Of a stretch of DNA of 64,000 bases, positions 1 to 64,000 are shown piece by piece (position 1 is the first letter of the stretch; the number at the start of each line of letters is the position of its first letter). The DNA is from Desulfocicer vacuolatum DSM 3385 (GTDB lineage: Bacteria; Desulfobacterota; Desulfobacteria; Desulfobacterales; Desulfobacteraceae): positions 124,001 to 188,000 of the forward strand of contig NZ_FWXY01000004.1 of assembly GCF_900176365.1 (NCBI RefSeq), given 5' to 3'. Both the position numbers and the translations under genes were made by a program. Below the pieces are notes generated by a model. That model saw only the letters and a program-made list of their open reading frames with translations, ran no database searches and was not told the origin of the DNA.

Positions 1-486
1 GCCTGCAATTTTACCGGCATCCTTGGTGGCCTGACGCTGGCTGTCATTAAAGTATGCGGGCACGGTGATGACAGCTTCTGTCACTTCTTCTCCCAGATAC
101 TCTTCAGCCGTTTTTTTGATGTTGGCAAGGATAAAAGAGGACACTTCCGCCGGGCTGTGCTGTTTTCCCCGGAGATTGATTCTTGTGTCTCCATTGGAGG
201 CAGCTTCAATTTTATAGGGAAGCACATTGACGTCGCCCTGAACCTCTTTGGAATTAAATTTTCTACCCACCAGACGTTTTACGCCAAACACGGTGTTTTC
301 AGGGTTGGTGATGGCCTGTCGTTTGGCGGTTTGACCCACCAGGCGGTCACTGTTTTCCGTGATACCCACAACAGACGGGGTGGTTCTTCCACCCTCGGGG
401 TTTGTGATTACCTTTGGCTCACCTGCTTCCATGACGGCCACGCATGAGTTTGTTGTTCCCAAGTCAATTCCGATGATTTTACCCAT
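1..486 (-). CDS. dnaK: Molecular chaperone DnaK (Hsp70), N-terminal part only
   Basis: This is the first 162 codons of Hsp70, the ATP-driven chaperone that works with GrpE and DnaJ. The start [20 protein letters not shown] is the hallmark phosphate-1 loop of the Hsp70 nucleotide-binding domain. It is followed by GGRTTPS, a VKRLVGRKF-type stretch, and [20 protein letters not shown] near the truncated end. A strong Shine-Dalgarno (CGGAGG) lies just upstream of the ATG at 486. The gene continues beyond base 1 and so lacks the rest of the ATPase domain and the substrate-binding domain here. It sits 47 bp downstream of grpE on the same strand, the usual heat-shock pairing. No CIRCE element was seen upstream of grpE. 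Confidence 0.97.
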
Positions 487-533
487 GTTCTATTCCTCCG
501 AATATAATGTATATATATGATGTGTCTTAAATG

Positions 534-1148
534 TTAATTGTCTTGTTTTACCACTGCTTTAGAGACCACCACCATGGAAGGTCGCAATAGTCTGTCATGT
601 AGCACATACCCTTTTTGAAGCTCGCTGATCACCGTGTTGTCAGGGTGTTCATCTGTTTCCTGCTGGGTGACAGCTTGATGAAATGCAGGGTCAAAGGGTA
701 GATTCAAGGCTTCAATCGCCTTGATGTTAAAGGCTTCAAACAGTTTAATCAGTTCTTTGTGGGTTAACTGAATTCCTTCAAGTATCGAAGCCTGGTTGTT
801 TTGCGTTTCTCCAGAATCAATGGCACGCTCAAGGTTATCCACCACGGTGAGCAATTTCTTGAAAACCGATTCATTGGCATATTTCCTGAAATCAGATATT
901 TCCCTGGAAGAGCGCTTTTTGTAGTTTTCAAATTCCGCTGAAAGCCTTAGTGCTTTATCTTTTTCAGTCTTGAGTTCTGCCTGGAGGGTTGCAATGTCCG
1001 GTTTTTCTTCAGATGATTTGTCTTTACTACAGGACTCTTGTTCTTGTGTGGAATCCTCGACACTGGGGGATTGTGCAGACTTTGTGGTCTCATCTCCGGA
1101 TTTTTTGCCGGTTTCTTCTTTTAAAGGTTCATCTTTGTCAGCCAACAT
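534..1148 (-). CDS. grpE: Nucleotide exchange factor GrpE
   Basis: GrpE is the cytoplasmic nucleotide exchange factor that releases ADP from DnaK. The 204-aa product has an acidic, low-complexity N-terminus (about residues 1-55), a long helical segment containing FENYKKRSSREISDFRKYAN, and a C-terminal beta-rich domain ending in LRPSMVVVSKAVVK, typical of the family. I chose ATG at 1148 (MLADKDEP) because an AGGAG motif precedes it at good spacing. A longer frame opening at 1205 would add 19 residues that do not fit the family. dnaK follows directly, so the two are probably co-transcribed. Confidence 0.95.
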   Translation of the reverse strand: MLADKDEPLKEETGKKSGDETTKSAQSPSVEDSTQEQESCSKDKSSEEKPDIATLQAELKTEKDKALRLSAEFENYKKRSSREISDFRKYANESVFKKLLTVVDNLERAIDSGETQNNQASILEGIQLTHKELIKLFEAFNIKAIEALNLPFDPAFHQAVTQQETDEHPDNTVISELQKGYVLHDRLLRPSMVVVSKAVVKQDN

Positions 1149-1276
1149 TTTCTCCTGATCCAAATATTTTGGTATATAACGTCTTAAAAAGTATATAATA
1201 AACATTGATTTAATTTTTAGGAGAAAATAAGACCGTTTGATGCCATGTCAAGAAATAAAAATGGAGGAGGGAGGGT

Positions 1277-1312
1277 AAAAAAAAAGACCCGGCTGACTGG
1301 TAAATCACCGGA
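1277..1312 (-). terminator. Probable terminator of the SRP RNA gene
   Basis: Immediately after the SRP RNA on the minus strand a CTCCGG...CCGGGT pairing is followed by a run of nine T residues (A run at 1277-1285 on the plus strand). This fits a rho-independent stop, although the stem is short and overlaps the 3' end of the RNA. Confidence 0.5.
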
Positions 1313-1427
1313 GTATTGCATGACCGGGATCAATCCACGACACAGATGATATCACTTATCGCTGCTTCCTTCCGGATCTGACGAGGTTCATGACCTTCTG
1401 TTACGCGGCGACCGATCAGAATACCCA
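1309..1427 (-). ncRNA. ffs: Signal recognition particle RNA (4.5S-like)
   Basis: Read on the minus strand the segment contains the near-invariant SRP apical motif GTCAGATCCGGAAGGAAGCA (about 1363-1382), which carries the GGAA tetraloop and the Ffh-binding internal loop. The outer ends pair with each other: GGGTATTCTGATCGG near 1427-1413 against CCGGTCATGCAATACTCC near 1326-1309, with a few G-U pairs. This gives a hairpin RNA of about 119 nt, the size of the short bacterial form without an Alu domain. The RNA should bind Ffh and target membrane proteins. The ends are estimates from base pairing. Confidence 0.88.
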
Positions 1428-1499
1428 TGGGCAATTTGACACAGCACAGCCGGGAACCAAAATCTATACTTCAAATAAAAGGGTTTTACAAGGAAAAAA

Positions 1500-3836
1500 T
1501 TAAAATGTATATCCGATGGAAAAATGAATTTGCCCCGGACTTTCTCCATCTTCCGGGTCAAGCTTGTGGCCGTAAAGCAGTCCTATGGGACCAATGGGGG
1601 TATTGTAGCGAAGCCCCGTGCCAACGGCATACCTGAAATCATCAAGGACTTGTGCTTGATCGGTGTTATCAATTTTTCCGGTATCCATGAAAAAAGTCAG
1701 TTCAAAATTGGCTGGCAGGTCAATGCGCGCCTCCAAGCTGGCGGATATGGAGGTCCTTCCCCCCAGGGCCTCATGGGTATCTTCGGGATCGGTGAGGAGC
1801 ATATTTTCCTTGAACCCCCGGACATCGGAAATACCGCCCAGAAAAAAAAGTTGATCATCGGCAACGGTGTTGGATGACCCCAGCGGCTGGATGTATCCCA
1901 TGCGGCCTGCCATGGCAAATGTAAGGCCCTTGAAAGGTGATCGATAGTGTCTTAAATCTATTTGATATTTTAAAAATCGATCCAGATCACTGCCAAACCC
2001 TGAAAACAGATCCACCGATGCAAAGGATAAAAAACCCTGGGTGGGCTTTAAAACCGAATCCCTGTTATCCCAGGCAAGGGAGGCAGATGTGATAAGGATG
2101 TTACGGGTCTCGTCCTGTTCTTCATCTGCACCTTTAAATTGAATTTTATTTTCATATTCAAAATTAAGGCCTGCCGTGAGATGGGGCGTCATTTGCCTGG
2201 CAAAGGCAGATTGTGCCCCCCAGCTGCGGGTGCCGAATTCCTGGTTCAACGGCTCCTCTTGTTCTTCATAAATGGTGAATGTGGCAGAAATGAGGGTGTC
2301 CCAGAAAAAAGGGTCTTTGATGCCGGCTTCCACCCGGTGGCCGATGCCGCTGATATATCCCTCCACCCAGGCGTTCATATCTTCACCCATGAAGTTGGTA
2401 TCTCCGGTCTTAATCCGGAGGTACCCTAAGTTTTCTGTATCAAACCCTGTGGATGCTTCAACGTAATAGGGTTTTTTTTCCTTTATGGTGATGTCAATGT
2501 CAGGCTGGGGCTCCTGGGTTTTTAAACCCGGAGCTGTTATTTTCACCGACGCCACCGAGTAAATTTCCCTTACTTTTTTTTGGGTGGTAAAAAGTTGTGC
2601 CAGGGAAAAGGGCTCCCCCGGGGTGAGGGATACTTTTTTTTCCATCACTTTTTGCTTCAGGCGTTTGTTTCCCTGGTAGTGGATTTTCCCGAAGCGGGTA
2701 AAGGAACCGGGCTGGACATTCCAGGTGATGTCTGCCAGGGTTTTGTCGGCATTGAACTTCGTTTCACCGGTGACTTTGACATGGGGATACCCTTTTTCAG
2801 ATATTTTGGCTGCCAGTATATTGGCATCACTTTTCACCATATAATCCCGGAAGGGTTCCTGGGGGGCCAGGGTGAGAAAACCCAGGGCCTCGTCCCGGGG
2901 AAAAATATTTCCAAGGCCTGATATCCCGGCAGAGTTCACCAGCGTCCGGGGGCCTTCAACAATATGGATGGTTATATATATCTGCTTTGTGGGAGAACTT
3001 TCATGGGGATCTGAAGAATCTTTTGTTTCAGATTCCATGCGGATATCATGGGTGATCCGGGCATTTAAAAACCCCTGGCTTAGATAGACCAGAGCTACGG
3101 CTTCCAGGTCTTTTTCAAGTGTTTTTAAATTAAATCCACCCAGTTCCCTGAACCCTTTGGTATGGGTGATCATGGCATCACGTATTTTTGAGGAATCCAC
3201 CACCTTGTTGCCTGTGATGTTAAGCTGTTTTACCACCTGCCGAGGGCCTTCTTCAATGCGATAGATCACCTGGCAGGTAGACGCCAGGGGCTTTGTCTCA
3301 ACTGTTTTTACGTCCAGTTTTACTTTGACATTGGCAAATCCTGCTTGAATGTATTTTTTTAGAAGGCTGTTTTTTCCTTTTCTTAACCCGGAACCGTTGG
3401 GATCTCCTTTGGTAAAGACGGTGATCTCTTTTTTCAGTTGCCGGCTGGAGAAAAAAGCATTGCCTTTAAAGGAAATTTCGTATCTCGGGCCTTCCTGGAT
3501 GGTGATTTTAATGGTGTGTTTCTTTTTTCCGGGCATGGGAACGGCTTCGGCTTTCATGGTGACCCGGGCAAATCCTTTTTTTCGGTAAAAGGCAATGAGA
3601 TCTTTTATGTCTTGGTTTAACCAGTTTTCATTTAAGCAATTCATTTTTCCCGGTAAAAGAGAAGATGTCCATATTTTTAGGCGGGGTTTGAGTCGGGCGG
3701 TGGAAAAGTGGATGTTTCCAGCAAGTTCAATTTTTTTTATCCGGATGCACGGTTTTGTTTCTTCTGCGTTGACGCAGAATGCACAAAGGGTGGAGGCCAG
3801 GGCCGCAACGATCCATGTCATGATGATTTTTTTCAT
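1500..3836 (-). CDS. tamA: Omp85-family outer membrane assembly protein (TamA/BamA-like)
   Basis: A 778-aa outer-membrane protein of the Omp85 superfamily. Residues 1-24 form a signal peptide ending VNAEE. Residues ~28-440 hold several POTRA repeats, each with an EGP-type turn (for example IQEGPRYEISFKGN and IEEGPRQVVKQLNITGN). Residues ~450-778 form the surface-antigen barrel, with the conserved VRGF motif of loop 6 and a C-terminal ...GYTF ending in Phe, the beta-signal. Its ATG overlaps the stop of the upstream TamB-like gene by 4 bp (3833-3836), so translation is probably coupled. With TamB next door a TamA-like role is more likely than general BamA, although the multi-POTRA length is closer to BamA. 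The function assignment is inferred from family and context. Confidence 0.88.
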   Translation of the reverse strand: MKKIIMTWIVAALASTLCAFCVNAEETKPCIRIKKIELAGNIHFSTARLKPRLKIWTSSLLPGKMNCLNENWLNQDIKDLIAFYRKKGFARVTMKAEAVPMPGKKKHTIKITIQEGPRYEISFKGNAFFSSRQLKKEITVFTKGDPNGSGLRKGKNSLLKKYIQAGFANVKVKLDVKTVETKPLASTCQVIYRIEEGPRQVVKQLNITGNKVVDSSKIRDAMITHTKGFRELGGFNLKTLEKDLEAVALVYLSQGFLNARITHDIRMESETKDSSDPHESSPTKQIYITIHIVEGPRTLVNSAGISGLGNIFPRDEALGFLTLAPQEPFRDYMVKSDANILAAKISEKGYPHVKVTGETKFNADKTLADITWNVQPGSFTRFGKIHYQGNKRLKQKVMEKKVSLTPGEPFSLAQLFTTQKKVREIYSVASVKITAPGLKTQEPQPDIDITIKEKKPYYVEASTGFDTENLGYLRIKTGDTNFMGEDMNAWVEGYISGIGHRVEAGIKDPFFWDTLISATFTIYEEQEEPLNQEFGTRSWGAQSAFARQMTPHLTAGLNFEYENKIQFKGADEEQDETRNILITSASLAWDNRDSVLKPTQGFLSFASVDLFSGFGSDLDRFLKYQIDLRHYRSPFKGLTFAMAGRMGYIQPLGSSNTVADDQLFFLGGISDVRGFKENMLLTDPEDTHEALGGRTSISASLEARIDLPANFELTFFMDTGKIDNTDQAQVLDDFRYAVGTGLRYNTPIGPIGLLYGHKLDPEDGESPGQIHFSIGYTF

Positions 3837-6800
3837 TCAAACTCCAGTCTATATTTCAGTTCCCCACCAAATTTTCCCTGGGAATCCTGGAATCCCGAGG
3901 CGCTTAAATTATCAGACATCTTATAATCAGCAGAAGTGGTCTGCACCATTTGTCCGTCTTTGGAGGCTGTGCCGTATTTTAAGGTGATACGATCGGTGAG
4001 TTTCTTACCCACGGTGAGGTTAACACTTCCCACCCCTCCGTTGCTGTCAGAATCGTCAAATCCCATTTCAAAAATATCCAGGCCTGTGGCGGCCCGCACA
4101 TTATCCTGCACCGAAGCGGCGGCAAACTCTGCCAGGGCATTTTCTGGAGAAAAGGTGCTTCCTCCCTCGGAAGAGATCAATTCATTGGTGGTTTTTCCCC
4201 TTAGCAAAAGGGAGGTGATATCAGCCTGTTCCAGTTCCGGGTCCGATGACAGGGAAAAAATAAGTTCTTCTGGAGTACCGGTGACGGATAGGGTAATATC
4301 CCAGTCTCTGACTTCATGGAGGGCCTCAATGTCGATTTCCGGTTCTATTTTATAGGGGTCAATAAAATCGATGATGCCCCGGGTGAGGGTAAATTCTTTA
4401 TTATACTGCTGGATGCTACCGGGGTCAATGGTGGAGCGCCCTGAAACCATGGGGGCCAGGGGAGAACCCTGTATGCGGATGTCCGGGTGGATCTCCAGGT
4501 TGGCAAGATCCAGGTCAACAATAAAATTGTTCCTGGCCTGGACAAAGATATCCAATGTCAGGTTTTCCAGGTAAGGATTGGGTTTTTTTTCGGTTTTAAC
4601 CCCTTTGCGGGAGCGTTGGGGGTTGAGTATGGCCGAAAGGATTTCTTTGTTTATATTGATTTCTTTGGTCAACTGGCCGGAATCTAAAAGGATGGTGCCG
4701 CTGAGGGTCGATTTATCCATGGTGCCGTCAAGGTTGAGGTTTACATCAAAAAGAGCGTCAAGTCCTTCGGGAACGTTCACCGGCAGAGCTTTACCGGCCA
4801 CCGTGGCCGTGTATGCCTGGGGCATGAAATCCTTTAAAGATGTTTTACCGGCCATGGAAAATGTTCCTTTGTCCAGAAATCCTTTGATCTCTTTTATTTC
4901 CACCTGGTTTATATCTGCCAGTATGGTGCCGTTGATGCCATGCAATTTTGACTGGGAGTCCGGTATGGTGAGCCCCAGATTATGGAGGTTGAGTGCGGCA
5001 TTAAACCGGGATGCTTTAATCTCTTTTTTGATCAGGGCTGAGGCATCAAGGGTCAGATCTCCCTCCAAATCGGGAATGGTGTCTGCAAAGAGTTTGACGA
5101 CCTTGGCTGGAACCCGGGCCGTTGCTTTGGCTGTGATATCGCCGTCCACTCTCCCCGATGCTTCGACGGTAACGCTGCCCTGTCCGGGCAATGATGTTTT
5201 AAAGGGGGATACCCGGAAGGCTTTTCCCTGGAGTGTGGCGTTCATGTTTTTTGACTGGATGTTGAATTTCTCCTGGAGCACCACAGACAGGGTTTTGATG
5301 GCACTTTGAACAGTGATTTTATCAAGATGATCAGCATTGCCTTTAAAGGCAATATCCCCAGTGACATTGCCGGATATATCCCTTTGACCTGCCAGTTGGA
5401 GCCATGGGGCCAGGTCGGTTTTTTGAAAAACAAGGTCTCCCTTGAAATCCCGGGTGCCAAGATTGAAACCGGCATTGATATCAAAGTTCAGCTTTCCCTG
5501 GATATTGGCGTATTGATTATGGAGGGCCACACTGGCCTTGAAATCCTGGACCGGTTTTCCATCCACGATGAGGTCTGTGAGGGAAATATCCCCTTGTATC
5601 TGGGGATTTCCAAATGTTCCTTTTCCCCACAGATTACAGGAAAAAATACCGTCAGCAGGACTTTTGTCTTTTAGATTATTGAAACTTGACAGCCTGATGT
5701 CACCGGTTGAAAGTTTTATGTCAAATTGACGGTTAAGATCTGCCCATCCCGTTGCCGTTATTTTCCGGGTGTCGTCCAGTGCGATGTTAAGTGTATCAAC
5801 ATAGAGTTTTTGTGTATCAACATGGGCGGACAGATTGACTTTTTTTATGGATTCCCCGGCCACTTCCATGTCCCGGCCCAGGAGCGTGAAGATTGCGTTG
5901 GGTCGATTTTTACTGCCTTTAATATCAGCGTTTACGGTTATGTTGCCCTTAACGCCCTGTTTCTCCAGAGCGCTTACATAGGGGGTAAACGTTTCAAGGG
6001 CAATGGGATTCGAGTTTAGTTTAAGGTTAAATTCCGGATTTTTCAGGGGTGTCATTTTGCCGGGTTCCAGAACAATGGCATTGCCCAGGAGATTCAGGCG
6101 GCTTGATCCCGATGTGAGCTTGCACTGCTTGATATCAATGACACCCTTTTCCAATGTCACACTGATATCTGCATCTGCCTTGGGATATTGGCGGTATCCG
6201 GCCTTGGTGGTTTTAAGGGTTAATGTGCCCTTGGGGGGGGCCGTCATGCTGCCGGAAAAGGTGGTATTCAGCTGACAGATGCCCTCAATACCTTTGATGT
6301 CAAAGGATTCAAGCAGTGGACCGGGAACAACATTTTTGCCGTCAAGGGTAATATCCCAGGCCAGGGCATCCAGGTGTTTTTCAGAATTCATAAATCCTTT
6401 GGGAAAGGCCCGGGAAAGGTCCACAATGCCCTTTGCGCTTATCAGACCATTGTCATGATTCAGAAAAAGTTTGCGAATATTACAGATTTTGTTTGCCATG
6501 GCAATGTCAATATCTGCCCGGTTTATTTTTTGGTTAAGTACATTGCCTCCGGGATACTCCAGGAAAAGGGTGATGTCCGGGTTGTTTAAAGCGCCTTTCA
6601 CCGTGGCCCTGGCTGCAATGTGACCGGAAATATCGGTTTTATTTTCAACGGCCATAAGGGTTTTGGCAATGTCTCCTTTAAGCGTCAGGTTCATATCAGC
6701 TTCCGGGGACGAAAAAAGCGTATGGGCACTGCCTGTCATGTCCAGTCTGGCTGTCTGGGCATCAAGATGAAGCTTCAGGTCGGTGAGGGCATCCTTTAAA

Positions 6801-7468
6801 AAGGCTGTGGAAAAATTCAGTGTGTGGATGGTGGTGTTTATCCCCGGCAGCTTCAGCTGGATATTACCGGTGGTCAAGCTTAGATCCGCTGCCATTTTTT
6901 TCAGGTTTCCCCGGGTTTCCAGGGAAAAATCTTTGATGTGGGTTTCAATGGCATCGGGAATGGAAGTAAAAGAGATGGTTCCGTCTATGACCGCAATGGT
7001 TTTTGCAATGATGTTCATGGGCAGCCCCTTTGGGGAGGATATTGTTTCCCGGGGCTCCTTTTCTGCGGGCGGGTCACCAATAAGTGCTGCAACGATGTTT
7101 ATTTCATTATTTTTATTTTTTTCAATGACGATGGTGGGGGCATGGATGGAGAACTCTTTTATGACAATTTTCTGTTTTAAAAGAGCTGTAATGTCCAGGG
7201 ATAAAAAAAGTTTCTGGAATTTTACCACCGGTTTGTTTTCCCGGGAAACAAGGGCGGCCCGGCTGAGTACGAATTGTCCCCTGGCAGGGGAAAATTCAAG
7301 GGCCTCCCACGTGAGAGTGCCGGGGATGTGCGTATTGATGATGTTTTGAAGTTTTTGGGACCCTTGGGAAGATTCAATGTAAAACAGGGCGGAAACAAGG
7401 GTCATGCAAAGTAATAGGCACCCCACTGCAAGGGTGACACCTGTGATGATAAAAATTTTTTTTGGCAT
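3833..7468 (-). CDS. tamB: TamB/AsmA-like envelope-spanning protein (DUF490)
   Basis: The 1211-aa product has an N-terminal signal anchor (about residues 4-28), a very long beta-rich repetitive middle typical of AsmA/TamB/YhdP bridge proteins, and a C-terminal TamB (DUF490) domain. Recognisable C-terminal pieces are SLLLRGKTTNELISSEGG, NLTVGKKLTDRITLKYGT and KFGGELKYRLEFE at the very end. TamB proteins span the periplasm from the inner membrane to an Omp85 partner and are implicated in beta-barrel insertion and lipid transport. Here the partner is the next gene, with ATGA overlap. Upstream by 8 bp is an MCE-domain lipoprotein, which favours a lipid-transport context. Low sequence complexity makes fine domain limits uncertain. 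Confidence 0.87.
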   Translation of the reverse strand: MPKKIFIITGVTLAVGCLLLCMTLVSALFYIESSQGSQKLQNIINTHIPGTLTWEALEFSPARGQFVLSRAALVSRENKPVVKFQKLFLSLDITALLKQKIVIKEFSIHAPTIVIEKNKNNEINIVAALIGDPPAEKEPRETISSPKGLPMNIIAKTIAVIDGTISFTSIPDAIETHIKDFSLETRGNLKKMAADLSLTTGNIQLKLPGINTTIHTLNFSTAFLKDALTDLKLHLDAQTARLDMTGSAHTLFSSPEADMNLTLKGDIAKTLMAVENKTDISGHIAARATVKGALNNPDITLFLEYPGGNVLNQKINRADIDIAMANKICNIRKLFLNHDNGLISAKGIVDLSRAFPKGFMNSEKHLDALAWDITLDGKNVVPGPLLESFDIKGIEGICQLNTTFSGSMTAPPKGTLTLKTTKAGYRQYPKADADISVTLEKGVIDIKQCKLTSGSSRLNLLGNAIVLEPGKMTPLKNPEFNLKLNSNPIALETFTPYVSALEKQGVKGNITVNADIKGSKNRPNAIFTLLGRDMEVAGESIKKVNLSAHVDTQKLYVDTLNIALDDTRKITATGWADLNRQFDIKLSTGDIRLSSFNNLKDKSPADGIFSCNLWGKGTFGNPQIQGDISLTDLIVDGKPVQDFKASVALHNQYANIQGKLNFDINAGFNLGTRDFKGDLVFQKTDLAPWLQLAGQRDISGNVTGDIAFKGNADHLDKITVQSAIKTLSVVLQEKFNIQSKNMNATLQGKAFRVSPFKTSLPGQGSVTVEASGRVDGDITAKATARVPAKVVKLFADTIPDLEGDLTLDASALIKKEIKASRFNAALNLHNLGLTIPDSQSKLHGINGTILADINQVEIKEIKGFLDKGTFSMAGKTSLKDFMPQAYTATVAGKALPVNVPEGLDALFDVNLNLDGTMDKSTLSGTILLDSGQLTKEININKEILSAILNPQRSRKGVKTEKKPNPYLENLTLDIFVQARNNFIVDLDLANLEIHPDIRIQGSPLAPMVSGRSTIDPGSIQQYNKEFTLTRGIIDFIDPYKIEPEIDIEALHEVRDWDITLSVTGTPEELIFSLSSDPELEQADITSLLLRGKTTNELISSEGGSTFSPENALAEFAAASVQDNVRAATGLDIFEMGFDDSDSNGGVGSVNLTVGKKLTDRITLKYGTASKDGQMVQTTSADYKMSDNLSASGFQDSQGKFGGELKYRLEFE

Positions 7469-7476
7469 ATTGTTTT

Positions 7477-8136
7477 TTAAACATCCTCAAGGGCATTAAG
7501 TTTTTTTTCCAGAGGCTTGGTTTCATCTTTCATCCCTTTCTCCTCCAGGGCTTTTCCCAGGGCTTCAATCTCTTTTTTCAGTTTGGGAATAAAATCATTT
7601 TTTATACTTTCCTGGAACGCTTCCCCCGATGTTTTCATTTTTTGTGCAAGTTCATCAATTCTCTTTTCAAGATCCTGGTATTCTTTACTTTCCGGTATGG
7701 ATTTCATGTTGTTCACCATTTTATCCATGCCGGATTTTAATTTATCCATAAAAGGGGTGAGGCCCTGGAGGGGAGATGGGGGGACAGCTTTAATAACAGC
7801 CCCTTTTTTCAGGGGTTCTCCGCCCTTGTGAGCCAGGGTCATGATAATTGCTTTTTCATTTTCCTGAAGTGGGGAATCTACGATGCTGAATCGTGAATGC
7901 TCAGTAAAAGCGGACTTAAATGCATCATCAATGTCAACAGATACTATAAATTCACCCCCATCCGTATAAGCAATGTGGGTTACATGTCCCACTTTGTTTT
8001 GATCAAAGAAAATCGGGGCTTCTTTTTTCAGGCCCTGGATGTCTGAAAAAGAGAGGTCCAGGGAAAAATCAGCGCATCCCATGAACAGAAAAAGTGTTCC
8101 AAATAGTGTTAAATACAATTTTAATCTGGTGTACAT
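7477..8136 (-). CDS. MCE (MlaD-like) domain lipoprotein with coiled-coil tail
   Basis: A 219-aa lipoprotein: residues 1-20 form a signal with lipobox LFMGC, so Cys20 should be lipidated. Residues ~29-90 match the MCE/MlaD fold pattern (FSDIQGLKKEAPIFFDQNKV followed by GHV, with HSRFSIVDSPL at its end). MCE domains form lipid-binding rings in Mla, Pqi and Yeb transporters. The C-terminal half (~125-219) is Lys/Glu-rich and predicted helical or coiled coil. It is the second gene of the DUF1178-MCE-TamB-Omp85 run, 8 bp before tamB. A role in phospholipid traffic between the membranes with TamB and the Omp85 protein is inferred. No permease or ATPase of a Mla system is present in the window. Confidence 0.75.
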   Translation of the reverse strand: MYTRLKLYLTLFGTLFLFMGCADFSLDLSFSDIQGLKKEAPIFFDQNKVGHVTHIAYTDGGEFIVSVDIDDAFKSAFTEHSRFSIVDSPLQENEKAIIMTLAHKGGEPLKKGAVIKAVPPSPLQGLTPFMDKLKSGMDKMVNNMKSIPESKEYQDLEKRIDELAQKMKTSGEAFQESIKNDFIPKLKKEIEALGKALEEKGMKDETKPLEKKLNALEDV

Positions 8137-8158
8137 GGCTATCTCCCTTTTATTAGTC

Positions 8159-8584
8159 TTAATTCAATTTTTCCTTGTCCTTTTCCGGCATGGAAAATTT
8201 TATCACCGGTACCCCTTCCTTATTCAAAAGTTTGTCTTCTTCGGGGGTGGTGGTGCCTCGTATGTTTTTGGGGGTTGAACTGCCATAGTGGATTTTAAGG
8301 GCTTCCTTTGCGAAATCTGTGCCCACATTTTCAAAGTTTTTTTCCACATAATGGGTCAACTTGGCATTGATTCTGGACAGCACATCCTGCTGATTATTTC
8401 GGATGGAGGTGGCCTGGGAGGATGTCCTCACCGCCACAGCGGAAAGTTTCTGATGAACAGATGTGGTTTCACACACAGGGCATGACACAAGGCCCTGCTG
8501 ACATTGATGTTCAAATTCATTGCTGTCATCAAACCACCCCTCAAAGGTGTGGCCGTTGACGCATTCCAGGTCAAATACAATCAT
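8159..8584 (-). CDS. DUF1178 family protein
   Basis: The 141-aa product starts MIVFDLECVNGHTFEGWFDD, the conserved N-terminus of the DUF1178 family. It has a zinc-ribbon-like cysteine set (C8 and, in GLVSCPVCETTSVHQKLSA, a CxxC). The ATG at 8584 has an AGGA-type Shine-Dalgarno. The open frame extends upstream to 8851, but that part is translated repeat DNA (see 8640-8895) and is not coding. It is 22 bp upstream of the MCE lipoprotein gene and probably the first gene of the envelope operon. The family has no established function. Confidence 0.8.
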   Translation of the reverse strand: MIVFDLECVNGHTFEGWFDDSNEFEHQCQQGLVSCPVCETTSVHQKLSAVAVRTSSQATSIRNNQQDVLSRINAKLTHYVEKNFENVGTDFAKEALKIHYGSSTPKNIRGTTTPEEDKLLNKEGVPVIKFSMPEKDKEKLN

Positions 8585-8639
8585 ATTGCTATATCCTGAT
8601 GTAAAAAGTATGTTGTCATTTAAAGGGCATGTGTTTTTG

Positions 8640-8757
8640 GACACAACAAATATAAAAAATGCTATCATGCCGCCTCCCCGAGGGCCAATGGTCCCGGCCC
8701 GGAACCGTAGACGGCTCAATTGGCCGGTTCCCAGTGCACCTCGGGGAGGGCTAAGCC
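8640..8757. repeat. GC-rich hairpin repeat R1, copy a
   Basis: A dispersed palindromic repeat. Its core pairs CCTCCCCGAGG on the left with CCTCGGGGAGG on the right around a conserved centre with GCTCAATTGGCCGG. It begins with the family flank GGACACAACAAATATA. Related copies are at 10917, 15767, 35322 (partial) and 50808. It lies upstream of the DUF1178 start and accounts for a spurious N-terminal extension of that frame. Confidence 0.8.
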
Positions 8758-8895
8758 CACAATAAAGATAGAAATTCTCCACAGATTTACGGAATATTTC
8801 ATATAACCGCCACGGGCGGACCGTATTCTGATCCGGCTCTGCCCACAACAAAGGTAAAAATATTCCACAGATTTACGGAGTATTTCATATAAAAA
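8755..8895. repeat. R2 repeat, one partial and one near-full copy in tandem
   Basis: Two adjacent members of a dispersed ~87-bp family. A partial one at 8755-8806 and a near-full one at about 8806-8895 both end in ACAGATTTACGG then a TATTTCATATAA-type end. The full one has the family middle TCTGCCCACAACAAAG. Other copies are at 10830, 12252, 16010, 18216 and 33036. The family carries a short inverted repeat (TGAAATAC...GTATTTCA) that could form a hairpin. Confidence 0.8.
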
Positions 8896-8950
8896 TTATC
8901 ATAAAAAGCACCAAAGGCCAACCGTTTGTCCGTGGGCGAATTTTTTAAAT

Positions 8951-10300
8951 TTATTTTCTGGTCAATGCTTTGAGTTGGGCGATGGTTTTAAATGCGTTGT
9001 CTTTCTCCATGCACGGAAGCAAGGCATTGTTTGTAAAAACAGGGTCTTTTTCCAGATCAAATCGAGAATTTCCACAGGCGGTTTGCCACATGGGGGTGTG
9101 GGGTATGGGGGTATAATAGGCCAGTACGGGTTGTATTCCCTTTTCTTTCACAGCCGTGATGGAACGGGCCACGTCGTCGGGGTGTTGACCGGGCAGGGCG
9201 CATAATAGATAGGCACCAATCTGCTCCGATGCAAATCCTGCCTGTTTCAGGCGGTCCACGGCCAGGGAAAATTCATTTCCTGTGACTTTGTGATCACCGG
9301 GCCTTGAGGGAGAAAAATCTGCGGTTTCCAATCCCATTCGAATGGTTTTAAAGCCTGCCTGGAACATCATGTCTGCTATTTTCTGGCTGATTTGTCGGAT
9401 GTGCATGGCATTGGGGGTATGAAAGGAAAGGGGCATACCGGAGTGAATGATCTTTTCCAACAGGGGAATAATATGATTTTCCGGGTGGATCAGCAGCGCA
9501 TCATCATAAAATGCGAAATTGTTAACCCCATGGATATTGTGCCAGTGCTGGATCTCCTGGAACACCGTTTCCGGGGAGCGGTGTCGAAGTCGTTTTTCCA
9601 GAAACGATGATGCACAATAGCTGCAACTGAAAGGGCAGCCCCTGGAGGTGAGAATGGGGGCGTAGGCCATCTTTGAAACCAGGTCCAGGGCTGGACGGGG
9701 CAGGGCATTCAGATCATTGAAATCATACTTCGGGGTAAAAGAATAGCCGGTATGGTCAAGGATAATACCGGGGAGCTGCTCTTCTGCATTACCGGTGATG
9801 ACCTGGTCTGCCAGGGAAAATTGTCGGGCATGCCCGGTGCACAAAGAGGCATAGACTCCCCCCAGGATCACAGGTACCCGGGGAAATATCTCTTTGATAA
9901 CCGAAATGGTTTCCCGGACCCCCGGGGCCCAATAGGTCATCATGGAAGTGACAAAGATAATATCCGGTGGGGGGCTTTTTTTAAGGTCCCGGCGAAACCA
10001 CTCCGGTTCAATGCCATAACGTGAAAAGCGTTGGCCTATCTCTTCCACCCCGGCAGGCAGGGGAATTTCTTTTTTTCGAAAGGGTCCTCTGCCGTCTTTC
10101 AGCACCTTTACCGGAGATTCTGCCCGGGGGTGAAATCGATCCAGGCAGTCTAAGAAACTGACTGTCATGCCATGGTCCCTGAGAATGGCGGCAAGACCCA
10201 GCAGTCCCAAGGGTTTGGCCCAGAAATCATAGGCGGCAAAGTCGTGTATCCAGGGATTGACGCAAAGTATATGGGGCGGTTTCACGTCGGGCTCAATCAA
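8951..10300 (-). CDS. B12-binding-domain radical SAM protein
   Basis: The 449-aa product combines an N-terminal cobalamin-binding-like domain (residues ~10-150, PPHILCVNPW, KPLGLLGLAAILRDHG, VTSMMTYWAPG, PVILGGVYASL) with a radical SAM core. The [4Fe-4S] motif is RGCPFSCSYC (CxxxCxxC). Downstream are HTPNAMHIRQ and IRMGLET, consistent with the TIM-barrel part. Members range from BchE-like cyclases to methyltransferases, so the substrate cannot be named. The start is uncertain: the frame opens with TTG at 10300, overlapping the siroheme decarboxylase stop, and a GTG lies a few codons later. The overlap suggests translational coupling and perhaps a tetrapyrrole-related job, which is an inference only. 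Confidence 0.82.
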   Translation of the reverse strand: MIEPDVKPPHILCVNPWIHDFAAYDFWAKPLGLLGLAAILRDHGMTVSFLDCLDRFHPRAESPVKVLKDGRGPFRKKEIPLPAGVEEIGQRFSRYGIEPEWFRRDLKKSPPPDIIFVTSMMTYWAPGVRETISVIKEIFPRVPVILGGVYASLCTGHARQFSLADQVITGNAEEQLPGIILDHTGYSFTPKYDFNDLNALPRPALDLVSKMAYAPILTSRGCPFSCSYCASSFLEKRLRHRSPETVFQEIQHWHNIHGVNNFAFYDDALLIHPENHIIPLLEKIIHSGMPLSFHTPNAMHIRQISQKIADMMFQAGFKTIRMGLETADFSPSRPGDHKVTGNEFSLAVDRLKQAGFASEQIGAYLLCALPGQHPDDVARSITAVKEKGIQPVLAYYTPIPHTPMWQTACGNSRFDLEKDPVFTNNALLPCMEKDNAFKTIAQLKALTRK

Positions 10301-10766
10301 AATATTGCATGGAGGTTTTTTTCAGTTCTTTGCGGCTGAACAGCAGTGTGTAGTCATCTTTATCCACTTCTGCGGCTTTGGCAATTTTTTCGGCAATGGC
10401 ATGGCAGGTGGCTTCATCAGCACCATGAACCATGGTATAGAGATTGTAAGGCCAGGTGGGGGCCGGGTCTCTTCGATAGCAATGGGTCACTTCCTGGAAG
10501 GATGCCATAATTTCTCCCACGGCCTTTGCCCTGGCATCATCCACTTTCCAGGCCACCATGGCATTGGCTTTAAATCCTGATTTCTGGTGTTTCAGGGTGG
10601 CACCAAACCGTCGAATAATACCCTTCTCGTTGAGACGGGCCACTATATCCAGATATTTTTCTTCCGAAATGCCAATGCCTTTGGCCAGCACCAGAAAAGG
10701 ACGTTGACACACAGGAATATTCCCCTGGAGGGACGCTACCACTTTTTTTTCGATATCAGTCAGCAT
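10293..10766 (-). CDS. ahbB: Siroheme decarboxylase subunit (AhbA/AhbB type, Lrp/AsnC-like)
   Basis: A 157-aa protein with an N-terminal Lrp/AsnC-type winged helix (IEKKVVASLQGNIPVCQRPF through EKGIIRRFGATLKH). Its C-terminal half carries the signature of siroheme decarboxylases: NAMVAWKV, VTHCYRR and WPYNLYTMVHG. In sulfate reducers AhbA/AhbB convert siroheme to 12,18-didecarboxysiroheme on the alternative heme route. The conserved His/Tyr/Arg residues are visible. Only one subunit gene is present here, and A versus B was not resolved. The frame can extend to ATG 10823 (19 more residues), but the family begins near MLTDIEKK at 10766. Neither start has a clear ribosome site. It overlaps the radical SAM gene by 8 bp. 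Confidence 0.82.
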   Translation of the reverse strand: MLTDIEKKVVASLQGNIPVCQRPFLVLAKGIGISEEKYLDIVARLNEKGIIRRFGATLKHQKSGFKANAMVAWKVDDARAKAVGEIMASFQEVTHCYRRDPAPTWPYNLYTMVHGADEATCHAIAEKIAKAAEVDKDDYTLLFSRKELKKTSMQYFD

Positions 10767-10829
10767 GGGTTTTATTATGTATTTTATGGTTTTGTTGTCA
10801 AGTCCTAAATCCTTTGGAGCCATTTTAAA

Positions 10830-10914
10830 TAACTGTCAAGGCAACTTTGTTTTGATCTTACTCTGCCCACAATGAAGCTTGCATACGCCCCAGATCTGCG
10901 AGGCATTTGATATA
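10830..10914. repeat. R2 repeat copy
   Basis: A diverged member of the ~87-bp family (ACTGTCAAGGC, TTTTGATC, TCTGCCCACAA, GAAGCTTGCATACGCCCC). It abuts an R1 element at 10917, so the two form a composite insertion between the siroheme decarboxylase and mtnA. Confidence 0.7.
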
Positions 10915-10916
10915 AC

Positions 10917-11076
10917 GGGCATCTCCTGTGGAACACAACAAATATAGGGGTGTAGACGCGGAGCCAAATGGTGTTATACCGCCCCCCCCCCCCCCCCGAT
11001 GGGCAATGGGCCCGGACCGGAACTGTAGACAGCTCAATTGTCCGGTTCCTATTCCCCATCGGGGCGGCTCTGCTGA
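10917..11076. repeat. R1 hairpin repeat, copy b, with C16 tract
   Basis: A full-length ~160-bp member of the GC-rich family. The flank is GGAACACAACAAATATAGGG, then GGAGCCAAATGG, then two complementary GC-rich arms around GACAGCTCAATTGTCCGG, ending CGGGGCGGCTCTGC. The left arm holds a run of 16 C residues (10982-10997), a likely slippage site. Copy e at 50808 is the same element in reverse orientation. Confidence 0.8.
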
Positions 11077-11109
11077 GATTACCCTGGTCTTTTTGGGTAA
11101 TGCAACGGT

Positions 11110-12216
11110 TCAGGTTCGTTCTGGAAAAAGGGATAAAATGGATGCTTCAGAAGCGTCGCACCTACCTCTTTCCGTAATGAATCCAGACACCAGCCGGGCC
11201 GGGGTTACATCAAAGGCATGGTTGGCTGCCGGGCTGGAAGCCGGAGGTACCATGACGCTTGTGAGTTCACCGTTTTTGTCCAGGCCTTGTATATGCGTAA
11301 TTTCATGGGGATCACGGGTTTCAATGGGAATATCATTAATGCCGTCCCGCAGGGTCCAGTCAAAGGTGCTGGAGGGCAGGGCCACGTAAAAAGGGATATT
11401 GTTGTCCTTTGCAGCCAGGGCCTTGAGGTATGTGCCGATTTTGTTGGCCACGTCTCCGGTGCGGGTGGTTCTGTCTGTGCCCACGATGACCAGATCCACC
11501 ATGCCGTGCTGCATGATATGCCCCCCGGCATTGTCTGTGATGACGGTGTGGGCAATACCGTGTTTCCCAAGCTCCCAGGCTGTGAGCCGGGCACCTTGAT
11601 TCAACGGACGGGTTTCATCCACCCACACATGGATATCAATGCCTTTGTCAAAGGCTGTGTACATGGGGGCTGTGGCTGTGCCGTATTCCACAGTGGCCAG
11701 CCATCCGGCATTGCAGTGGGTTAAAATGTTCACCGGTCCGTTTTTCTTTGTGCGGCTGATTTCTTCAATGAGGGAGAGCCCATGGAGGCCAATACGTTTG
11801 CAGTTTTCCGCCTCCTCCTCCACAATGGCCAGTGATTCTTCCAGTGCTGCGGTGATTCTTGTCCCATGGGTCTCATGGGGTAAAATTGTTTGAAGGACCC
11901 GATCCACCCCCCAGGCCAGGTTCACTGCTGTGGGACGGGCGTCTTTGATGCGTTGGCATTCATGGATGATATGATCGTTATTCATTCCCTTGCCGTTGCT
12001 TTTAAAAAGAGCCACATAGACCCCAAAGGCACCTGTGGCGCCAATGAGCGGGGCCCCCCGGACAAACATTTCCTGTATGGCTTCAATGACAGCATCCACA
12101 GAGTCAAGGTTGGCCTTGATGAGCCGATGGGGCAGTTTCCTCTGGTCAATGACCCAGGGGGTTTTTGATTCAGCATCAAACCAGATGGGCCGCATCTGTT
12201 TTCCATCCACATTCAT
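11110..12216 (-). CDS. mtnA: S-methyl-5-thioribose-1-phosphate isomerase
   Basis: MtnA (368 aa) isomerises methylthioribose-1-phosphate to methylthioribulose-1-phosphate in methionine salvage. Family motifs are visible in order: RGAPLIGATGAFGVYVAL, THCNAGWLAT with the catalytic Cys, VWVDETRPLNQGARLTAWEL, ITDNAGGHIMQHG and VIVGTDRTTRTGDVANKIGT with the catalytic Asp. I chose ATG 12216, preceded by AAGGAC. The frame is open to 12366, but that extension translates an R2 repeat. Together with the upstream adenine deaminase and MTA deaminase it forms a methylthioadenosine/purine salvage group on this strand. Confidence 0.93.
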   Translation of the reverse strand: MNVDGKQMRPIWFDAESKTPWVIDQRKLPHRLIKANLDSVDAVIEAIQEMFVRGAPLIGATGAFGVYVALFKSNGKGMNNDHIIHECQRIKDARPTAVNLAWGVDRVLQTILPHETHGTRITAALEESLAIVEEEAENCKRIGLHGLSLIEEISRTKKNGPVNILTHCNAGWLATVEYGTATAPMYTAFDKGIDIHVWVDETRPLNQGARLTAWELGKHGIAHTVITDNAGGHIMQHGMVDLVIVGTDRTTRTGDVANKIGTYLKALAAKDNNIPFYVALPSSTFDWTLRDGINDIPIETRDPHEITHIQGLDKNGELTSVMVPPASSPAANHAFDVTPARLVSGFITERGRCDASEASILSLFPERT

Positions 12217-12251
12217 TTTTTTTGAGTCCTTATTTGTTGTGACAGTCTTTT

Positions 12252-12312
12252 TTTTATATGAAATACTCCGTGAATCAGGGGTGTATTTCAAGCTTTGTTG
12301 TGTCCGTGAGGA
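12252..12312. repeat. R2 repeat copy (opposite orientation)
   Basis: Starts TTTTTATATGAAATACTCCG, then GGGGTGTATTTCAAGCTTTG and TTGTGTCC. It fills the gap between the ade stop (12323) and the mtnA start and creates a false N-terminal extension of the mtnA frame. Confidence 0.78.
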
Positions 12313-12322
12313 CATCCCCGTT

Positions 12323-14044
12323 TTATACAAAAAGCTTAACCAGTTTAAATTTATCCACATCCACAAGGCCTTTATCCGTAATCTTAAGACGGGGAATCAC
12401 CGGCAGGGCCAGGAATCCAAGGGTCATGAATGGATCGTCAAGGGGCGATCCCAGGGCCTGGGCCGCTTCAATGGCCATTTGCATTTCCCGGTGCACCCGG
12501 TCCATGGGGGCCTGGGACATGAGACCCGCCACAGGCAGGGGAACGGTGGCCAGGGTTCGCCCGGCATTGACCACACTGAGCCCGCCGCCCATGGTCACCA
12601 CCTCGTTAACCGCCTGCATCATATCTTTATCATCCATCCCCACGACAATGATGTTGTGGGAATCATGGGCCACGCTGGAGGCCAGGGCTCCGGTTAAAAT
12701 CCCCATGCCTGTGACAAACCCCCTGGCCATGCCGGTGTTCCCGGTGTGGCGTTCAATGACGGCAATTTTTGCCATGTCCCGGGAAGGATCTGCCATTGCA
12801 AAGCCTTGTTCCTCCAGAATATCCATGATTTCAATGTCTGTGACCACCTGGTGGGCAATGGCTTTGATCACCCTCACCCGGGAACCCTTCACAGGAATGG
12901 AAAAATCAATGGCACCCATATCCATATTTATGGTGGCCGGACAGGAAGAAGGCCGGGGTGGGGCGATCCCGGGGGCCATGGCGCCCTGTTCTGCCATCAA
13001 CACCCCCCGGGCATAGACTTTTTTAATGATTAATTTTTTCAGATCCCGGAAAATCACAAGATCTGCCCTCCGGCCCGGGGCTATGGCTCCGGCGTCCTTA
13101 ATACCGAAATACCGGGCGCAATTGATGGTACCCATCTGTATGGCCCGGACAGGATCAAGGCCCAGGGAAATGGCCTTTCTGATAATATAATCCACATGAC
13201 CCTGGGCCAGAATATCTCCGGGATGCCTGTCATCTGTGCACCACATCATGCGGGGCCAGGTATGGTCGGTGATGGCCGGTATCAAGGCTTCAAGGTTCCG
13301 TGCGCAGGTGCCTTCCCGCACCATGATATGCATTCCCTGTCTTAATTTTTCCAGTGCTTCTTCACAGGTGGTACATTCATGGTCACTTTGAATACCGGCG
13401 GCCACATAGGCGTTTAGCTCCTTTCCTGTGAGGCCCGGGGCATGACCATCCACCGGCTTACCTGCATGTTGGGCCATTTTAAGTTTTGCCATCACACCGG
13501 GATCTTTGAAGATGACCCCGGGATAGTTCATCATCTCTGCCAGGGCACAGGCCAGGGGATTGGAAAAAAAAGGGTTAAGATCCGGGGCTTCAAGTCTTCC
13601 CCCCGAAGTCTCCATGTCAGTGGCCGGCACACAGGAGGGCAGGGCAAACAAAATGTTCATGGGCTGATTTTCTGTGGCCTGCATCATATAGGTGAGTCCC
13701 TCAGCGCCCAATACATTGGCAATCTCATGGGGATCGGCCACCACGGTTGTGGTGCCCCGGGGAAGCACAGATCTGGCAAAAACCTCCGGTGTCACCATGG
13801 AACTTTCAATGTGTACATGGCTGTCCATGAAGCCCGGAGCCATATAGTCTCCCTTAAGATCCACCACTTCCCGGTTTTCATAGTCTCCAAAACCGCAGAT
13901 GTACCCATCTTTTACTGCCACGGACTCCTGGAGAATCTCTCCGGTGAAGACATTGATGATGTTGCCGTTGATAAAGAGGATATCTGCCTTTTGTCTGCCT
14001 GCGGCAGCCTCTATTTTTTTTTCAATACCCATGAGATGATCCAT
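12323..14044 (-). CDS. ade: Adenine deaminase
   Basis: A 573-aa amidohydrolase that deaminates adenine to hypoxanthine. Diagnostic motifs are FMDSHVHIESSMVTP (metal HxH), RGTTTVVADPHEIANVLG, HAPGLTGKELNAYVAAGI with SDHECTT, CTDDRHPGD, and a C-terminal VAHDSHNIIVVG with MGGGLSVV typical of bacterial Ade. Length matches the family (~570-600). The start ATG at 14044 lies only 9 bp from a 129-bp inverted-repeat element (14054-14182), and no Shine-Dalgarno is seen at this ATG or at the alternative ATG four codons on. Expression may therefore depend on the element or be weak. It would handle adenine released from methylthioadenosine, consistent with its neighbours. Confidence 0.95.
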   Translation of the reverse strand: MDHLMGIEKKIEAAAGRQKADILFINGNIINVFTGEILQESVAVKDGYICGFGDYENREVVDLKGDYMAPGFMDSHVHIESSMVTPEVFARSVLPRGTTTVVADPHEIANVLGAEGLTYMMQATENQPMNILFALPSCVPATDMETSGGRLEAPDLNPFFSNPLACALAEMMNYPGVIFKDPGVMAKLKMAQHAGKPVDGHAPGLTGKELNAYVAAGIQSDHECTTCEEALEKLRQGMHIMVREGTCARNLEALIPAITDHTWPRMMWCTDDRHPGDILAQGHVDYIIRKAISLGLDPVRAIQMGTINCARYFGIKDAGAIAPGRRADLVIFRDLKKLIIKKVYARGVLMAEQGAMAPGIAPPRPSSCPATINMDMGAIDFSIPVKGSRVRVIKAIAHQVVTDIEIMDILEEQGFAMADPSRDMAKIAVIERHTGNTGMARGFVTGMGILTGALASSVAHDSHNIIVVGMDDKDMMQAVNEVVTMGGGLSVVNAGRTLATVPLPVAGLMSQAPMDRVHREMQMAIEAAQALGSPLDDPFMTLGFLALPVIPRLKITDKGLVDVDKFKLVKLFV

Positions 14045-14053
14045 TCAATTTTT

Positions 14054-14182
14054 GGGGGTTGATCATAAGCTGGGCCACTATACGTGAAATAAAATTCTAT
14101 TGACTTCAAAACACTGTAATTACATGTATTAATTTTACCTCTAAAATTTTATTACAAAATGGCCCATGTTATGACCAAGCCC
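14054..14182. repeat. 129-bp inverted-repeat element (MITE-like), copy 1
   Basis: The ends are inverted repeats: left GGGGGTTGATCATAAGC then TGGGCC, right (reverse complement) GGGCTTGGTCATAACATGGG. The same-length element recurs at 44012-44140 at clearly high identity, including CTAAAATTTTATTACAAAAT near the right end. Copy 1 is bordered on both sides by AATTTTT, a candidate 7-bp target duplication. It carries no ORF, so it would have to be moved by a transposase elsewhere. It sits directly in front of the ade start. Confidence 0.85.
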
Positions 14183-14406
14183 AATTTTTGTTGTTTGTTT
14201 ACTTGATGCCGCAGGCAAATATTGGGGTTTCATGGCAGGCTTTGCCCGGGGCTGAGGCTTTCAAATACAATTCCACCGTAATTTTTATCATGAGAACCCT
14301 ATCAGATTTGTATGGAAACTTCAATTTGTGCTCACCCCTTATTTGATGGGATCATTGCTTTTTTCAAGAAGAGTAATATTCTTTTCCAGGGAAAACAACC
14401 ATGGCA
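14183..14406. other. Non-coding gap between MITE-like element and mtaD end
   Basis: An AT-rich stretch between the ade upstream element and the end of mtaD. I see no gene, tRNA or convincing terminator in it. It should contain whatever promoter drives ade if that gene is not read from mtaD. Confidence 0.5.
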
Positions 14407-15720
14407 TCAGCCCCCATCTCCGGCGGCAATCTTTTTGGCCATGGCCAGAACATCATCCATCACCTGATCCACATCAAGGGTGGTCAGTGCCTGGTTTTCC
14501 ATTAACACCTTGCCGTCAACAATGGAGAGCATGACATCGCTTCCCTTGGCTGCATACACCAGCTGGGAGTAGGGATTGTACATGGGAACCATATGGGGAC
14601 TGCGAGTGTCCACCACAATGATGTCAGCTTTTTTCCCCGGCTCCAATGATCCAACACTTTCATCCAGCCCCAGGGCTCTGGCACCGTTAATGGTGGCCAT
14701 TTTAACGGCGCTTGCGGCATCCACAGCTTCGGGATTCATGGAAAACACCTTGTGCAGTTTTGCTGCACTGTCCATTTCCTGGAACAGGTCCAGGTCATTA
14801 TTGCTGGCACATCCGTCGGTGCCAAGGGCCACGCATATCCCCTCAGACAAAAACTCCGGCACCGGTGCCACCCCCGAGGCCAGCTTCATATTGCTTTCCG
14901 GGCAGTGGGCCACTTTGACATCAAATTTCCGGTACACTGCCCGCTCCTCCGGGGTGAGGTGTACACTGTGGCAGGCCACCACATTGGGACCGAGGATACC
15001 AAGATCCGCAAGGAAGTTCACCGGGGTTTTGCCATATTTTTCTTTGATGAGCTTTACCTCGTTGCGGGTTTCAGCCACATGGATCACAAGGGGGACCTGT
15101 CGGGTCCGGGCCATGTCTGCGGCCCTTGTGAGAAGTTCCGGAGCACAGGTGTAGGTGGCATGGGGCTCCACCGCCACAGTGATCAAAGGGTGGGCTTTCC
15201 ATTTTTCCATCATGGTTTTTACATACTCAAATCCCTTGTCCAGGGGACCGTAACAAGGGGAGGGAAAGTCATAGAGCACCTCTCCCACCACGGCCCGCAT
15301 GCCCGCCTTTGATGCGGCCTTTGCCACCTCTTCTTCAAACAGATACATGTCACAAAAGCATGTGGTGCCGGAAAGCAGCATTTCAGCACAGGCAAGAAGG
15401 GTGCCCCGGTAGACCATGTCCGCTGTGATCTTTGCTTCTGCCGGAAAAATATGATCATTGAGCCACTCCATCAGGGGCAGATCATCGGCCAGCCCCCGGA
15501 ACAGGGTCATGGCGGCATGGGTGTGACTGTTGATGAGCCCCGGCATGATAATGCCGCCATGGGCATCAATCTCCCGGGTTGGAACCTCTTGCGAGGGCTC
15601 CATGTCATCCTTACCAACGGAAATGATGATTCCGTCCCTTACCCTTACAGCCCCTTTTTCAATAACTTCCAACCCGGCATTCATGGTTAATATCATGCCA
15701 TTTTTTATCAACAGATCCAT
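14407..15720 (-). CDS. mtaD: 5-methylthioadenosine/S-adenosylhomocysteine deaminase
   Basis: A 437-aa cytoplasmic amidohydrolase of the MtaD/TrzA/AtzA group. Motifs seen are GLINSHTHAAMTLFRGLADD (metal-binding HxH), PHATYTCAPEL, VIHVAETRNEV, VACHSVHLT and LGTDGCASNNDLDLFQEM, with an AAG-type C-terminal beta sandwich carrying IIVVDTRSPHMVPMYNP. The family deaminates MTA and SAH to the inosyl derivatives. ATG 15720 has an AAGGAAA ribosome site. It is the first of the mtaD-ade-mtnA run, although the 360-bp gap to ade means they may not share one transcript. Confidence 0.92.
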   Translation of the reverse strand: MDLLIKNGMILTMNAGLEVIEKGAVRVRDGIIISVGKDDMEPSQEVPTREIDAHGGIIMPGLINSHTHAAMTLFRGLADDLPLMEWLNDHIFPAEAKITADMVYRGTLLACAEMLLSGTTCFCDMYLFEEEVAKAASKAGMRAVVGEVLYDFPSPCYGPLDKGFEYVKTMMEKWKAHPLITVAVEPHATYTCAPELLTRAADMARTRQVPLVIHVAETRNEVKLIKEKYGKTPVNFLADLGILGPNVVACHSVHLTPEERAVYRKFDVKVAHCPESNMKLASGVAPVPEFLSEGICVALGTDGCASNNDLDLFQEMDSAAKLHKVFSMNPEAVDAASAVKMATINGARALGLDESVGSLEPGKKADIIVVDTRSPHMVPMYNPYSQLVYAAKGSDVMLSIVDGKVLMENQALTTLDVDQVMDDVLAMAKKIAAGDGG

Positions 15721-15766
15721 TGGATGTTTCCTTTTTTAATTATGAGAATGCAGTAGCAGATACCCT

Positions 15767-15829
15767 CAGCAGAGCCCCCGAGGGGCAATGGGAACCGGCC
15801 AATTGTGCCGTTCATTGCCCGTCGGGGCC
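15767..15829. repeat. R1 hairpin repeat, short copy c
   Basis: A shortened member: GCAGAGCCCCCGAGGGGCAA, GGGAACCGGCCAATTG, CATTGCCCGTCGGGG. The arms can pair (CCCCGAGGGGCAATG with CATTGCCCGTCGGGG). It lies upstream of mtaD and begins a compound repeat patch that continues to 16086. Confidence 0.75.
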
Positions 15830-15843
15830 GACATAATACTATC

Positions 15844-16014
15844 TCAACTTTCGGGCTTTATTTCAAAGCCGGCATTTTTAAATGTACCGCTGGGCTCAGT
15901 GTGCCGACGGGGGCAGGCTTTTGTTATTGATGTTATCGACCAAGGCCTTTGCCAACGAAAAAAGCCTCGATAATGTCAATAACGAAAGCCTGGCCCCACC
16001 ACGAAAAATCAGAG
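15844..16014. repeat. R3 hairpin element, copy 1 (truncated at right end)
   Basis: Closely matches the complete element at 61242-61424. It starts TCAACTTTCGGGCTT and has two long inverted arms (GGCTTTTGTTATTGATGTTA against its imperfect complement ending CGAAAGCC). Unlike copy 2 it lacks the right terminal CCGAAAGTTGA and runs straight into an R2 copy, so it has been broken by recombination or insertion. Confidence 0.8.
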
Positions 16015-16086
16015 GTGCATTTCAAGTTTTTTTGTGGGTAGAACCGAATCAGAATAAGGTCTGCCCGTGGCAGTTTATATGAAATA
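16010..16086. repeat. R2 repeat copy (diverged, partial)
   Basis: GAGGTGCATTTCAAG, TTGTGGGTAGAACCG and GGCAGTTTATATGAAAT mark a diverged R2 member fused to the broken end of the R3 element. Confidence 0.65.
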
Positions 16087-16204
16087 ACAGGATATGGGAT
16101 ACATGTAAAGCACCGCCAGACCTGATTTTAACCATGGAAAGCAGCCTCCCATGCACTGCTCCGGCGACTTATAATTGGAATGGGTGAATTAATCTCCAAC
16201 CAAA

Positions 16205-16233
16205 TTGACTTTTGGACGGTTTGTGGATAATAT
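16205..16233 (+). promoter_or_regulatory. Sigma-70-type promoter for the 16333 gene
   Basis: TTGACT at 16205-16210 and TAATAT at 16228-16233 are separated by 17 bp, a close match to the housekeeping consensus, about 100 bp upstream of the ATG at 16333. Confidence 0.55.
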
Positions 16234-16332
16234 AGATAATTTTATTTAAAGCACTTGAACGGTGGCCAGCGGTGGTTTTTACATTTGGGATGTTCCGGGC
16301 CACAGAGTTGATTTTACAGGAGAAAAATATAT

Positions 16333-18207
16333 ATGGGGCGTTTTGATGACTTTGAGTTGCCCGTTGAAAAAATTCAGGTTTATCCCCTGGTTTTTGAGGC
16401 AATGGTACCACCGGAATGCAGTGTTTTTCAGGATGTGAGACGGTATCAAAGTGTAACCTCCAACCTGGATGTGAGAATTATTGATATCAACGGGAAAATT
16501 CCCCTGGAACAGGGAATGACCCAGATTCCCATGGGCAGCCTGCCTGCCGGTGCCCGAAGGGAGTTCATCGAATATCTTAAGGTGCGGGTGACAAGGGGGG
16601 ATAACATTGGTTCCCTGTGGGCTTTTTTTCGTTCGGAAGATAAAAAAATAATCACAGCCTACGGCGCCAATGTGGTACATAAAGACTCCCTCCAGGGTCA
16701 GGCCCGGGCCATTGCCCTTCTTAAAGAGCTTCAAAAGGGAGGACCCAAAACGGCTTTTTTCATCAAACTTGCGGTATCCATCGCTGTTTTGGCCCTTGTG
16801 TTCCTGGGAGGGTACGCCCTGTATGATAAATTTTTCACCGGTAAATCCTTTGATTTTTCATTGGGAAGCAGTGAACCTGATTCCATGGAAATGGCGTTTT
16901 ACAACGAACTTTTCCCCGGGGTGTATTCATGGCTGGACTCAGACAAGCCGGATGAGAAAAGAATTGCACAAACCTTTTTGAAGCCTGAATATGTTAAAGA
17001 TATTCTATCCTGCATGAATCAGGAAGCCTACCGGGACATCTCGGATTCCGATGTCAATTTCAAGGGAAACCGGCTGGCGCTTTTTGTCTATTTTAATTAC
17101 AACAGGGATGTGATCAAGGCCCTTAGAAAATATGAAATGAAACTTTCCGGCACAGAGATCAGTCGCCTTGCCAGGGTCTATTCCTGTGACAAATCTGGCT
17201 ATACCAGCAACGTGTTTTATTTCAAGGTGGGGGATTTGAACATCAAACACCCCCAGGTGACCCAGTTTCTCAATGAAAATATGATCTCTTATACAGATTA
17301 TAAAAGACTCAGGGATTCCCGGCAATTTTCCCAGATGCTCAAGGCTGATACCATTGATTTTAAAATGAAAAGCTTTCTTGCCGATGTCTACACCTTTTCG
17401 CCTTTGAAAATCGAAGCGCCCCTGGATGACATTGACTGGTATCTTTTAATCGGAAGGGACAGCACAGACAAGGTTTCCTTTGCCGCTTTTTTCAAAAGAG
17501 GTGAATCCACCCTGGTGCCCCGGAGGGTTGCCGCGGCCCTCATGGGTTCAGGCAGTACAGATACGACCTACACCTGGTATGCCATTGACGATGATCAGCA
17601 GCGGAAATTGAAAATTTCCAATGCGTCAGCCGTCTACTTTACGGATAAAATCGGCCAATCCTTTAAACTGGGCCTCATTGCTGCAAAAATTAAAAATATG
17701 CAGTTGAGCCCCATTGAGTCAGATTTCCCTGTGGTGGTCCACCGGGAACTGCTCATGGAAGATTCCAAGGGAAAATACGGCATCCAGTGTTATGACCCGC
17801 TGACATCCCTGGTGTTGTCCAATCTTATCAATAAAGCATCCTTTGAAAAGAGCAGCCATGTCACTTTGAAACGGGACCCCATACAGGTCAATACTTCCCT
17901 TGTGCAATTGTCCAAGGATGACAGTTCTTCCACCCAGGCCGTGAACATCAGTCCGGGGCGGTCGGGAATTGTGAAGCTGTTTGAAAATGCAGACTATTTC
18001 CGGGGAAAGCTGGCAAATGGTCGGGTGGTGAAATTTGAACGGGCCGATGTTAATCTTTTCAATCCTTTTTCCTTCATGGTGTACAACGACAGCATCACCT
18101 TCAGCTACAAGCATGAAATCAATGGGATGAAATTTGAGATTGACCGGACAAAGCTTGGAATCATTAAATCTGTGGATGGAGGATATCAGATCACAGAATT
18201 TGATTGA
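16333..18207 (+). CDS. Unrecognised one-helix membrane protein
   Basis: A 624-aa protein I do not recognise. Residues 1-138 form a soluble, probably cytoplasmic domain (MGRFDDFELPVEKIQVYPLV...). Residues ~141-163 are one clear transmembrane helix (AFFIKLAVSIAVLALVFLGG), and the remaining 460 residues are hydrophilic and mixed alpha/beta. No signal peptide, metal motif or nucleotide-binding motif is seen. The start has AGGAG about 10 bp upstream and a good promoter further up. It precedes, on the same strand, a dynamin-like P-loop protein and an actin/Hsp70-like ATPase, with a 370-bp gap holding an R2 repeat. I infer it may anchor the other two to the membrane. Confidence 0.75.
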   Translation: MGRFDDFELPVEKIQVYPLVFEAMVPPECSVFQDVRRYQSVTSNLDVRIIDINGKIPLEQGMTQIPMGSLPAGARREFIEYLKVRVTRGDNIGSLWAFFRSEDKKIITAYGANVVHKDSLQGQARAIALLKELQKGGPKTAFFIKLAVSIAVLALVFLGGYALYDKFFTGKSFDFSLGSSEPDSMEMAFYNELFPGVYSWLDSDKPDEKRIAQTFLKPEYVKDILSCMNQEAYRDISDSDVNFKGNRLALFVYFNYNRDVIKALRKYEMKLSGTEISRLARVYSCDKSGYTSNVFYFKVGDLNIKHPQVTQFLNENMISYTDYKRLRDSRQFSQMLKADTIDFKMKSFLADVYTFSPLKIEAPLDDIDWYLLIGRDSTDKVSFAAFFKRGESTLVPRRVAAALMGSGSTDTTYTWYAIDDDQQRKLKISNASAVYFTDKIGQSFKLGLIAAKIKNMQLSPIESDFPVVVHRELLMEDSKGKYGIQCYDPLTSLVLSNLINKASFEKSSHVTLKRDPIQVNTSLVQLSKDDSSSTQAVNISPGRSGIVKLFENADYFRGKLANGRVVKFERADVNLFNPFSFMVYNDSITFSYKHEINGMKFEIDRTKLGIIKSVDGGYQITEFD

Positions 18208-18215
18208 TTTTTTGA

Positions 18216-18306
18216 TAACTGCCATGGGCAGGCCTTATTTTGATCCGGTTCCGCCCACAACAAAGCTTGAAATACACCCCTATTTGCGGAGTATTTCATA
18301 TAAAAA
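18216..18306. repeat. R2 repeat, full copy
   Basis: TAACTGCCATGGGCAGG, TTTTGATCCGGTTCCGCCCA, CAACAAAGCTTGAAATACAC and TTGCGGAGTATTTCATATAA. It is nearly identical in layout to the copy at 33036. It lies within the gap between the first and second genes of the 16333-21828 set. Confidence 0.85.
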
Positions 18307-18577
18307 AAGCTTCAATGTTGATTGAAGCCCTTGCCCTATATTGGTTTTGCATTAAATTAAAAAGGGCTGGATATTGGATGTAAGTACAAGGCCTTCGCCA
18401 AATTTATAATTGATTAGAAGCCATCCAAGCTTTATGCCATATGTCGTTTTTTTTATGCATTAAATGTTTGCATATAGATTAAAATATGGGCTCAAAGAAA
18501 GTTGTCGAAGGTTTTTAAGTACAATGAATATATTTAAGTCCCTGGAATTAACCGTTGTCAGGAGAAAATAAATTCCC
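18307..18577. other. AT-rich non-coding gap before the P-loop gene
   Basis: AT-rich DNA between the R2 repeat and the gene at 18578. No ORF of substance is seen. AGGAG just before the ATG is the ribosome site. A promoter may lie here, but I could not pick one out. Confidence 0.4.
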
Positions 18578-20068
18578 ATGCGTTTTAACGAAAGCCGTCT
18601 GGTGCGGCTAAAAGATAATATTCAAAATATCATTGAAAAATTAAAATCTGTCCCCTCCCGTCAAAAAGAAAGAGCAACTTCAGTGGTCACGGCCTGTCGG
18701 GAATGCCTGGACCATGTGCCGGCCACAGATACACCGGTGTACGTTCACATCATGGGTACAGACAAGTCCTTTAAGACAAGTTATCTTTTGGATCTGTTTG
18801 ACCATGAGGCCCTGGGGCATCTCTTTTCTGTCAAGGCCCATAACACCTCGGAAAATACAGCGGTTCCATGCCTTGTGGAACCCTCGGATGCAGTGACGCG
18901 CATTGTGATCCGACAACTGGCCATCAGCACCGGTCAGATCATCCGGGATGATATCTCCCCGGATCTTTTTGGCAAGCTTTACGATCTTTCCCAGGGAGCC
19001 GTGCCCGACGATTATCTGCTACAGGTACTGGTGCCTGCCCCAGAGACCCCCATGACCCTGCCGGTGATTGAGTACCCCGGAATTAAAGAGGGGGCCGATG
19101 CCATGGAGACCCACCGGGCTCTGCACAAAACCTTTGAAAAAAATCTGGTGGATAATCTTATCCGATTTCCCGGTATTCTGGTGGCCTGTTTTCAGCATAA
19201 AATTGCCATTCCCCCGGGCCACCCCATGGATATTATTTTAAAAAAATACCGGGAAGTCCTGAACACAGGTCCCCTGGATCGTAAATTGCCCCTGGTGGTG
19301 TCTCTGCAAGGAGAAAGCGCCATTGCCGGATATTGCGGCAACACCAATGTGCAAAAAGACATTGCCACGGATTTTAAGAGTTACACAGCCTTTGATACCA
19401 TGATTCAGCTGGTGAATCCCTGCAATGGAAGTTATCCTGTGACTTTTGGTGCGCCGGGTCCCTATGTGGAGGGGTGGATTTCCGGACTGAGCCGATACAA
19501 AAATCTTGGGGAAATCCAGGAAAATATCACCCTGGATGGGGGGATTTCCTGGTCCCGGGCAACCCTTGAATCCATTTGTGGCGGTGAAACCATCAGAGAA
19601 GCCCTGGATATAATATTTCTGATGCCCTGGATTACCGAGGCGGAAAACTGCATAGCCGATGCCATGGCCGCACTCAATGAGATTGAAACCTATGATGAGG
19701 TGGCTGAAATAAAGGAAAAAATGCGCAAGCTCATTGTCCAGGAGAGGTATCACTCCATTAGAACCTATTTTAAAAATGAGATGGCCACCCAGGCAGACGG
19801 CATTGTGGACAACCACGATCGGTTCTGGAATTCTGTTTTTGCCCAGTATCTCATGCAGTTTTTTGATGATGATGAGATGTGTCAGCAGGTTTCCCAGGGA
19901 TTGTGGCAAAATTTAAGGCAACGTCTGGACGGTGGTAACAAGGGATTTCTGGGCACCCGGGAGGAAGATTTGCCCTATATTATAATGAACAGTGCTGAGT
20001 TGTATGTGCCCAATGCCTTGATTCGGGGAGATATTGCGGTCATGGGAAGAGCGCTGGAGGACGAATAA
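18578..20068 (+). CDS. Divergent dynamin-like P-loop protein (putative)
   Basis: A 496-aa soluble protein with a degenerate P-loop GTDKSFKTS at residues 60-68 (usual GxxxxGKS/T, here Phe in place of the second Gly). A switch-like NTSENTAVPC follows about 20 residues later, then LPVIEYPGIKEG (~163-174), which resembles the DxPG motif of dynamin-family GTPases with Glu replacing Asp. The C-terminal third is helical. The spacing of these motifs suggests a divergent dynamin-like or SrfC-like GTPase, possibly with lost or altered hydrolysis. Its stop shares one base (TAATG) with the next start, so it is coupled to the actin-like ATPase. This assignment is inference from motif order only. Confidence 0.7.
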   Translation: MRFNESRLVRLKDNIQNIIEKLKSVPSRQKERATSVVTACRECLDHVPATDTPVYVHIMGTDKSFKTSYLLDLFDHEALGHLFSVKAHNTSENTAVPCLVEPSDAVTRIVIRQLAISTGQIIRDDISPDLFGKLYDLSQGAVPDDYLLQVLVPAPETPMTLPVIEYPGIKEGADAMETHRALHKTFEKNLVDNLIRFPGILVACFQHKIAIPPGHPMDIILKKYREVLNTGPLDRKLPLVVSLQGESAIAGYCGNTNVQKDIATDFKSYTAFDTMIQLVNPCNGSYPVTFGAPGPYVEGWISGLSRYKNLGEIQENITLDGGISWSRATLESICGGETIREALDIIFLMPWITEAENCIADAMAALNEIETYDEVAEIKEKMRKLIVQERYHSIRTYFKNEMATQADGIVDNHDRFWNSVFAQYLMQFFDDDEMCQQVSQGLWQNLRQRLDGGNKGFLGTREEDLPYIIMNSAELYVPNALIRGDIAVMGRALEDE

Positions 20069-21828
20069 TGCTGTTTGATTTTTTTAAACGAAAGAAAAAA
20101 AAGGTGGATGATTTTCAGCTGGAACTGGCAGATGACAACCGCCTTTATTACGAAACCATTGCCGGACGAACCTCAAGGGACCCCAATAACCGTGAAGAGT
20201 ACATCCTTTTTGTGGATTTTGGCTCCTATCGCACCTCTGTGCTGTGCTGGCCCTGTAGCTTTGGCCGGGATAAAATCACCGATACCTGGAAATATGTGGT
20301 CCATTACGAAAACGGTAAAGGAACTGAAGGCGGCTTTCCTTCTGCCTTTATCAATCCGCCGTCGGGCGATGAACGCGATTTTGCCTTTGTGGATAATTTT
20401 GATGAGATTAATATTTCCAACAGCCAGATCGTAAAAAGTGCAAAATCGGTGTTTGCCAGCAAATTTGCCGCGTATAAAGGCAATGTTCCCCAGTTCAGAA
20501 TTTATATTAAAAAAGTGCTGGAAGAGAGCTTTAAATATATCACAGCCCCCAAGGAAGGTCGTCCATGGAACGGCCCTGCAATTCCTGTGATCACCGAAAT
20601 AAGGGTGACTGTGCCGGATCTTTTCATTGAAAATTTAAGAAACGGTTACCGGGAGAGCATCTATTCAGTGTGCATGGAGTTTGCCGGGCATAACAAGTGG
20701 AAGCCCCTTTTACCCCCCAACCTGAGAAGCCTTAAAAAAACCTTTGTGAATATATCCGCTGATGAGAGCGGTTCCTGTGAACTTTATTTTCTCAATCTCA
20801 TCAAGCTCATGCCCTTTTGGGATCTTTCCAGCGAAAAGGATCGCCTGCCGGATTTAAAGGAGGTTGAATTTCTTTTTTCCCAGAAGAAAAACTCCCTCCG
20901 GGAAAAGAAAAAAGGCCTTACCTTTGTGGTGTGCCATGTGGACATTGGGGGGTTGACCACCGATGCCAGTATCCTTCTCATGCGCTCTTTTGAAGACCCG
21001 GATCTGGGGATTACCACCACCTTGAAGCGAAAGGAGTCCTTTTCCGAGAAAAAGGCCGGTGAGTATTTTAATGAACTTTACAAAGAAACCCGCCTGCCCG
21101 ATGACCAAGAAAAATGGTGGGATTCTGACATCTTTATTGAAAAAGAGTTCTCACGCTTTCTTGAACTGCTTTTTGGCAAGCAATATGCTCTGCTCCAGGA
21201 ATGGCGAAGAGATCAATGCCTGGATGGGATCTATTTTCTGATTTCCGGACGACCCACCAAGGCCACCAAAATACGGGAGATCATCTCAAAGTTCATATTG
21301 CGCGAATTTAATAAAGAAGAATTGTTGCTCCTACCCGAGCATTGCCTTTTCATGGCGGATTACTACCATGTGGGCAAAAACCAGGAAGGGGAGCGCTACG
21401 CCAAAAAAATTGATAATTTTGAAAAACTCATCACCATTCTTGGCAATGTTTACACACTTTATGACGGCTATGAAATCGATTTTGACGAGCACCGTTATTA
21501 CATTGCCCTGGACGTTGATACCCGGTACACCAACCGCATGGAAATATTGCCGGGAAAACAATATAACATGGAAGATTTTGAGAACTATCAAAAAGCGGCC
21601 CAGCGCAACAATGTGCTCCATCTTGCCTTTACCCGCATCTCCTCCGGAGAAAATGCCACCCGGTTTCTCACGGTGAAAAAAATTGCAAGACAGACCGCCT
21701 ATCCCACCATAAAAATTGCAGATAAGCATGAATTTGATGACCAGGCCTGGATCACCCCTTCTTTGATTATTACCAACTTGGATCAAAATGACCAGGCCTT
21801 TGATCTGGCCTGGGCCTCCCATGTGTAA
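20068..21828 (+). CDS. Actin/Hsp70-superfamily ATPase (putative)
   Basis: The 586-aa product carries the three signatures of the actin/Hsp70/sugar-kinase ATPase fold: phosphate-1 loop YILFVDFGSYRTSVLCW (Asp50), phosphate-2 loop VVCHVDIGGLTTDASILL (Asp292, TTD), and an adenosine-type IYFLISGRPTKATKIREII near residue 395. It begins with a Lys-rich stretch (FKRKKKKVDD). It lacks a DnaK substrate-binding domain and is longer than ParM or MreB. The neighbourhood (P-loop GTPase-like gene plus membrane protein) recalls the SrfABC arrangement of enterobacteria, where SrfB is Hsp70-like, but I cannot claim homology from reading alone. A clear terminator follows at 21957. Confidence 0.75.
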   Translation: MLFDFFKRKKKKVDDFQLELADDNRLYYETIAGRTSRDPNNREEYILFVDFGSYRTSVLCWPCSFGRDKITDTWKYVVHYENGKGTEGGFPSAFINPPSGDERDFAFVDNFDEINISNSQIVKSAKSVFASKFAAYKGNVPQFRIYIKKVLEESFKYITAPKEGRPWNGPAIPVITEIRVTVPDLFIENLRNGYRESIYSVCMEFAGHNKWKPLLPPNLRSLKKTFVNISADESGSCELYFLNLIKLMPFWDLSSEKDRLPDLKEVEFLFSQKKNSLREKKKGLTFVVCHVDIGGLTTDASILLMRSFEDPDLGITTTLKRKESFSEKKAGEYFNELYKETRLPDDQEKWWDSDIFIEKEFSRFLELLFGKQYALLQEWRRDQCLDGIYFLISGRPTKATKIREIISKFILREFNKEELLLLPEHCLFMADYYHVGKNQEGERYAKKIDNFEKLITILGNVYTLYDGYEIDFDEHRYYIALDVDTRYTNRMEILPGKQYNMEDFENYQKAAQRNNVLHLAFTRISSGENATRFLTVKKIARQTAYPTIKIADKHEFDDQAWITPSLIITNLDQNDQAFDLAWASHV

Positions 21829-21956
21829 GTTTGGGGAGTGACTCCATCCTGATCCTGCCTGTCCCCACCAGGGGTGTCCTGGAATACCGGGTCAAATTTT
21901 TATGCTGACCTGTGATATTTGTGCCAACCCCAGGATGCTTTATGCGTTTGATTGAT

Positions 21957-21999
21957 ATCACCCGGCTTTGTTGGAAATCAAGGTCCGGGTGATTTTTTT
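21957..21999 (+). terminator. Rho-independent terminator
   Basis: The 9-bp stem ATCACCCGG / CCGGGTGAT with a loop of about 20 nt is followed by seven T residues. It ends the 18578-21828 transcript and separates it from the transporter gene. Confidence 0.8.
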
Positions 22000-22025
22000 A
22001 TGGAAAGTCATCCACAGATTAAAAA

Positions 22026-23282
22026 ATGAAAAAATATATTGGATGGATCATTCTTGGAACCCTTGTTTTGTATCTTGTGAGCATTCGTGTTCCCGTTATG
22101 ACGGCGGTGCCCACACTGCTTTCCTGGCTTGTGCCGATTTTGATGTGGCCCACCCTTGGAAAGAGCGCTGGCAGTCAAGCCTTAATGCTCATGGGAACAG
22201 GGGCTGTTTTGTTGCTTTTTGCTGCCCACCGGGATGTTGTTTTCGGGTGGCAGGATATTTTTGCCCCCAATCTGCCCCTGCTGGGTATGTTTGTTGCCGT
22301 TTCCTTTCTTGGTCTGGCAAACACTGATATGGAAGACGATACCCTGCCCAGGGGGAAAAAAGCTGTTATCATAACGGCCTTTGGTACCCATCTGCTGGGA
22401 GCCGTCATTAATTTATCTGTACTGTTTGTTTTTGGAGATCGACTTCAGAAAAACGGTTCCTTGACCCGAAATCAACTGATTATCCTGCCCCGCTCATTTT
22501 GTGCTGCGGCATGGTGGTCTCCCTTTTTTGTGGCCACCGGTGTTGCTCTTACCTATGCCCCGGGAATGTTGTGGCAGGAAACCCTGATCCCGGGACTCCT
22601 TATGAGTGTCATTGCCATTACCTACTCGATTGTTGACGTGTGCCTGTTCAAAAAAGAACCATTTCCCGGTTATCCCATAAGAGTGGAGAGTCTCACTGTT
22701 CCGATATTTTTTGCCATGGCGGTGCTTTGTGTTCACTATTTTCGACCGGATATCAGCATTATGAATCTCATCAGCCTGATTTCCCCGTTGGGCGCTCTTG
22801 TCTTCATGAAATCAAGACCTCGTCTGCCAATCCTGCATAATTTTATAAATACCCGTTTGACGTCCGTGAGCAGTCAGTTTGCCCTGTTTCTTGCCGCCGG
22901 GGTTTTTTCCACCGGTATAAAAGCCATTACCCATGCGTATCCTGCACTGTTTACCCTGGAAGGGGCAACCTTTACCCCCACCCTGTTTGCTGTGCTTTTG
23001 GGGGGAATGATTCTTCTTTGTATCATGGGGGTGCATCCCATTGTCAGCATATCCGTGGTGAGTCCCCTGTTGATTCCCCTTCATCCGGAAAATTCCCAGC
23101 TGGGTTTTTTATTTCTCAGCAGCTGGGCCATCTCCACGGCCTGTAGTCCCTTATCTGGGGTGGGGTTGGCACTGGTGAGTCGATACCGGGCATCGGCCTG
23201 GGGAATTATCCAGCACAACTGGCATTATGCCATTGCCATGTGGGCCGTTGCCTCCATGGTGAATGTCTTTTTTTTCCATTGA
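22026..23282 (+). CDS. Polytopic membrane protein, possible ion-transporter-superfamily carrier
   Basis: A 418-aa integral membrane protein with roughly ten to twelve hydrophobic helices, starting at residue 5. A repeated-half organisation is suggested by hydrophobic blocks either side of a charged loop (LFKKEPFPGYPIRVES, ~205-220). The C-terminal ISTACSPLSGVGLALVSRYR resembles the conserved SPxSG-type hairpins of the DASS/arsenite-permease (IT) superfamily. Substrate unknown. It is expressed alone: a terminator lies upstream, and a LysR regulator is encoded convergently about 320 bp downstream. The ribosome site is weak. The family assignment is tentative. Confidence 0.7.
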   Translation: MKKYIGWIILGTLVLYLVSIRVPVMTAVPTLLSWLVPILMWPTLGKSAGSQALMLMGTGAVLLLFAAHRDVVFGWQDIFAPNLPLLGMFVAVSFLGLANTDMEDDTLPRGKKAVIITAFGTHLLGAVINLSVLFVFGDRLQKNGSLTRNQLIILPRSFCAAAWWSPFFVATGVALTYAPGMLWQETLIPGLLMSVIAITYSIVDVCLFKKEPFPGYPIRVESLTVPIFFAMAVLCVHYFRPDISIMNLISLISPLGALVFMKSRPRLPILHNFINTRLTSVSSQFALFLAAGVFSTGIKAITHAYPALFTLEGATFTPTLFAVLLGGMILLCIMGVHPIVSISVVSPLLIPLHPENSQLGFLFLSSWAISTACSPLSGVGLALVSRYRASAWGIIQHNWHYAIAMWAVASMVNVFFFH

Positions 23283-23600
23283 GGCATGGCAAATGATCAT
23301 GTGATTATCATGCAGGATCGTCATGTTTTGTAAATCACTCCTTCATTCTTGCCAGCCACAGCCAGGGGGCCATGGTGCTGATCACCCTGATGCGGGAGCG
23401 CTTATTGCCACGCCTCCAGACACCTTGGATGTTGGCGACTTCCCCCCGGGAGTGTATCACAGGTTTGATTACGCCTTGTGGTATCGCAACCTTCAGGCCA
23501 ATGTGGCCCTTCGGTGCCAGAGCTATCTTGGGCAAGACGGACAATAATCCAAGCCCTTAGCAATGGAAGGGCTCTGCTGAGGTAAATTTTAAAAAATCCC
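23283..23600. other. Gap of about 320 bp with no supported gene
   Basis: This stretch has open frames of up to ~75 codons on both strands (for example 23323-23547 +, 23335-23544 -), but none has a ribosome site or recognisable motif. The protein-like composition suggests a decayed gene fragment downstream of the LysR gene, but I cannot name it. Confidence 0.4.
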
Positions 23601-24476
23601 TTATTGTGTGCAGGGCCCTTCTCCAGTGAGAGGCATGGAGCGAAATTCTTCTGTGATGTATTGGGCAAGTGTGGCCAGGGGCGAATCTTTACGGGTATGG
23701 GCCTGGTGCATGGTCACCACTGCAGAGGGCAGGGCCGGCAGGGTGTCTTCCGGTAAAACACGAAGGCCCGATACATTGATACTTGCCCCCATGGGGGCCA
23801 CGGCCAACCCTGCTTTTACCGCTGCCAGAACTCCTGAAACGCTGGGGCTGGAATAGGCCACACGGAATTTTATATGTTCATTTTTAAGAACTTTTTCTGT
23901 CCACCGGCGGTAGATGCAGTTATTAAAGACCGCAATGGGTAAAGGCGAACGTTTTTCCGGTTCTGCTTCTGTGGAACTGACCCAGATAAGAGGCTCTTCT
24001 CTGAGTATCACCCCACCGGGTTCAACCCCTTCTGCATTTCTAAGACAAAGATCCAGCTTACCGGAATAAAACATTTTTAGCAGAACTTCAGATATATCAC
24101 ATAACAAATCCACTTGAATCAGCGGGTATCTTTCCGAAAATCTTTTCAATATTCCCGGAAAATGCAAATCTGTGTAATCTTCCACCGCCCCCAGGCGGAT
24201 CAATCCTTTTAAGTTGGGTTCACTGAGGGAGGCAAGGGCCTTGTCGTGTAGTAACAGCAGCCGCCTTGCATATTTTAAAAGGGTTTCACCGTTTGCCGTT
24301 AACTGCACTCCCCGGGTCAGGCGATTAAAAAGCGGTTTCCCCAGATCTTCTTCCAGTTTTCGCATCTGCAGGCTCACAGCAGACTGGCTGATGTTGATCT
24401 GTTTGGCAGCCTGGGTGAAATTACCGGCCTGGGCTGCGGCCACAAAGGTTCTCAATACATCCGGTGTTAATTCCAT
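23601..24476 (-). CDS. LysR-family transcriptional regulator
   Basis: A 291-aa LysR-type regulator. The N-terminal winged helix covers residues ~4-62 (VLRTFVAAAQAGNFTQAAKQ, ISQSAVSLQMRKLEEDLGKP, LFNRLTRGVQLTANGE), and a periplasmic-binding-like effector domain fills the rest. The HTH sequence is close to the IciA/LrhA-type subset, but the effector is unknown. It is divergent from the small exported protein at 24674, with 197 bp between them that contain a perfect 15-bp palindrome (24617-24631). LysR proteins usually control a divergent neighbour, so that gene is the likely target. Confidence 0.9.
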   Translation of the reverse strand: MELTPDVLRTFVAAAQAGNFTQAAKQINISQSAVSLQMRKLEEDLGKPLFNRLTRGVQLTANGETLLKYARRLLLLHDKALASLSEPNLKGLIRLGAVEDYTDLHFPGILKRFSERYPLIQVDLLCDISEVLLKMFYSGKLDLCLRNAEGVEPGGVILREEPLIWVSSTEAEPEKRSPLPIAVFNNCIYRRWTEKVLKNEHIKFRVAYSSPSVSGVLAAVKAGLAVAPMGASINVSGLRVLPEDTLPALPSAVVTMHQAHTRKDSPLATLAQYITEEFRSMPLTGEGPCTQ

Positions 24477-24616
24477 ATTTTCTCGTATCCATTTGATTTG
24501 CTTATGTCTACCATGACAATTAATCGCTTGTCAAACATCCGAAAAAAGATCAAATAGCAAAGTAGAAGCAATCACTATTGGGCGCATATAATTGTAAAAA
24601 CAGCAAACCCAATTTC

Positions 24617-24631
24617 AGATCACTGTGATCT
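24617..24631. promoter_or_regulatory. Perfect palindrome AGATCACTGTGATCT, candidate operator
   Basis: A 15-bp perfect inverted repeat between the divergent LysR gene and the exported-protein gene, about 25 bp after a TATAAT box (24587-24592) and 43 bp before the ATG at 24674. It contains the TGTGA half-site of CRP/FNR-type regulators, but the order TCAC-TGTGA is not their usual one. It could also bind the LysR protein. Confidence 0.5.
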
Positions 24632-24673
24632 AAAAGTAATGATTTAAAATTGCAGTAAAAAAAGGGGAATACT

Positions 24674-25207
24674 ATGAAACCAAAAACAAAAAAAATTATC
24701 GGTATCTGGACTGTGGCAGCACTTCTCATTGCTGCAAATCTTGTTGTTGCAGCATCTCATAATCAGAAAAAAGCGTTAAATAAAGAAGTGAACAGCAGTG
24801 TGGGCCTCAAAGGAAGTCCAGAGTCTTTTCATCAGGATGCGGCATACAAAAACTCTCCGTTTTACATGGTTAGCATGGGCGATATTCTGGGAAAAAATCA
24901 TGTTGTCACTGAAAATACCGCTTTGGATTTATTATGCCGGGAGAAGCCCTTGAAGATTTCCCATGAGCGTTTGTCCGCTAAGGCCATGCAGGATGCTTAT
25001 CAGCATTCTCCACTTTACATGATTGGGCTTGGGAATATTTTGCAAAAGAAAAACTGTGATGATGCATCCCATGCCCAGGTTGAAAAAAAACACAAGGGGC
25101 AGGGAGCAATTTCACAGAATAATATCTTTAAAATAAAAAGTGCTTCCCAAGAAGACACCCATGCATTTAATGGAAAAACGGCTTTAGACATCATGTGGGG
25201 TGTATAA
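24674..25207 (+). CDS. Small exported protein with internal repeat
   Basis: A 177-aa protein with a clear signal peptide (MKPKTKKIIGIWTVAALLIA...ANLVVAA). The mature part contains a duplicated segment: AYKNSPFYMVSMGDILGKN (~residues 57-75) and AYQHSPLYMIGLGNILQKKN (~113-132). A related TALDLL / TALDIM pair follows each repeat region. I know no family for it. AGGGGAA lies upstream of the ATG. It is divergent from the LysR gene and probably under its control. The mature protein is basic and probably periplasmic. No heme or metal-binding motif is seen. Confidence 0.75.
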   Translation: MKPKTKKIIGIWTVAALLIAANLVVAASHNQKKALNKEVNSSVGLKGSPESFHQDAAYKNSPFYMVSMGDILGKNHVVTENTALDLLCREKPLKISHERLSAKAMQDAYQHSPLYMIGLGNILQKKNCDDASHAQVEKKHKGQGAISQNNIFKIKSASQEDTHAFNGKTALDIMWGV

Positions 25208-25280
25208 ACTGATATTTCCTGTGGCCCAGGCCCAAATCGTGCGATAGGCGGCCTTATGGTATAGCTGACACCAGCTATAA

Positions 25281-25380
25281 GGGAGTCAGATCTTATTGAT
25301 TTACCATTTGCAAAACTCAGATAACCACATTTTATAGGTGGCACATTGGATAAACGGTAAATTGAAAACTGCTGACTCCC
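25281..25380. repeat. 100-bp palindromic element (R4)
   Basis: The ends are inverted: left GGGAGTCAGATCTTATTGAT, right (reverse complement) GGGAGTCAGCAGTTTTCAAT, and the pairing continues for about 29 bp with mismatches (left TTTACCATTT, right TTTACCGTTT). The unit is exactly 100 bp and is bordered by TAA on both sides. It has no ORF. It may be a MITE or a decayed IS end. Only one copy was seen in the window. Confidence 0.65.
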
Positions 25381-25744
25381 TAAGAAATCTCTTGATTTTT
25401 AAATTCAGTTTTTGGAAAATATGCTCTCTCTTATTTTGTATCCGACAGAAATTCCAGCCGGAAAAAGCTCAGATTGTTCCTTTTTTGCCATGTCTACCAC
25501 CATCCGGAATTGGATGGAATGTTGAATAATGATGTATATTGTGCTTGACAAATGTGCATACAAATAGTCCAGATCCAGTCTGGGAGCGGTTTTAAAGGCT
25601 GAATTCATCATTTCCCTTATTTGTTATAGTTGCTGTTGGCGCGTCAACCATAACTAAGAAAATAAAATTTTCCAGTTTATTTCATCGCTGTCCGACCCAG
25701 TTCCCCAAATCCGTTATAATCAGAAAAAGCCAAGCCTGTTCTAA
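25381..25744. other. Non-coding, repeat-scarred gap
   Basis: No supported gene. It includes 25704-25722, the minus-oriented copy of a 19-bp sequence found inverted at 29807-29825. The minus-strand frame over this stretch is an artefact of the transposase remnant next to it. Confidence 0.4.
25704..25722 (-). repeat. Left copy of a 19-bp inverted repeat flanking the AT-rich cassette
   Basis: Reads TGATTATAACGGATTTGGG on the minus strand and matches 29807-29825 (+) exactly, 4.1 kb away. The two copies bracket the DUF4214-GDPD and OpgB-like genes. Confidence 0.7.
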
Positions 25745-25963
25745 GGAATTCAAAAATTGGCTGCAAGCCCTGAAGGGGCAGCTGCCAGTGCAACCATCTA
25801 TAACCTGATTGAGATCGCCAAGGCAAATGATATTGAACCATACTGGTATTTCCGTTATCTACATTGAGAAGCTTCCTGACGCCATGACCGAGGATGATTT
25901 CAAAGTCCTGATGCCTCAGTATCTCGACAAGGCCAAGCTTACCGGTCCTTCTATCACCCCATA
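25745..25963 (+). pseudogene. IS66-family transposase C-terminal remnant
   Basis: Conceptual translation in pieces gives FKNWLQ, then SPEGAAASATIYNLIEIAKA, NDIEPYWYFRYL, then in another frame EKLPDAMTEDDFKVLMPQYL. This is the conserved C-terminal end of IS66 transposases (KNWL...SA..Y.LIE.AKAN..EPY.YLR...  LP.A.T.ED...LLP). At least two frameshifts are visible, and the N-terminal two thirds are missing, so it is a dead fragment. It marks past IS activity next to the AT-rich cassette. Confidence 0.75.
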
Positions 25964-26098
25964 ATAAACCGCCACCAACAAGGTGCGTTTCATTAAGCAT
26001 TTACAAAATAAAATATGCTTGCTTCTATAATAAAATGCACCTATGATAAAAATTTTTATTTATCATATTTGGAATAAATGTGTCTTCAAAGGAGCGTT

Positions 26099-27436
26099 TT
26101 GAAAAATTTAAAGTCACTTATGATCCTGTTTCTGCTCGTTCTTTTCCAATTCACATTGTTAAGTTTTGTTTACAGTTCGGATCTCAATATCTGCGAATCA
26201 ATGATAGATAAAACCGCATCTGATGGCTTATTGTCTCAAATCCAGGTTTCCCAACTTTCTGTTTACATTTTTGGCAGAGCCTCAGAAGGAGATGACAAGG
26301 TTTACTGGCTGATAAATCAGAAGGATATGATTTCAACAGCAAATGCCATGTTGGGCACAAATGCAGCAAAAGATTATTTCGGTATAACCATGAATGATGA
26401 TCAAAACTTTATTGAACATATCTATGAAACTAGTTTGGGGAAAACCATTGTTGATGATCCAAATGGTATTGCCTACTGGGTTGAGGAGCTTCGGAAAGGG
26501 AAGTCAAGGGGAGAAGTTATTGTTTCGATAATCAACGCAGCCCAGGAATATGCAAATATTGACAACTCACAGGATCAATTCAGTAATAAGATGGAAGTTT
26601 CCAATTATGTTACAGATGATATTTTTTACTCTGCTGAATATTTTGAACGATTTGTTGATTTTTTTGAAAAAATAGCCCAAGAGTATGTAACTATTGTTTA
26701 CAGGGTTGAGCAATTGTGTAATTTACCAAATAATTTTATCGCTCATAGAGTAGCTCATGCAGGGGGAGGTATTAATAATAAAAAATATACCAATTCTATT
26801 GATGCCTTGAATAGTAATCTAAAAAAAAAATTTCAATATTTTGAAATTGATTTTTCATTTACAGCAGATGATAAGTTGGTTTGTCTTCATGATTGGAAGC
26901 AAAGTTTTAAGAGATCGTTTGGATTTGAAAGAAATAAAAAATTAACTTTAGATGAATTTAATTATTTAGTAAAAAATAAATCTGAATTTCAAAAATGTAC
27001 TGCTTGCAGCCTATCCGAGTGGATGAAGATGAATCCCTCCGCCATTATTATAACTGATGTAAAGGAAAATAATATTGAGGCGTTAAAGATTATGTTAGAA
27101 ATACTTCCTAACGCTAAAACAAGAATTATTCCGCAAGTCTATAATCCTGAAAATTTTGAAAAAATTAAGGGCTTAGGTTTTGAAAAGATGATATGGACAC
27201 TCTATAGATATCGTGGAAGCAATGATGAAGTCTTAAATTGGGTTGAGAATTTTGCTACTCCATTTGCTGTGACAATGCCAAAGTCAAGAGCTGAATCAAC
27301 TTTACCAAAGGAGTTAAAAAAAAGGCAAATCCCATCATATGTGCATACTGTAAATACAACTCAAGAAAAAGAAAAATACATTAACAAATTTGGAATTTCA
27401 GAAATTTATACGGATTTTTTACCACCAAGTAAGTAA
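26099..27436 (+). CDS. Exported protein with DUF4214 and GDPD/PI-PLC-like domains
   Basis: A 445-aa protein. A hydrophobic N-terminal signal or anchor (LMILFLLVLFQFTLLSFVYS) is followed by a DUF4214-like region (about residues 95-160: FIEHIYETSLGKTIVDDP, GIAYWVEELRKGKSRGEVIV). A glycerophosphodiester phosphodiesterase-like TIM-barrel domain starts near 215 with HRVAHAGG, then FEIDFSFTADDKLVCLHDW with the catalytic Glu/Asp/His pattern. I chose TTG 26099, preceded by AAAGGAG at 6-7 bp. An in-frame ATG at 26078 has no ribosome site. The DNA is much richer in A+T than the surroundings. It is 41 bp upstream of the OpgB-like gene, so the two are probably one operon acting on periplasmic phosphoglycerol chemistry (inference). 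Confidence 0.78.
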   Translation: MKNLKSLMILFLLVLFQFTLLSFVYSSDLNICESMIDKTASDGLLSQIQVSQLSVYIFGRASEGDDKVYWLINQKDMISTANAMLGTNAAKDYFGITMNDDQNFIEHIYETSLGKTIVDDPNGIAYWVEELRKGKSRGEVIVSIINAAQEYANIDNSQDQFSNKMEVSNYVTDDIFYSAEYFERFVDFFEKIAQEYVTIVYRVEQLCNLPNNFIAHRVAHAGGGINNKKYTNSIDALNSNLKKKFQYFEIDFSFTADDKLVCLHDWKQSFKRSFGFERNKKLTLDEFNYLVKNKSEFQKCTACSLSEWMKMNPSAIIITDVKENNIEALKIMLEILPNAKTRIIPQVYNPENFEKIKGLGFEKMIWTLYRYRGSNDEVLNWVENFATPFAVTMPKSRAESTLPKELKKRQIPSYVHTVNTTQEKEKYINKFGISEIYTDFLPPSK

Positions 27437-27477
27437 TTGAATGATTGTTTGTCATTTATCGAAGGGATAATAATTTT

Positions 27478-29736
27478 ATGGATTATATATTAGCATCTAT
27501 TGTTTTTTTTCTTATCGCTATTTATTTTTCAATCCATCACGGGCAGTCACGAAAAAAAAGATTGTTTTTTTCAATTGTGATTTTTGCATATTTGTTTTCA
27601 CTCGATATATTTTGGGTAGCAGATTATTTTACCGGGGAAGGTATCAATGATGCTGTTATATACCACATTTTCTACGGGCTGGGTGGTGCTGGGTTTAAGG
27701 AATTTTATAAGATTACTTTTGTCGGTATTGTCTTTTTTCTTTTTGGCGTTGTAGCTTCATTTTTTTATTACAAGACAAGAAAAGCTGATTACAAAATTCC
27801 TCCCTATAATATAGGTAGAGCGATAATGTGCGCTCTATTTTTTTGTATTGCATTTATGTTGAATCCTACTCCTCGCTCCTTATTTGCCCATCTCAACTAC
27901 TTTGATTTTCCTTTTAAATCGTCAGGTTCTGCAAAATATATTGGTGATGAAAAAATGGCCGCTCTTCAAGAGGATTTCAACCGATACTATCTACTTCCCA
28001 AATCTGAAGCGAAGACCAAGACGCATCCCAACCTGATTTATATTTATGCCGAGAGTCTGGAGTTGACTTATTTTGATGAAAAACTTTTTCCCGGGCTCGT
28101 TCCCAATTTAAAACAAATCCAGAAGGAAAATATCTCTTTTTCCAATATAAATCAGATAATAGCAGATGATTTTACCGTTGGTGGTATGATAACTTCACAA
28201 TGCGGGATACCTCTTTTTACACCGTCCGGCGGCAACAGCATGAATGGTATGGAACGATTTTATGAGGGTGCCGTTTGCCTGGGAGATTTTCTTGCATCTC
28301 AAAAATACACATTGGTGTATAGGGGTGGGGCATCATTAAAGTTTGCAGGTAAAGGAAAATTATATACCACACATGGATTCATCGACGTCAAGGGACGTGA
28401 AGAGCTATTACCTCATCTGGAGGATAAAAACAATGTATCACCTTGGGGACTTTATGATGACACCCTGTTTGATATTATATATGAAGATTTTATGGCTCTT
28501 TCAGAAAGTAAAACCAGGTTTGCCATATTCACATTAACTTTGGATACTCATGGTCCGGATGGATATTTGAATAAAAGTTGTCGAGATATTAAATATCTTG
28601 ATGGATCCAATGAAATGTTAAATGCCGTAGCATGCACTGATTATATCATTTCACGCTTTATTCGAAAAATTCAAGCTTCAAAGTTTGGAAAAGACACTGT
28701 GGTTGTATTGAGTTCCGATCATCTGGCTATGAAAAATGGTGCCACTGCTATATTGAAAAAAGGAGATCGAAAAAATCTTTTCATGATTATTGATCCTCGA
28801 AATGAGACAGCACGGGTCATTGATAAAAAAGGCAGCCTGGCTGATGTAGCAGCAACGATACTTAGTTCTCTCGGTTATGATACTGCATTAGGGTTAGGGC
28901 GTAATTTGCAGAGCCATTTAAATTCTCTTAGCGTAGAATTTGAAAATTATAAAAAAAAATTAGTGGGATGGAGACCTGTTATTGAAAAATTCTGGAATAA
29001 TCCTAAAATAGGGACACATGTTTTTATTAACAATACAGCAAAAACAATAACCATTAATAGCACCACCTATAAATATCCTCTTCTCCTTGAAATAAATAAA
29101 AACAGAGAAGTTCGACCCTATTTTGAATTTAATGATTTTAAAAAATTGACATCTTTTCTTGTTAATTTTAATCCCACCACTCCCTTTATTTGGATTGATG
29201 AATGTCGCAAAATTTCTTACTTGGACACGGCTATAAAGGATAAAAAAGGGTATTGTTTGGCCATGGGACAGCTGGGATCGGATATTGTTGTTAAATCTAT
29301 AGATAAAACGATGTTGGTTAACACCAAAGTGTTAGACAGCAAAAAAAATGATGCTGAAGTTCGTGATATTTTTACGAGTAGAATGAAATTATTAAGAAAT
29401 TATGTCTATAAAAAAAGATATAAAGATGCTTGGTCAAAAGGAAAAACGGGAGAAATTGAAATTGAGAGTGTTCAGGATGAAAAGTTTGAAATTCGGTATT
29501 TAACAAATAATCCTAAAAAGCAGCTGTATCGATTTGAAATTCTAATAGATGGAGAGAATTTTGAATCTAGCATGATTGAACCTTTTAAATGGTACCAAAA
29601 AAAAATTTCAATACCTAAAGGGCAACATAAAATTAGTTTACATATCGAAGATACCTTTAATCCTTACAAACTTAATACCAGTAAAGACAATAGAGATTTA
29701 GGAATTAACTTCAAAATTAATAAACTTTACTTATAG
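27478..29736 (+). CDS. opgB: OpgB/MdoB-like phosphoglycerol transferase (sulfatase superfamily)
   Basis: A 752-aa membrane enzyme with about four N-terminal helices (MDYILASIVFFLIAIYFS and on to residue ~150) and a periplasmic alkaline-phosphatase-superfamily domain. Key motifs are LIYIYAESLE (metal-binding Glu), TVGGMITSQCGIPLF with the candidate nucleophile Thr, AGKGKLYTTHGF, WGLYDDTLFD, LTLDTHGPDG and LSSDHLAM. These are very close to the MdoB/OpgB layout, where the enzyme moves phosphoglycerol from phosphatidylglycerol to periplasmic glucans. About 230 C-terminal residues past the catalytic domain are unassigned. ATG 27478 has GAAGGGA upstream; an earlier in-frame ATG at 27445 lacks one. 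No opgG/H genes are nearby. The gene is AT-rich and likely acquired. Confidence 0.82.
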   Translation: MDYILASIVFFLIAIYFSIHHGQSRKKRLFFSIVIFAYLFSLDIFWVADYFTGEGINDAVIYHIFYGLGGAGFKEFYKITFVGIVFFLFGVVASFFYYKTRKADYKIPPYNIGRAIMCALFFCIAFMLNPTPRSLFAHLNYFDFPFKSSGSAKYIGDEKMAALQEDFNRYYLLPKSEAKTKTHPNLIYIYAESLELTYFDEKLFPGLVPNLKQIQKENISFSNINQIIADDFTVGGMITSQCGIPLFTPSGGNSMNGMERFYEGAVCLGDFLASQKYTLVYRGGASLKFAGKGKLYTTHGFIDVKGREELLPHLEDKNNVSPWGLYDDTLFDIIYEDFMALSESKTRFAIFTLTLDTHGPDGYLNKSCRDIKYLDGSNEMLNAVACTDYIISRFIRKIQASKFGKDTVVVLSSDHLAMKNGATAILKKGDRKNLFMIIDPRNETARVIDKKGSLADVAATILSSLGYDTALGLGRNLQSHLNSLSVEFENYKKKLVGWRPVIEKFWNNPKIGTHVFINNTAKTITINSTTYKYPLLLEINKNREVRPYFEFNDFKKLTSFLVNFNPTTPFIWIDECRKISYLDTAIKDKKGYCLAMGQLGSDIVVKSIDKTMLVNTKVLDSKKNDAEVRDIFTSRMKLLRNYVYKKRYKDAWSKGKTGEIEIESVQDEKFEIRYLTNNPKKQLYRFEILIDGENFESSMIEPFKWYQKKISIPKGQHKISLHIEDTFNPYKLNTSKDNRDLGINFKINKLYL

Positions 29737-29806
29737 TAACCTCAGCTTTACAACGATTGTAGACATTTATTGTACAGCGTAATGATCCCTGGATTAAAAT
29801 AGTTTT

Positions 29807-29825
29807 TGATTATAACGGATTTGGG
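29807..29825 (+). repeat. Right copy of the 19-bp inverted repeat
   Basis: TGATTATAACGGATTTGGG, exactly inverted relative to 25704-25722, located 70 bp after the OpgB-like gene. Confidence 0.7.
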
Positions 29826-29971
29826 AGATCACTTCGTAAACCTCCCAATGAAGCCGAAATCAATAGGTTTTGGACTCAGTCTTCATGATGCTGAAATCCA
29901 TTAACTCTTTAATATGGTGAGATTATAACACTGAAAAAAGTTTCGCCACGCGTACTTGCCGAAAGGACATC

Positions 29972-30907
29972 TTACTTCTCGCTCCCATTAGATTCTATTT
30001 CGATTCCCTGATTTTTAAACAGGCTTTTAAGAATTTTAACAAATTGTCCCGGGGTTTCCAAGTGAGGCGCATGGCCCACCTGCTCCAATAATTTCAAGGT
30101 GCAGCCGGGGATGTTTTGCCAGGCATCTTCTGCCATTTGACAGGGAAAAAGGCTGTCTTCTTTTCCCCAGATGATGTTCACCGGAAAAGGGGTTTTTTTG
30201 AGTAATGTCTTTAATCCTCCCCCAAACTCACTGTCCAGCATTTCATGGGACATATCTGTCAATATTTTTCTGTACCATTCACGATTATCCATTTTTTCTT
30301 TCATCATAAATTGTTTGACAGGCCAGGGAACCTTGATTTTTCTGTGGAAAATTCGGTTGACAAAGGTTTCATAATCTTCAGGGCTGTTAATGAAAAAAAG
30401 AGAATTTCCCTCCAGAAATTCATCGTAAAAAGTATTGTAATTTTCCAGTAAAAAGCCGGACGAGCTGACCAGGGTCAGGGAGTTTACTTTTTCCGGACAT
30501 TTAATTGCCAGATAGGAACCGATGGCACCACCCAGAGAGTGACCCACCAGATGCACTTTTTTATTTGCCAGTGAAAAAAGGAACGGCTGGAGCCAATTGA
30601 CATAATCCAGAACCCCATACCGAAGATCTTGCCGCTTTTCTGTGTCTCCAAATCCGGGAAGCTGGGGGAGAATAATGTTATAATTTTGGGATAATGGTCT
30701 GGCAATTGCGTAAAAAGTTTCCTTGGTATCACTGAAACCATGGATAAATAAGATGGTTTCCTTTTTTCCCCGGTCCAGACGGTCCCAGTGAATGTCAACT
30801 GCACCGTTGAAGATATTTTTTTCTACCCCCAGGGATTTGCCCATGGATTTTAAATGGTTCGTGAGCATCATTTTCCCTGCGCCTGTTATCAGATTAAATT
30901 GATTCAT
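29972..30907 (-). CDS. Alpha/beta hydrolase
   Basis: A 311-aa alpha/beta-hydrolase fold protein. The motifs are ILFIHGFSDTKETFYAIA (oxyanion HG), LPGFGDTEKR, the nucleophile elbow HLVGHSLGGAIGSYLA (GHSLGG), an acid in IIWGKEDSLFP, and the catalytic His in LEQVGHAPHLETP. No signal peptide. The substrate is unknown; relatives include esterases, lipases and C-C hydrolases. A shorter start at ATG 30871 has an AGGG ahead of it and is equally possible. It is convergent with the OpgB-like gene and divergent from a second, only distantly similar, alpha/beta hydrolase at 31448. Confidence 0.88.
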   Translation of the reverse strand: MNQFNLITGAGKMMLTNHLKSMGKSLGVEKNIFNGAVDIHWDRLDRGKKETILFIHGFSDTKETFYAIARPLSQNYNIILPQLPGFGDTEKRQDLRYGVLDYVNWLQPFLFSLANKKVHLVGHSLGGAIGSYLAIKCPEKVNSLTLVSSSGFLLENYNTFYDEFLEGNSLFFINSPEDYETFVNRIFHRKIKVPWPVKQFMMKEKMDNREWYRKILTDMSHEMLDSEFGGGLKTLLKKTPFPVNIIWGKEDSLFPCQMAEDAWQNIPGCTLKLLEQVGHAPHLETPGQFVKILKSLFKNQGIEIESNGSEK

Positions 30908-31250
30908 GTTAGTTTTTGTTTTACCTTAGTTTGGATTTCAATAGCCATGAATAGGATAACTGCAATGTGAATTTGGACAGCTTCAGTTATATCTTATTGG
31001 CGTAAAAAAAATCTTTCCTGTAAAAATATATTTTGGTAAATAGGTTAATATCTGTGACCAACATATTCCCACCGATATTTTGATTTTTTGTAAATTTTAA
31101 ATTACACCCAATGGGATGTTGCTCACAGTCTTTTTTTGAAATAAATTTTTCCAGCTTCGCAAAAAGATATTATGACTGCACAATTTGTAAAACGGAAAAT
31201 GAAAGATACCAAAATTTTCTGATTCACCCAGTGCCATTAACTGGTATAAG
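30908..31250. other. AT-rich gap of about 340 bp
   Basis: No gene, RNA or clear repeat is visible. It should hold the divergent promoter for the hydrolase at 29972-30907. Confidence 0.4.
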
Positions 31251-31457
31251 GTGAATTTTAAAAACAGAAATATTGATGAGCTGGAGAATAAAGGCAATAT
31301 TCATTTTTGGTGCTTATGCAAGGAATGGGAGTGCACGATTGCAATAGATGCTTCATCAATTTTAGAAAACGTCCATCTTGCACTGCAAGAGAGCTTGGAT
31401 TTTGAAAATGATCACCCAAAAGGCGTTAAACCGAAACAATATCCTTCATGGGAGTAA
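31251..31457 (+). pseudogene. Possible fragment of a pRiA4b ORF-3-like protein
   Basis: A 68-codon frame whose product includes KEWECTIAIDASSILENVHL and ALQESLDFENDHPKG. This resembles the pattern W..I.I....L..LH.AIQ..F.F..DH found at the start of pRiA4b ORF-3-like plasmid proteins. Those are longer, and the expected C-terminal part is absent, so this is probably a fragment. It overlaps the start of the next hydrolase by 10 bp. It could instead be non-coding. Confidence 0.35.
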
Positions 31458-32290
31458 GTAGATTGCGTTTACGTGAAAAAATTATCAAATCAATGGGCGC
31501 CTCGGTGGAAGAAAAGGTTGTTCACGTCGGAAGCGTGAAAACCCATTATCTTACAGCCGGTAAGGGGAAGACGATTCTCTTACTTCATGGCAATAACGCT
31601 GCCGGTGCCGTTAGCTGGTATCCGGTGATTGGAGCCCTTGCAACTGATTTTAAGGTGATTGCGCCGGATGTTGTTGGTTATGGCGAGTCCGACAAACCTT
31701 TTGCCTCTTATGGCAGGCCCTATTTTGTATTATGGCTGAAGAACTTTCTTGATGTGTTGGGCTTAGAAAAAATTGACCTTGTCGGCAATTCACAGGGAGG
31801 ATCAATTGCCCTGCAATTTACCCATGATTATCCTGAACGAGTGGACAAGCTTGTGCTTGCAGATTCAGGAAGTCTTGGTAATGAATTACCATTGGGGGCC
31901 GTATGGGGGTTTATCTGGAATAACACCTTCCCCTCTTTGTTTTCTACCCGGTGGTTAAATCGATTTTTGATTCATAATACAGATAAAATTGATAAAAACT
32001 GGACCCAGTATTCCTTAACCTTATTGCGAAAATTAAGAAGCAAGCTTGTCTTCTGGCTGGGTGCAGGCAAAGCTACCAGACCCATTTCGAAGGAAGTATT
32101 AAGTAAAATTCATCACAAAACTTTGATAATATGGGGAACTGAAGAAAAATTATTTCCCATCTCCCATGCTGAAAAGGCCCATCGCTTCATGCCTGATGCA
32201 AAAATTCAATTAATAGAAGGCGCCGGTCACATTCCTTTTTTTGATCAACCAGATAGATTCAACAATGCCGTTCAACAATTTTTGATTTGA
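31448..32290 (+). CDS. Alpha/beta hydrolase
   Basis: A 280-aa alpha/beta hydrolase. Motifs are ILLLHGNNAAGAVSWYPVIG, DVVGYGESDKP, the nucleophile elbow LVGNSQGGSIALQFTHDYPE (GNSQGG), acid IIWGTEEKLFP and His in IEGAGHIPFFDQP. The GNSQGG elbow is typical of the MhpC/BphD meta-cleavage-product hydrolase group and of many esterases. No signal peptide. It is followed about 100 bp on by a VOC-family protein, and the pairing of a MhpC-like hydrolase with a VOC protein recalls aromatic-ring degradation genes, but no pathway is visible here. Confidence 0.88.
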   Translation: MGVSRLRLREKIIKSMGASVEEKVVHVGSVKTHYLTAGKGKTILLLHGNNAAGAVSWYPVIGALATDFKVIAPDVVGYGESDKPFASYGRPYFVLWLKNFLDVLGLEKIDLVGNSQGGSIALQFTHDYPERVDKLVLADSGSLGNELPLGAVWGFIWNNTFPSLFSTRWLNRFLIHNTDKIDKNWTQYSLTLLRKLRSKLVFWLGAGKATRPISKEVLSKIHHKTLIIWGTEEKLFPISHAEKAHRFMPDAKIQLIEGAGHIPFFDQPDRFNNAVQQFLI

Positions 32291-32386
32291 CTCAGCCCGA
32301 GTGGATTTATTATCAGACAGAATGCTGCGGAGAAATTGGAAAAATATGGGGTATGCTTATTTTAAAAGTGACACCAGGGGGCAACT

Positions 32387-32986
32387 ATGGAAAATAAAAA
32401 TATACCAGGCGCGTCCTATACCGGTATTAACCATCTGGCCATGGCCACGGCAGATATGGACATGACCATTGCTTTTTGGAGAGATCTTCTGGGCATGCGC
32501 CTTGTTACGGGTCTTGGGCATCCGGGATACCGCCACTATTTTTTTGAAATTTCACAATATGATATGATCGCTTTTTTTGAATGGCCTGATGTTAAAAAAA
32601 TTCCTGAAAAAGACCATGGGGCACCGGTGAAAATTCCACTGGCCTTTGACCATGTTTCCATTGGGGTTGCATCCCGGGAAGATCTTTGGTCGTTGAAAGA
32701 AAAACTTGAAGCCGCGGGCTTTTGGGTATCCGAGGTCATTGATCACGGTTTTATTCATTCCATCTACTCCTTTGATCCCAATCATATTCCCATTGAGTTC
32801 AGCTACGCAATTCCAGAAGTGAATCTCCGAAAGCATCCCAAAATGGTCGATGCCAGTCCATCCACCCTGGCCCTTGAAGGGGCTGAACCACAAAAAAACA
32901 GATGGCCGAAAGTTAAACACCCCATCCCGGAAGAAGATAGATCTGTTTATCCAGGGGAAGGGAGGATTTTGCGTGAAGATAATTGA
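32387..32986 (+). CDS. VOC (glyoxalase/dioxygenase) superfamily protein
   Basis: A 199-aa protein with two beta-alpha-beta-beta-beta modules. Module 1: GINHLAMATADMDMTIAFWR then DLLGMRLVTG, with His near residue 16. Module 2: FDHVSIGVASREDLWSLKEK then LEAAGFWV, with a C-terminal IYSFDPNHIPIEFS giving the Glu metal ligand. This is the vicinal-oxygen-chelate fold of glyoxalase I, extradiol dioxygenases and epimerases. The reaction is unknown. A 50-residue polar tail follows the fold. Confidence 0.85.
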   Translation: MENKNIPGASYTGINHLAMATADMDMTIAFWRDLLGMRLVTGLGHPGYRHYFFEISQYDMIAFFEWPDVKKIPEKDHGAPVKIPLAFDHVSIGVASREDLWSLKEKLEAAGFWVSEVIDHGFIHSIYSFDPNHIPIEFSYAIPEVNLRKHPKMVDASPSTLALEGAEPQKNRWPKVKHPIPEEDRSVYPGEGRILREDN

Positions 32987-33035
32987 TCCTGCAATTTGCA
33001 TGGGCCATGAAATGTGCTACAAAATGAATTTTTAA

Positions 33036-33122
33036 TAACTGCCACAGACCGTATTTTGATCCGGTGCTGCCCACAACAAAGCTTGAAATACGCCCCTCAT
33101 TTGCGGAGTATTTCATATGAAA
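33036..33122. repeat. R2 repeat, full copy
   Basis: TAACTGCCACAGACC, TTTTGATCCGGTGCTGCCCA, CAACAAAGCTTGAAATACGC and TTTGCGGAGTATTTCATATG. The near-perfect match to 18216-18306 defines the unit length of about 87 bp. It contains TGAAATAC/GTATTTCA as inverted arms. Confidence 0.85.
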
Positions 33123-33144
33123 ATGCCAAGGGATATCTATCCGT

Positions 33145-33741
33145 ATGGGAATGAATTTGGAAATGATAAAAGCAAAAGTATCGAAATTAAAAGATATTTA
33201 CAGAAAATTTGACCAAAAAGCCAATGAAGCCAAAAAAGAACAGGCCTGTGAAAAAGGGTGTGGTTTTTGCTGTAAAGAGGCAGGAAGCATTGATATCACC
33301 ACCCTTGAAGGGTTTGCCATAAGGGATGCCATGAAGGCATTGCCAAGATCCCGGCAGAAAAGTCTAACCAAATCGTTCCAGCAGGAGATCAAAAAAAGAG
33401 AAAAGGGTATTGTGGTGCCTTGTCCTTTTTTAATGAAAAACAATGCCTGCATGATTTATGAAGATCGCCCTTTTTCATGCCGGAGAATTTACTCCACCCA
33501 TGTGTGCACCAGACAAAATCCTCCCATGGTCAGCCGACAGGTCATGGAAGATGCCAAGCTCACCATTAAGGCGCTGCAGGAGTTGGATATCACCGGATAC
33601 TCCGGCCATATGTCTTATATTTTGTATATGTTATCCACCCCGGAATTTTTGGACACCTATCTTAAGGGGGAGTGTAAGCCCGAAGAGATCATGGTTTTTG
33701 GGAAAGCCCATAAGATCATCATTAACAAAATGGTGGTCTGA
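33145..33741 (+). CDS. YkgJ-family cysteine cluster protein
   Basis: A 198-aa cytoplasmic protein of the YkgJ/CxxCxxCC family, thought to chelate zinc or an iron-sulfur cluster. Conserved cysteines sit in CEKGCGFCCKEAGSID (residues ~33-48) and in CPFLMKNNACMIYEDRPFSC (~92-111), followed by RRIYSTHVC. Function unknown. It ends only 3 bp before the Wadjet jetA start, so it may be transcribed with that system, although it is not a known component. A second, unrelated-length member is at 58171. Confidence 0.85.
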   Translation: MGMNLEMIKAKVSKLKDIYRKFDQKANEAKKEQACEKGCGFCCKEAGSIDITTLEGFAIRDAMKALPRSRQKSLTKSFQQEIKKREKGIVVPCPFLMKNNACMIYEDRPFSCRRIYSTHVCTRQNPPMVSRQVMEDAKLTIKALQELDITGYSGHMSYILYMLSTPEFLDTYLKGECKPEEIMVFGKAHKIIINKMVV

Positions 33742-33744
33742 TCC

Positions 33745-35277
33745 ATGCAAAAGGATCAAATGGAGTTGGTTTCTCCAGTGGCCGGGGAGATTGATTTTTT
33801 GGAAGCGGATACAATACAGGTAATTAGAACCCGGGAATCTGATGTAACCCGTGTGGTGCATTCAAGTTTGATCATGCGGCCCATCTATGAGCTGGAAGCC
33901 CGCAGACTCAACACAGAAGAAGAAGGCGCGGATATACGAGATTTTGTGGATCTGATGTGGGTGGCTTTTGCCATTTTGGACAGTGTGTCTGAGCTCACCG
34001 AATACCATGTGGGGGCCAGCAGAAAAGAGGTGCTGGAAAAGGTGATGCCAGCCATTAAAAAGCAGCTTTTGTCAACTGAAGCATTTTCCCATGAGGCCCT
34101 TTACGCCCTTTTAAAAAAAGTATTTGATCATTTGGTGAACAGACAAAATCGTTATCTCCCCTTTGAATATCGTTATTATGACGGAATTGTGGGCAGGTTT
34201 AATCATCGAAAATTCTGGTTGATCAAGGCTGTTTACACGGGTAAGGGGCAGGAAACATTATTTTCTCTTACAGATGAGGGATACGCAGCTTATTTTGGTC
34301 TCCATGAAACAAGTGCCCTGGATTCCACGGCCATTGGAAATCTGCGTATCAAGCTTCTAATTGAACGGGGCAACGTTGATGATGCCATTTCTGTGGCAGA
34401 ACAGAACAACAAGCAATGCACCCGCAAGGCCCATGACATACGCAATACCCGCCGGGCCATCCAGCGAAACATCCATTCCATTGATTTTCACCGGATTAAC
34501 ACCATGGCCGACCAGGGGGCAGGGCAGGCCACCCAGATCCAGAATGAGAGTGGCCGTCTCCATCACATGGTGTTGGATAACCTCCAGGTCACTGAAAACA
34601 AAGATCAGGAATTAAAGCTTTTGCAACTGGCCCGGCATCTTAAGGAGCTGAACCGGCGCCAGATGGAACTGGTGAGAGAACTGCAACGTCTTCCCGATGA
34701 TTATCATCAGAACAGCTATAAATTGTTCAGGAAGCGAACGCTTGGCGTTTTACCTTCCATGGAAGAGGTGTTGCGCAGGGTGTGTTGTATGCCGGAAGGG
34801 GATGCCGCCGCAGTGGGCAGGGAGTTCATTGCCATGTTTGATCCTCCGGTGCAGATATCTTTGTTTGATCCGGGTGCCATCATTGATACCATCAGCCAGG
34901 CCCTGGAGCGCCGCAGTACCACAGGGGACAAGTCTTCACCCCTTCAGGAGATTGACGGAGAATCCATTGCCCACTACCAGGCGGAACTCACAGAACCCCT
35001 CATGAAACGTGGCCGGGATATGATCCTCAATCGCGTGCGAACCTGCGAAGCAACAATGTTGGAAGATCTCTTAAATGAGGCGGCCCTGGAGGAAGATGCC
35101 CCGTTGTTGCCCATGGCTGTGGCATTGACCGTATTTCAGTCCATCATGGATCATCGCACCGGCCAGGGAAACGGATTCCAGGTGAAACTGGGTTCCCGGG
35201 ATAAATACATCTCCATTGATCTGCCCGGGGGCAGACGTTACCGGGGAGATCACCTGGTGCTGGTGCCGGTGAATTAA
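33745..35277 (+). CDS. jetA: Wadjet system kleisin-like subunit JetA
   Basis: A 510-aa protein in the first position of a four-gene JetABCD operon. The N-terminus (~1-200) is predicted helical/winged (VHSSLIMRPIYELEARRLN, FVDLMWVAFAILDSVSELTE). The middle has long helices with PDDYHQNSYKLFRKRTLGVL, and the C-terminal segment is beta-rich (VKLGSRDKYISIDLPGGRRY). This matches the size and position of the MukF/MksF-like kleisin that bridges the two SMC heads. Direct sequence motifs for kleisins are weak, so the call rests mainly on the downstream SMC and toprim genes. The ATG is 3 bp after the cysteine-cluster gene. A 141-bp gap with a partial R1 repeat separates it from jetB. Confidence 0.8.
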   Translation: MQKDQMELVSPVAGEIDFLEADTIQVIRTRESDVTRVVHSSLIMRPIYELEARRLNTEEEGADIRDFVDLMWVAFAILDSVSELTEYHVGASRKEVLEKVMPAIKKQLLSTEAFSHEALYALLKKVFDHLVNRQNRYLPFEYRYYDGIVGRFNHRKFWLIKAVYTGKGQETLFSLTDEGYAAYFGLHETSALDSTAIGNLRIKLLIERGNVDDAISVAEQNNKQCTRKAHDIRNTRRAIQRNIHSIDFHRINTMADQGAGQATQIQNESGRLHHMVLDNLQVTENKDQELKLLQLARHLKELNRRQMELVRELQRLPDDYHQNSYKLFRKRTLGVLPSMEEVLRRVCCMPEGDAAAVGREFIAMFDPPVQISLFDPGAIIDTISQALERRSTTGDKSSPLQEIDGESIAHYQAELTEPLMKRGRDMILNRVRTCEATMLEDLLNEAALEEDAPLLPMAVALTVFQSIMDHRTGQGNGFQVKLGSRDKYISIDLPGGRRYRGDHLVLVPVN

Positions 35278-35321
35278 AGTATCTGATATCATTAATCATT
35301 AGGTTCGAGGTTGTAGGCGCC

Positions 35322-35358
35322 CAATTGACCGATCCCATTACCCGTCGGGGGTTCTGTT
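35322..35358. repeat. R1 repeat, partial copy d
   Basis: CCAATTGACCGATCCC, ATTACCCGTCGGGGG and TTCTG correspond to one arm and centre of the R1 hairpin. It lies inside the Wadjet operon, between jetA and jetB. Confidence 0.55.
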
Positions 35359-35418
35359 AATTGGGCCATTGAACAACACCGCCGACCCATTCCCGGCATA
35401 AAACATAGAGACATCACC

Positions 35419-36219
35419 ATGGAAAATATTTACGAAATCAGCCGCCTTGTGTATCTGAGTCTGGCATACAGCAACGGCAATAAACGAATTATCAACGACC
35501 ATCAGACAGAGCTCATGGAGTTGCTCCAGCGTTTCCAGGCCGAGGATACCTTTCACCGGGCCGTGATGGAAAATATCCGGGCCATGGAACTCCAGCTTTT
35601 GGAGGTGGAACCCCAGGGCCTTCGCCTGTCCGCCCGGAATGGTGCCAGTTTTTTTGCCACCACCCTTACGGATTATGGCAAAATGTTGGGTAGAACCCCC
35701 CTGAAAGCCGGAGAACTTCTTTGTGTGCATTGTGCCGTGGCCACGGCGTTTTTCCCCACAGAGTCGGATCTGGATGCCCCGGTGGAGGATCTTGGGGTCA
35801 TCGTTTCCGGTGATGTCATTGAGATCCTTCGGGTTTTTGCCAAGGCAGAAGAGACCATGGACCCTGAGGATGAAATTCTCCATCCAGAGGTGAGAACGGC
35901 GGCCCGGAGACTCAGGGAACTTCCCGAAGAAAATCCCGACAGCAAGCGGGCCGTGGGGGGTAACAGCTGGCTTGAGTTAATCACACGGGTGCTGGAACAG
36001 ATGGTGGCCACAGGATATCTGCTGGAATTCAGGGAAGAGGGGGAAGAAGAGATGGAGTACCGACCCACACCCGCTTACCAGAGTGCCATGCGTACGGCAT
36101 CTGTGTATGTTTTTCATGCCTTTCGAGAGCTTGTGGCAGAGAAAAAAATGTTCATTCTCCCTGGGGATGATTCCCGGGAACTCCCCCGGTCTGCCCCCGG
36201 CGAGGTGCCCCATGTATAA
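35419..36219 (+). CDS. jetB: Wadjet system KITE-like subunit JetB
   Basis: A 266-aa protein between JetA and the SMC-like JetC, the place of the MukE/MksE-like KITE subunit. It begins with helices (MENIYEISRLVYLSLAYSNG) and has winged-helix-like stretches (NSWLELITRVLEQMVATGYLL, then EFREEGEEEMEYRP). Its stop overlaps the jetC start (ATGTATAA, 8 bp), so translation is coupled. KITE subunits bind the kleisin and regulate the SMC complex. The call depends on context. Confidence 0.78.
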   Translation: MENIYEISRLVYLSLAYSNGNKRIINDHQTELMELLQRFQAEDTFHRAVMENIRAMELQLLEVEPQGLRLSARNGASFFATTLTDYGKMLGRTPLKAGELLCVHCAVATAFFPTESDLDAPVEDLGVIVSGDVIEILRVFAKAEETMDPEDEILHPEVRTAARRLRELPEENPDSKRAVGGNSWLELITRVLEQMVATGYLLEFREEGEEEMEYRPTPAYQSAMRTASVYVFHAFRELVAEKKMFILPGDDSRELPRSAPGEVPHV

Positions 36220-39200
36220 GTTAAGTCGATTTTTTGTCAGTGATCTTGTGGCCGGGGAGAACATTCTCAGAAACGGTTATTTCCCCATTTGCAAAGAAAA
36301 TGAACAGGCAGAGCATGGTATCATTGTTGCTGCCAACGGCTCCTGCAAGACCACTTTGCTCTCCTTTTTGTTCTCTGTTTTTGTTCCTGATCGCCGTCGT
36401 TTTGTGCAATATCTCCAGTCCAGTGGCGACAAAACACTGGATCAATATCTGGTACCTGACCGACCTTCTTTGGTGATGCTGGAATTATCCATGGATCTGG
36501 ACCCCACCCTTTTTGAGTCTCAACCCCGGGAACGCCTGGTGTTGGGTCAACTTCTCCATCGAAAGAAAACCACCCCGGATCATATTGAGCGAAGCTATTT
36601 TATAGGAGATTATGAGTTTTTTAACACGCTTCGTGTGCAATGGGACACGCTTTCCAATGCCAATCATCCCCACACTGCGGTGAAAGAGTTTTTAAACGGC
36701 AAGGTTCATCAGACTGCCAGCCAGAAGGAATGGCAGGAAAAACTTGAATCCCTGGGGCTTGACCCTTGGCTTGTGAACCGTCAGGTGGATTTTTCCCGCA
36801 GTGAAGGGGGGATCAAGGATTCCTTTAAATTTAAAAGTGAGGCTGATTTTCTCAGTTTTTTTCTGGGGTGCGTTTCGGACCTTGATGCTGCCATGGACAT
36901 CAGGAAAAATACGGCCCAGACCATTGCAAAGATGAAAAACCGTCCTGAAAAGAAAAAACAGCTGGATGCGGTGTTATCCCTTAAAAAAAATATGGCGGAT
37001 TTCCATGATATGGGCCGGGAGTGGCGCAAGGCCCACAAGGATATGGGAAATTACACCTTGCAGCTGGGGGAAGGGGCACATCGTCTCAGTTCTGCCCGGA
37101 AAGAGGCAGACATGGCCCTTGAAATGGCAGACGCTGCAGTGAAAAATAATCGGGACAGGCAAAAAGAGACAAGAGATGCCAGGGACACAGCCCATGCCAA
37201 TCAAGTGCAGGTGGAAGAGGTCGGCCACAGCCGGGAAAGCCATAAGCTCAAAGGCTTGATCCGGGAAGCAGATGAAAAATTGGAAAAATGCCAAAATGAA
37301 AAGATGGCACTTAAGGCTGCAGAGTATATGGCTTCCCAGAGACAGCTCAAGGCAGAGGTGGAGTCCAAGGATAAAATTCTGGCCCGCAGGACCTCTGACC
37401 TGGAACCTGCGCAACGTCAGGTGGATCTCCGGGCGGCCCAGTACCATATCCGGTTAAACAGCCAGCAGATGGAATCCCTCTCTGCTGTTACTGCCATGGA
37501 AAAAGAGATAGAGGTCACCCGGGATAAGCACAACGCTTTAAAAGAACAACGCCTGGAGCAGGACAGAAAAATATCCACCTTGAATGGTGATATTGTCCGT
37601 ATCACCACCCAGATTAACGGTGCTGTCATGGCCCGGAAAAATTTATCACTTCCCCCCGGAGAAGCGCCCGGGCAGAGCCTGGCAAGGTTGGAGAAAGAAC
37701 TCCATGACTGTGAAAAAAACTTGGAGCAGACCGGCAATCAACTTGGTGACCTTGGGAATTTGCAAAACAAGAGCCAAGAGCGCTTAAATCAATTGCAGCG
37801 CTCCCAGATCCAGGAAGAGGAAGTTCTGAAACAGGCTGAAAAATCCATGGCAGATGAAAAGGCCCAAAGGACAATCCTGCTTGGCGATGTCCATCTCATA
37901 CGCATCGCAGGTGTTGCAACCTTTGAACCCACAAAGGCCGAGCTTGCCACACGCCTTGGGGAATCCATGGCCCGGATCCGCACGGGTACACAGGTTTTTC
38001 AAGAAGAGGTTCTGGAACTGAAAAATCAATTAAAGCGTCTGGAAAACATGAACTGCCTGGTGGTGGATGAGCAGGTGGCAAAACTCATTGCCCATTACAC
38101 ATCAAATGGACTCTCTCCGGCTGAGGTAAAACCCTTTCTGGATTATCTGTCCGGGCTTGATAAAACCCCGGAGGAGATCGCCCGGGTGGTGGAGGGTGAC
38201 CCGGGGCGGTTCAGCGGTATCATGGCTGCCACCCATGGGGTGATTGAGAAGGTGCAAAATATTCCTGTTCCTTCCTGGCTTTCCAGGCCCGTGGTGATAT
38301 CCACCCCCCTGGATATGGATGGACAGGGCATTGAGTTTCCCGTGATTTCACCTCAAGACCCCATTGTGTACAGTAAAAACTATCTGGAGAATCAAAAAAA
38401 GCATCTTGCCGGAAAACAGGAAAAGCTTGAAAAAGAGATCTCCCAGCGCTTATCCAGGCTTGAATCCATGGAAAAAACCCGGCGCATGCTCAATGATTAC
38501 CGGGAAAAATATCCTGACATGGCTGCGGTGGAACTGTTGTCCCGGAATGTGGCAGTTGCCGGGGAGACCATACTTACCCTTGGATCGAAGATCCAGGAAA
38601 TGACAAAGGAAAGTGAAGCCCGGGTCATCAGAAAAAAAGAGCTGGAAGAAATTTTACATAGGGAAAACAGGACCCTGGCCCGTTTGGAGCAACTTGTAAA
38701 ACTTGTGAAGAATTGGCTTGAGCAGTATGGCCGGATGGATGCCTGGGAAAAAGAGCTTTCCCAAAAAGAGATTCAAATGGTGGAGATGAACCATGTTGCC
38801 AAACAGATCCGAAACAGGGAGAAAGAAATAGAAGAGGATCTCACCCGTATTCACAGCGCCATGGCCCGGAAAAGGGCAGAGCTTAAAAATCTGGAGGAGA
38901 GGGCCGATGACATCCCGGCCTCAGAGGAGATGGTTCTCAATGAAGAACAGACTCAACAGGCCTTGTCCATGGATCTTACTACCCTTAGAAAGCAGCATGA
39001 ACAGGCCCAGAGCAATGCCATCCGTGTGGCCAGTGAATTGGGTATAGACGGGTTGAGGAATGAACTGCAGCGGGTGAAGGAAACACTTCAAAAAAATATA
39101 AACGATTTGCATCGATATGGCAGGAAAAATTCCTTTGATGAAGAAATTGCTGAAAAATGGGCCGGAAAAAGCAGCCGGGAGCGGGATGAACGCATGGCAG

Positions 39201-40591
39201 CACTTTCAGTGTCTGTGGCCGATCTAAAAGAACAGCTGGCCGGGCAAAAAGTGCAGCTGGAAGGCCGGGACCGGGATCTTGCCCGCTGTAAGGAAAAATT
39301 AAAAACTTTATCCCGCCAGGGCATCCATGGAGACATTGACCCGGAGGATCTTGAAAATACTGATTTGGAAGGGTTGATTCTTCACTACGGCAAAGTGGCT
39401 GAAGCCCTGGAAGAGAAGCTCAATGAGCTGAAAAAGCATGGGGCAATCCACGTTGCGGATTTGGAAAAAAATCGCCGATGGCTCAATGAACTCAACCTTT
39501 CCCTGGCCATGTTAACGGGGCAGGTGCCTTACTGGGACAGTAACTCCCCCCGGGGGGACTGGCTGGAGCTTGTCCGGGTGGAAAAGGAAACCCGGATAAA
39601 CAATGCGGTGAAATTCAAAAAACAGATGGAAGTGATTCTTAATTCCCGAAAGAAAATGGAAGGCCTCATGGAAAAGAGCCGGAAAAATATGGGCAGCGCC
39701 TTTGACAGACTCCAGGGGGAACTTCGGGATGAAACCTTAAGAAAGCAGTTGCCGGCCATTGTGGATGAACTTTCCCGGCATGATGCGGAAAGCATGGGAA
39801 CCCAGAGCGGTGAGCTCATGGAAAAATGCAGCCACATTGCCGCCAACATAGAAAGCGATCTGTCCCGATCTGCCCAGTTTGTGGAAAGCCTTGTGGATCA
39901 ACTGTTCCAACATGTGAGGGTCTCTTACCAAAAGCTCCAGACCGCCTCAAAACAACTCATGCCTGACAATGTGTTTGTCTATGGGGGTAAGCCGATTTTA
40001 AAGGCCGGTGCCCGCCTGGATTTCACCCGGCATACCCTGATATATCGTAAAACCATTGATAACTGGCTGGATGAGTTGATCCAGAAAAATTATATTCCAG
40101 AGGTCACTGCCAGGGTGGGGGACACCTTGGGTATGGAGCTTCTTTACCGACTGCTCAAGGTTTCTTCGGCAAAACAGGAGTTTGGTATCCGCCTGCTTAA
40201 ATGTGATGATACAGGCCGAAATTATGAGCCCGTGGGTAAAGATCTGGGGTCCGGGGGCGAGGCTTTGACAACGGCGGTGCTTCTTTACTCTCTTCTCACC
40301 TCCATGCGTCAAAAACGCCGGAACAAAAGGGATGATCGTATCCCTGCCTTTCTCATTGCTGACAATCCTCTGGGGGTTTGTAACCGTTCTGATTTTCTGG
40401 ACACCCAGCTTAAGGTGGCCCGGGCCATGGGCATTCAGTGCATCTATTTCACCGGTATCAATGACCGGGAATCGTTGGGGCTTTTCCAGCACCGGGTGGC
40501 CATTCGCCACAGTGGCAAACACCTCCAGGTGGGGGACAAACCCTTTAATTGCCTGGAGGTCATTGAACAGAATGTGGAGGATCGGGAATGA
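36212..40591 (+). CDS. jetC: Wadjet SMC-like ATPase JetC
   Basis: A 1459-aa SMC/MukB-type ATPase, the motor that extrudes DNA loops in the Wadjet anti-plasmid system. The N-terminal half-head carries a P-loop AANGSCKTT at residues 40-48. Long heptad-rich coiled coils (~300-610 and ~735-1190) flank a hinge-like globular part (~615-730, YTSNGLSPAEVKPFLDYLSG). The C-terminal half-head has the signature LGSGGEALTTAVLLY and a Walker B-like AFLIADNPLG. I start it at ATG 36212 (MYKLSRFFVSD), overlapping the jetB stop; the frame is open upstream to 36083 but there duplicates jetB DNA. The usual P-loop Gly before Lys is Cys45 here (TGC, 36344-36346), which may reduce ATP use. Confidence 0.88.
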   Translation: MYKLSRFFVSDLVAGENILRNGYFPICKENEQAEHGIIVAANGSCKTTLLSFLFSVFVPDRRRFVQYLQSSGDKTLDQYLVPDRPSLVMLELSMDLDPTLFESQPRERLVLGQLLHRKKTTPDHIERSYFIGDYEFFNTLRVQWDTLSNANHPHTAVKEFLNGKVHQTASQKEWQEKLESLGLDPWLVNRQVDFSRSEGGIKDSFKFKSEADFLSFFLGCVSDLDAAMDIRKNTAQTIAKMKNRPEKKKQLDAVLSLKKNMADFHDMGREWRKAHKDMGNYTLQLGEGAHRLSSARKEADMALEMADAAVKNNRDRQKETRDARDTAHANQVQVEEVGHSRESHKLKGLIREADEKLEKCQNEKMALKAAEYMASQRQLKAEVESKDKILARRTSDLEPAQRQVDLRAAQYHIRLNSQQMESLSAVTAMEKEIEVTRDKHNALKEQRLEQDRKISTLNGDIVRITTQINGAVMARKNLSLPPGEAPGQSLARLEKELHDCEKNLEQTGNQLGDLGNLQNKSQERLNQLQRSQIQEEEVLKQAEKSMADEKAQRTILLGDVHLIRIAGVATFEPTKAELATRLGESMARIRTGTQVFQEEVLELKNQLKRLENMNCLVVDEQVAKLIAHYTSNGLSPAEVKPFLDYLSGLDKTPEEIARVVEGDPGRFSGIMAATHGVIEKVQNIPVPSWLSRPVVISTPLDMDGQGIEFPVISPQDPIVYSKNYLENQKKHLAGKQEKLEKEISQRLSRLESMEKTRRMLNDYREKYPDMAAVELLSRNVAVAGETILTLGSKIQEMTKESEARVIRKKELEEILHRENRTLARLEQLVKLVKNWLEQYGRMDAWEKELSQKEIQMVEMNHVAKQIRNREKEIEEDLTRIHSAMARKRAELKNLEERADDIPASEEMVLNEEQTQQALSMDLTTLRKQHEQAQSNAIRVASELGIDGLRNELQRVKETLQKNINDLHRYGRKNSFDEEIAEKWAGKSSRERDERMAALSVSVADLKEQLAGQKVQLEGRDRDLARCKEKLKTLSRQGIHGDIDPEDLENTDLEGLILHYGKVAEALEEKLNELKKHGAIHVADLEKNRRWLNELNLSLAMLTGQVPYWDSNSPRGDWLELVRVEKETRINNAVKFKKQMEVILNSRKKMEGLMEKSRKNMGSAFDRLQGELRDETLRKQLPAIVDELSRHDAESMGTQSGELMEKCSHIAANIESDLSRSAQFVESLVDQLFQHVRVSYQKLQTASKQLMPDNVFVYGGKPILKAGARLDFTRHTLIYRKTIDNWLDELIQKNYIPEVTARVGDTLGMELLYRLLKVSSAKQEFGIRLLKCDDTGRNYEPVGKDLGSGGEALTTAVLLYSLLTSMRQKRRNKRDDRIPAFLIADNPLGVCNRSDFLDTQLKVARAMGIQCIYFTGINDRESLGLFQHRVAIRHSGKHLQVGDKPFNCLEVIEQNVEDRE

Positions 40592-41721
40592 TTGATTCCG
40601 GTATTACCAAAGGGCTCAATGAGCTCTTTCACACATCAAAAAGGAAAAAAATTCCTGCTGATTTGCTTTTTAGTACCGCCAGGGATCGTTCCCTAAATCA
40701 GGACAGTGATCTGGCTGTTGAGAAAAAGCTGCTTCAAATACTGGAGCAATTTGCCCGGGAAGGGGTTATTAAGTTACCCGCTGCAAAGGGAAAAAAGTGG
40801 GACGTCAAAACTAAGTTACCCCACCATGTCACCTTGGTCAATACTGCTGAAGATATACGAAAAAAAAGGAATAAGCAGGAACGAGACGATATTTTAAATA
40901 GCACTTCCTGGGAACCTGAGAAGATGATTCCCATTATCCATGGTGATTGCTGTCCAATGACATTGGATGATTGCAAAAAGGCACAAAAAGTGAACAGTTA
41001 TTTGATCAACAGACCCTTAGATCAGCCCATGATTCCTGCAAGGGAAAGGGCGCTTCGGATATTCGGAGATGAAAAAGCGTTGGACAAGGTGAAGGATCAA
41101 GGCCTTTTTTCCGGCAGCATCTCCCTGAAAGATCTGGATTGCTTTTATTGTCCGGAACCCATTCCCTTTTATCCGCTTTCCCCGGATGTTCAAAATACCC
41201 GGGGAAAGGCGCTTCTTTTTGTGGAAAACGCAAATACCTATGAGAGTTGCCGCCGGGCCAATCAAATAACCCAGACCTTTGCAGCCATTGTTTATGGCAA
41301 AGGATTTAAAGCCGCCACTAAGCCTGAAAAAATGGATGGTATTGTGGAAATTGAGGCCCAACTGGAATCCCAAGGTCTGTGGTATTTTGGCGATCTTGAT
41401 CCCGCAGGGCTGGCCATTCCCAGAACCATCAATAAATTTCGAAAACAGGCAAAGCTCCCCTTGATACAGCCAGCCATACCACTCTATCGGGTATTGATGG
41501 CCAAAGGCTATTTTGTTCCTTACCGGAAAACATCCCAGAAAAAATTTCACGATGAAGAATGGGCAATTCAATGGCTGGGGAAAGAATTGGCTCTATCCTA
41601 TCTTGAGAAGGTGGAGCAGTTTAGATGGCCCCAGGAAGGGTTGAGTCAACGGGATCTGGAAATTATTTTTATGGAATATTCAGGGATTCCTATGCCAAAG
41701 GTTAGCCGAGATATTTTTTGA
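40588..41721 (+). CDS. jetD: Wadjet toprim nuclease JetD (DUF3322/DUF2220)
   Basis: A 377-aa nuclease subunit that cleaves circular DNA captured by JetABC. The C-terminal toprim fold is clear: ALLFVENANTYES with Glu213, and WYFGDLDPAGLAIP with Asp269 and Asp271. The N-terminal half (KRKKIPADLLFSTARDRSLN, LPHHVTLVNTAEDI) is the DNA-binding part. It overlaps jetC by 4 bp (ATGA), completing a coupled jetB-jetC-jetD block. All metal-binding residues appear intact. Nothing resembling a terminator directly follows. Confidence 0.88.
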   Translation: MIDSGITKGLNELFHTSKRKKIPADLLFSTARDRSLNQDSDLAVEKKLLQILEQFAREGVIKLPAAKGKKWDVKTKLPHHVTLVNTAEDIRKKRNKQERDDILNSTSWEPEKMIPIIHGDCCPMTLDDCKKAQKVNSYLINRPLDQPMIPARERALRIFGDEKALDKVKDQGLFSGSISLKDLDCFYCPEPIPFYPLSPDVQNTRGKALLFVENANTYESCRRANQITQTFAAIVYGKGFKAATKPEKMDGIVEIEAQLESQGLWYFGDLDPAGLAIPRTINKFRKQAKLPLIQPAIPLYRVLMAKGYFVPYRKTSQKKFHDEEWAIQWLGKELALSYLEKVEQFRWPQEGLSQRDLEIIFMEYSGIPMPKVSRDIF

Positions 41722-41920
41722 TGAGTTTGATCTGGGCTTGACCGGAAAAATAACCGATTATACCTGTTTTCTTTTTTTATTCAAAAAAAGCACGTTGCAA
41801 ACCAAATTGTAGAAATTCTGTAAAGCGGCCCGAAATCTCTATACTTGTTTTTGGATTTTTTTCATTATAAGAGTAACTAAGATTTTTGTGTTTCTACCCT
41901 ATAGTGAAGGATAGTTTGTT

Positions 41921-42775
41921 ATGAGCGCTGAAACATTATGTGAAATTGAGAATAGTTATTATAGCTATCAACAGCTCATCAATCTCTATGCTAACCATAA
42001 AGAAGAGTGGTTTGGAGACATAGATGTGAATTTATATGGATGGTTTTCAGCAAACTCATCCTCTGTTTTAGGAGCTATATTAACCAAATTTCAAAATAAT
42101 TTAAATACCGTCCGTATTTTTGCCGAAAAATCTGAAAGTATTCTCAAACGAAATGGTTTTCTTTCCCATTTTGGGCATTCAAAAGCAATAGACTATAATC
42201 ATACCGCTATAGCATACCAAGTTTTGTCAACAGAGGATGATAGATATTTTAATAACTATGTTTTCAAAGAATTCATAAGCAGGCCAGACCTGCCAGTCAT
42301 GACCGATGCTCTAAAGAGGAAACTTGCCGAATCTATTTATGAAATTTTCATTAATGCAAAAATGCACAGTCAAACGGAAAAAATATTTGTTTGTGGACAA
42401 TTTTTCCCCAAAAAACATAAAATAATATTCACGATAACTGATATTGGAATAGGGATTAAGAATGTTGTAAACAATAGATTTGGTTCCAATTTAAGCGCTA
42501 TTCAAGCAATCGAATGGGCGATTCAAGATAAGCATACAACAAAAAAGGACGTTTCAGGAGGAATTGGTCTTGCTTTGTTACATGAATTCATTAAATTAAA
42601 TAGAGGAACGGTTCAGATTGTTTCTAATGAAGGTTTCTGGGAACTAAGTCATACAGGCAAAGTAGTTAGAAGTTTTACAAACGAATTTCCGGGAACAATG
42701 GTTAATATATCGGTATGTACCAATGATGCCAACCAATACATGCTTTCAAAAGAAGTCACAGACGATATTTTTTAA
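41921..42775 (+). CDS. GHKL-type (histidine-kinase-like) ATPase, first gene of a possible defence module
   Basis: A 284-aa soluble protein. Residues ~1-130 are an unassigned helical N-domain. Residues ~130-270 are a GHKL ATPase domain: N-box ESIYEIFINAKMHS (137-150, Glu and Asn), G1 box TITDIGIGIK (Asp174) and G2 box SGGIGLALLHEF (213 on). No phosphoacceptor His/DHp domain is present, so it is not a classical sensor kinase. It resembles SpoIIAB/RsbW-type or GyrB/MutL-type ATPases. It is followed 10 bp later by a STAS-like gene and then directly by a PIN nuclease gene. The DNA is AT-richer than the neighbouring Wadjet genes. An ATPase that switches a STAS partner to control the nuclease is inferred. 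Confidence 0.8.
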   Translation: MSAETLCEIENSYYSYQQLINLYANHKEEWFGDIDVNLYGWFSANSSSVLGAILTKFQNNLNTVRIFAEKSESILKRNGFLSHFGHSKAIDYNHTAIAYQVLSTEDDRYFNNYVFKEFISRPDLPVMTDALKRKLAESIYEIFINAKMHSQTEKIFVCGQFFPKKHKIIFTITDIGIGIKNVVNNRFGSNLSAIQAIEWAIQDKHTTKKDVSGGIGLALLHEFIKLNRGTVQIVSNEGFWELSHTGKVVRSFTNEFPGTMVNISVCTNDANQYMLSKEVTDDIF

Positions 42776-42785
42776 AGGAAACTTA

Positions 42786-43136
42786 ATGGATACAATTAAA
42801 CTTAGTATATTCTCGATCGTAGGAGATTCTTTTTGCGTAGCCGCTGAAGACGGAGAAAAAGTTTTTAAGCAGATACGGATGGGTATTGAAAAAAATAAGA
42901 AAATAACACTTTCTTTTCAAAATGTAGAGATGCTGACCACCGCATTTCTCAATACAGCCATTGGAAAGCTTTATGGTGAATACGATGAGAAGACAGTCAA
43001 GAAGCATATGTCCGTGGAAGACATGGACAGCAGCGACAAACTTCGTTTGAAAAGAGTTATTGATACAGCAAAAGTGTATTACGCAAATCCCAATCAACTT
43101 GAAGACTCCATCAAAACAATCATGGAGGAAGATTAG
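42786..43136 (+). CDS. STAS-like (DUF4325-type) protein
   Basis: A 116-aa protein with an alternating beta-alpha pattern (IKLSIFSIVG, GEKVFKQIRMGIEKNKKITL, SFQNVEMLTTAFLNTAIGKL) that matches STAS-like DUF4325 domains. The TTAFLN stretch is where STAS proteins have their switch Ser/Thr. ATG 42786 has AAAGGA upstream; a longer frame from 42723 overlaps the ATPase gene and is rejected. Its TAG at 43134-43136 directly abuts the ATG of the PIN gene. By analogy with SpoIIAA/SpoIIAB, the preceding GHKL ATPase may bind or phosphorylate it (inference). Confidence 0.75.
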   Translation: MDTIKLSIFSIVGDSFCVAAEDGEKVFKQIRMGIEKNKKITLSFQNVEMLTTAFLNTAIGKLYGEYDEKTVKKHMSVEDMDSSDKLRLKRVIDTAKVYYANPNQLEDSIKTIMEED

Positions 43137-43691
43137 ATGGCCCACTATGTTAGGATAGATCGCCTTCCAGATTTGAAGAATAAAAAAGTACTTTTTGATA
43201 CTAATATCTGGATATACATTTTTTGTGAAATCGGAGAATACAATAAATTTTTTGTACATACATACTCCAAAGCGTTTTATATTCTTTTAAGATCTGAAAA
43301 CACGATTTATACTGATTTGACCATTCTGTCTGAGTTCATCAATCGTTATCTAAAAATAGCGTGTTCAAACTATCTAAAAAGAGAAAACCTGTCGTCTATT
43401 AATTATAAAAGAGACTATCGAATCACTGAAGACTACAAAGAGGCGTGGGCAACGGTATGTGATATTGTACGTCAAAAAATCTTATCAAACTCCCATATTG
43501 TAAATACAAACTATGACCAAACTTCAATGGCAAATTTGCTTCAAGAGGATCAGTTTGGAACAGATTTCAACGACAATCATATTGTGAATCTCTGCCAAGT
43601 TGAAGACATGTTTCTGATGACCAATGATGCGGACTTTAAACACAGCAACTTGAATGTTATCACAGAAAACAACGCATATTGGCGTAGTTAG
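43137..43691 (+). CDS. PIN-domain nuclease
   Basis: A 184-aa PIN-domain protein, a Mg-dependent RNase fold. Acidic residues in expected order: Asp21 in VLFDTNIWIYIF, Glu66 in TILSEFINRYL, Asp143/146 in GTDFNDNHIVNLC and Asp164/166 in LMTNDADFKH. It starts on the base after the STAS stop and has no adjacent VapB-type antitoxin, so it is unlikely to be a plain VapC. Its pairing with an ATPase and a STAS-like partner suggests a regulated effector nuclease. A short inverted repeat GACTAC/GTAGTC follows the stop, but no T run. Confidence 0.8.
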   Translation: MAHYVRIDRLPDLKNKKVLFDTNIWIYIFCEIGEYNKFFVHTYSKAFYILLRSENTIYTDLTILSEFINRYLKIACSNYLKRENLSSINYKRDYRITEDYKEAWATVCDIVRQKILSNSHIVNTNYDQTSMANLLQEDQFGTDFNDNHIVNLCQVEDMFLMTNDADFKHSNLNVITENNAYWRS

Positions 43692-44011
43692 GCGTTTGCT
43701 ACTGACTACACAATTTAGTAGTCGTGTTACCCTGTTTAAAACATCACTAAAAAAGAACACTTACAATCAAGGCTCCCGTTCCCGGCATCCTCAAGAGGAC
43801 AAATGGCTATGGGGGAAAGGACCTGCCAAAGAATGACAACCAAGGCCGCTCATTCCTGAAGCTCTTTTCCCGGCCAATTTATTTATCCCCTCTGTTCAAC
43901 CTTTTCCGATCAAAATCGCTTTTCATCTTCTCTCCATGCCAACTGCTTTATCAAACCACCCAATGACCTTTTATCAAAAGCCGGTATCGTTTTAACAACA
44001 ACGGCGGATTT
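43692..44011. other. Non-coding stretch after the PIN gene
   Basis: About 320 bp without a supported gene; small frames lack ribosome sites. It ends at the second copy of the 129-bp inverted-repeat element. Confidence 0.4.
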
Positions 44012-44140
44012 GGGGGGTGATCATAAGCTGGGCTACTATATGTGAAATAAAATTTTTTGACTTCAACATGCTGTAATTACAGCTATTAATTTTTGTCTCT
44101 AAAATTTTATTACAAAATGGCCCATGTTATGACCAAGCCC
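44012..44140. repeat. 129-bp inverted-repeat element (MITE-like), copy 2
   Basis: Same length and layout as 14054-14182: GGTGATCATAAGCTGGGC at the left, ATTACAAAATGGCCCATGTT and ATGACCAAGCCC at the right. The sequence GATTTG occurs next to both ends (one copy offset by 2 bp). It sits between the PIN gene and glpA, 134 bp before glpA, and no transposase gene lies near it. Confidence 0.85.
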
Positions 44141-44144
44141 GCGA

Positions 44145-44215
44145 TTTGACATTGTATAACAGGGCATCTCCTGGAAATTGAAAATATAATATTGCTAAAA
44201 CCATGTTCCAAATGG
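44145..44215. repeat. Diverged R1 flank fragment
   Basis: TATAACAGGGCATCTCCTGG and later TTCCAAATGGTAATGG resemble the left flank of R1 copy b (TATAACGGGCATCTCCTGTG, GCCAAATGGTGTTAT). The GC-rich hairpin core is absent. It is a weak, partial match. Confidence 0.4.
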
Positions 44216-44273
44216 TAATGGACAATAATACAGGTTTTACCCCACAAAAATCATAACAATGGAGGCATCCCAG

Positions 44274-45842
44274 GTGGAAACCGAAGTATTAATCATTGGC
44301 GGCGGGGTAACCGGGACCGGCATTGCAAGGGATCTGGCCCTGAGAGGTATCCCTTCAATTGTGGTGGAAAAGACAGATATCAATGCAGGGGCATCCGGCG
44401 GTAACCATGGTCTCCTCCACAGTGGCGCACGGTATGTGTCAAATGATATGCACAGCGCCGGGGAATGCATGGAAGAGGGCCGTATCTTAAGGGACGTGGC
44501 CCCCCAATGCATTGATGACTGCGGTGGGATGTTTGTGGCAGTGGAGGGGGATGATGAAAATTATGTGGCGGATTTCCCGGGATTTTGTGAAAAAAACGGA
44601 TTGCCCTGTAATCCTTTGAGTCCTGAAGAGGCAAGACAGCTGGAGCCGGAACTCTCTTCCCGGCTCATTGCGGCCTACCAGGTGGAAGACGGGGCCATTG
44701 ATCCTTTTATGCTCTCCCTGGAAAATATTGCCCATGCAAAAAAAATGGGGGCAAAATTGTTTTGCCACACCAGGGCCGTTAAATTTGTCATGGGAGCAAG
44801 GAAAATTGAAACCGTTTTTCTTGAAGATAGCCGATCCGGTAAAATCATGACAGTACATCCACAATTGGTGATCAATGCCGGTGGGGCCTGGGCCGGTCAA
44901 ATCGCTGCCATGGCCGGGGCATCTTTAACTATCCTCTGTTCCATGGGCACCTTACTGGTGAGCCAGTCCAGGATCTGCAATGGGGTTATCAACCGTCTCA
45001 GGCCCCCGGCGGATGGAGATATTCTGGTGCCCGGGGGAACGGTATCCATCATCGGCACCACCTCCCGGCGGGTGGATGATCCCGATGATATTGTGCCCAC
45101 GGTGGCAGAAACAGACTGCATTGTATCCCAGGGTGCCGGGATGATTCCCGTTCTTGAACAGGTGCGGTACATCCGGGCCTATTCCGGGGTGCGGCCTTTG
45201 GTGGGATCGGCAGAGGGAGGATCAGATGATCGTAATGTCAGCCGGGGCTTTACCCTGGTGGACCATGGAAAAGACGGTGTGGATAATTTTATCACCATCA
45301 CCGGGGGTAAATTGACCACCTTTCGGCTCATGGCGGAAAAAACTTCGGACATGGCGTGTGAAAAACTTGGCAATAAAAATCCCTGTGTCACCCGCACAGA
45401 ACCTTTGCCCTCCACCATGGAAGGCAAATGGACAGAACCGGGTCTTGCCCCCAGACGCTGGATGGCCAAGCCCCATGGTGAGACAGATAAAATTCTTTGT
45501 GAATGTGAGATGATCTCTGAAAAAACCATTGATGACATTGCCTGTGAGCTGAAAAAAAACAATGAAATTCCAGATCTTTTAAATATTGGAAAACGCAGTC
45601 GTCTGGGCAAGGGGCCCTGCCAGGGAGCCTTTTGCAGTGTCCGGGTGCTGGCCCACATGTATGATAAGGGGGCTCTTTCCGGCAACCATGGGGTGGATGA
45701 CATCAAGGCTTTTTTAAACGAACGCTGGAAAGGGCAATTGCCCATTTTCTGGGGGGAGCAACTCATACAGGCAGAACTGACCGAAGCCATGCATTGTGGT
45801 TTTTTTGACCTTGAACTGGCAGGTGACCATGAAAGCAAATGA
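44274..45842 (+). CDS. glpA: Anaerobic glycerol-3-phosphate dehydrogenase subunit A
   Basis: A 522-aa flavoprotein oxidising sn-glycerol-3-phosphate to dihydroxyacetone phosphate. An FAD dinucleotide fold opens the protein (VLIIGGGVTGTGIARDLALR), followed by ASGGNHGLLHSGARYV, GGAWAGQIAAMAG and YSGVRPLVG. The C-terminal BFD-like [2Fe-2S] region has CECEMISEKTIDDI and GKGPCQGAFC. I prefer GTG 44274, with GGAGG eight bases upstream. An ATG at 44259 (five codons longer) lies within that Shine-Dalgarno and has none of its own. glpB overlaps the 3' end. No glpC is present, so the membrane electron acceptor must be elsewhere. Confidence 0.9.
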   Translation: METEVLIIGGGVTGTGIARDLALRGIPSIVVEKTDINAGASGGNHGLLHSGARYVSNDMHSAGECMEEGRILRDVAPQCIDDCGGMFVAVEGDDENYVADFPGFCEKNGLPCNPLSPEEARQLEPELSSRLIAAYQVEDGAIDPFMLSLENIAHAKKMGAKLFCHTRAVKFVMGARKIETVFLEDSRSGKIMTVHPQLVINAGGAWAGQIAAMAGASLTILCSMGTLLVSQSRICNGVINRLRPPADGDILVPGGTVSIIGTTSRRVDDPDDIVPTVAETDCIVSQGAGMIPVLEQVRYIRAYSGVRPLVGSAEGGSDDRNVSRGFTLVDHGKDGVDNFITITGGKLTTFRLMAEKTSDMACEKLGNKNPCVTRTEPLPSTMEGKWTEPGLAPRRWMAKPHGETDKILCECEMISEKTIDDIACELKKNNEIPDLLNIGKRSRLGKGPCQGAFCSVRVLAHMYDKGALSGNHGVDDIKAFLNERWKGQLPIFWGEQLIQAELTEAMHCGFFDLELAGDHESK

Positions 45843-47115
45843 GATGGACCCCATTAAAGCGGATCTTACCATCATCGGTGCAGGCATGGCCGGACTTTGT
45901 GCGGCCCTGTTTGCCCTGGAACAGGGGCTTTCCGTGGTGCTGGCAGGCAAAAGCGGTTCCATCCATTTTGCCACAGGTCTAATGGATCTCATGGGGGTGT
46001 ATCCCCCGGGACATGAATGGGATGAGCCCTTTGCCGCCATTGACCGTGTTCGATCAGAAGAGCCCGGACATCCCTATGCTTCCATTACCAACAAAGAGAT
46101 TGACACAGCCCTGGAGACGGTGCAACGGTTTCTGGGGGATCATGGGCTCCCCCATGGCCGGGCGCCCGGGCGTAATGTTGATATCATCACTTCCATGGGG
46201 ACCCTGAAAAAAAGTCATATGATTCCCCTTTCCATGTGGCGGGGGGTAAAGGTCCTGGAAAAACGTTGTCCCACGCTGCTCATGGATTTCACCGGGCTTA
46301 AGATATACAGTGCCCGTCAAATTACGTCTGTCCTGGGAGAATCCTGGCAGGGCCTGGGGGATGCAACCGTCCGGTTTCCGGGCACAGAAGGTAAAGAGGA
46401 GGTTTATCCTGAACATCTGGCAAGGAGTCTGGATATTTACGAAACCCGCGAAAAGCTTGCCGGTAAAATTTTGCCGTTGATGAAGAACGCCGAAGCTGTG
46501 GGATTTCCTGCCCTTCTGGGCATGTATAAATCCTGTGAAACGGTCAGAAGCCTGGAAAAAATGTTGGGGGTCACTGTGTTTGAAATTCCCACCCCCCCGG
46601 TATCCGTACCCGGTATTCGTCTCCAGGAGATCTTTTTAAAGGGGCTGAAACAAAATGATGCCTTGCTTTCTTTGCCAGAAATGGTAAAAAGAGTCGAGAG
46701 TTTTTCCAGTGGAAAATTCAAGATCACTGCCGGAGAATCCGGGACTCTTAAGCGAATAGAATCAAAGGGTGTTATCCTTGCAACGGGGCGATTTCTGGGC
46801 AAGGGGCTGCGTGCGGAACGTACCGGTATCCGTGAGACCCTCATGGATTTGCCGGTGATTCAGCCGACAAAAAGAGAAAAATGGCACAACCCCCATTTGT
46901 TTGATCCCCGGGGACACCCCATAAATCGTGCAGGCCTCCAGGTTGACGGAATGTTTCGGCCATTGACAGAGTCGTCAATGCCCTTTGCACCCGGCCTGTT
47001 TGCCGCAGGTTCAATTTTGGCCCACTGCGACTGGACCCGCTTGAAATGCGGATCTGGGGTTGCCATTGCAACGGCCCATGCCGCGGTGAGGGCCTTTTGT
47101 AAAAGGTATAAGTGA
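45829..47115 (+). CDS. glpB: Anaerobic glycerol-3-phosphate dehydrogenase subunit B
   Basis: A 428-aa flavoprotein partner of GlpA. The FAD-binding start is LTIIGAGMAGLCAALFALEQ, followed by FATGLMDLMGVYPP. The later stretch VILATGRFLGKG and the C-terminal PGLFAAGSILAHCDWTRLKC, with GSGVAIATAHAAVRAF, are typical of GlpB and related fumarate-reductase-like proteins. ATG 45829 overlaps glpA by 14 bp with AGGTG just ahead. The frame is open a little further upstream but only as shadow of glpA. The helicase TTG start follows its stop immediately, so the operon may continue. Confidence 0.88.
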   Translation: MKANEMDPIKADLTIIGAGMAGLCAALFALEQGLSVVLAGKSGSIHFATGLMDLMGVYPPGHEWDEPFAAIDRVRSEEPGHPYASITNKEIDTALETVQRFLGDHGLPHGRAPGRNVDIITSMGTLKKSHMIPLSMWRGVKVLEKRCPTLLMDFTGLKIYSARQITSVLGESWQGLGDATVRFPGTEGKEEVYPEHLARSLDIYETREKLAGKILPLMKNAEAVGFPALLGMYKSCETVRSLEKMLGVTVFEIPTPPVSVPGIRLQEIFLKGLKQNDALLSLPEMVKRVESFSSGKFKITAGESGTLKRIESKGVILATGRFLGKGLRAERTGIRETLMDLPVIQPTKREKWHNPHLFDPRGHPINRAGLQVDGMFRPLTESSMPFAPGLFAAGSILAHCDWTRLKCGSGVAIATAHAAVRAFCKRYK

Positions 47116-48663
47116 TTGATACGTTTTTTTGCATCGTTATTTGCCAGACTGTTTGGGACAAAGAGTGAAGAAAAAGTGGATGGCGTTCCTCCTTTGGAAT
47201 CCGTTTCACCATCCCCGGGAAAAGTGCTTGATAAAACGGCTGAAACGCCTGAATCATCATTGGAATCAGACCCGTCATCCCCACCACCTGCCCGTCGTCC
47301 CCCCCGCCGCAGGAAACCCCGATGGACCCTGGAAAAATTTCAGGTTCCCCCCATGGAGGGAAAATCCAGGTTCCATGATTTTAAACTGCCCCTAAGCATC
47401 ATGCACGCCATTGCCGATTTAAAATTTGAGTACGCCATGCCGGTGCAGGCAGAGGTGCTGCCCCATGCCCTGGAGGGAAAGGACGCCACGGCCGAGGCCC
47501 AGACCGGAACCGGCAAGAGTGCTGCATTTCTGGTGGGTATTTTCACAAGATTGTTGCGAAATCCCATTCGTGGAAAACGGGAGCGCGGTACCCCCCGGGC
47601 CTTGATTTTGGCCCCCACAAGGGAGCTGGTTATCCAGATTGAAAAAGACGGCAGGGGACTTGCCAGATATACGCCGTTGCGCATTGTGTCTGTGTTTGGA
47701 GGCATGGACTACAAAAAGCAGCAGGAGGCGCTTGCCCATCGCCATGTGGATGTCATTGCCGCAACACCGGGCAGGCTCATTGATTTCATGGGCCAGAAAA
47801 TCATAAATCTTAAAAAAGTGGAAATTCTGGTTCTGGATGAGGCAGACCGCATGCTGGACATGGGATTTTTGCCCGATATTCGTCGCATCATCTATGCCAC
47901 CCCCCATAAAGACCGGCGACAGACCATGTTTTTCAGTGCCACGCTGAGCCCTGAGATATTACGCCTGGCCTCCCAATGGACCAAAGACCCCGTTAAAATA
48001 GAGATTGATCCCGGTCATACGGCTTCGGAAAGCGTTAATCAAAAAGTGTTCATCGTAACTGAGGATGAAAAGTTCATTCTATTGTACAATCTCATCCACG
48101 GTGAAAAACTTGACAGGGTCATTGTGTTTGTTAACAGAAGGGACACCACACGGCGATTGGCCCACAAGTGTAAAGAGTATGGACTTAACGCAGATATTTT
48201 ATCCGGCGAGGTTTCCCAGGCCCGGCGGGTGAAAACCCTGGAAAATTTTAAAAATGGAAAAATCAAAATTCTGGTGGCCACGGATGTGGCAGCCAGGGGC
48301 TTGCACATTGAAGGGATAAGTCATGTGATCAACTATGATCTTCCCCAGGAACCGGAACATTATGTGCATAGAATCGGCCGCACCGGCAGGGCCGGAGCGG
48401 AGGGGATATCCGTCAGTTTTGCCGATGAGAACAGCTCTTTTTACATCCCTGCCATTGAAGAAGTTCTGGGTGATTCTCTGGCCTGTGAATATCCGGATGA
48501 GGCCATGATGGCAACCCTTCCCAAACCCAGAAAAATTCGTGTTGAGCCTTCCAAATCAAAAAGACGAAACTCCGGTGGTTCATCCAGGCGCCCTTCAAGG
48601 AACAGGCGCCCCCCAAGAAGGCGTTCCGCTCCATCGTCCAAAAAGAAACCACCGGTTTCTTGA
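47116..48663 (+). CDS. DEAD-box ATP-dependent RNA helicase (RhlE/RhlB-like)
   Basis: A 515-aa RNA helicase. After a ~100-residue basic, Pro/Arg-rich N-tail (RRPPRRRKPRW) it has the Q-motif (FHDFKLPLS...YAMPVQAEVLP), motif I AQTGTGKS, Ia PTRELVIQI, Ib TPGRLIDF, II VLDEADRMLDMG, III FSATLS, IV VIVFVNRR, V ATDVAARGLHIEG and VI HRIGRTGRAG. The C-tail is again basic (SRRPSRNRRPPRRR). The start appears to be TTG 47116, directly after the glpB stop. The ribosome site is poor, so the true start could be a little downstream. It probably helps ribosome assembly or RNA decay. Confidence 0.93.
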   Translation: MIRFFASLFARLFGTKSEEKVDGVPPLESVSPSPGKVLDKTAETPESSLESDPSSPPPARRPPRRRKPRWTLEKFQVPPMEGKSRFHDFKLPLSIMHAIADLKFEYAMPVQAEVLPHALEGKDATAEAQTGTGKSAAFLVGIFTRLLRNPIRGKRERGTPRALILAPTRELVIQIEKDGRGLARYTPLRIVSVFGGMDYKKQQEALAHRHVDVIAATPGRLIDFMGQKIINLKKVEILVLDEADRMLDMGFLPDIRRIIYATPHKDRRQTMFFSATLSPEILRLASQWTKDPVKIEIDPGHTASESVNQKVFIVTEDEKFILLYNLIHGEKLDRVIVFVNRRDTTRRLAHKCKEYGLNADILSGEVSQARRVKTLENFKNGKIKILVATDVAARGLHIEGISHVINYDLPQEPEHYVHRIGRTGRAGAEGISVSFADENSSFYIPAIEEVLGDSLACEYPDEAMMATLPKPRKIRVEPSKSKRRNSGGSSRRPSRNRRPPRRRSAPSSKKKPPVS

Positions 48664-48738
48664 CAGGGTACAACTGTTTGTTATAAAAAAAGTGATTGCT
48701 CTCATGTATGTTATATGAAAAATAAGGAGTTATAAATA

Positions 48739-49182
48739 ATGTTTGGTTTGGGAATGCCTGAAATTTTATTGATTCTGGCCATTGCGCTGATGGTGATAGG
48801 ACCTAAAAAATTACCTGATCTGGCAAAAACCCTGGGGCGCGCCATGGGAGAATTTAAAAAAGCAGCCCAGGATTTTAAACAAAGCATTGATGTGGAAAAC
48901 ACAGTGAATGAATTTAAGGCACCCATCACAACGGTTACAGATGACATAAAGGCAGCCTCTGATGCCATGAATCCTCTGTCCACGGATGCCACGGGAAAAT
49001 CATTGGAAAAAGAGAGCTCCCTTGGGGCCGATCCTGTGTCTGAATCCGTGGAAAACAGCGAACAAAAAACTGTGCCGGATTCCCTGGACCCTTTTCCGGA
49101 AAAAAAAACCGCTAAGGATCTCCCTGATACCGATACTTCTCCCACCCCATTGAAGAAAGATAAGGATGAAAAGGGCATATGA
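48739..49182 (+). CDS. tatB: Sec-independent translocase protein TatB (TatA/B family)
   Basis: A 147-aa inner-membrane protein. One N-terminal helix (MFGLGMPEILLILAIALMVI) is followed by the hinge GPKKLPDLAKTLGRAMGEFK and an amphipathic helix, then a long acidic, Ser/Pro-rich tail. The Glu at position 8 and GPKKLP hinge fit TatB, although TatA is hard to exclude. AAGGAG precedes the ATG. It overlaps tatC by 4 bp. The Tat pathway exports folded, cofactor-bearing enzymes. Confidence 0.88.
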   Translation: MFGLGMPEILLILAIALMVIGPKKLPDLAKTLGRAMGEFKKAAQDFKQSIDVENTVNEFKAPITTVTDDIKAASDAMNPLSTDATGKSLEKESSLGADPVSESVENSEQKTVPDSLDPFPEKKTAKDLPDTDTSPTPLKKDKDEKGI

Positions 49183-49961
49183 GCCAGGAAGAAGAGAAAA
49201 CCCCCTTTACCGATCATTTAACCGAATTAAGGGATCGTCTGGTTCGCTGCTTCATTGCCGTTGGTGTGGGATTTGTTGTGGCCTATTGTTTTAAGGAAAA
49301 GCTTTTTGACATTCTCATGGCACCCCTGGTCACCGCCATGGGAGAAAATCACAAGATGATTTTCACAGGTTTGCCGGAAGCATTTTTTACTTATCTGAAA
49401 GTGTCTCTTCTCACGGGAATTGTTGTGGCCGTTCCCGTTCTTTTTTATGAATTCTGGATGTTTGTCTCCCCGGGGCTCTATCGCCGGGAAAAAAAGTTCC
49501 TGATACCGGTGGTGCTTCTCTCCATCGTTTTTTTCATCATCGGTTCCAGCTTTGGATATTTCATTGTATTCCCCTATGGGTTTCAATTTTTTCTGGGCTT
49601 CTCATCTGATACCATCCAGGCCATGCCTTCCATGAAAGAGTATCTTGGATTTGCATCCAAAATGCTGCTTGCCTTTGGATTTGTATTTGAATTGCCCCTG
49701 GTGCTCACATTCATGGCACGTATGGGACTTGTGACTGTTGAATTTCTTTGTAAGAATCGTAAATATGCCGTGTTGATATTTTTTGCAGGTTCAGCCCTTA
49801 TTACCCCCCCTGATGTGGTAACCCAGATTATGATGGCCATCCCGTTGATGATTCTTTATGAAATCAGCATTGTGGGGGCCAGGATGTTCCAGAAAAAAAA
49901 GGATGTGGATGACGGCGGGGAAGAGCGGGAGGAATATGAAGAGACCGGTGGGGCTGAATAA
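49179..49961 (+). CDS. tatC: Sec-independent translocase protein TatC
   Basis: A 260-aa polytopic inner-membrane protein with six predicted helices. The conserved N-terminal FTDHLTELRDRLVRC is the twin-arginine signal-recognition site. PVLFYEFWMFVSPGLYRREK is also conserved, as is FGFVFELPLVLTFMARMGLV. An acidic C-tail (VDDGGEEREEYEE) follows. It is translationally coupled to tatB by ATGA. Confidence 0.95.
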   Translation: MSQEEEKTPFTDHLTELRDRLVRCFIAVGVGFVVAYCFKEKLFDILMAPLVTAMGENHKMIFTGLPEAFFTYLKVSLLTGIVVAVPVLFYEFWMFVSPGLYRREKKFLIPVVLLSIVFFIIGSSFGYFIVFPYGFQFFLGFSSDTIQAMPSMKEYLGFASKMLLAFGFVFELPLVLTFMARMGLVTVEFLCKNRKYAVLIFFAGSALITPPDVVTQIMMAIPLMILYEISIVGARMFQKKKDVDDGGEEREEYEETGGAE

Positions 49962-50062
49962 TTCAATACGGCCGCTACAGTATCTTTGACTGGAAGTTGA
50001 CCGGAATTGCCATATGGAGTTCCGTGTTTTTATAGTTAAACCAATGTAAAAGGAGTGTAGTG

Positions 50063-50527
50063 ATGATGAAAAGAAAGCTTGTAACATCTTTGGTGGCAGC
50101 GTTAATGGCTGTGTGTTTCGTATCTGTGGCTGTTTATGCGGGAACCCAGGCAGCAGACACCATTACCATGAATACCAAGGCGTATGCCAAACACACCAAA
50201 GGCCTGGTTACCTTTTCCCACAAGGTGCATGCCGAAGAATATGGGATTTCCTGTGGCGATTGCCATCATGATGATAAAGGGACGCCATTGGCGCTGAAGG
50301 GCGGTGAAGATGTTCAGTCATGTGTGGCATGTCATAAAGACACCGGTAAAAAGCCCAAGGGTGAAAAACTGAGTAAAAAAGATAAAATCGCCAAATATCA
50401 CAAAGAAGCACTTCATGCCAACTGCATTGGCTGTCACAAAGCCTTTAACAAGAAAAACGGGCTCAAATCCAAAGATCCCAAGGCAGCTCCCCAGAGTTGC
50501 AAGTCTTGCCATCCTAAGAAAGGTTGA
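50063..50527 (+). CDS. Tetraheme cytochrome c3 (class III)
   Basis: A 154-aa periplasmic electron carrier. A Sec signal peptide (residues ~1-24, ending VYAGTQA) precedes a heme domain with four CxxCH sites: CGDCHH, CVACHK, CIGCHK and CKSCHP. Extra His residues (TFSHKVHAEEYG, YHKEALHANC) supply distal ligands, the normal bis-His pattern of cytochrome c3. It shuttles electrons between periplasmic hydrogenases or dehydrogenases and membrane complexes in sulfate reducers. AAGGAG is upstream of tandem starts (GTG 50060, ATG 50063, ATG 50066). A strong terminator follows, so it is probably monocistronic. Confidence 0.93.
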   Translation: MMKRKLVTSLVAALMAVCFVSVAVYAGTQAADTITMNTKAYAKHTKGLVTFSHKVHAEEYGISCGDCHHDDKGTPLALKGGEDVQSCVACHKDTGKKPKGEKLSKKDKIAKYHKEALHANCIGCHKAFNKKNGLKSKDPKAAPQSCKSCHPKKG

Positions 50528-50622
50528 TTAAAGTCAGCTGTGCACTTTGCCGTTTAGCGGTTTAAATCGTATTTCAAGATGATTAAATCGTCAATTGAGA
50601 AATCAGGATGCACGGTTTATTT

Positions 50623-50677
50623 AAAAAAAGGCTCTGTATCAGTATTATACTGTTTACAGGGCCTTTTTTGTTTTTTT
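50623..50677 (+). terminator. Rho-independent terminator after cytochrome c3
   Basis: AAAAAAAGGCTCTGTA at 50623-50638 pairs with TACAGGGCCTTTTTT at 50655-50669, followed by more T residues. It lies about 95 bp past the stop codon. A 66-codon frame that overlaps it (50608-50808) is therefore not a gene. Confidence 0.85.
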
Positions 50678-50807
50678 ATATGAAAAAGTGGGTGCTGGGT
50701 ATTAGGTTCTGGGTGTTCACAACAACTACTTTTTCATTATTCGTTGTGGCTGGAGCTTACAGCCATGTGGGTTTTTTATATGAAAAGGCAGCCTCCAAGG
50801 CAAGCTA

Positions 50808-50972
50808 AGGCAGAGCCGCCCCCCGACGGGCAATGGGAACCGGACAATTGAGCTGTCTACAGTTCCGGTCCGGGCACATTGCCCGTCGGGGGGCGGCGGT
50901 ATAATACCATTTGGCTCCCGCGTCTACGACCCTATATTTGTTGTTGTGTCCGACAGAGATGCCTGTTAGATG
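50808..50972. repeat. R1 hairpin repeat, copy e (full length, reverse orientation)
   Basis: A near-perfect long hairpin. GCCCCCCGACGGGCAATG on the left pairs with CATTGCCCGTCGGGGGGC on the right around a centre with GGACAATTGAGCTGTC. The right flank TTTGGCTCCCGCGTCTACGA, then ATTTGTTGTTGTGTCC, is the reverse complement of the copy-b flank at 10934. It lies between the convergent cytochrome c3 and dsrN genes, where it might also act as a transcription barrier. Confidence 0.85.
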
Positions 50973-51004
50973 AGCGTATTCTAAGCTTGGTGAGTCTGGG
51001 GTAA

Positions 51005-52525
51005 TTATTTTTGTGTTTTGTATTGGAGGGCCTGTTTTACCATGGCATGGGACCATGATGATGCACAGGAGGAAAGGGTGTGGGTATAAGTACCAAAGAC
51101 ATTGTAACGGCAAAAACCGTCTTTTTTATCAATGATTCCCTTGCCCCTTTCCATGGCAAAGACCATCTCGTTTTCCCGGTAGTCAATGTCCATGATGTGG
51201 GAATATCTGAATTCATGTCCCCGTAGGAGGGTTCCCCTGGGAAAGAAGGGGTTTTTCTGGATCACCCGCACCTGGGTATAGCCATGGCCCACGGGACGTT
51301 TGGATAGACCAAAGGAGACGGGGAGAATGTCTGACATGGCATAGGTAACACCATCCAGGGTAAGGCTTTTACCAAGAAAGATCAAACCACCGCATTCGGC
51401 ATATATGGGAAGTCCTTTCATGGCAAGGGCTTTTAATTGATTTCTGAAGCTCTCATTGTCAGCCAGCTGGGCCGCATGGGTTTCAGGAAAACCTCCCCCC
51501 ATGTATATGGCATCCACCGGTGGAATGTCAGAGGCTTTAAGGGGACTTATTTCCTGGAGAATGGCACCGCTTTCTTCCAACGACTCCAGGTTGTCAGGAT
51601 AGTAAAACTGGAAGGCAGAATCCCGGATAACCCCTATTATGGGACGTTCTTGTTTTGGGATGTGGGGAATTGGGGCTGTTTGAAGCTGTGTTTTTCCTCC
51701 CCCTTTTCCACAAGAACCGTCAGCAACGGTGTCGCAGTCCATGGATGTTTTTTGGCCACATTTTTCACACAAGGTATTGTGGGGGGGCGTGGATGACGAT
51801 AAAGATGCAGCAGGAATCTTTGATGCATTGATACAGGCACGGTAAAGGCCGTCCAGATCAATGTATTTTCTGGCCACCCGGGCCGCAGCCTTGATGGATT
51901 CCAGTGCCAGTTCGTGTTCCGCCGAAGGGACAAGCCCCATGTGACGTTCCGGAAAATCCTCGGCTTTGAGTTTGGGAACAGACCCAAATACCGGAATATT
52001 ACAAAATTGTTTAATGTTGTCTTTTACTTTATTTTCATGGCGTTTGCCAGCCACCCTATTGAGAATCACACCCATGATATTGACATGGGGGTCAAAGTGG
52101 ATGCATCCCAGAAGAAGGGCTGCCATGGTTCGGGTGCTTTTGGTGCAGTCTAACACAAGGACAACGGGTAGATTGAGGAGTTTTGCAATTTCTGCGGTGC
52201 TGGTACGTCCCTGGATATCAATGCCGTCATAAAGGCCTCGATTACCTTCTATCAGGGCAATGTCAGCCATGGCAGAATTTTTAAGAAAGGAATTTTCTGC
52301 CTGATCCGTGGAACACATGAAAGTATCAAGATTATAACAGGACCGGCCAGCTGCCTTGGACAACCAGCCGGCATCAATATAATCCGGCCCTTTTTTAAAA
52401 GGGGCGACGTTGATCCCAATGTCCCGCCATGCAGCTGTGACACCAAGAGAGATAACGGTTTTACCGTTTCCCCCCCTAAGTCCTGCAATTACAAGACCGG
52501 GTATTTTTTTGTTGGAATATTGCAT
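51005..52525 (-). CDS. dsrN: DsrN, cobyrinate a,c-diamide synthase-like amidase (siroheme amidation)
   Basis: A 506-aa glutamine-dependent amidotransferase of the CbiA/CobB family. The N-terminal dethiobiotin-synthetase-like ATPase domain has GLRGGNGKTVISLGVTAAW (P-loop) and KKGPDYIDAGWLSKAAG. The C-terminal class I glutamine amidotransferase domain has YMGGGFPETHAAQLADN, the nucleophile in IYAECGGLIFLG (Cys) and a catalytic His near HGYTQVRV. A Cys-containing linker (about 240-290) separates them. Its place 24 bp after dsrD makes it the dsrN gene product, proposed to amidate siroheme for DsrAB. A cobyrinic acid role is the alternative, but no other cobalamin genes are nearby. No strong ribosome site is seen. 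Confidence 0.85.
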   Translation of the reverse strand: MQYSNKKIPGLVIAGLRGGNGKTVISLGVTAAWRDIGINVAPFKKGPDYIDAGWLSKAAGRSCYNLDTFMCSTDQAENSFLKNSAMADIALIEGNRGLYDGIDIQGRTSTAEIAKLLNLPVVLVLDCTKSTRTMAALLLGCIHFDPHVNIMGVILNRVAGKRHENKVKDNIKQFCNIPVFGSVPKLKAEDFPERHMGLVPSAEHELALESIKAAARVARKYIDLDGLYRACINASKIPAASLSSSTPPHNTLCEKCGQKTSMDCDTVADGSCGKGGGKTQLQTAPIPHIPKQERPIIGVIRDSAFQFYYPDNLESLEESGAILQEISPLKASDIPPVDAIYMGGGFPETHAAQLADNESFRNQLKALAMKGLPIYAECGGLIFLGKSLTLDGVTYAMSDILPVSFGLSKRPVGHGYTQVRVIQKNPFFPRGTLLRGHEFRYSHIMDIDYRENEMVFAMERGKGIIDKKDGFCRYNVFGTYTHTLSSCASSWSHAMVKQALQYKTQK

Positions 52526-52549
52526 GGATTAGGGACTGGGTCTTTTATA

Positions 52550-52807
52550 TCAATCTTCGCCTTCGGAGGCAGCCTGTTTGCCGGCACCCTTGAGGCCGTA
52601 CATGGTGGTACTTCCACTGGACCAGAACTCAAGAATTTCGTGCTCAACCATTTTGTTGATCACTTTCTTGATCATCCGGGGTTTGTCATCGGGAAAAAGT
52701 TTGTAAAAATCTTTGATGTAGAATTTGGATTTGTTTTTTGATTTTTTGGTCAAAAAATCAACAACCAGTTTTTCTGCAGCTGCGGTATCGTTAAGAAGGT
52801 CACTCAT
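52550..52807 (-). CDS. dsrD: Dissimilatory sulfite reductase-associated protein DsrD
   Basis: An 85-aa cytoplasmic winged-helix protein (KFYIKDFYKLFPDDKPRMIK, KVINKMVEHEILEFWSSGST, TMYGLKG), conserved in sulfate reducers directly after dsrAB. DsrD stimulates sulfite reduction by DsrAB. AAGGGG is upstream of the ATG. The 106-bp gap from dsrB holds a perfect 12-bp-stem hairpin (52838-52874) that may alter DsrD level relative to DsrAB. Confidence 0.95.
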   Translation of the reverse strand: MSDLLNDTAAAEKLVVDFLTKKSKNKSKFYIKDFYKLFPDDKPRMIKKVINKMVEHEILEFWSSGSTTMYGLKGAGKQAASEGED

Positions 52808-52837
52808 GTTCGTTTCCCCTTTTACTTTAAACGTAAT

Positions 52838-52874
52838 AGCCGGAGTACCGATACAAAAACCAGGTACTCCGGCT
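52838..52874 (-). promoter_or_regulatory. Perfect hairpin in the dsrB-dsrD gap
   Basis: AGCCGGAGTACC (52838-52849) and GGTACTCCGGCT (52863-52874) are exact complements across a 13-nt loop. No T run follows in the direction of transcription, so it is not a classic terminator. An mRNA-processing or stabilising structure, or a partial attenuator, is more likely. Confidence 0.75.
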
Positions 52875-52913
52875 GAAAAGTCATTCAGTTAGTTCCAATT
52901 CCAATGGGTTGGA

Positions 52914-54062
52914 TTAGAATTTGAACTGAGTGGACTGACGCCAGGACATGTAAGCCTGCTGACGGAAGTCATCAATGAGGTGATGGGTGAAGTCAAGTTC
53001 ACATACCTCAAAGAATTTTTCCCATCCGATTCTGTCTGCCCAGTCTCCCAGACGCTCATATTTGTTGGCGCCGTTGGAGTAAGCATTAACCATCTTGTGG
53101 ATGGCGTCGGTCATGGAGGGCCAGCGGGGCATCTCATTGGGAAGGAAGGCCACAACAACCTTGGAGAACTTGGGATCGCTGATTCTGTTGGAAACCTTTC
53201 CACCGGCCATGAGAACAATACCGTCACCTTCTGTATCAGCAAGGGGGAGAGAAGGACACATGGTGTAACAGTTACCGCAGAACATGCAGCGCTCGTTCTT
53301 TACGTCAACTGATTTTACTTCTGTACCGTCTTCCAGGGTCACCTTGGCAGGTTTAATGGCTGCGGTGGGGCATGCAGACACGGCCAAGGGGATTTCACAC
53401 AGTTTGTCCAGGTATTCATGGTCAATCATGGGGGGTTTTCTGTGATATCCAAGGATGGCGATATCAGAGCAGTGAACCGCACCACACATGTTCAGACAGC
53501 AGGCCATGGAAACTCTCAACTGTGCAGGAAGTCTTTGGTCCTGGAAGTCGGCAAACAGCTCATCCATGGTGGCTTTAACTGTACCGGAGGCATCAGTTGC
53601 AGGAGTATGGCAGTGAATCCAACCCTGGGTATGAACGATGTTGGTAACACCGGCACCGGTTCCACCAATGGGGAACTTAAAGCTGCCGCCAGCAAACTTA
53701 CGGCTCTTGAGATCGTTTTTCAGGGGCTCAACTTTATCCTTGGAATCCACCATGAACTCAATGTTATTACGGGTGGTGAACCGAAGATGTCCGTCACAGT
53801 GTTTGTCGGCAATCTCACAAATTTCGTTGATGTGGGTTGTACTCATGAGACGGGCACCACCAACTCTTACTGTGTAGATCTCGTCTCCGGACTCTGCCAC
53901 ATGAACCAGAACACCGGGCTCCAGGATCTCATGGTGAGACCATTTGCCTTTATTCTTTTTAATTACTTCAGGATAAAACTCATCATATTTTCTGGGACCG
54001 ATGTCGGTGATTCTGTTTTCCATCGGTTTGTCTGGATTGTAACCAGATGATATAAATGCCAT
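52914..54062 (-). CDS. dsrB: Dissimilatory sulfite reductase beta subunit
   Basis: A 382-aa subunit of the alpha2beta2 DsrAB enzyme that reduces sulfite to a DsrC-bound trisulfide. The siroheme-[4Fe-4S] ligand motif appears as [20 protein letters not shown], and [11 protein letters not shown] further on. An inserted ferredoxin domain carries [16 protein letters not shown]. The C-terminal helix [20 protein letters not shown] is typical. AAGGAGA is upstream of the ATG, and dsrA ends 15 bp earlier. Length matches DsrB of Desulfobacterales (~380 aa). Confidence 0.97.
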
Positions 54063-54077
54063 TATGCGTCTCCTTCC

Positions 54078-55406
54078 TTATCTCAGATGGTGTTTTCTGT
54101 ATTCAACCACGTCACGTTCCCAGCCACCTTCAACCTCGTCTTCTTTCCAGAAGATGTAGGGGTTGGTTCTTGGGTATGCCACATGCTGGGGCTGTGCTTC
54201 GATTCCGGTTACTTCCAGAAGTTTCTGGAATCCCTGGCGCATGATCAGCTCACCAAGTCTTTCACGGTTCTTGCCTTCTTCCATCCACCAGTCCCAGATG
54301 CTTTCAATGATTTCTGTGATGGCAGCATAGTCATCATCGGGATTGACTTCAACAAAGGGAACCAGCAGGGAACCCATCTGGGCACCGTCAAGGATAGGCG
54401 CTTTTGCACCCACAAGAATGGACAGACCTCTTTCGTCACCAATCTTCAGGGCCCGGGGCATGGTGTTGATGCAGTGCATGCAACGGGTACAGTTGGAGTT
54501 GTCAATTTTCAGCTCATCGCCTTCCATCCACATACATTTGGTGGGGCAAAGGTTGATGACTTCTTTATTGATATCAAACGGACCCCAGTCTCTGCTGCCG
54601 CGGAATGCACCGGCATTGGCAGGATAGGCTTCATCGTTGGCAATGTATTTGGCCACGGCATCCTGATCAATTTTGATGTCATCTTTCCAGGTACCGATGA
54701 AGGACATGTCAGAACGGGCAATGGAAGCCACGCAACCGTTGGGGCATGCATCAAATTTGAATTTGAACTTGTAGGGGAAAGCAGGACGATGGAGCTCATC
54801 CTGGTATTCGTTGGTCAGGAAATGACAAAGTGCGTTGGAGTCATAGCAGGCATATTCACAACGGGAAGAGCCCAGACAGTCAGCAGGGGTTCTCAGGTTG
54901 GAGCCGGAGCCGCCAAGGTCCTGGTTCAGGTTGTGGGTCAGCTCATAGAAAACTTCTTCCAGCTGGGGAGTGGTGGTTCCAAGGAAGATGATATCACCGG
55001 TGGCACCGTGCATGTTGGTAATACCGGAACCCCGGAGATCCCACAGTTTTGTCAGGCTTCTAAGGTAGTCAGTGGTGTAGTATTTACCACAGGGCTGAGC
55101 AACACGCATGGTGTGAAAATGCTCAACACCGGGGAACAGTTTTGGCTGATCGCAGTAACGACCGATAACACCACCGCCATAACCGAAAACACCAACAATA
55201 CCACCGTGTTTCCAATGGGTACGGCCATGTTTGTAAGAGAGTTCTACAACACCAAGAAGATCTTCTACACAATCAACTGGAATCTGGAACTCAACACCTG
55301 CTTCATTCTTTGCTCTGACTTCGGCCTGCTGCTTCAGGTCAGAGACAAAACTCGGCCATGGGCCAGATTCCAACTGGTCCAGAAAGGGAGTTTCATGTTT
55401 TGCCAT
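54078..55406 (-). CDS. dsrA: Dissimilatory sulfite reductase alpha subunit
   Basis: A 442-aa catalytic subunit. It starts MAKHETPFLDQLESGPWPSF, with GGAGG upstream. Siroheme/cluster cysteines are in CLGSSRCEYACYD and DACPNGCVASIARSDMS. The ferredoxin insertion carries CPTKCMWMEGD and CTRCMHCINTMPRAL. Family length is about 437-443 aa. It is the first gene of dsrABDN. A long open frame exists on the opposite strand over the same bases but is a composition shadow. A possible promoter is at 55477-55506. Confidence 0.98.
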   Translation of the reverse strand: MAKHETPFLDQLESGPWPSFVSDLKQQAEVRAKNEAGVEFQIPVDCVEDLLGVVELSYKHGRTHWKHGGIVGVFGYGGGVIGRYCDQPKLFPGVEHFHTMRVAQPCGKYYTTDYLRSLTKLWDLRGSGITNMHGATGDIIFLGTTTPQLEEVFYELTHNLNQDLGGSGSNLRTPADCLGSSRCEYACYDSNALCHFLTNEYQDELHRPAFPYKFKFKFDACPNGCVASIARSDMSFIGTWKDDIKIDQDAVAKYIANDEAYPANAGAFRGSRDWGPFDINKEVINLCPTKCMWMEGDELKIDNSNCTRCMHCINTMPRALKIGDERGLSILVGAKAPILDGAQMGSLLVPFVEVNPDDDYAAITEIIESIWDWWMEEGKNRERLGELIMRQGFQKLLEVTGIEAQPQHVAYPRTNPYIFWKEDEVEGGWERDVVEYRKHHLR

Positions 55407-55476
55407 TTACTTACCTCCGTTAAAAGTTAAATTACATTCTCTTGATCAAATGTCTATAGCCCCTTTCTATAAAAGA

Positions 55477-55506
55477 GATATAGATCGGTTCTTAATCAAT
55501 TGTCAT
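55477..55506 (-). promoter_or_regulatory. Possible dsrA promoter
   Basis: On the minus strand ATGACA (55506-55501) and TATATC (55482-55477) are 18 bp apart, about 70 bp upstream of the dsrA ATG. The match to the sigma-70 consensus is fair. Confidence 0.35.
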
Positions 55507-55904
55507 GCTTCACAGCTATCTTTCCGTGATGATCCCTTGGGTTCATCTGATCACTATTTCAAAACACGGGCCTTCATAAGCCGTGGGAAATCTCCTGATG
55601 AATACAGATTGGGAGATTGTGATAAAAAAGACTGAAGTTTTAATGTCTGAAATTTTGGTATCCAAAATTCAAAATCTACTTTTCATGTGAAAATATTAGT
55701 GCTCCTATAAGATTTTCACACAACCTTGTCAATAAAAAATCAGTTTTTCCCCATCATGCAGATGGCATGGTACAAATCTTTGGCATGGGAATCAAGGTTT
55801 TTTTGAACAATTTATCTTCCATGGGGATGGCACAGCGGTGTTCCGGGAAAACGGTGTGCCGGAAAAACCGCTGCGACAGAAAAACGTGGGGGGTGGTATT
55901 TTAT
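55507..55904. other. Upstream region between dsrA and the TPR gene
   Basis: About 400 bp without a supported gene. Near 55680-55693 TTTTCATGTGAAAA gives a short imperfect dyad and may be a regulator site. Nothing else stands out. Confidence 0.35.
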
Positions 55905-56567
55905 CTATTTCCTGTGGGGTGCAAGCTCATCCTGGAGTCCCTGGGGGACTTCATAACCCAGGGAAATGGCGATGTCACAATGTTCGATGGCCTTGGCATA
56001 CTCTTTCTTTTCAAGATATCCCACACACAGGTTGTTATGGGCAATGGGAAATTCAGGCTGGATTCTTACGGCCTCAAGGTTGGCCTTGATACCTTCTTCC
56101 AGAAGCCCTTTCATGTAGTAGGCATTGCCAAGGGTGGTAAAGGCCTGCACAAATTTGGCGTTGTGTACCACGGCCTTGCGCAGGTTCTTAATGGCGGTGT
56201 CAATTTTTTCCTGATCATCCTTTTCATTTTTGCCATCCACCAGTTGCAGCAAAATAAAGCCTATGTTGGCATAGCCTTCGGCAAATCCTGCCCGGGCTTT
56301 TACGGCATATCTGTTGTATCTGAGGCATCCTTCCACATCTCCGCGCTGGAGGCAGATGCCGCCGAGCAGTACATAGGCCTCGGCAAGGGTGGGGCTGCAG
56401 TCCACGGCGTCGTGAAGGGCTTCTTCTGCAGCATCATATTCCTTTTGCCCCATGAGGGCCACGGCAAGGTTATAATGATTACTTCCACATTCTGTGTTTT
56501 CTGTGATCTGGGATCTCAGGTGTGCAATGTGCGCTTCTGCATTTTCTGCTTTTGGTACCGTTGTCAT
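55905..56567 (-). CDS. TPR-repeat protein upstream of the dsr operon
   Basis: A 220-aa soluble protein made of about five tetratricopeptide repeats (for example NHYNLAVALMGQKEYDAAEE, AEAYVLLGGICLQRGDVEGC, FVQAFTTLGNAYYMKGLLEE, PIAHNNLCVGYLEKKEYAKA). No signal peptide. AAAGGA precedes the ATG. It lies about 500 bp before dsrA on the same strand. A scaffolding role in a sulfur-metabolism complex is only a guess from position. Confidence 0.85.
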   Translation of the reverse strand: MTTVPKAENAEAHIAHLRSQITENTECGSNHYNLAVALMGQKEYDAAEEALHDAVDCSPTLAEAYVLLGGICLQRGDVEGCLRYNRYAVKARAGFAEGYANIGFILLQLVDGKNEKDDQEKIDTAIKNLRKAVVHNAKFVQAFTTLGNAYYMKGLLEEGIKANLEAVRIQPEFPIAHNNLCVGYLEKKEYAKAIEHCDIAISLGYEVPQGLQDELAPHRK

Positions 56568-57019
56568 GAAAAATCCTTTTGTATGTGATGGGCCATGGCC
56601 CTATTTTGTATGGCTGATTATCCATGTTTCTGTTTGAGGCGGTTCCAGATCGAGATATCGGCGTATCCATGAATTTTTTAACAAAATCCCCACGCCGACA
56701 GAAAATTTTAATTTTGTTGTGGTCAGTCCTGTAATACAGGGGTCACTGCCCACGCCAATTAAACGAACCAGCCGACACCTCTTTGGTAGATAAATTCCCT
56801 ATACTATTTTTATGGGCTGGTTGTGTCAAGGAAAAAGAAGGTTGAACCCCTTTTGTGTATATGGTACATCCTCATGTCATAAACTGGGGATTGAATCTGT
56901 CTGATTTTAAGACTTTCAAAACAGGGGCAGCAACCACCCGCTGATAAAATTTTATGCCCGCCTGGAAGGTTGACTCAAAACCAATGTGGGCACTTGCGTT
57001 AATATGTTAAGGAGTATTT
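56568..57019. other. Divergent intergenic region
   Basis: About 450 bp between the TPR gene and the DapA-family gene. It contains a short hairpin CCTGTAATACAGG (56728-56740). I see no gene, riboswitch or tRNA. AAGGAG just before 57020 is the ribosome site of the next gene. Confidence 0.4.
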
Positions 57020-58054
57020 ATGAAAACAGGATGTTATACTGCCTTGATCACACCTTTTACCCGTAATGGCGCGCTGGACGGTGAAGGGCTTGATCAGCTT
57101 ATTGAGTTTCAGATTGAAAATGGGATAACAGGCATTCTGGCTGCCGGTACCACAGGGGAAAGTCCCACACTTAAATGGGAAGATCATTTGAATGTCATCG
57201 CTGATGTGGCAAAAGCGTCCAAAGGAAAATGTCTCTGTATTGCAGGCTCAGGAAGTAACAATACCAAGGAAGCCATGGGCGGTGTGGCCCATTCCGCCGA
57301 GGTGGGGGTGGATGCTGTTCTCATGGTGGATCCTTATTACAATGGACCCAGCTCCCTTGAAATCCGTAGGGAATATCTTGAGCCGGTGGCAAAGGCGTTT
57401 CCGTCCCTGGAGATTATTCCTTATATTATTCCCGGACGTACAGGGGCTCAATTGCTTCCTGAGGACCTGGCCATTCTGGCTGAAAAGTATAAAAATATCT
57501 CCTGTGTGAAAGAAGCCACCGGAAATCTGGAAAACATGCGTCGCACCCGGGAGTGCTGTGGTGAGGATTTTAAAATTTTTTCCGGTGATGACGGTCTGGT
57601 GACCCAGATCATGAAAGATCCTACCATAAAATCCTGCGGCGGTATTTCCGTGCTGTCCAATATTATTCCCGGCCCCCTTGTGGAACTGGTGATGCTTTTG
57701 GACAAGGGTGATTGGGCCGGAGCGGAAAAACTAAATCAGGCATTGGCACCCCTTCTGGGACTGGTTACTGTGAGCACAAAGGAAATGACCCCCCATGGGG
57801 AAGTGGTGTGCAGGGCACGAAATCCCCTGGCACTTAAAACCCTTATGCAGATTCTGGGGGTTCCGTCAGGACCCTGCCGCAGGCCTTTGGGTAAAATGAC
57901 GGAAAAAGGTATTGCCATTGTTGTGGAGGCAGCCAAAACAGTGCAGAAAAAGAATCCGGAAATTTTACAGCCCCTGGCTGATTTTTTTGACATTGATGTG
58001 TGGGAACGGCTTGATAATCCCGAATATCAGAAAGATTTATGGTATAATTATTAA
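57020..58054 (+). CDS. dapA: DapA-family (dihydrodipicolinate synthase/N-acetylneuraminate lyase) protein
   Basis: A 344-aa Schiff-base aldolase. It begins GCYTALITPFTRNGALD and has the substrate motif AAGTTGESPTL, the catalytic Tyr in YIIPGRTGAQLL and the Schiff-base Lys in CVKEATGNLENM. These match 4-hydroxy-tetrahydrodipicolinate synthase, the first step of lysine/meso-diaminopimelate synthesis. At 344 aa it is about 50 residues longer than usual DapA (~292), mainly a C-terminal extension (KKNPEILQPLADFFDIDVWE...). It stands alone, not with other dap genes. A different aldolase of the same family cannot be excluded. Confidence 0.85.
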   Translation: MKTGCYTALITPFTRNGALDGEGLDQLIEFQIENGITGILAAGTTGESPTLKWEDHLNVIADVAKASKGKCLCIAGSGSNNTKEAMGGVAHSAEVGVDAVLMVDPYYNGPSSLEIRREYLEPVAKAFPSLEIIPYIIPGRTGAQLLPEDLAILAEKYKNISCVKEATGNLENMRRTRECCGEDFKIFSGDDGLVTQIMKDPTIKSCGGISVLSNIIPGPLVELVMLLDKGDWAGAEKLNQALAPLLGLVTVSTKEMTPHGEVVCRARNPLALKTLMQILGVPSGPCRRPLGKMTEKGIAIVVEAAKTVQKKNPEILQPLADFFDIDVWERLDNPEYQKDLWYNY

Positions 58055-58115
58055 TGCTCCCATGGGGCTGAATACCTTATTTTGCATACCATATGGGATG
58101 TTTTAAATTTTAGAG

Positions 58116-58165
58116 AAAAGGCGCTTTAAAGTCGGTATTTACCGACAAAAGCGCCTTTTGTTATT
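58116..58165. terminator. Bidirectional terminator
   Basis: AAAAGGCGCTTT (58116-58127) pairs with AAAGCGCCTTTT (58148-58159), with a nested TCGGT/ACCGA stem and flanking A and T runs. It serves the convergent DapA-family and cysteine-cluster genes. Confidence 0.88.
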
Positions 58166-58170
58166 TTATC

Positions 58171-58989
58171 TTATTTTTGAGGTGGCCGGGGGGGCTGGCC
58201 CGGTTGCATGATTTCTCCGTCCTTGAAAAAGGTGGCCTTGAGCCATTCAAAACCAAACTGAAGCAGTTTTATGTCATCGGTGCGGATTTCTTCCACCACT
58301 TTGGGGTCCACTTTGTATCGTTTGAGAAAGGTGCTTTCAAATATAAATTTTCTGAATTTATCAATATTGTAGCAGGCCAGAAAAAACATCTGTTTGCTCT
58401 GTTCGGACAGTTTTATGGTTTTGGGAACAGATTTTTTTCTTACAATGAGATTGGTCCATCCGGCATTGACCTCGTCCCGGATATCCACGCCCTGATCTTC
58501 CCGCCATTGGGCAACGGTCCACTGTTCATCCTCTTCAAATCCCAGACAATGCTCTTCCTTGACAGTAAAGAAAAAGGCGTCGTCGTCCTCGCCTGCTTCC
58601 TGGTCACTGGTGTAACTCAATGATCCCATGCCAAGGGGGTAGTATCGGCAGGTGGATGGACGGTCTTCGTATATGAGACACCCTTCCTCATCTTGGACAA
58701 AGGGGCATGATTTGCGCTCATCATCCAGAAGTTTCAGTGTGACAACGGGTAAATCTGCGCTTTCCAGAAGATGAAGATCCGTATATATGGACAAAAATTG
58801 TTCTGACGTCAGGTCCAGCCGTTTTCTCATGGTCAGTATATCATAGGGGGTGAGCATGATGTCTATGCCTCTGCAGCATTTTGTGAAGCACTCCACCCCT
58901 TTATGGCATTTGAATTTAAATTTACTTTCATATCCCATTTGAACCGGTAATACTTCGGATTCACTGCCGTTCCCGCTCATTTCATTCAT
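58171..58989 (-). CDS. YkgJ-family cysteine cluster protein
   Basis: A 272-aa cytoplasmic protein. Conserved Cys: CHKGVECFTKCCRGIDIML near residues 29-47, then CPFVQDEEGCLIYEDRPSTC (~94-113) with RYYPLGMGS, the metal-chelating pattern of the CxxCxxCC family. A C-terminal helical segment ends in a Pro/Gln-rich tail. The start at 58989 has AAGGAG at good distance. The function is unknown; its own transcript ends in the shared terminator at 58116. Confidence 0.85.
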   Translation of the reverse strand: MNEMSGNGSESEVLPVQMGYESKFKFKCHKGVECFTKCCRGIDIMLTPYDILTMRKRLDLTSEQFLSIYTDLHLLESADLPVVTLKLLDDERKSCPFVQDEEGCLIYEDRPSTCRYYPLGMGSLSYTSDQEAGEDDDAFFFTVKEEHCLGFEEDEQWTVAQWREDQGVDIRDEVNAGWTNLIVRKKSVPKTIKLSEQSKQMFFLACYNIDKFRKFIFESTFLKRYKVDPKVVEEIRTDDIKLLQFGFEWLKATFFKDGEIMQPGQPPRPPQK

Positions 58990-59350
58990 TTTTTTTAAAC
59001 TCCTTAAGGATTAAATCAATGGATTTGTTCTTTATTTCCAGCCCTTTAAAAAAATGTCGGGTGGACAGATCAATGCGCTGTTACGGCTTTTATACTCCAT
59101 TGCGGGATTGGGTTGAAAAATAGCGAATGCACAAATTTTTCCCCCGCCTGACCCTGGCCGAAAGCTGATCAAAACAAAAAATAAGCCCAAATAAATTCAG
59201 CACATTAATATATAAAACCGGGTGCAATGTCAATGTTTCCCCGCCACGCAGATTCTTTGCTCCATGGCCCGGTGAATTACTGCCATGTAAATTTGAGCCT
59301 GACAATTTCCATGAAATCCATGCTTTTAATGAAAGCGTTGAAAATTAAGT
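58990..59350. other. Intergenic region, no gene seen
   Basis: About 360 bp of divergent upstream DNA without a supported ORF or RNA. It ends in a strong promoter for the MinD-type operon. Confidence 0.4.
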
Positions 59351-59379
59351 TTGACAAGTGTGGCAACTTGGTTTATTTA
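59351..59379 (+). promoter_or_regulatory. Sigma-70-type promoter of the MinD/NifX operon
   Basis: TTGACA (59351-59356), a 17-bp spacer, and TATTTA (59374-59379), about 56 bp before ATG 59435. The perfect -35 box argues that the upstream in-frame TTG at 59351 is not a start codon. Confidence 0.6.
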
Positions 59380-59434
59380 TAGCATATGCTCGTTTGATTC
59401 AAATATGACAAAACCCATGTGTAAGGACAACGCA

Positions 59435-60307
59435 ATGATCATCACCATAGCAAGCGGAAAAGGAGGAACCGGGAAGACCACAGTGACGGTGAACCTGGCA
59501 GCATCCATCAATCGCGATGATGTAACGGTATTTGACTGTGATGTGGAAGAACCCAATTCCCATATTTTCATAAAACCGGAAAATATCTCCAGTGAACCCA
59601 TTTCCGTCATGGTTCCAAAGGTCGACACCCAGCGATGTACCCTGTGCGGTGCCTGTGAAGAAATCTGTCAATTCAGCGCCATTACCCTGGTGGCAAAAAG
59701 AATCATGACGTTTCCGGAAATGTGTCACTCCTGCAGGGGATGTGAAATGGTATGTCCGGAAGATGCCGTTAAAGAAGATTCCCGGGTGTTAGGATCAGTG
59801 CATCAGGGCAAAAATGCCCGGGGCATTGATCTTACCTGGGGAGAATTGAGGGTGGGAGAAGCCATGTCGCCCCCTTTGATCAGCCAGGTAAAAGATAGAA
59901 TCAATCCCGGTGGCATTGCCTTGGTGGATGCCCCTCCCGGCACTTCCTGTCCTGCCATTGAGGCCCTTAGGTCATCGGATTATGCCCTGCTTGTGGCAGA
60001 GCCCACTCCCTTTGGGCTCAACGATCTTGCCTTGACAGTGGAAGCTTTGAAAAAGCTTAAAGTGCCCACAGGTATTGTGATCAACCGGGCCGATGATGCC
60101 CCGGGTATTGTGGAGGAATACGCCAAAAAAGAGGGCATAGAAATTTTACAGCGATTCCCGTTCAGCAGGGAGGCTGCCTCCATCTGCTCCCGGGGGAAAT
60201 TATTGGTAAATGAAATGCCGGAAATGAAAGCCTTGTTTCAGCAGCTGTTTAACAGATTAAATCAATTGTTGACAGAATCTAAAGAGGCCGGGGAGGTGGG
60301 AAAATGA
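59435..60307 (+). CDS. MinD/ParA-family ATPase with ferredoxin insertion (1)
   Basis: A 290-aa deviant-Walker ATPase. SGKGGTGKTTVTVNLAASI gives the P-loop at residues ~6-24. Two inserted [4Fe-4S] motifs follow: CTLCGACEEICQFSA and CHSCRGCEMVCPEDA. DAPPGTSCPAIEAL (Walker B/switch region) and GIVINRADDAP complete the fold. Such ferredoxin-fused proteins usually come in pairs, as here, and sit next to NifX-like small proteins in anaerobes. They are thought to load or carry metal clusters. ATG 59435 has AAGGACA upstream. It overlaps the second ATPase by 4 bp. Confidence 0.9.
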   Translation: MIITIASGKGGTGKTTVTVNLAASINRDDVTVFDCDVEEPNSHIFIKPENISSEPISVMVPKVDTQRCTLCGACEEICQFSAITLVAKRIMTFPEMCHSCRGCEMVCPEDAVKEDSRVLGSVHQGKNARGIDLTWGELRVGEAMSPPLISQVKDRINPGGIALVDAPPGTSCPAIEALRSSDYALLVAEPTPFGLNDLALTVEALKKLKVPTGIVINRADDAPGIVEEYAKKEGIEILQRFPFSREAASICSRGKLLVNEMPEMKALFQQLFNRLNQLLTESKEAGEVGK

Positions 60308-61185
60308 AGGAGCTAACCGTTATCAGCGGCAAAGGTGGGACAGGAAAAACCAGTGTGACAGCATCCTTTGCCACCCTTGCCGACAATAGAATTGTGGTGG
60401 ATGCGGATGTGGATGCGGCCAACCTTTTTTTAACCCTTGAGCATAAGACCCTTGAAAATTCATATTTTAAAGGGGGAAGCAAGGCCTGCATAGATAAGGA
60501 TGCATGCATTGAATGTGGAGATTGCCGGGAACGATGCCAGTTTGACGCCATTTCCGAAGATTTTATCATTGACCCCATCGCTTGTGAAGGGTGTGGCGTG
60601 TGCGCTTATTTTTGTCCGGAAAAAGCCATTGCCTTTGAGCAGCAGGTGTGCGGTGAGAAATTTGTCTCCCAAACCCCCTGGGGGCCCATGATCCATGCCC
60701 GCCTTGGCATTGCCGAGGAAAATTCCGGTCTGCTGGTGAGTCAACTTCGCCAGGAGGCAAGGGAGCTGGCCAAGGATAAGAAGATTCCCCTGATTATAAC
60801 CGATGGCCCTCCGGGTATTGGCTGTCCTGTGATTGCAGCGGTGACCAATGCCGATGCGTTGCTCATTGTCACGGAGCCCACCTTATCCGGTCTGCATGAC
60901 ATGGAACGGGTGAAGGCCCTGGCCGATCAGATGAACATTCCCACCATGCTGTGCATTAATAAGGCAGATTTAAACCCGGAAACAGCCGGCCGTATCAAAA
61001 ATTTTGCAGAGGATAACGGCATTCATTTTGTGGGTGAAATCCCCTTTGATCGAGAGGTGATTGATGCCATGAAGGCCAGCCAGAGTCTTGTTCAGTTTTC
61101 CCAGGGGGCCGCAGCAAAGGCCGTGAAATCCATTTGGAAAGAGGTTCAGCAGTTTATGGGAACCACGCTGGAACGAATCATGTAG
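60304..61185 (+). CDS. MinD/ParA-family ATPase with ferredoxin insertion (2)
   Basis: A 293-aa paralogue of the preceding gene. SGKGGTGKTSVTASFATL, two [4Fe-4S] motifs (CIECGDCRERCQFDA and CEGCGVCAYFCPEKA), TDGPPGIGCPVIAAV and MLCINKADLNPE. Start and stop overlap (ATGA) with gene 1 shows tight coupling and probable heterodimer formation (inference). An R3 element of about 180 bp separates it from the first NifX-like gene. Confidence 0.9.
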   Translation: MKELTVISGKGGTGKTSVTASFATLADNRIVVDADVDAANLFLTLEHKTLENSYFKGGSKACIDKDACIECGDCRERCQFDAISEDFIIDPIACEGCGVCAYFCPEKAIAFEQQVCGEKFVSQTPWGPMIHARLGIAEENSGLLVSQLRQEARELAKDKKIPLIITDGPPGIGCPVIAAVTNADALLIVTEPTLSGLHDMERVKALADQMNIPTMLCINKADLNPETAGRIKNFAEDNGIHFVGEIPFDREVIDAMKASQSLVQFSQGAAAKAVKSIWKEVQQFMGTTLERIM

Positions 61186-61241
61186 TCAGCTTCAGACCTG
61201 TGGGCAAAATATAAAAATATTGTGTGTGTATTTGATTGTCA

Positions 61242-61424
61242 CTCAACTTTCGGGCTTCATTTCAAAGCTGGCATTTTTTAATGTATCGATGGACTCAGTG
61301 TGCCGACGGGGTCAGGCTTTTGTTATTGATGTTATCGACCAAGGCCTTTGCCAACGCAAAAAGCCTCAATAATGTCAATAACGAAAGCCTGACCCCACCA
61401 CGAAATGCGAACACCGAAAGTTGA
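61242..61424. repeat. R3 hairpin element, complete copy with terminal repeats and target duplication
   Basis: The outer ends CTCAACTTTCGG and CCGAAAGTTGAG are inverted. Internal arms GGGGTCAGGCTTTTGTTATT and (complement) GGGGTCAGGCTTTCGTTATT extend for about 30 bp. GATTGTCA occurs directly outside both ends (61234-61241 and 61425-61432), a candidate 8-bp target-site duplication. It has no coding capacity. A broken copy lies at 15844. It is inserted between the two ATPase genes and the NifX-like pair. Confidence 0.88.
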
Positions 61425-61464
61425 GATTGTCAGCTAAGAAATATTAATATTTAAGGAGAAGAAC

Positions 61465-61827
61465 ATGAAGGTTGTTGTTACATCAAGTGGAAAAGATCTG
61501 GATGCAGACCTTGATCCCCGTTTTGGACGGGCCAAATATTTCATCGTGGTGGATACTAAGAGCATGGATTTTGAAGTTAAAGAAAACACCCAGAATCTGA
61601 ACCTGCCCCAGGGAGCCGGTATCCAGGCCGGAAAAACCGTGGCTGAAACGGGTGTGGAAGCCGTGCTCACCGGAAATTGCGGTCCCAAAGCATTCCAGGT
61701 GCTGGAAACTGCCGGTATTCATGTCATCACCGGCATCCAGGGCACGGTGAAAGGGGTTGTGGAAAAATTTAATGCCGGGGAACTCAGCTATGCCGGCGGC
61801 CCCAATGTGGAAGGACACTGGGTCTAA
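61465..61827 (+). CDS. NifX/NifB-C-terminal-like (dinitrogenase FeMo-cofactor-type) protein 1
   Basis: A 120-aa single-domain protein: MKVVVTSSGKDLDADLDPRF, GRAKYFIVVD, AVLTGNCGPKAFQVLETAGI and GTVKGVVEKFNAG. This is the NifX/NafY/NifB-C fold that binds iron-sulfur or Fe-Mo cluster intermediates. No nif genes are nearby, so it is one of the non-nitrogenase homologues common in sulfate reducers next to MinD-type ATPases. AAGGAG precedes the ATG. Confidence 0.88.
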   Translation: MKVVVTSSGKDLDADLDPRFGRAKYFIVVDTKSMDFEVKENTQNLNLPQGAGIQAGKTVAETGVEAVLTGNCGPKAFQVLETAGIHVITGIQGTVKGVVEKFNAGELSYAGGPNVEGHWV

Positions 61828-61895
61828 AAGATTTACAATATCAACACTTTCTCCAAATTTGAAAATGATTTTTAAACATTGAAAGGACATCAAAG

Positions 61896-62252
61896 ATGAA
61901 GTTTGCAATTCCAATGGCAATGGGTAAATTGACCACACATTTTGGGCACTGCAGGGAATTTTGTATCATGGATGTTGAGGACGGCAACATCACAGACACC
62001 CAGGTGCTTGAGCCCCCCCCGCATGAACCCGGGGTGTTGCCCAAATGGCTCCATGAAAAAGGCGTGAATGTTATTATAACCGGCGGCATGGGACAGATGG
62101 CCAAGCAGCTTTTTGCCCAGGCCGGTATTGATGTGGTGACAGGTGCCCCGGCAGAAGCGCCGGAAACCCTTGTAAAGGCCTATCTTGAAAAAACATTGGT
62201 CACCGGTGAAAATGCCTGTGGCCATGATCCCAATTCTCCTTGCCAGCATTGA
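61896..62252 (+). CDS. NifX/NifB-C-terminal-like protein 2
   Basis: A 118-aa homologue of the previous gene: FAIPMAMGKLTTHFGHCREF, GVNVIITGGMGQMAKQLFAQ, AGIDVVTGAPAEAPETLVKA. A C-terminal Cys/His tail (NACGHDPNSPCQH) could bind a metal; protein 1 lacks it. GAAAGGA is upstream. The four genes from 59435 to 62252 look like one functional group. Confidence 0.87.
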   Translation: MKFAIPMAMGKLTTHFGHCREFCIMDVEDGNITDTQVLEPPPHEPGVLPKWLHEKGVNVIITGGMGQMAKQLFAQAGIDVVTGAPAEAPETLVKAYLEKTLVTGENACGHDPNSPCQH

Positions 62253-62600
62253 TAAAAATGTGTTGGGTTGTGGTTGGAAATCCCATCCATGATTTTGCAC
62301 TCTAAAGTATGGTTTCGGGCAGACCCGGTGTTTTTACACGGGTTTGCCCCTGATATCAGATCCTGCCGTGATTTTGCATTCCTAAATCCTATTTCCAAAA
62401 AGACCTTGCTGAAACGCTGGGAACAGTGCATATTTAAATATGATGTATCATTGTTTTCAGTCGCGTTGCTTCATAAAAATATATATCTGAATCTCAATGC
62501 TCATGTTGTCTCCGGTTTTGGCTGCCATGGGTGCCTTTCAGCATACTGGATTTCAAGCCATGATTATCAAGGTGAAATGCATTGAGTGAACGGAGGGTAG
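62253..62600. other. Intergenic region with a strong hairpin
   Basis: About 350 bp without a supported gene. At 62317-62349 GGGCAGACCCGGTGT and ACACGGGTTTGCCC pair into a strong stem-loop with a T-rich loop. The related sequences ATTTTGCACTCTAAA and ATTTTGCATTCCTAAA flank it (about 62292 and 62372). No T run follows, so a terminator role is doubtful. Confidence 0.55.
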
Positions 62601-63497
62601 ATGAAAATCAAAAAAGCGGTATTTCCTGTGGCAGGCCTTGGCACCCGGTTTCTTCCGGCAACCAAGGCCATGGCCAAGGAGATGCTCCCGGTTGTGGATA
62701 AACCCATTATTCAATATGCTGTGGAAGAGGCCTTTGCTGCTGGCATTGAACAGATTATTTTTGTCACCGGACGGGGGAAAAAAGCCCTGGAGGATCATTT
62801 TGATCGATCCTTTGAGCTGGAAATGACCCTGAAGAACAAGCACAAGGATGAAACTCTGGGGCAGATTAAAAAACTGGTTCCCCCCACCGGAACCATTGTC
62901 TATACCCGTCAGCATGAACCCCGGGGGCTGGGCCATGCCATCTGGTGCGCCCGGGACATTGTGGGGGATGAACCCTTTGCCGTGCTCCTGGCCGATGATT
63001 TGATTAAGTCAAAGGTGTCGGTGCTCTCCCAGATGATTAACCGCTTTGATCGGTTACGGGCCACCATTGCCGCTGTCATGGAGGTTCCCAAAGAGCAAAC
63101 CAATCGGTATGGTATCCTTGATGCCCAGGAGATAGAGGACAATGTGGTGCGGGTCAGGGGCATGATAGAAAAGCCGGATCCTGAAGATGCGCCCTCCAAT
63201 CTGGCCATTGTGGGCCGATATATTTTAACCCCTAAAATTTTTGATTATCTGGGGGAAAAAGAATTGGGGGCAGGGGGGGAAATCCAGCTCACAGATGCCA
63301 TGGAAAAATTGCTCAGCGATCAGCCGGTTTTCGGGTATAAATTTGAGGGGGAGCGTTTTGACTGCGGGGATAAGGCAGGATTTCAGATGGCCAATCTGGC
63401 CTTTGCCATGGAGCGGCCGGATATAAGGGGGAAATTATCCCATTTTATCAGAAATATGGACTATGATTTATCTCCTGGAAACAAAGATACATATTAA
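62601..63497 (+). CDS. galU: UTP-glucose-1-phosphate uridylyltransferase
   Basis: A 298-aa nucleotidyltransferase making UDP-glucose for envelope polysaccharides. Motifs: AVFPVAGLGTRFLPATKAMAKEM (nucleotide binding, Lys), PIIQYAVEEAFAAGIEQIIF, GLGHAIWCARDIVGDEPFAV, LLADDLI, and GEIQLTDAMEKLL with FEGERFDCGDKAGF. CGGAGGG precedes the ATG. It is monocistronic in this window. Confidence 0.95.
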   Translation: MKIKKAVFPVAGLGTRFLPATKAMAKEMLPVVDKPIIQYAVEEAFAAGIEQIIFVTGRGKKALEDHFDRSFELEMTLKNKHKDETLGQIKKLVPPTGTIVYTRQHEPRGLGHAIWCARDIVGDEPFAVLLADDLIKSKVSVLSQMINRFDRLRATIAAVMEVPKEQTNRYGILDAQEIEDNVVRVRGMIEKPDPEDAPSNLAIVGRYILTPKIFDYLGEKELGAGGEIQLTDAMEKLLSDQPVFGYKFEGERFDCGDKAGFQMANLAFAMERPDIRGKLSHFIRNMDYDLSPGNKDTY

Positions 63498-63544
63498 ATA
63501 TTTAAAAGCGATTGCATCTGGATAGTTGTACTTGTGATTTTGAA

Positions 63545-64000
63545 TTATGAGTTCGGGCGGTAGATGCGGTGTAATGCCATGACTTTTTGGACATAGTTTC
63601 GAGTTTCCTGGAAAGGGGGAACTCCATTGTATTTGTCCACATTTCCTGGTCCTGCATTATAGGCTGCCAGGGCGTGTTTAATATTACCTCTATATTGATG
63701 AAGCAGCTGATGGAGGTATCGGGTTCCTGCCATGATGTTTTGTGAGGGTTCAAACGGGTCTGACAGGTTGAGGCTTGTGAAATTAAAGGGCATTATCTGC
63801 ATGAGACCCCGGGCTCCCTTAGAGGATATGGCCCGGGGATTGTAAGCGGATTCTACCTCAATGACAGCTTTTATCAGTGAAAAATCCACTTTAAATTTTC
63901 GAGCAGCTTTTTTTATGAGGTGGTCATAACATTTTTTATTCAACGGAGCTTTGTAGCGTTTGGCTTTGCCTTTGATGAATATTCTGGATTTTGGAGATGT
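63545..64000 (-). CDS. Lytic transglycosylase (SLT domain), 5' end outside the window
   Basis: The C-terminal 151 residues of a soluble-lytic-transglycosylase-type muramidase that cleaves peptidoglycan. The catalytic Glu lies in KAVIEVESAYNPRA, followed by SSKGARGLMQIMP and ALAAYNAGPGNVDKYNGVPP, ending QKVMALHRIYRPNS. The frame is open to the window edge (the upstream residues read RIFIKGKAKRYKAPLNKKCY), so the start and any signal peptide lie beyond base 64000. A TTG at 63943 is probably not the real start. Confidence 0.9.
   Translation of the reverse strand, partial: TSPKSRIFIKGKAKRYKAPLNKKCYDHLIKKAARKFKVDFSLIKAVIEVESAYNPRAISSKGARGLMQIMPFNFTSLNLSDPFEPSQNIMAGTRYLHQLLHQYRGNIKHALAAYNAGPGNVDKYNGVPPFQETRNYVQKVMALHRIYRPNS

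Follow-up and report, generated by a model that had tools for sequence, protein, structure and literature searches.

Behind a Wadjet system in Desulfocicer vacuolatum DSM 3385, genes for a kinase-like ATPase, a small STAS-like protein and a PIN nuclease follow one another so closely that they raise the question of whether the three act as one switch, and whether that switch is new. We examined this in a 64,000-nucleotide stretch of the genome (the window), for which an earlier note had called the set a candidate undescribed module of defence or stress. The label "undescribed" does not hold: family profiles of the STAS and PIN proteins match PDB 9Z7O, a VapS-VapC crystal structure, and the same three-gene system was published with this structure and phage assays as VapKSC on 9 June 2026 (Chambers et al., EMBO J, PMC13373217). 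We consider it very probable that the window triad is a divergent vapKSC operon working as a kinase-released RNase switch.

Gene layout and surroundings

All three genes lie on the forward strand: vapK (41921..42775, 284 aa) encodes a STAS domain (residues ~1–85) and a GHKL kinase domain, vapS (42786..43136, 116 aa) a predicted DUF4325 STAS antitoxin, and vapC (43137..43691, 184 aa) a predicted PIN-domain RNase toxin. The ORF list gives gaps of 10 bases between vapK and vapS and 0 bases between vapS and vapC, confirming the tight packing described earlier, and a purine-rich, ribosome-binding-like stretch could be read 5' of each ORF. The GC content of the triad is 34%, compared to 46% for the whole window; its AT-richness, also remarked on previously, is true yet not extreme, because 16 of about 600 other same-size windows are equally low. 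The 2023 release of PADLOC-DB holds no model for gene 2 or gene 3. No VapB-type antitoxin gene was seen, nor any other plausible ORF between or beside the triad genes; the earlier statement that such an antitoxin is missing is correct for VapB but not for antitoxins at large, as the STAS protein would itself be the antitoxin.

The neighbouring Wadjet type III system (33745..41721, + strand) is a separate system that ends 199 bases upstream of the triad. PADLOC HMMs identify JetA3 (33745-35277, 5e-31), JetC3 (about 36083-40591, 5e-82) and JetD3 (40588-41721, 2e-56), all on the + strand, and gene order assigns the JetB slot to the + strand ORF at 35419-36219, which gave no match to the JetB HMMs. 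Of the earlier description of a complete Wadjet directly before the triad, the type III neighbour therefore stands, while its completeness holds by gene order only. The ORF in the JetB slot could be either a divergent JetB or the product of a start or frame problem at the jetB-jetC junction. Wider afield, the locus is flanked on one side by a glyoxalase and a CxxCxxCC gene, and on the other by a DEAD helicase, tatA/tatC and FAD oxidoreductases that we take to be glpA-like. An empty-site search using flanking genes found the two genes not adjacent to each other in other genomes.

The three proteins and their match to VapKSC

VapK matches the Pfam HATPase_c model with E=1.1e-4 and 23 bits, under the 26.4 cut-off, and carries an N-box (E141/N145/H149) and the motifs D174-x-G176-x-G178 and G214-x-G216. 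In an alignment of 84 triads, E141, N145, H149, G176 and G214 are each present in 84/84, D174 and G216 each in 83/84, and C158-G159-Q160 is near-invariant, with the Cys in 83/84. In the AF2 model (pLDDT 94), a STAS-type fold at the N-terminus precedes a GHKL domain; the model opens directly with the STAS fold, leaving VapK with no HTH, and its top Foldseek matches in the PDB are the SpoIIAB complexes 1l0o, 1til and 1tid. Profile positions 21–93 also match the anti-sigma antagonist TM1442 (E=0.0011). Hence the histidine-kinase-type ATPase of the earlier note is upheld in its GHKL part, but the protein is not a bare ATPase, its first ~85 residues being a STAS domain. We infer that VapK is a STAS+GHKL serine/threonine kinase of SpoIIAB type, with activity predicted at this locus. 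Residue W41 is F, W or Y in 78/84 homologues, and 4 more lack the position; it is a candidate counterpart of the published ssDNA-stacking VapK F54, with an uncertain mapping, as residue 54 of the E. coli VapK sequence used for alignment is Ala and its numbering differs from the published one.

VapS matches Pfam PF14213 (DUF4325, 'STAS-like') with E=7.5e-16, in line with its previous description as a 116-aa STAS-like protein, and consists of the STAS domain only, with no HTH or wHTH. Residue 52 is Ser in 48/84 and Thr in 36/84 of the triads, with no other residue occurring, and F54 and G60 are found in 84/84. We take residue 52 to be the counterpart of SpoIIAA Ser58. The VapS family profile matches 'Escherichia VapS' in 9Z7O (E=3.9e-28, positions 4–116), the alignment running through position 116, the C-terminal end, and the predicted phosphosite Thr52 (codon 42939..42941, + strand) aligns with Escherichia VapS Ser48.

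VapC scores above the cut-off for Pfam PIN PF01850 (E=1.2e-5), and its family profile matches 'Escherichia VapC' in 9Z7O (E=7.4e-24). The putative PIN acids D21, E66, D143, D146, D164 and D166 are all present, as the earlier reading of an intact nuclease had it, and each is kept in 79–82/84 homologues, where several of the aligned triads carry truncated or split PIN ORFs. The predicted catalytic Asp21 (codon 43197..43199, + strand), which aligns with Escherichia VapC Asp28, is kept in 82/84. The AF2 model of VapC (pLDDT 93.6) finds VapC-type PIN toxins as its top Foldseek matches.

In the published system, VapS keeps VapC inactive until VapK phosphorylates a conserved VapS Ser/Thr and VapC is freed, and a helix at the VapS C-terminus extends to the active site of VapC (PMC13373217). 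Escherichia VapS and VapC assemble in a 2:2 ratio; VapC is toxic and is neutralised by VapS, the phosphomimic VapS S48E loses both VapC binding and neutralisation, and removal of the VapS C-terminus abolishes neutralisation (PMC13373217). With the vapKSC operon, protection against phage Bas42 reaches about 2 logs and is lost with VapC D28A, VapS S48A or VapK F54A; activation by ssDNA was demonstrated for CapK, a relative, and extended by inference to VapK (PMC13373217).

We aligned the window proteins to those of an E. coli vapKSC copy (297, 116 and 203 aa), where T52 aligns with S48 and D21 with D28 at identities of 24% for VapK, 24% for VapS and 17% for VapC. Gene order and strand, the STAS+GHKL kinase lacking an HTH, the 116-aa STAS antitoxin with a conserved Ser/Thr, the PIN toxin with an intact active site and the close-by defence genes are shared with VapKSC; the window triad differs in being 17–25% identical to the E. 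coli homologue of matching size, in having Thr rather than Ser at the phosphosite, and in its Wadjet III neighbour. Because the profiles match 9Z7O and both key residues align while identity is low, we assign the triad to VapKSC as a distant clade; it displays nearly all of the defining features of that system that a sequence can reveal. The E. coli copy itself (L150:7626-9485) lies in the chromosome beside mntR, adjoining phage tail genes, and a DNA search found it in only 2/5,426 complete E. coli genomes.

In the mechanism we propose, VapS would bind VapC and hold the PIN RNase inactive, and a sign of phage attack or of damage to DNA would activate VapK; the likeliest such sign is ssDNA lodged between the STAS and kinase domains of VapK. 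Active VapK would phosphorylate VapS Thr52, VapS would release VapC, and freed VapC would cleave RNA and stop growth, making the operon an anti-phage suicide switch. VapC toxicity and its neutralisation by VapS are here carried over from the distant Escherichia homologue, and kinase activity, an ssDNA signal, an RNA target and protection are predicted for the window locus by the same analogy; because identity is so low, this locus may have another activation signal and another RNA target.

Conservation, spread and related loci

With gene 1 alone as the query, a scan of 84,980 species genomes returned 64 loci, and genes 2 and 3 are also present in the same order in 61/64, spanning about 20 phyla as counted from record titles and the tree, which bears out the proposed linkage of the three families. 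Hosts include Bacteroidota, Bacillota, Pseudomonadota, Elusimicrobiota, Verrucomicrobiota, Actinomycetota and Spirochaetota, and archaeal triads occur in Methanosarcinales and Thermoplasmata MAGs, a type of source for which contamination is possible. The spread is patchy, with the VapC profile found in 8/395 genomes of the window's own phylum. Pairwise protein distances of the three genes correlate with r = 0.93, 0.91 and 0.88, compared to a permutation maximum of 0.19; the three genes co-evolve. The nearest relatives of the window triad are Bacteroidales (53%), Methanosarcinales (about 50%) and Fibrobacteres copies, with which it forms a small clade in a quick tree.

The triad is also in the same order in 9/12 viral loci, and searching viral sequences with only the STAS protein as the query returned no relatives. 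A first pass turned up triads on a Deinococcus plasmid, next to the integrase of a Streptococcus prophage and on a gut phage contig. The vapC of Streptococcus phage Javan172 (L002:5122-5652, MK448860) lacks annotation, the copies in L102 and L107 adjoin an integrase, and that in L105 adjoins a lysin gene. At L065:3-2885 (partial in L028), VapK is part of an in-frame fusion whose N-terminal ~690 aa include a P-loop-like motif and match no Pfam family, and VapC at this locus is split into two ORFs.

Related kinase/STAS loci without vapC were observed as well. In L129:2905-4708, L115:3593-5337, L128:2784-4920, L151 (reverse strand) and L152:1084-3067, a small membrane-protein-like ORF of about 145–200 aa takes the place of VapC behind a related STAS-GHKL kinase and DUF4325 pair, and the phosphosite Ser/Thr is kept in 4/5 of these pairs. 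The ORF is a possible candidate for a kinase-controlled membrane effector, and no literature match for this arrangement was seen. At L116:3019-5041, such a pair has Val at the phosphosite and is followed by apparent MNT nucleotidyltransferase and HEPN genes. Single-chain HTH-HATPase-DUF4325 proteins of ~346 aa (L012-L033, L138-L149), common in the window's class, carry Gln at the usual phosphosite in 12/12 inspected and are perhaps phosphorylation-independent regulators; with this residue and their different architecture, they were set aside as VapKSC relatives. Solitary ~105-aa DUF4325 proteins in the window's family (L118, L119, L120, L122 and L124) have Trp at the phosphosite and no kinase nearby.

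Defence-operon context and the nature of the signal

Linkage to known defence genes, as the earlier note anticipated, was recovered by PADLOC and BLAST on neighbours: 25/64 loci (39%) adjoin core genes of Hma, BREX or type I R-M, a count that covers the 64-locus scan only and includes L060 by virtue of a PglX fragment. This agrees with the published 36% of 289 vapKSC instances within 10 kb of an immune gene (PMC13373217). Core genes of one system stand on both sides in 15 loci of the scan and in 3 more from a class survey, which gives at least 18 loci where BREX or Hma core genes enclose the triad. In the Hma setting, the triad is placed between the helicase HmaA and the methylase HmaB with the ATPase HmaC (L040, L042, L048, L051, L052, L055, L061, L063, L076 and L137; L053 is one-sided at a contig end), and in the BREX setting between PglX and an SNF2-type helicase with PglZ (L038, L044, L045, L047, L050, L066, L111 and L132); type I R-M forms the setting in L035, L036, L046, L070, L071, L073, L078 and L090. 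At L045:8730-9806, an OLD/AbiEii-like AAA ATPase gene sits between PglX and vapK, a second accessory module at the same BREX spot.

Overlaps of 4 bases (ATGA) are frequent at the borders of embedded triads, joining the vapK start to the upstream stop in L040, L042, L052 and L076 and the vapC stop to the next start in L063 and L076; the triad is therefore inside the operon, not just nearby. As a control, 76 neighbours of HTH-HATPase-DUF4325 proteins were screened: no family was matched by more than two members, and Hma, BREX and type I R-M core families were absent among the 25 families listed of 52. In the quick tree, Hma-embedded copies show 3 label changes versus 10.6 when shuffled, and BREX-embedded copies 5 versus 8.7, both sets spanning several phyla, as expected if composite operons move horizontally. 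In the main text of PMC13373217 we saw no reference to vapKSC having BREX, Hma or Wadjet neighbours. PIN 'backup effectors' inside or beside BREX and BREX-related (BR) loci have been surveyed in 2026 (PMC12839542), with no mention in the main text of STAS or GHKL partners; their link to VapKSC is drawn in the present analysis.

Two further explanations of the triad can be weighed against these data. VapK and VapS resemble CapK/CapS, in which a STAS-GHKL kinase likewise acts on a STAS partner, and SpoIIAB/SpoIIAA or RsbW/RsbV, which share the kinase fold and a conserved Ser/Thr at the equivalent position, so the set could be a partner switch on transcription, CapKS-like or anti-sigma, with the PIN gene as a bystander. 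However, CapK carries an HTH at its N-terminus, and CapS, a repressor of transcription, carries a wHTH (PMC13373217), whereas neither HTH is found in genes 1 and 2; no sigma factor gene is present in the window operon, the kinase has its own STAS domain, and the third gene is PIN in 61/64 loci, with catalytic residues intact and distances that track the other two (r about 0.9). VapC conservation largely refutes such a transcription switch, which we regard as highly improbable. An ordinary VapBC-type toxin-antitoxin remnant beside an unrelated ATPase would account for a PIN fold closest to VapC toxins, but it has no place for the three-gene linkage across about 20 phyla, the missing VapB-like gene or family profiles that match the VapKSC structure rather than VapBC entries; the antitoxin here is instead a STAS protein under predicted phosphorylation control, and a remnant is more improbable still.

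A closer rival keeps the same switch but changes its signal: VapK would react when a partner defence system (Wadjet in the window; BREX, Hma or type I R-M elsewhere) fails or is interfered with, rather than to general ssDNA, in the manner of guards such as PrrC in type Ic R-M or PARIS. The sandwiched triads with their frequent ATGA overlaps, and the clustering of Hma- and BREX-embedded copies across phyla, speak for it; many copies are solitary or in prophages, ssDNA produced when the host system cuts would account for the linkage with no guard at all, and the window triad lies 199 bases behind jetD, outside the Wadjet operon. We judge a guard unlikely, though far less so than the two explanations above. 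A position inside BREX and Hma operons is compatible both with a damage signal that arises while the host system acts and with a guard that fires on host-system failure. Tentatively, VapKSC may be a built-in fail-safe of BREX and of Hma, a BREX-related system: it would be passed on stably within their operons, with translational coupling at both borders, and would be set off once the host system is blocked or can no longer cope.

The kinase-released RNase switch itself, with a nuclease as the output of a partner switch in defence, is what the earlier note had suggested, and support for it comes from the co-conservation of the triad, from a Ser/Thr that never varies at the position of the SpoIIAA phosphosite, from the SpoIIAB-like fold, from the placement in defence operons and from published experiments on a homologue (PMC13373217). 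A newly published toxin-antitoxin switch is independently confirmed from sequence alone. Relative to the main text of PMC13373217, the additions are the BREX/Hma embedding, the archaeal MAGs, the vicinity to prophage integrases and the membrane-protein-linked kinase/STAS pair; the operon embedding and the membrane-effector observations are worth following. The range of VapKSC grows to about 20 phyla, archaeal MAGs among them, and takes in prophages and a plasmid; the system is often wired into BREX and Hma operons. Through this embedding, one can ask directly whether what triggers abortive-infection toxins is general DNA damage or failure of a specific partner system, and if the fail-safe reading is true, RNA cleavage by VapC would back up defence at the DNA level.
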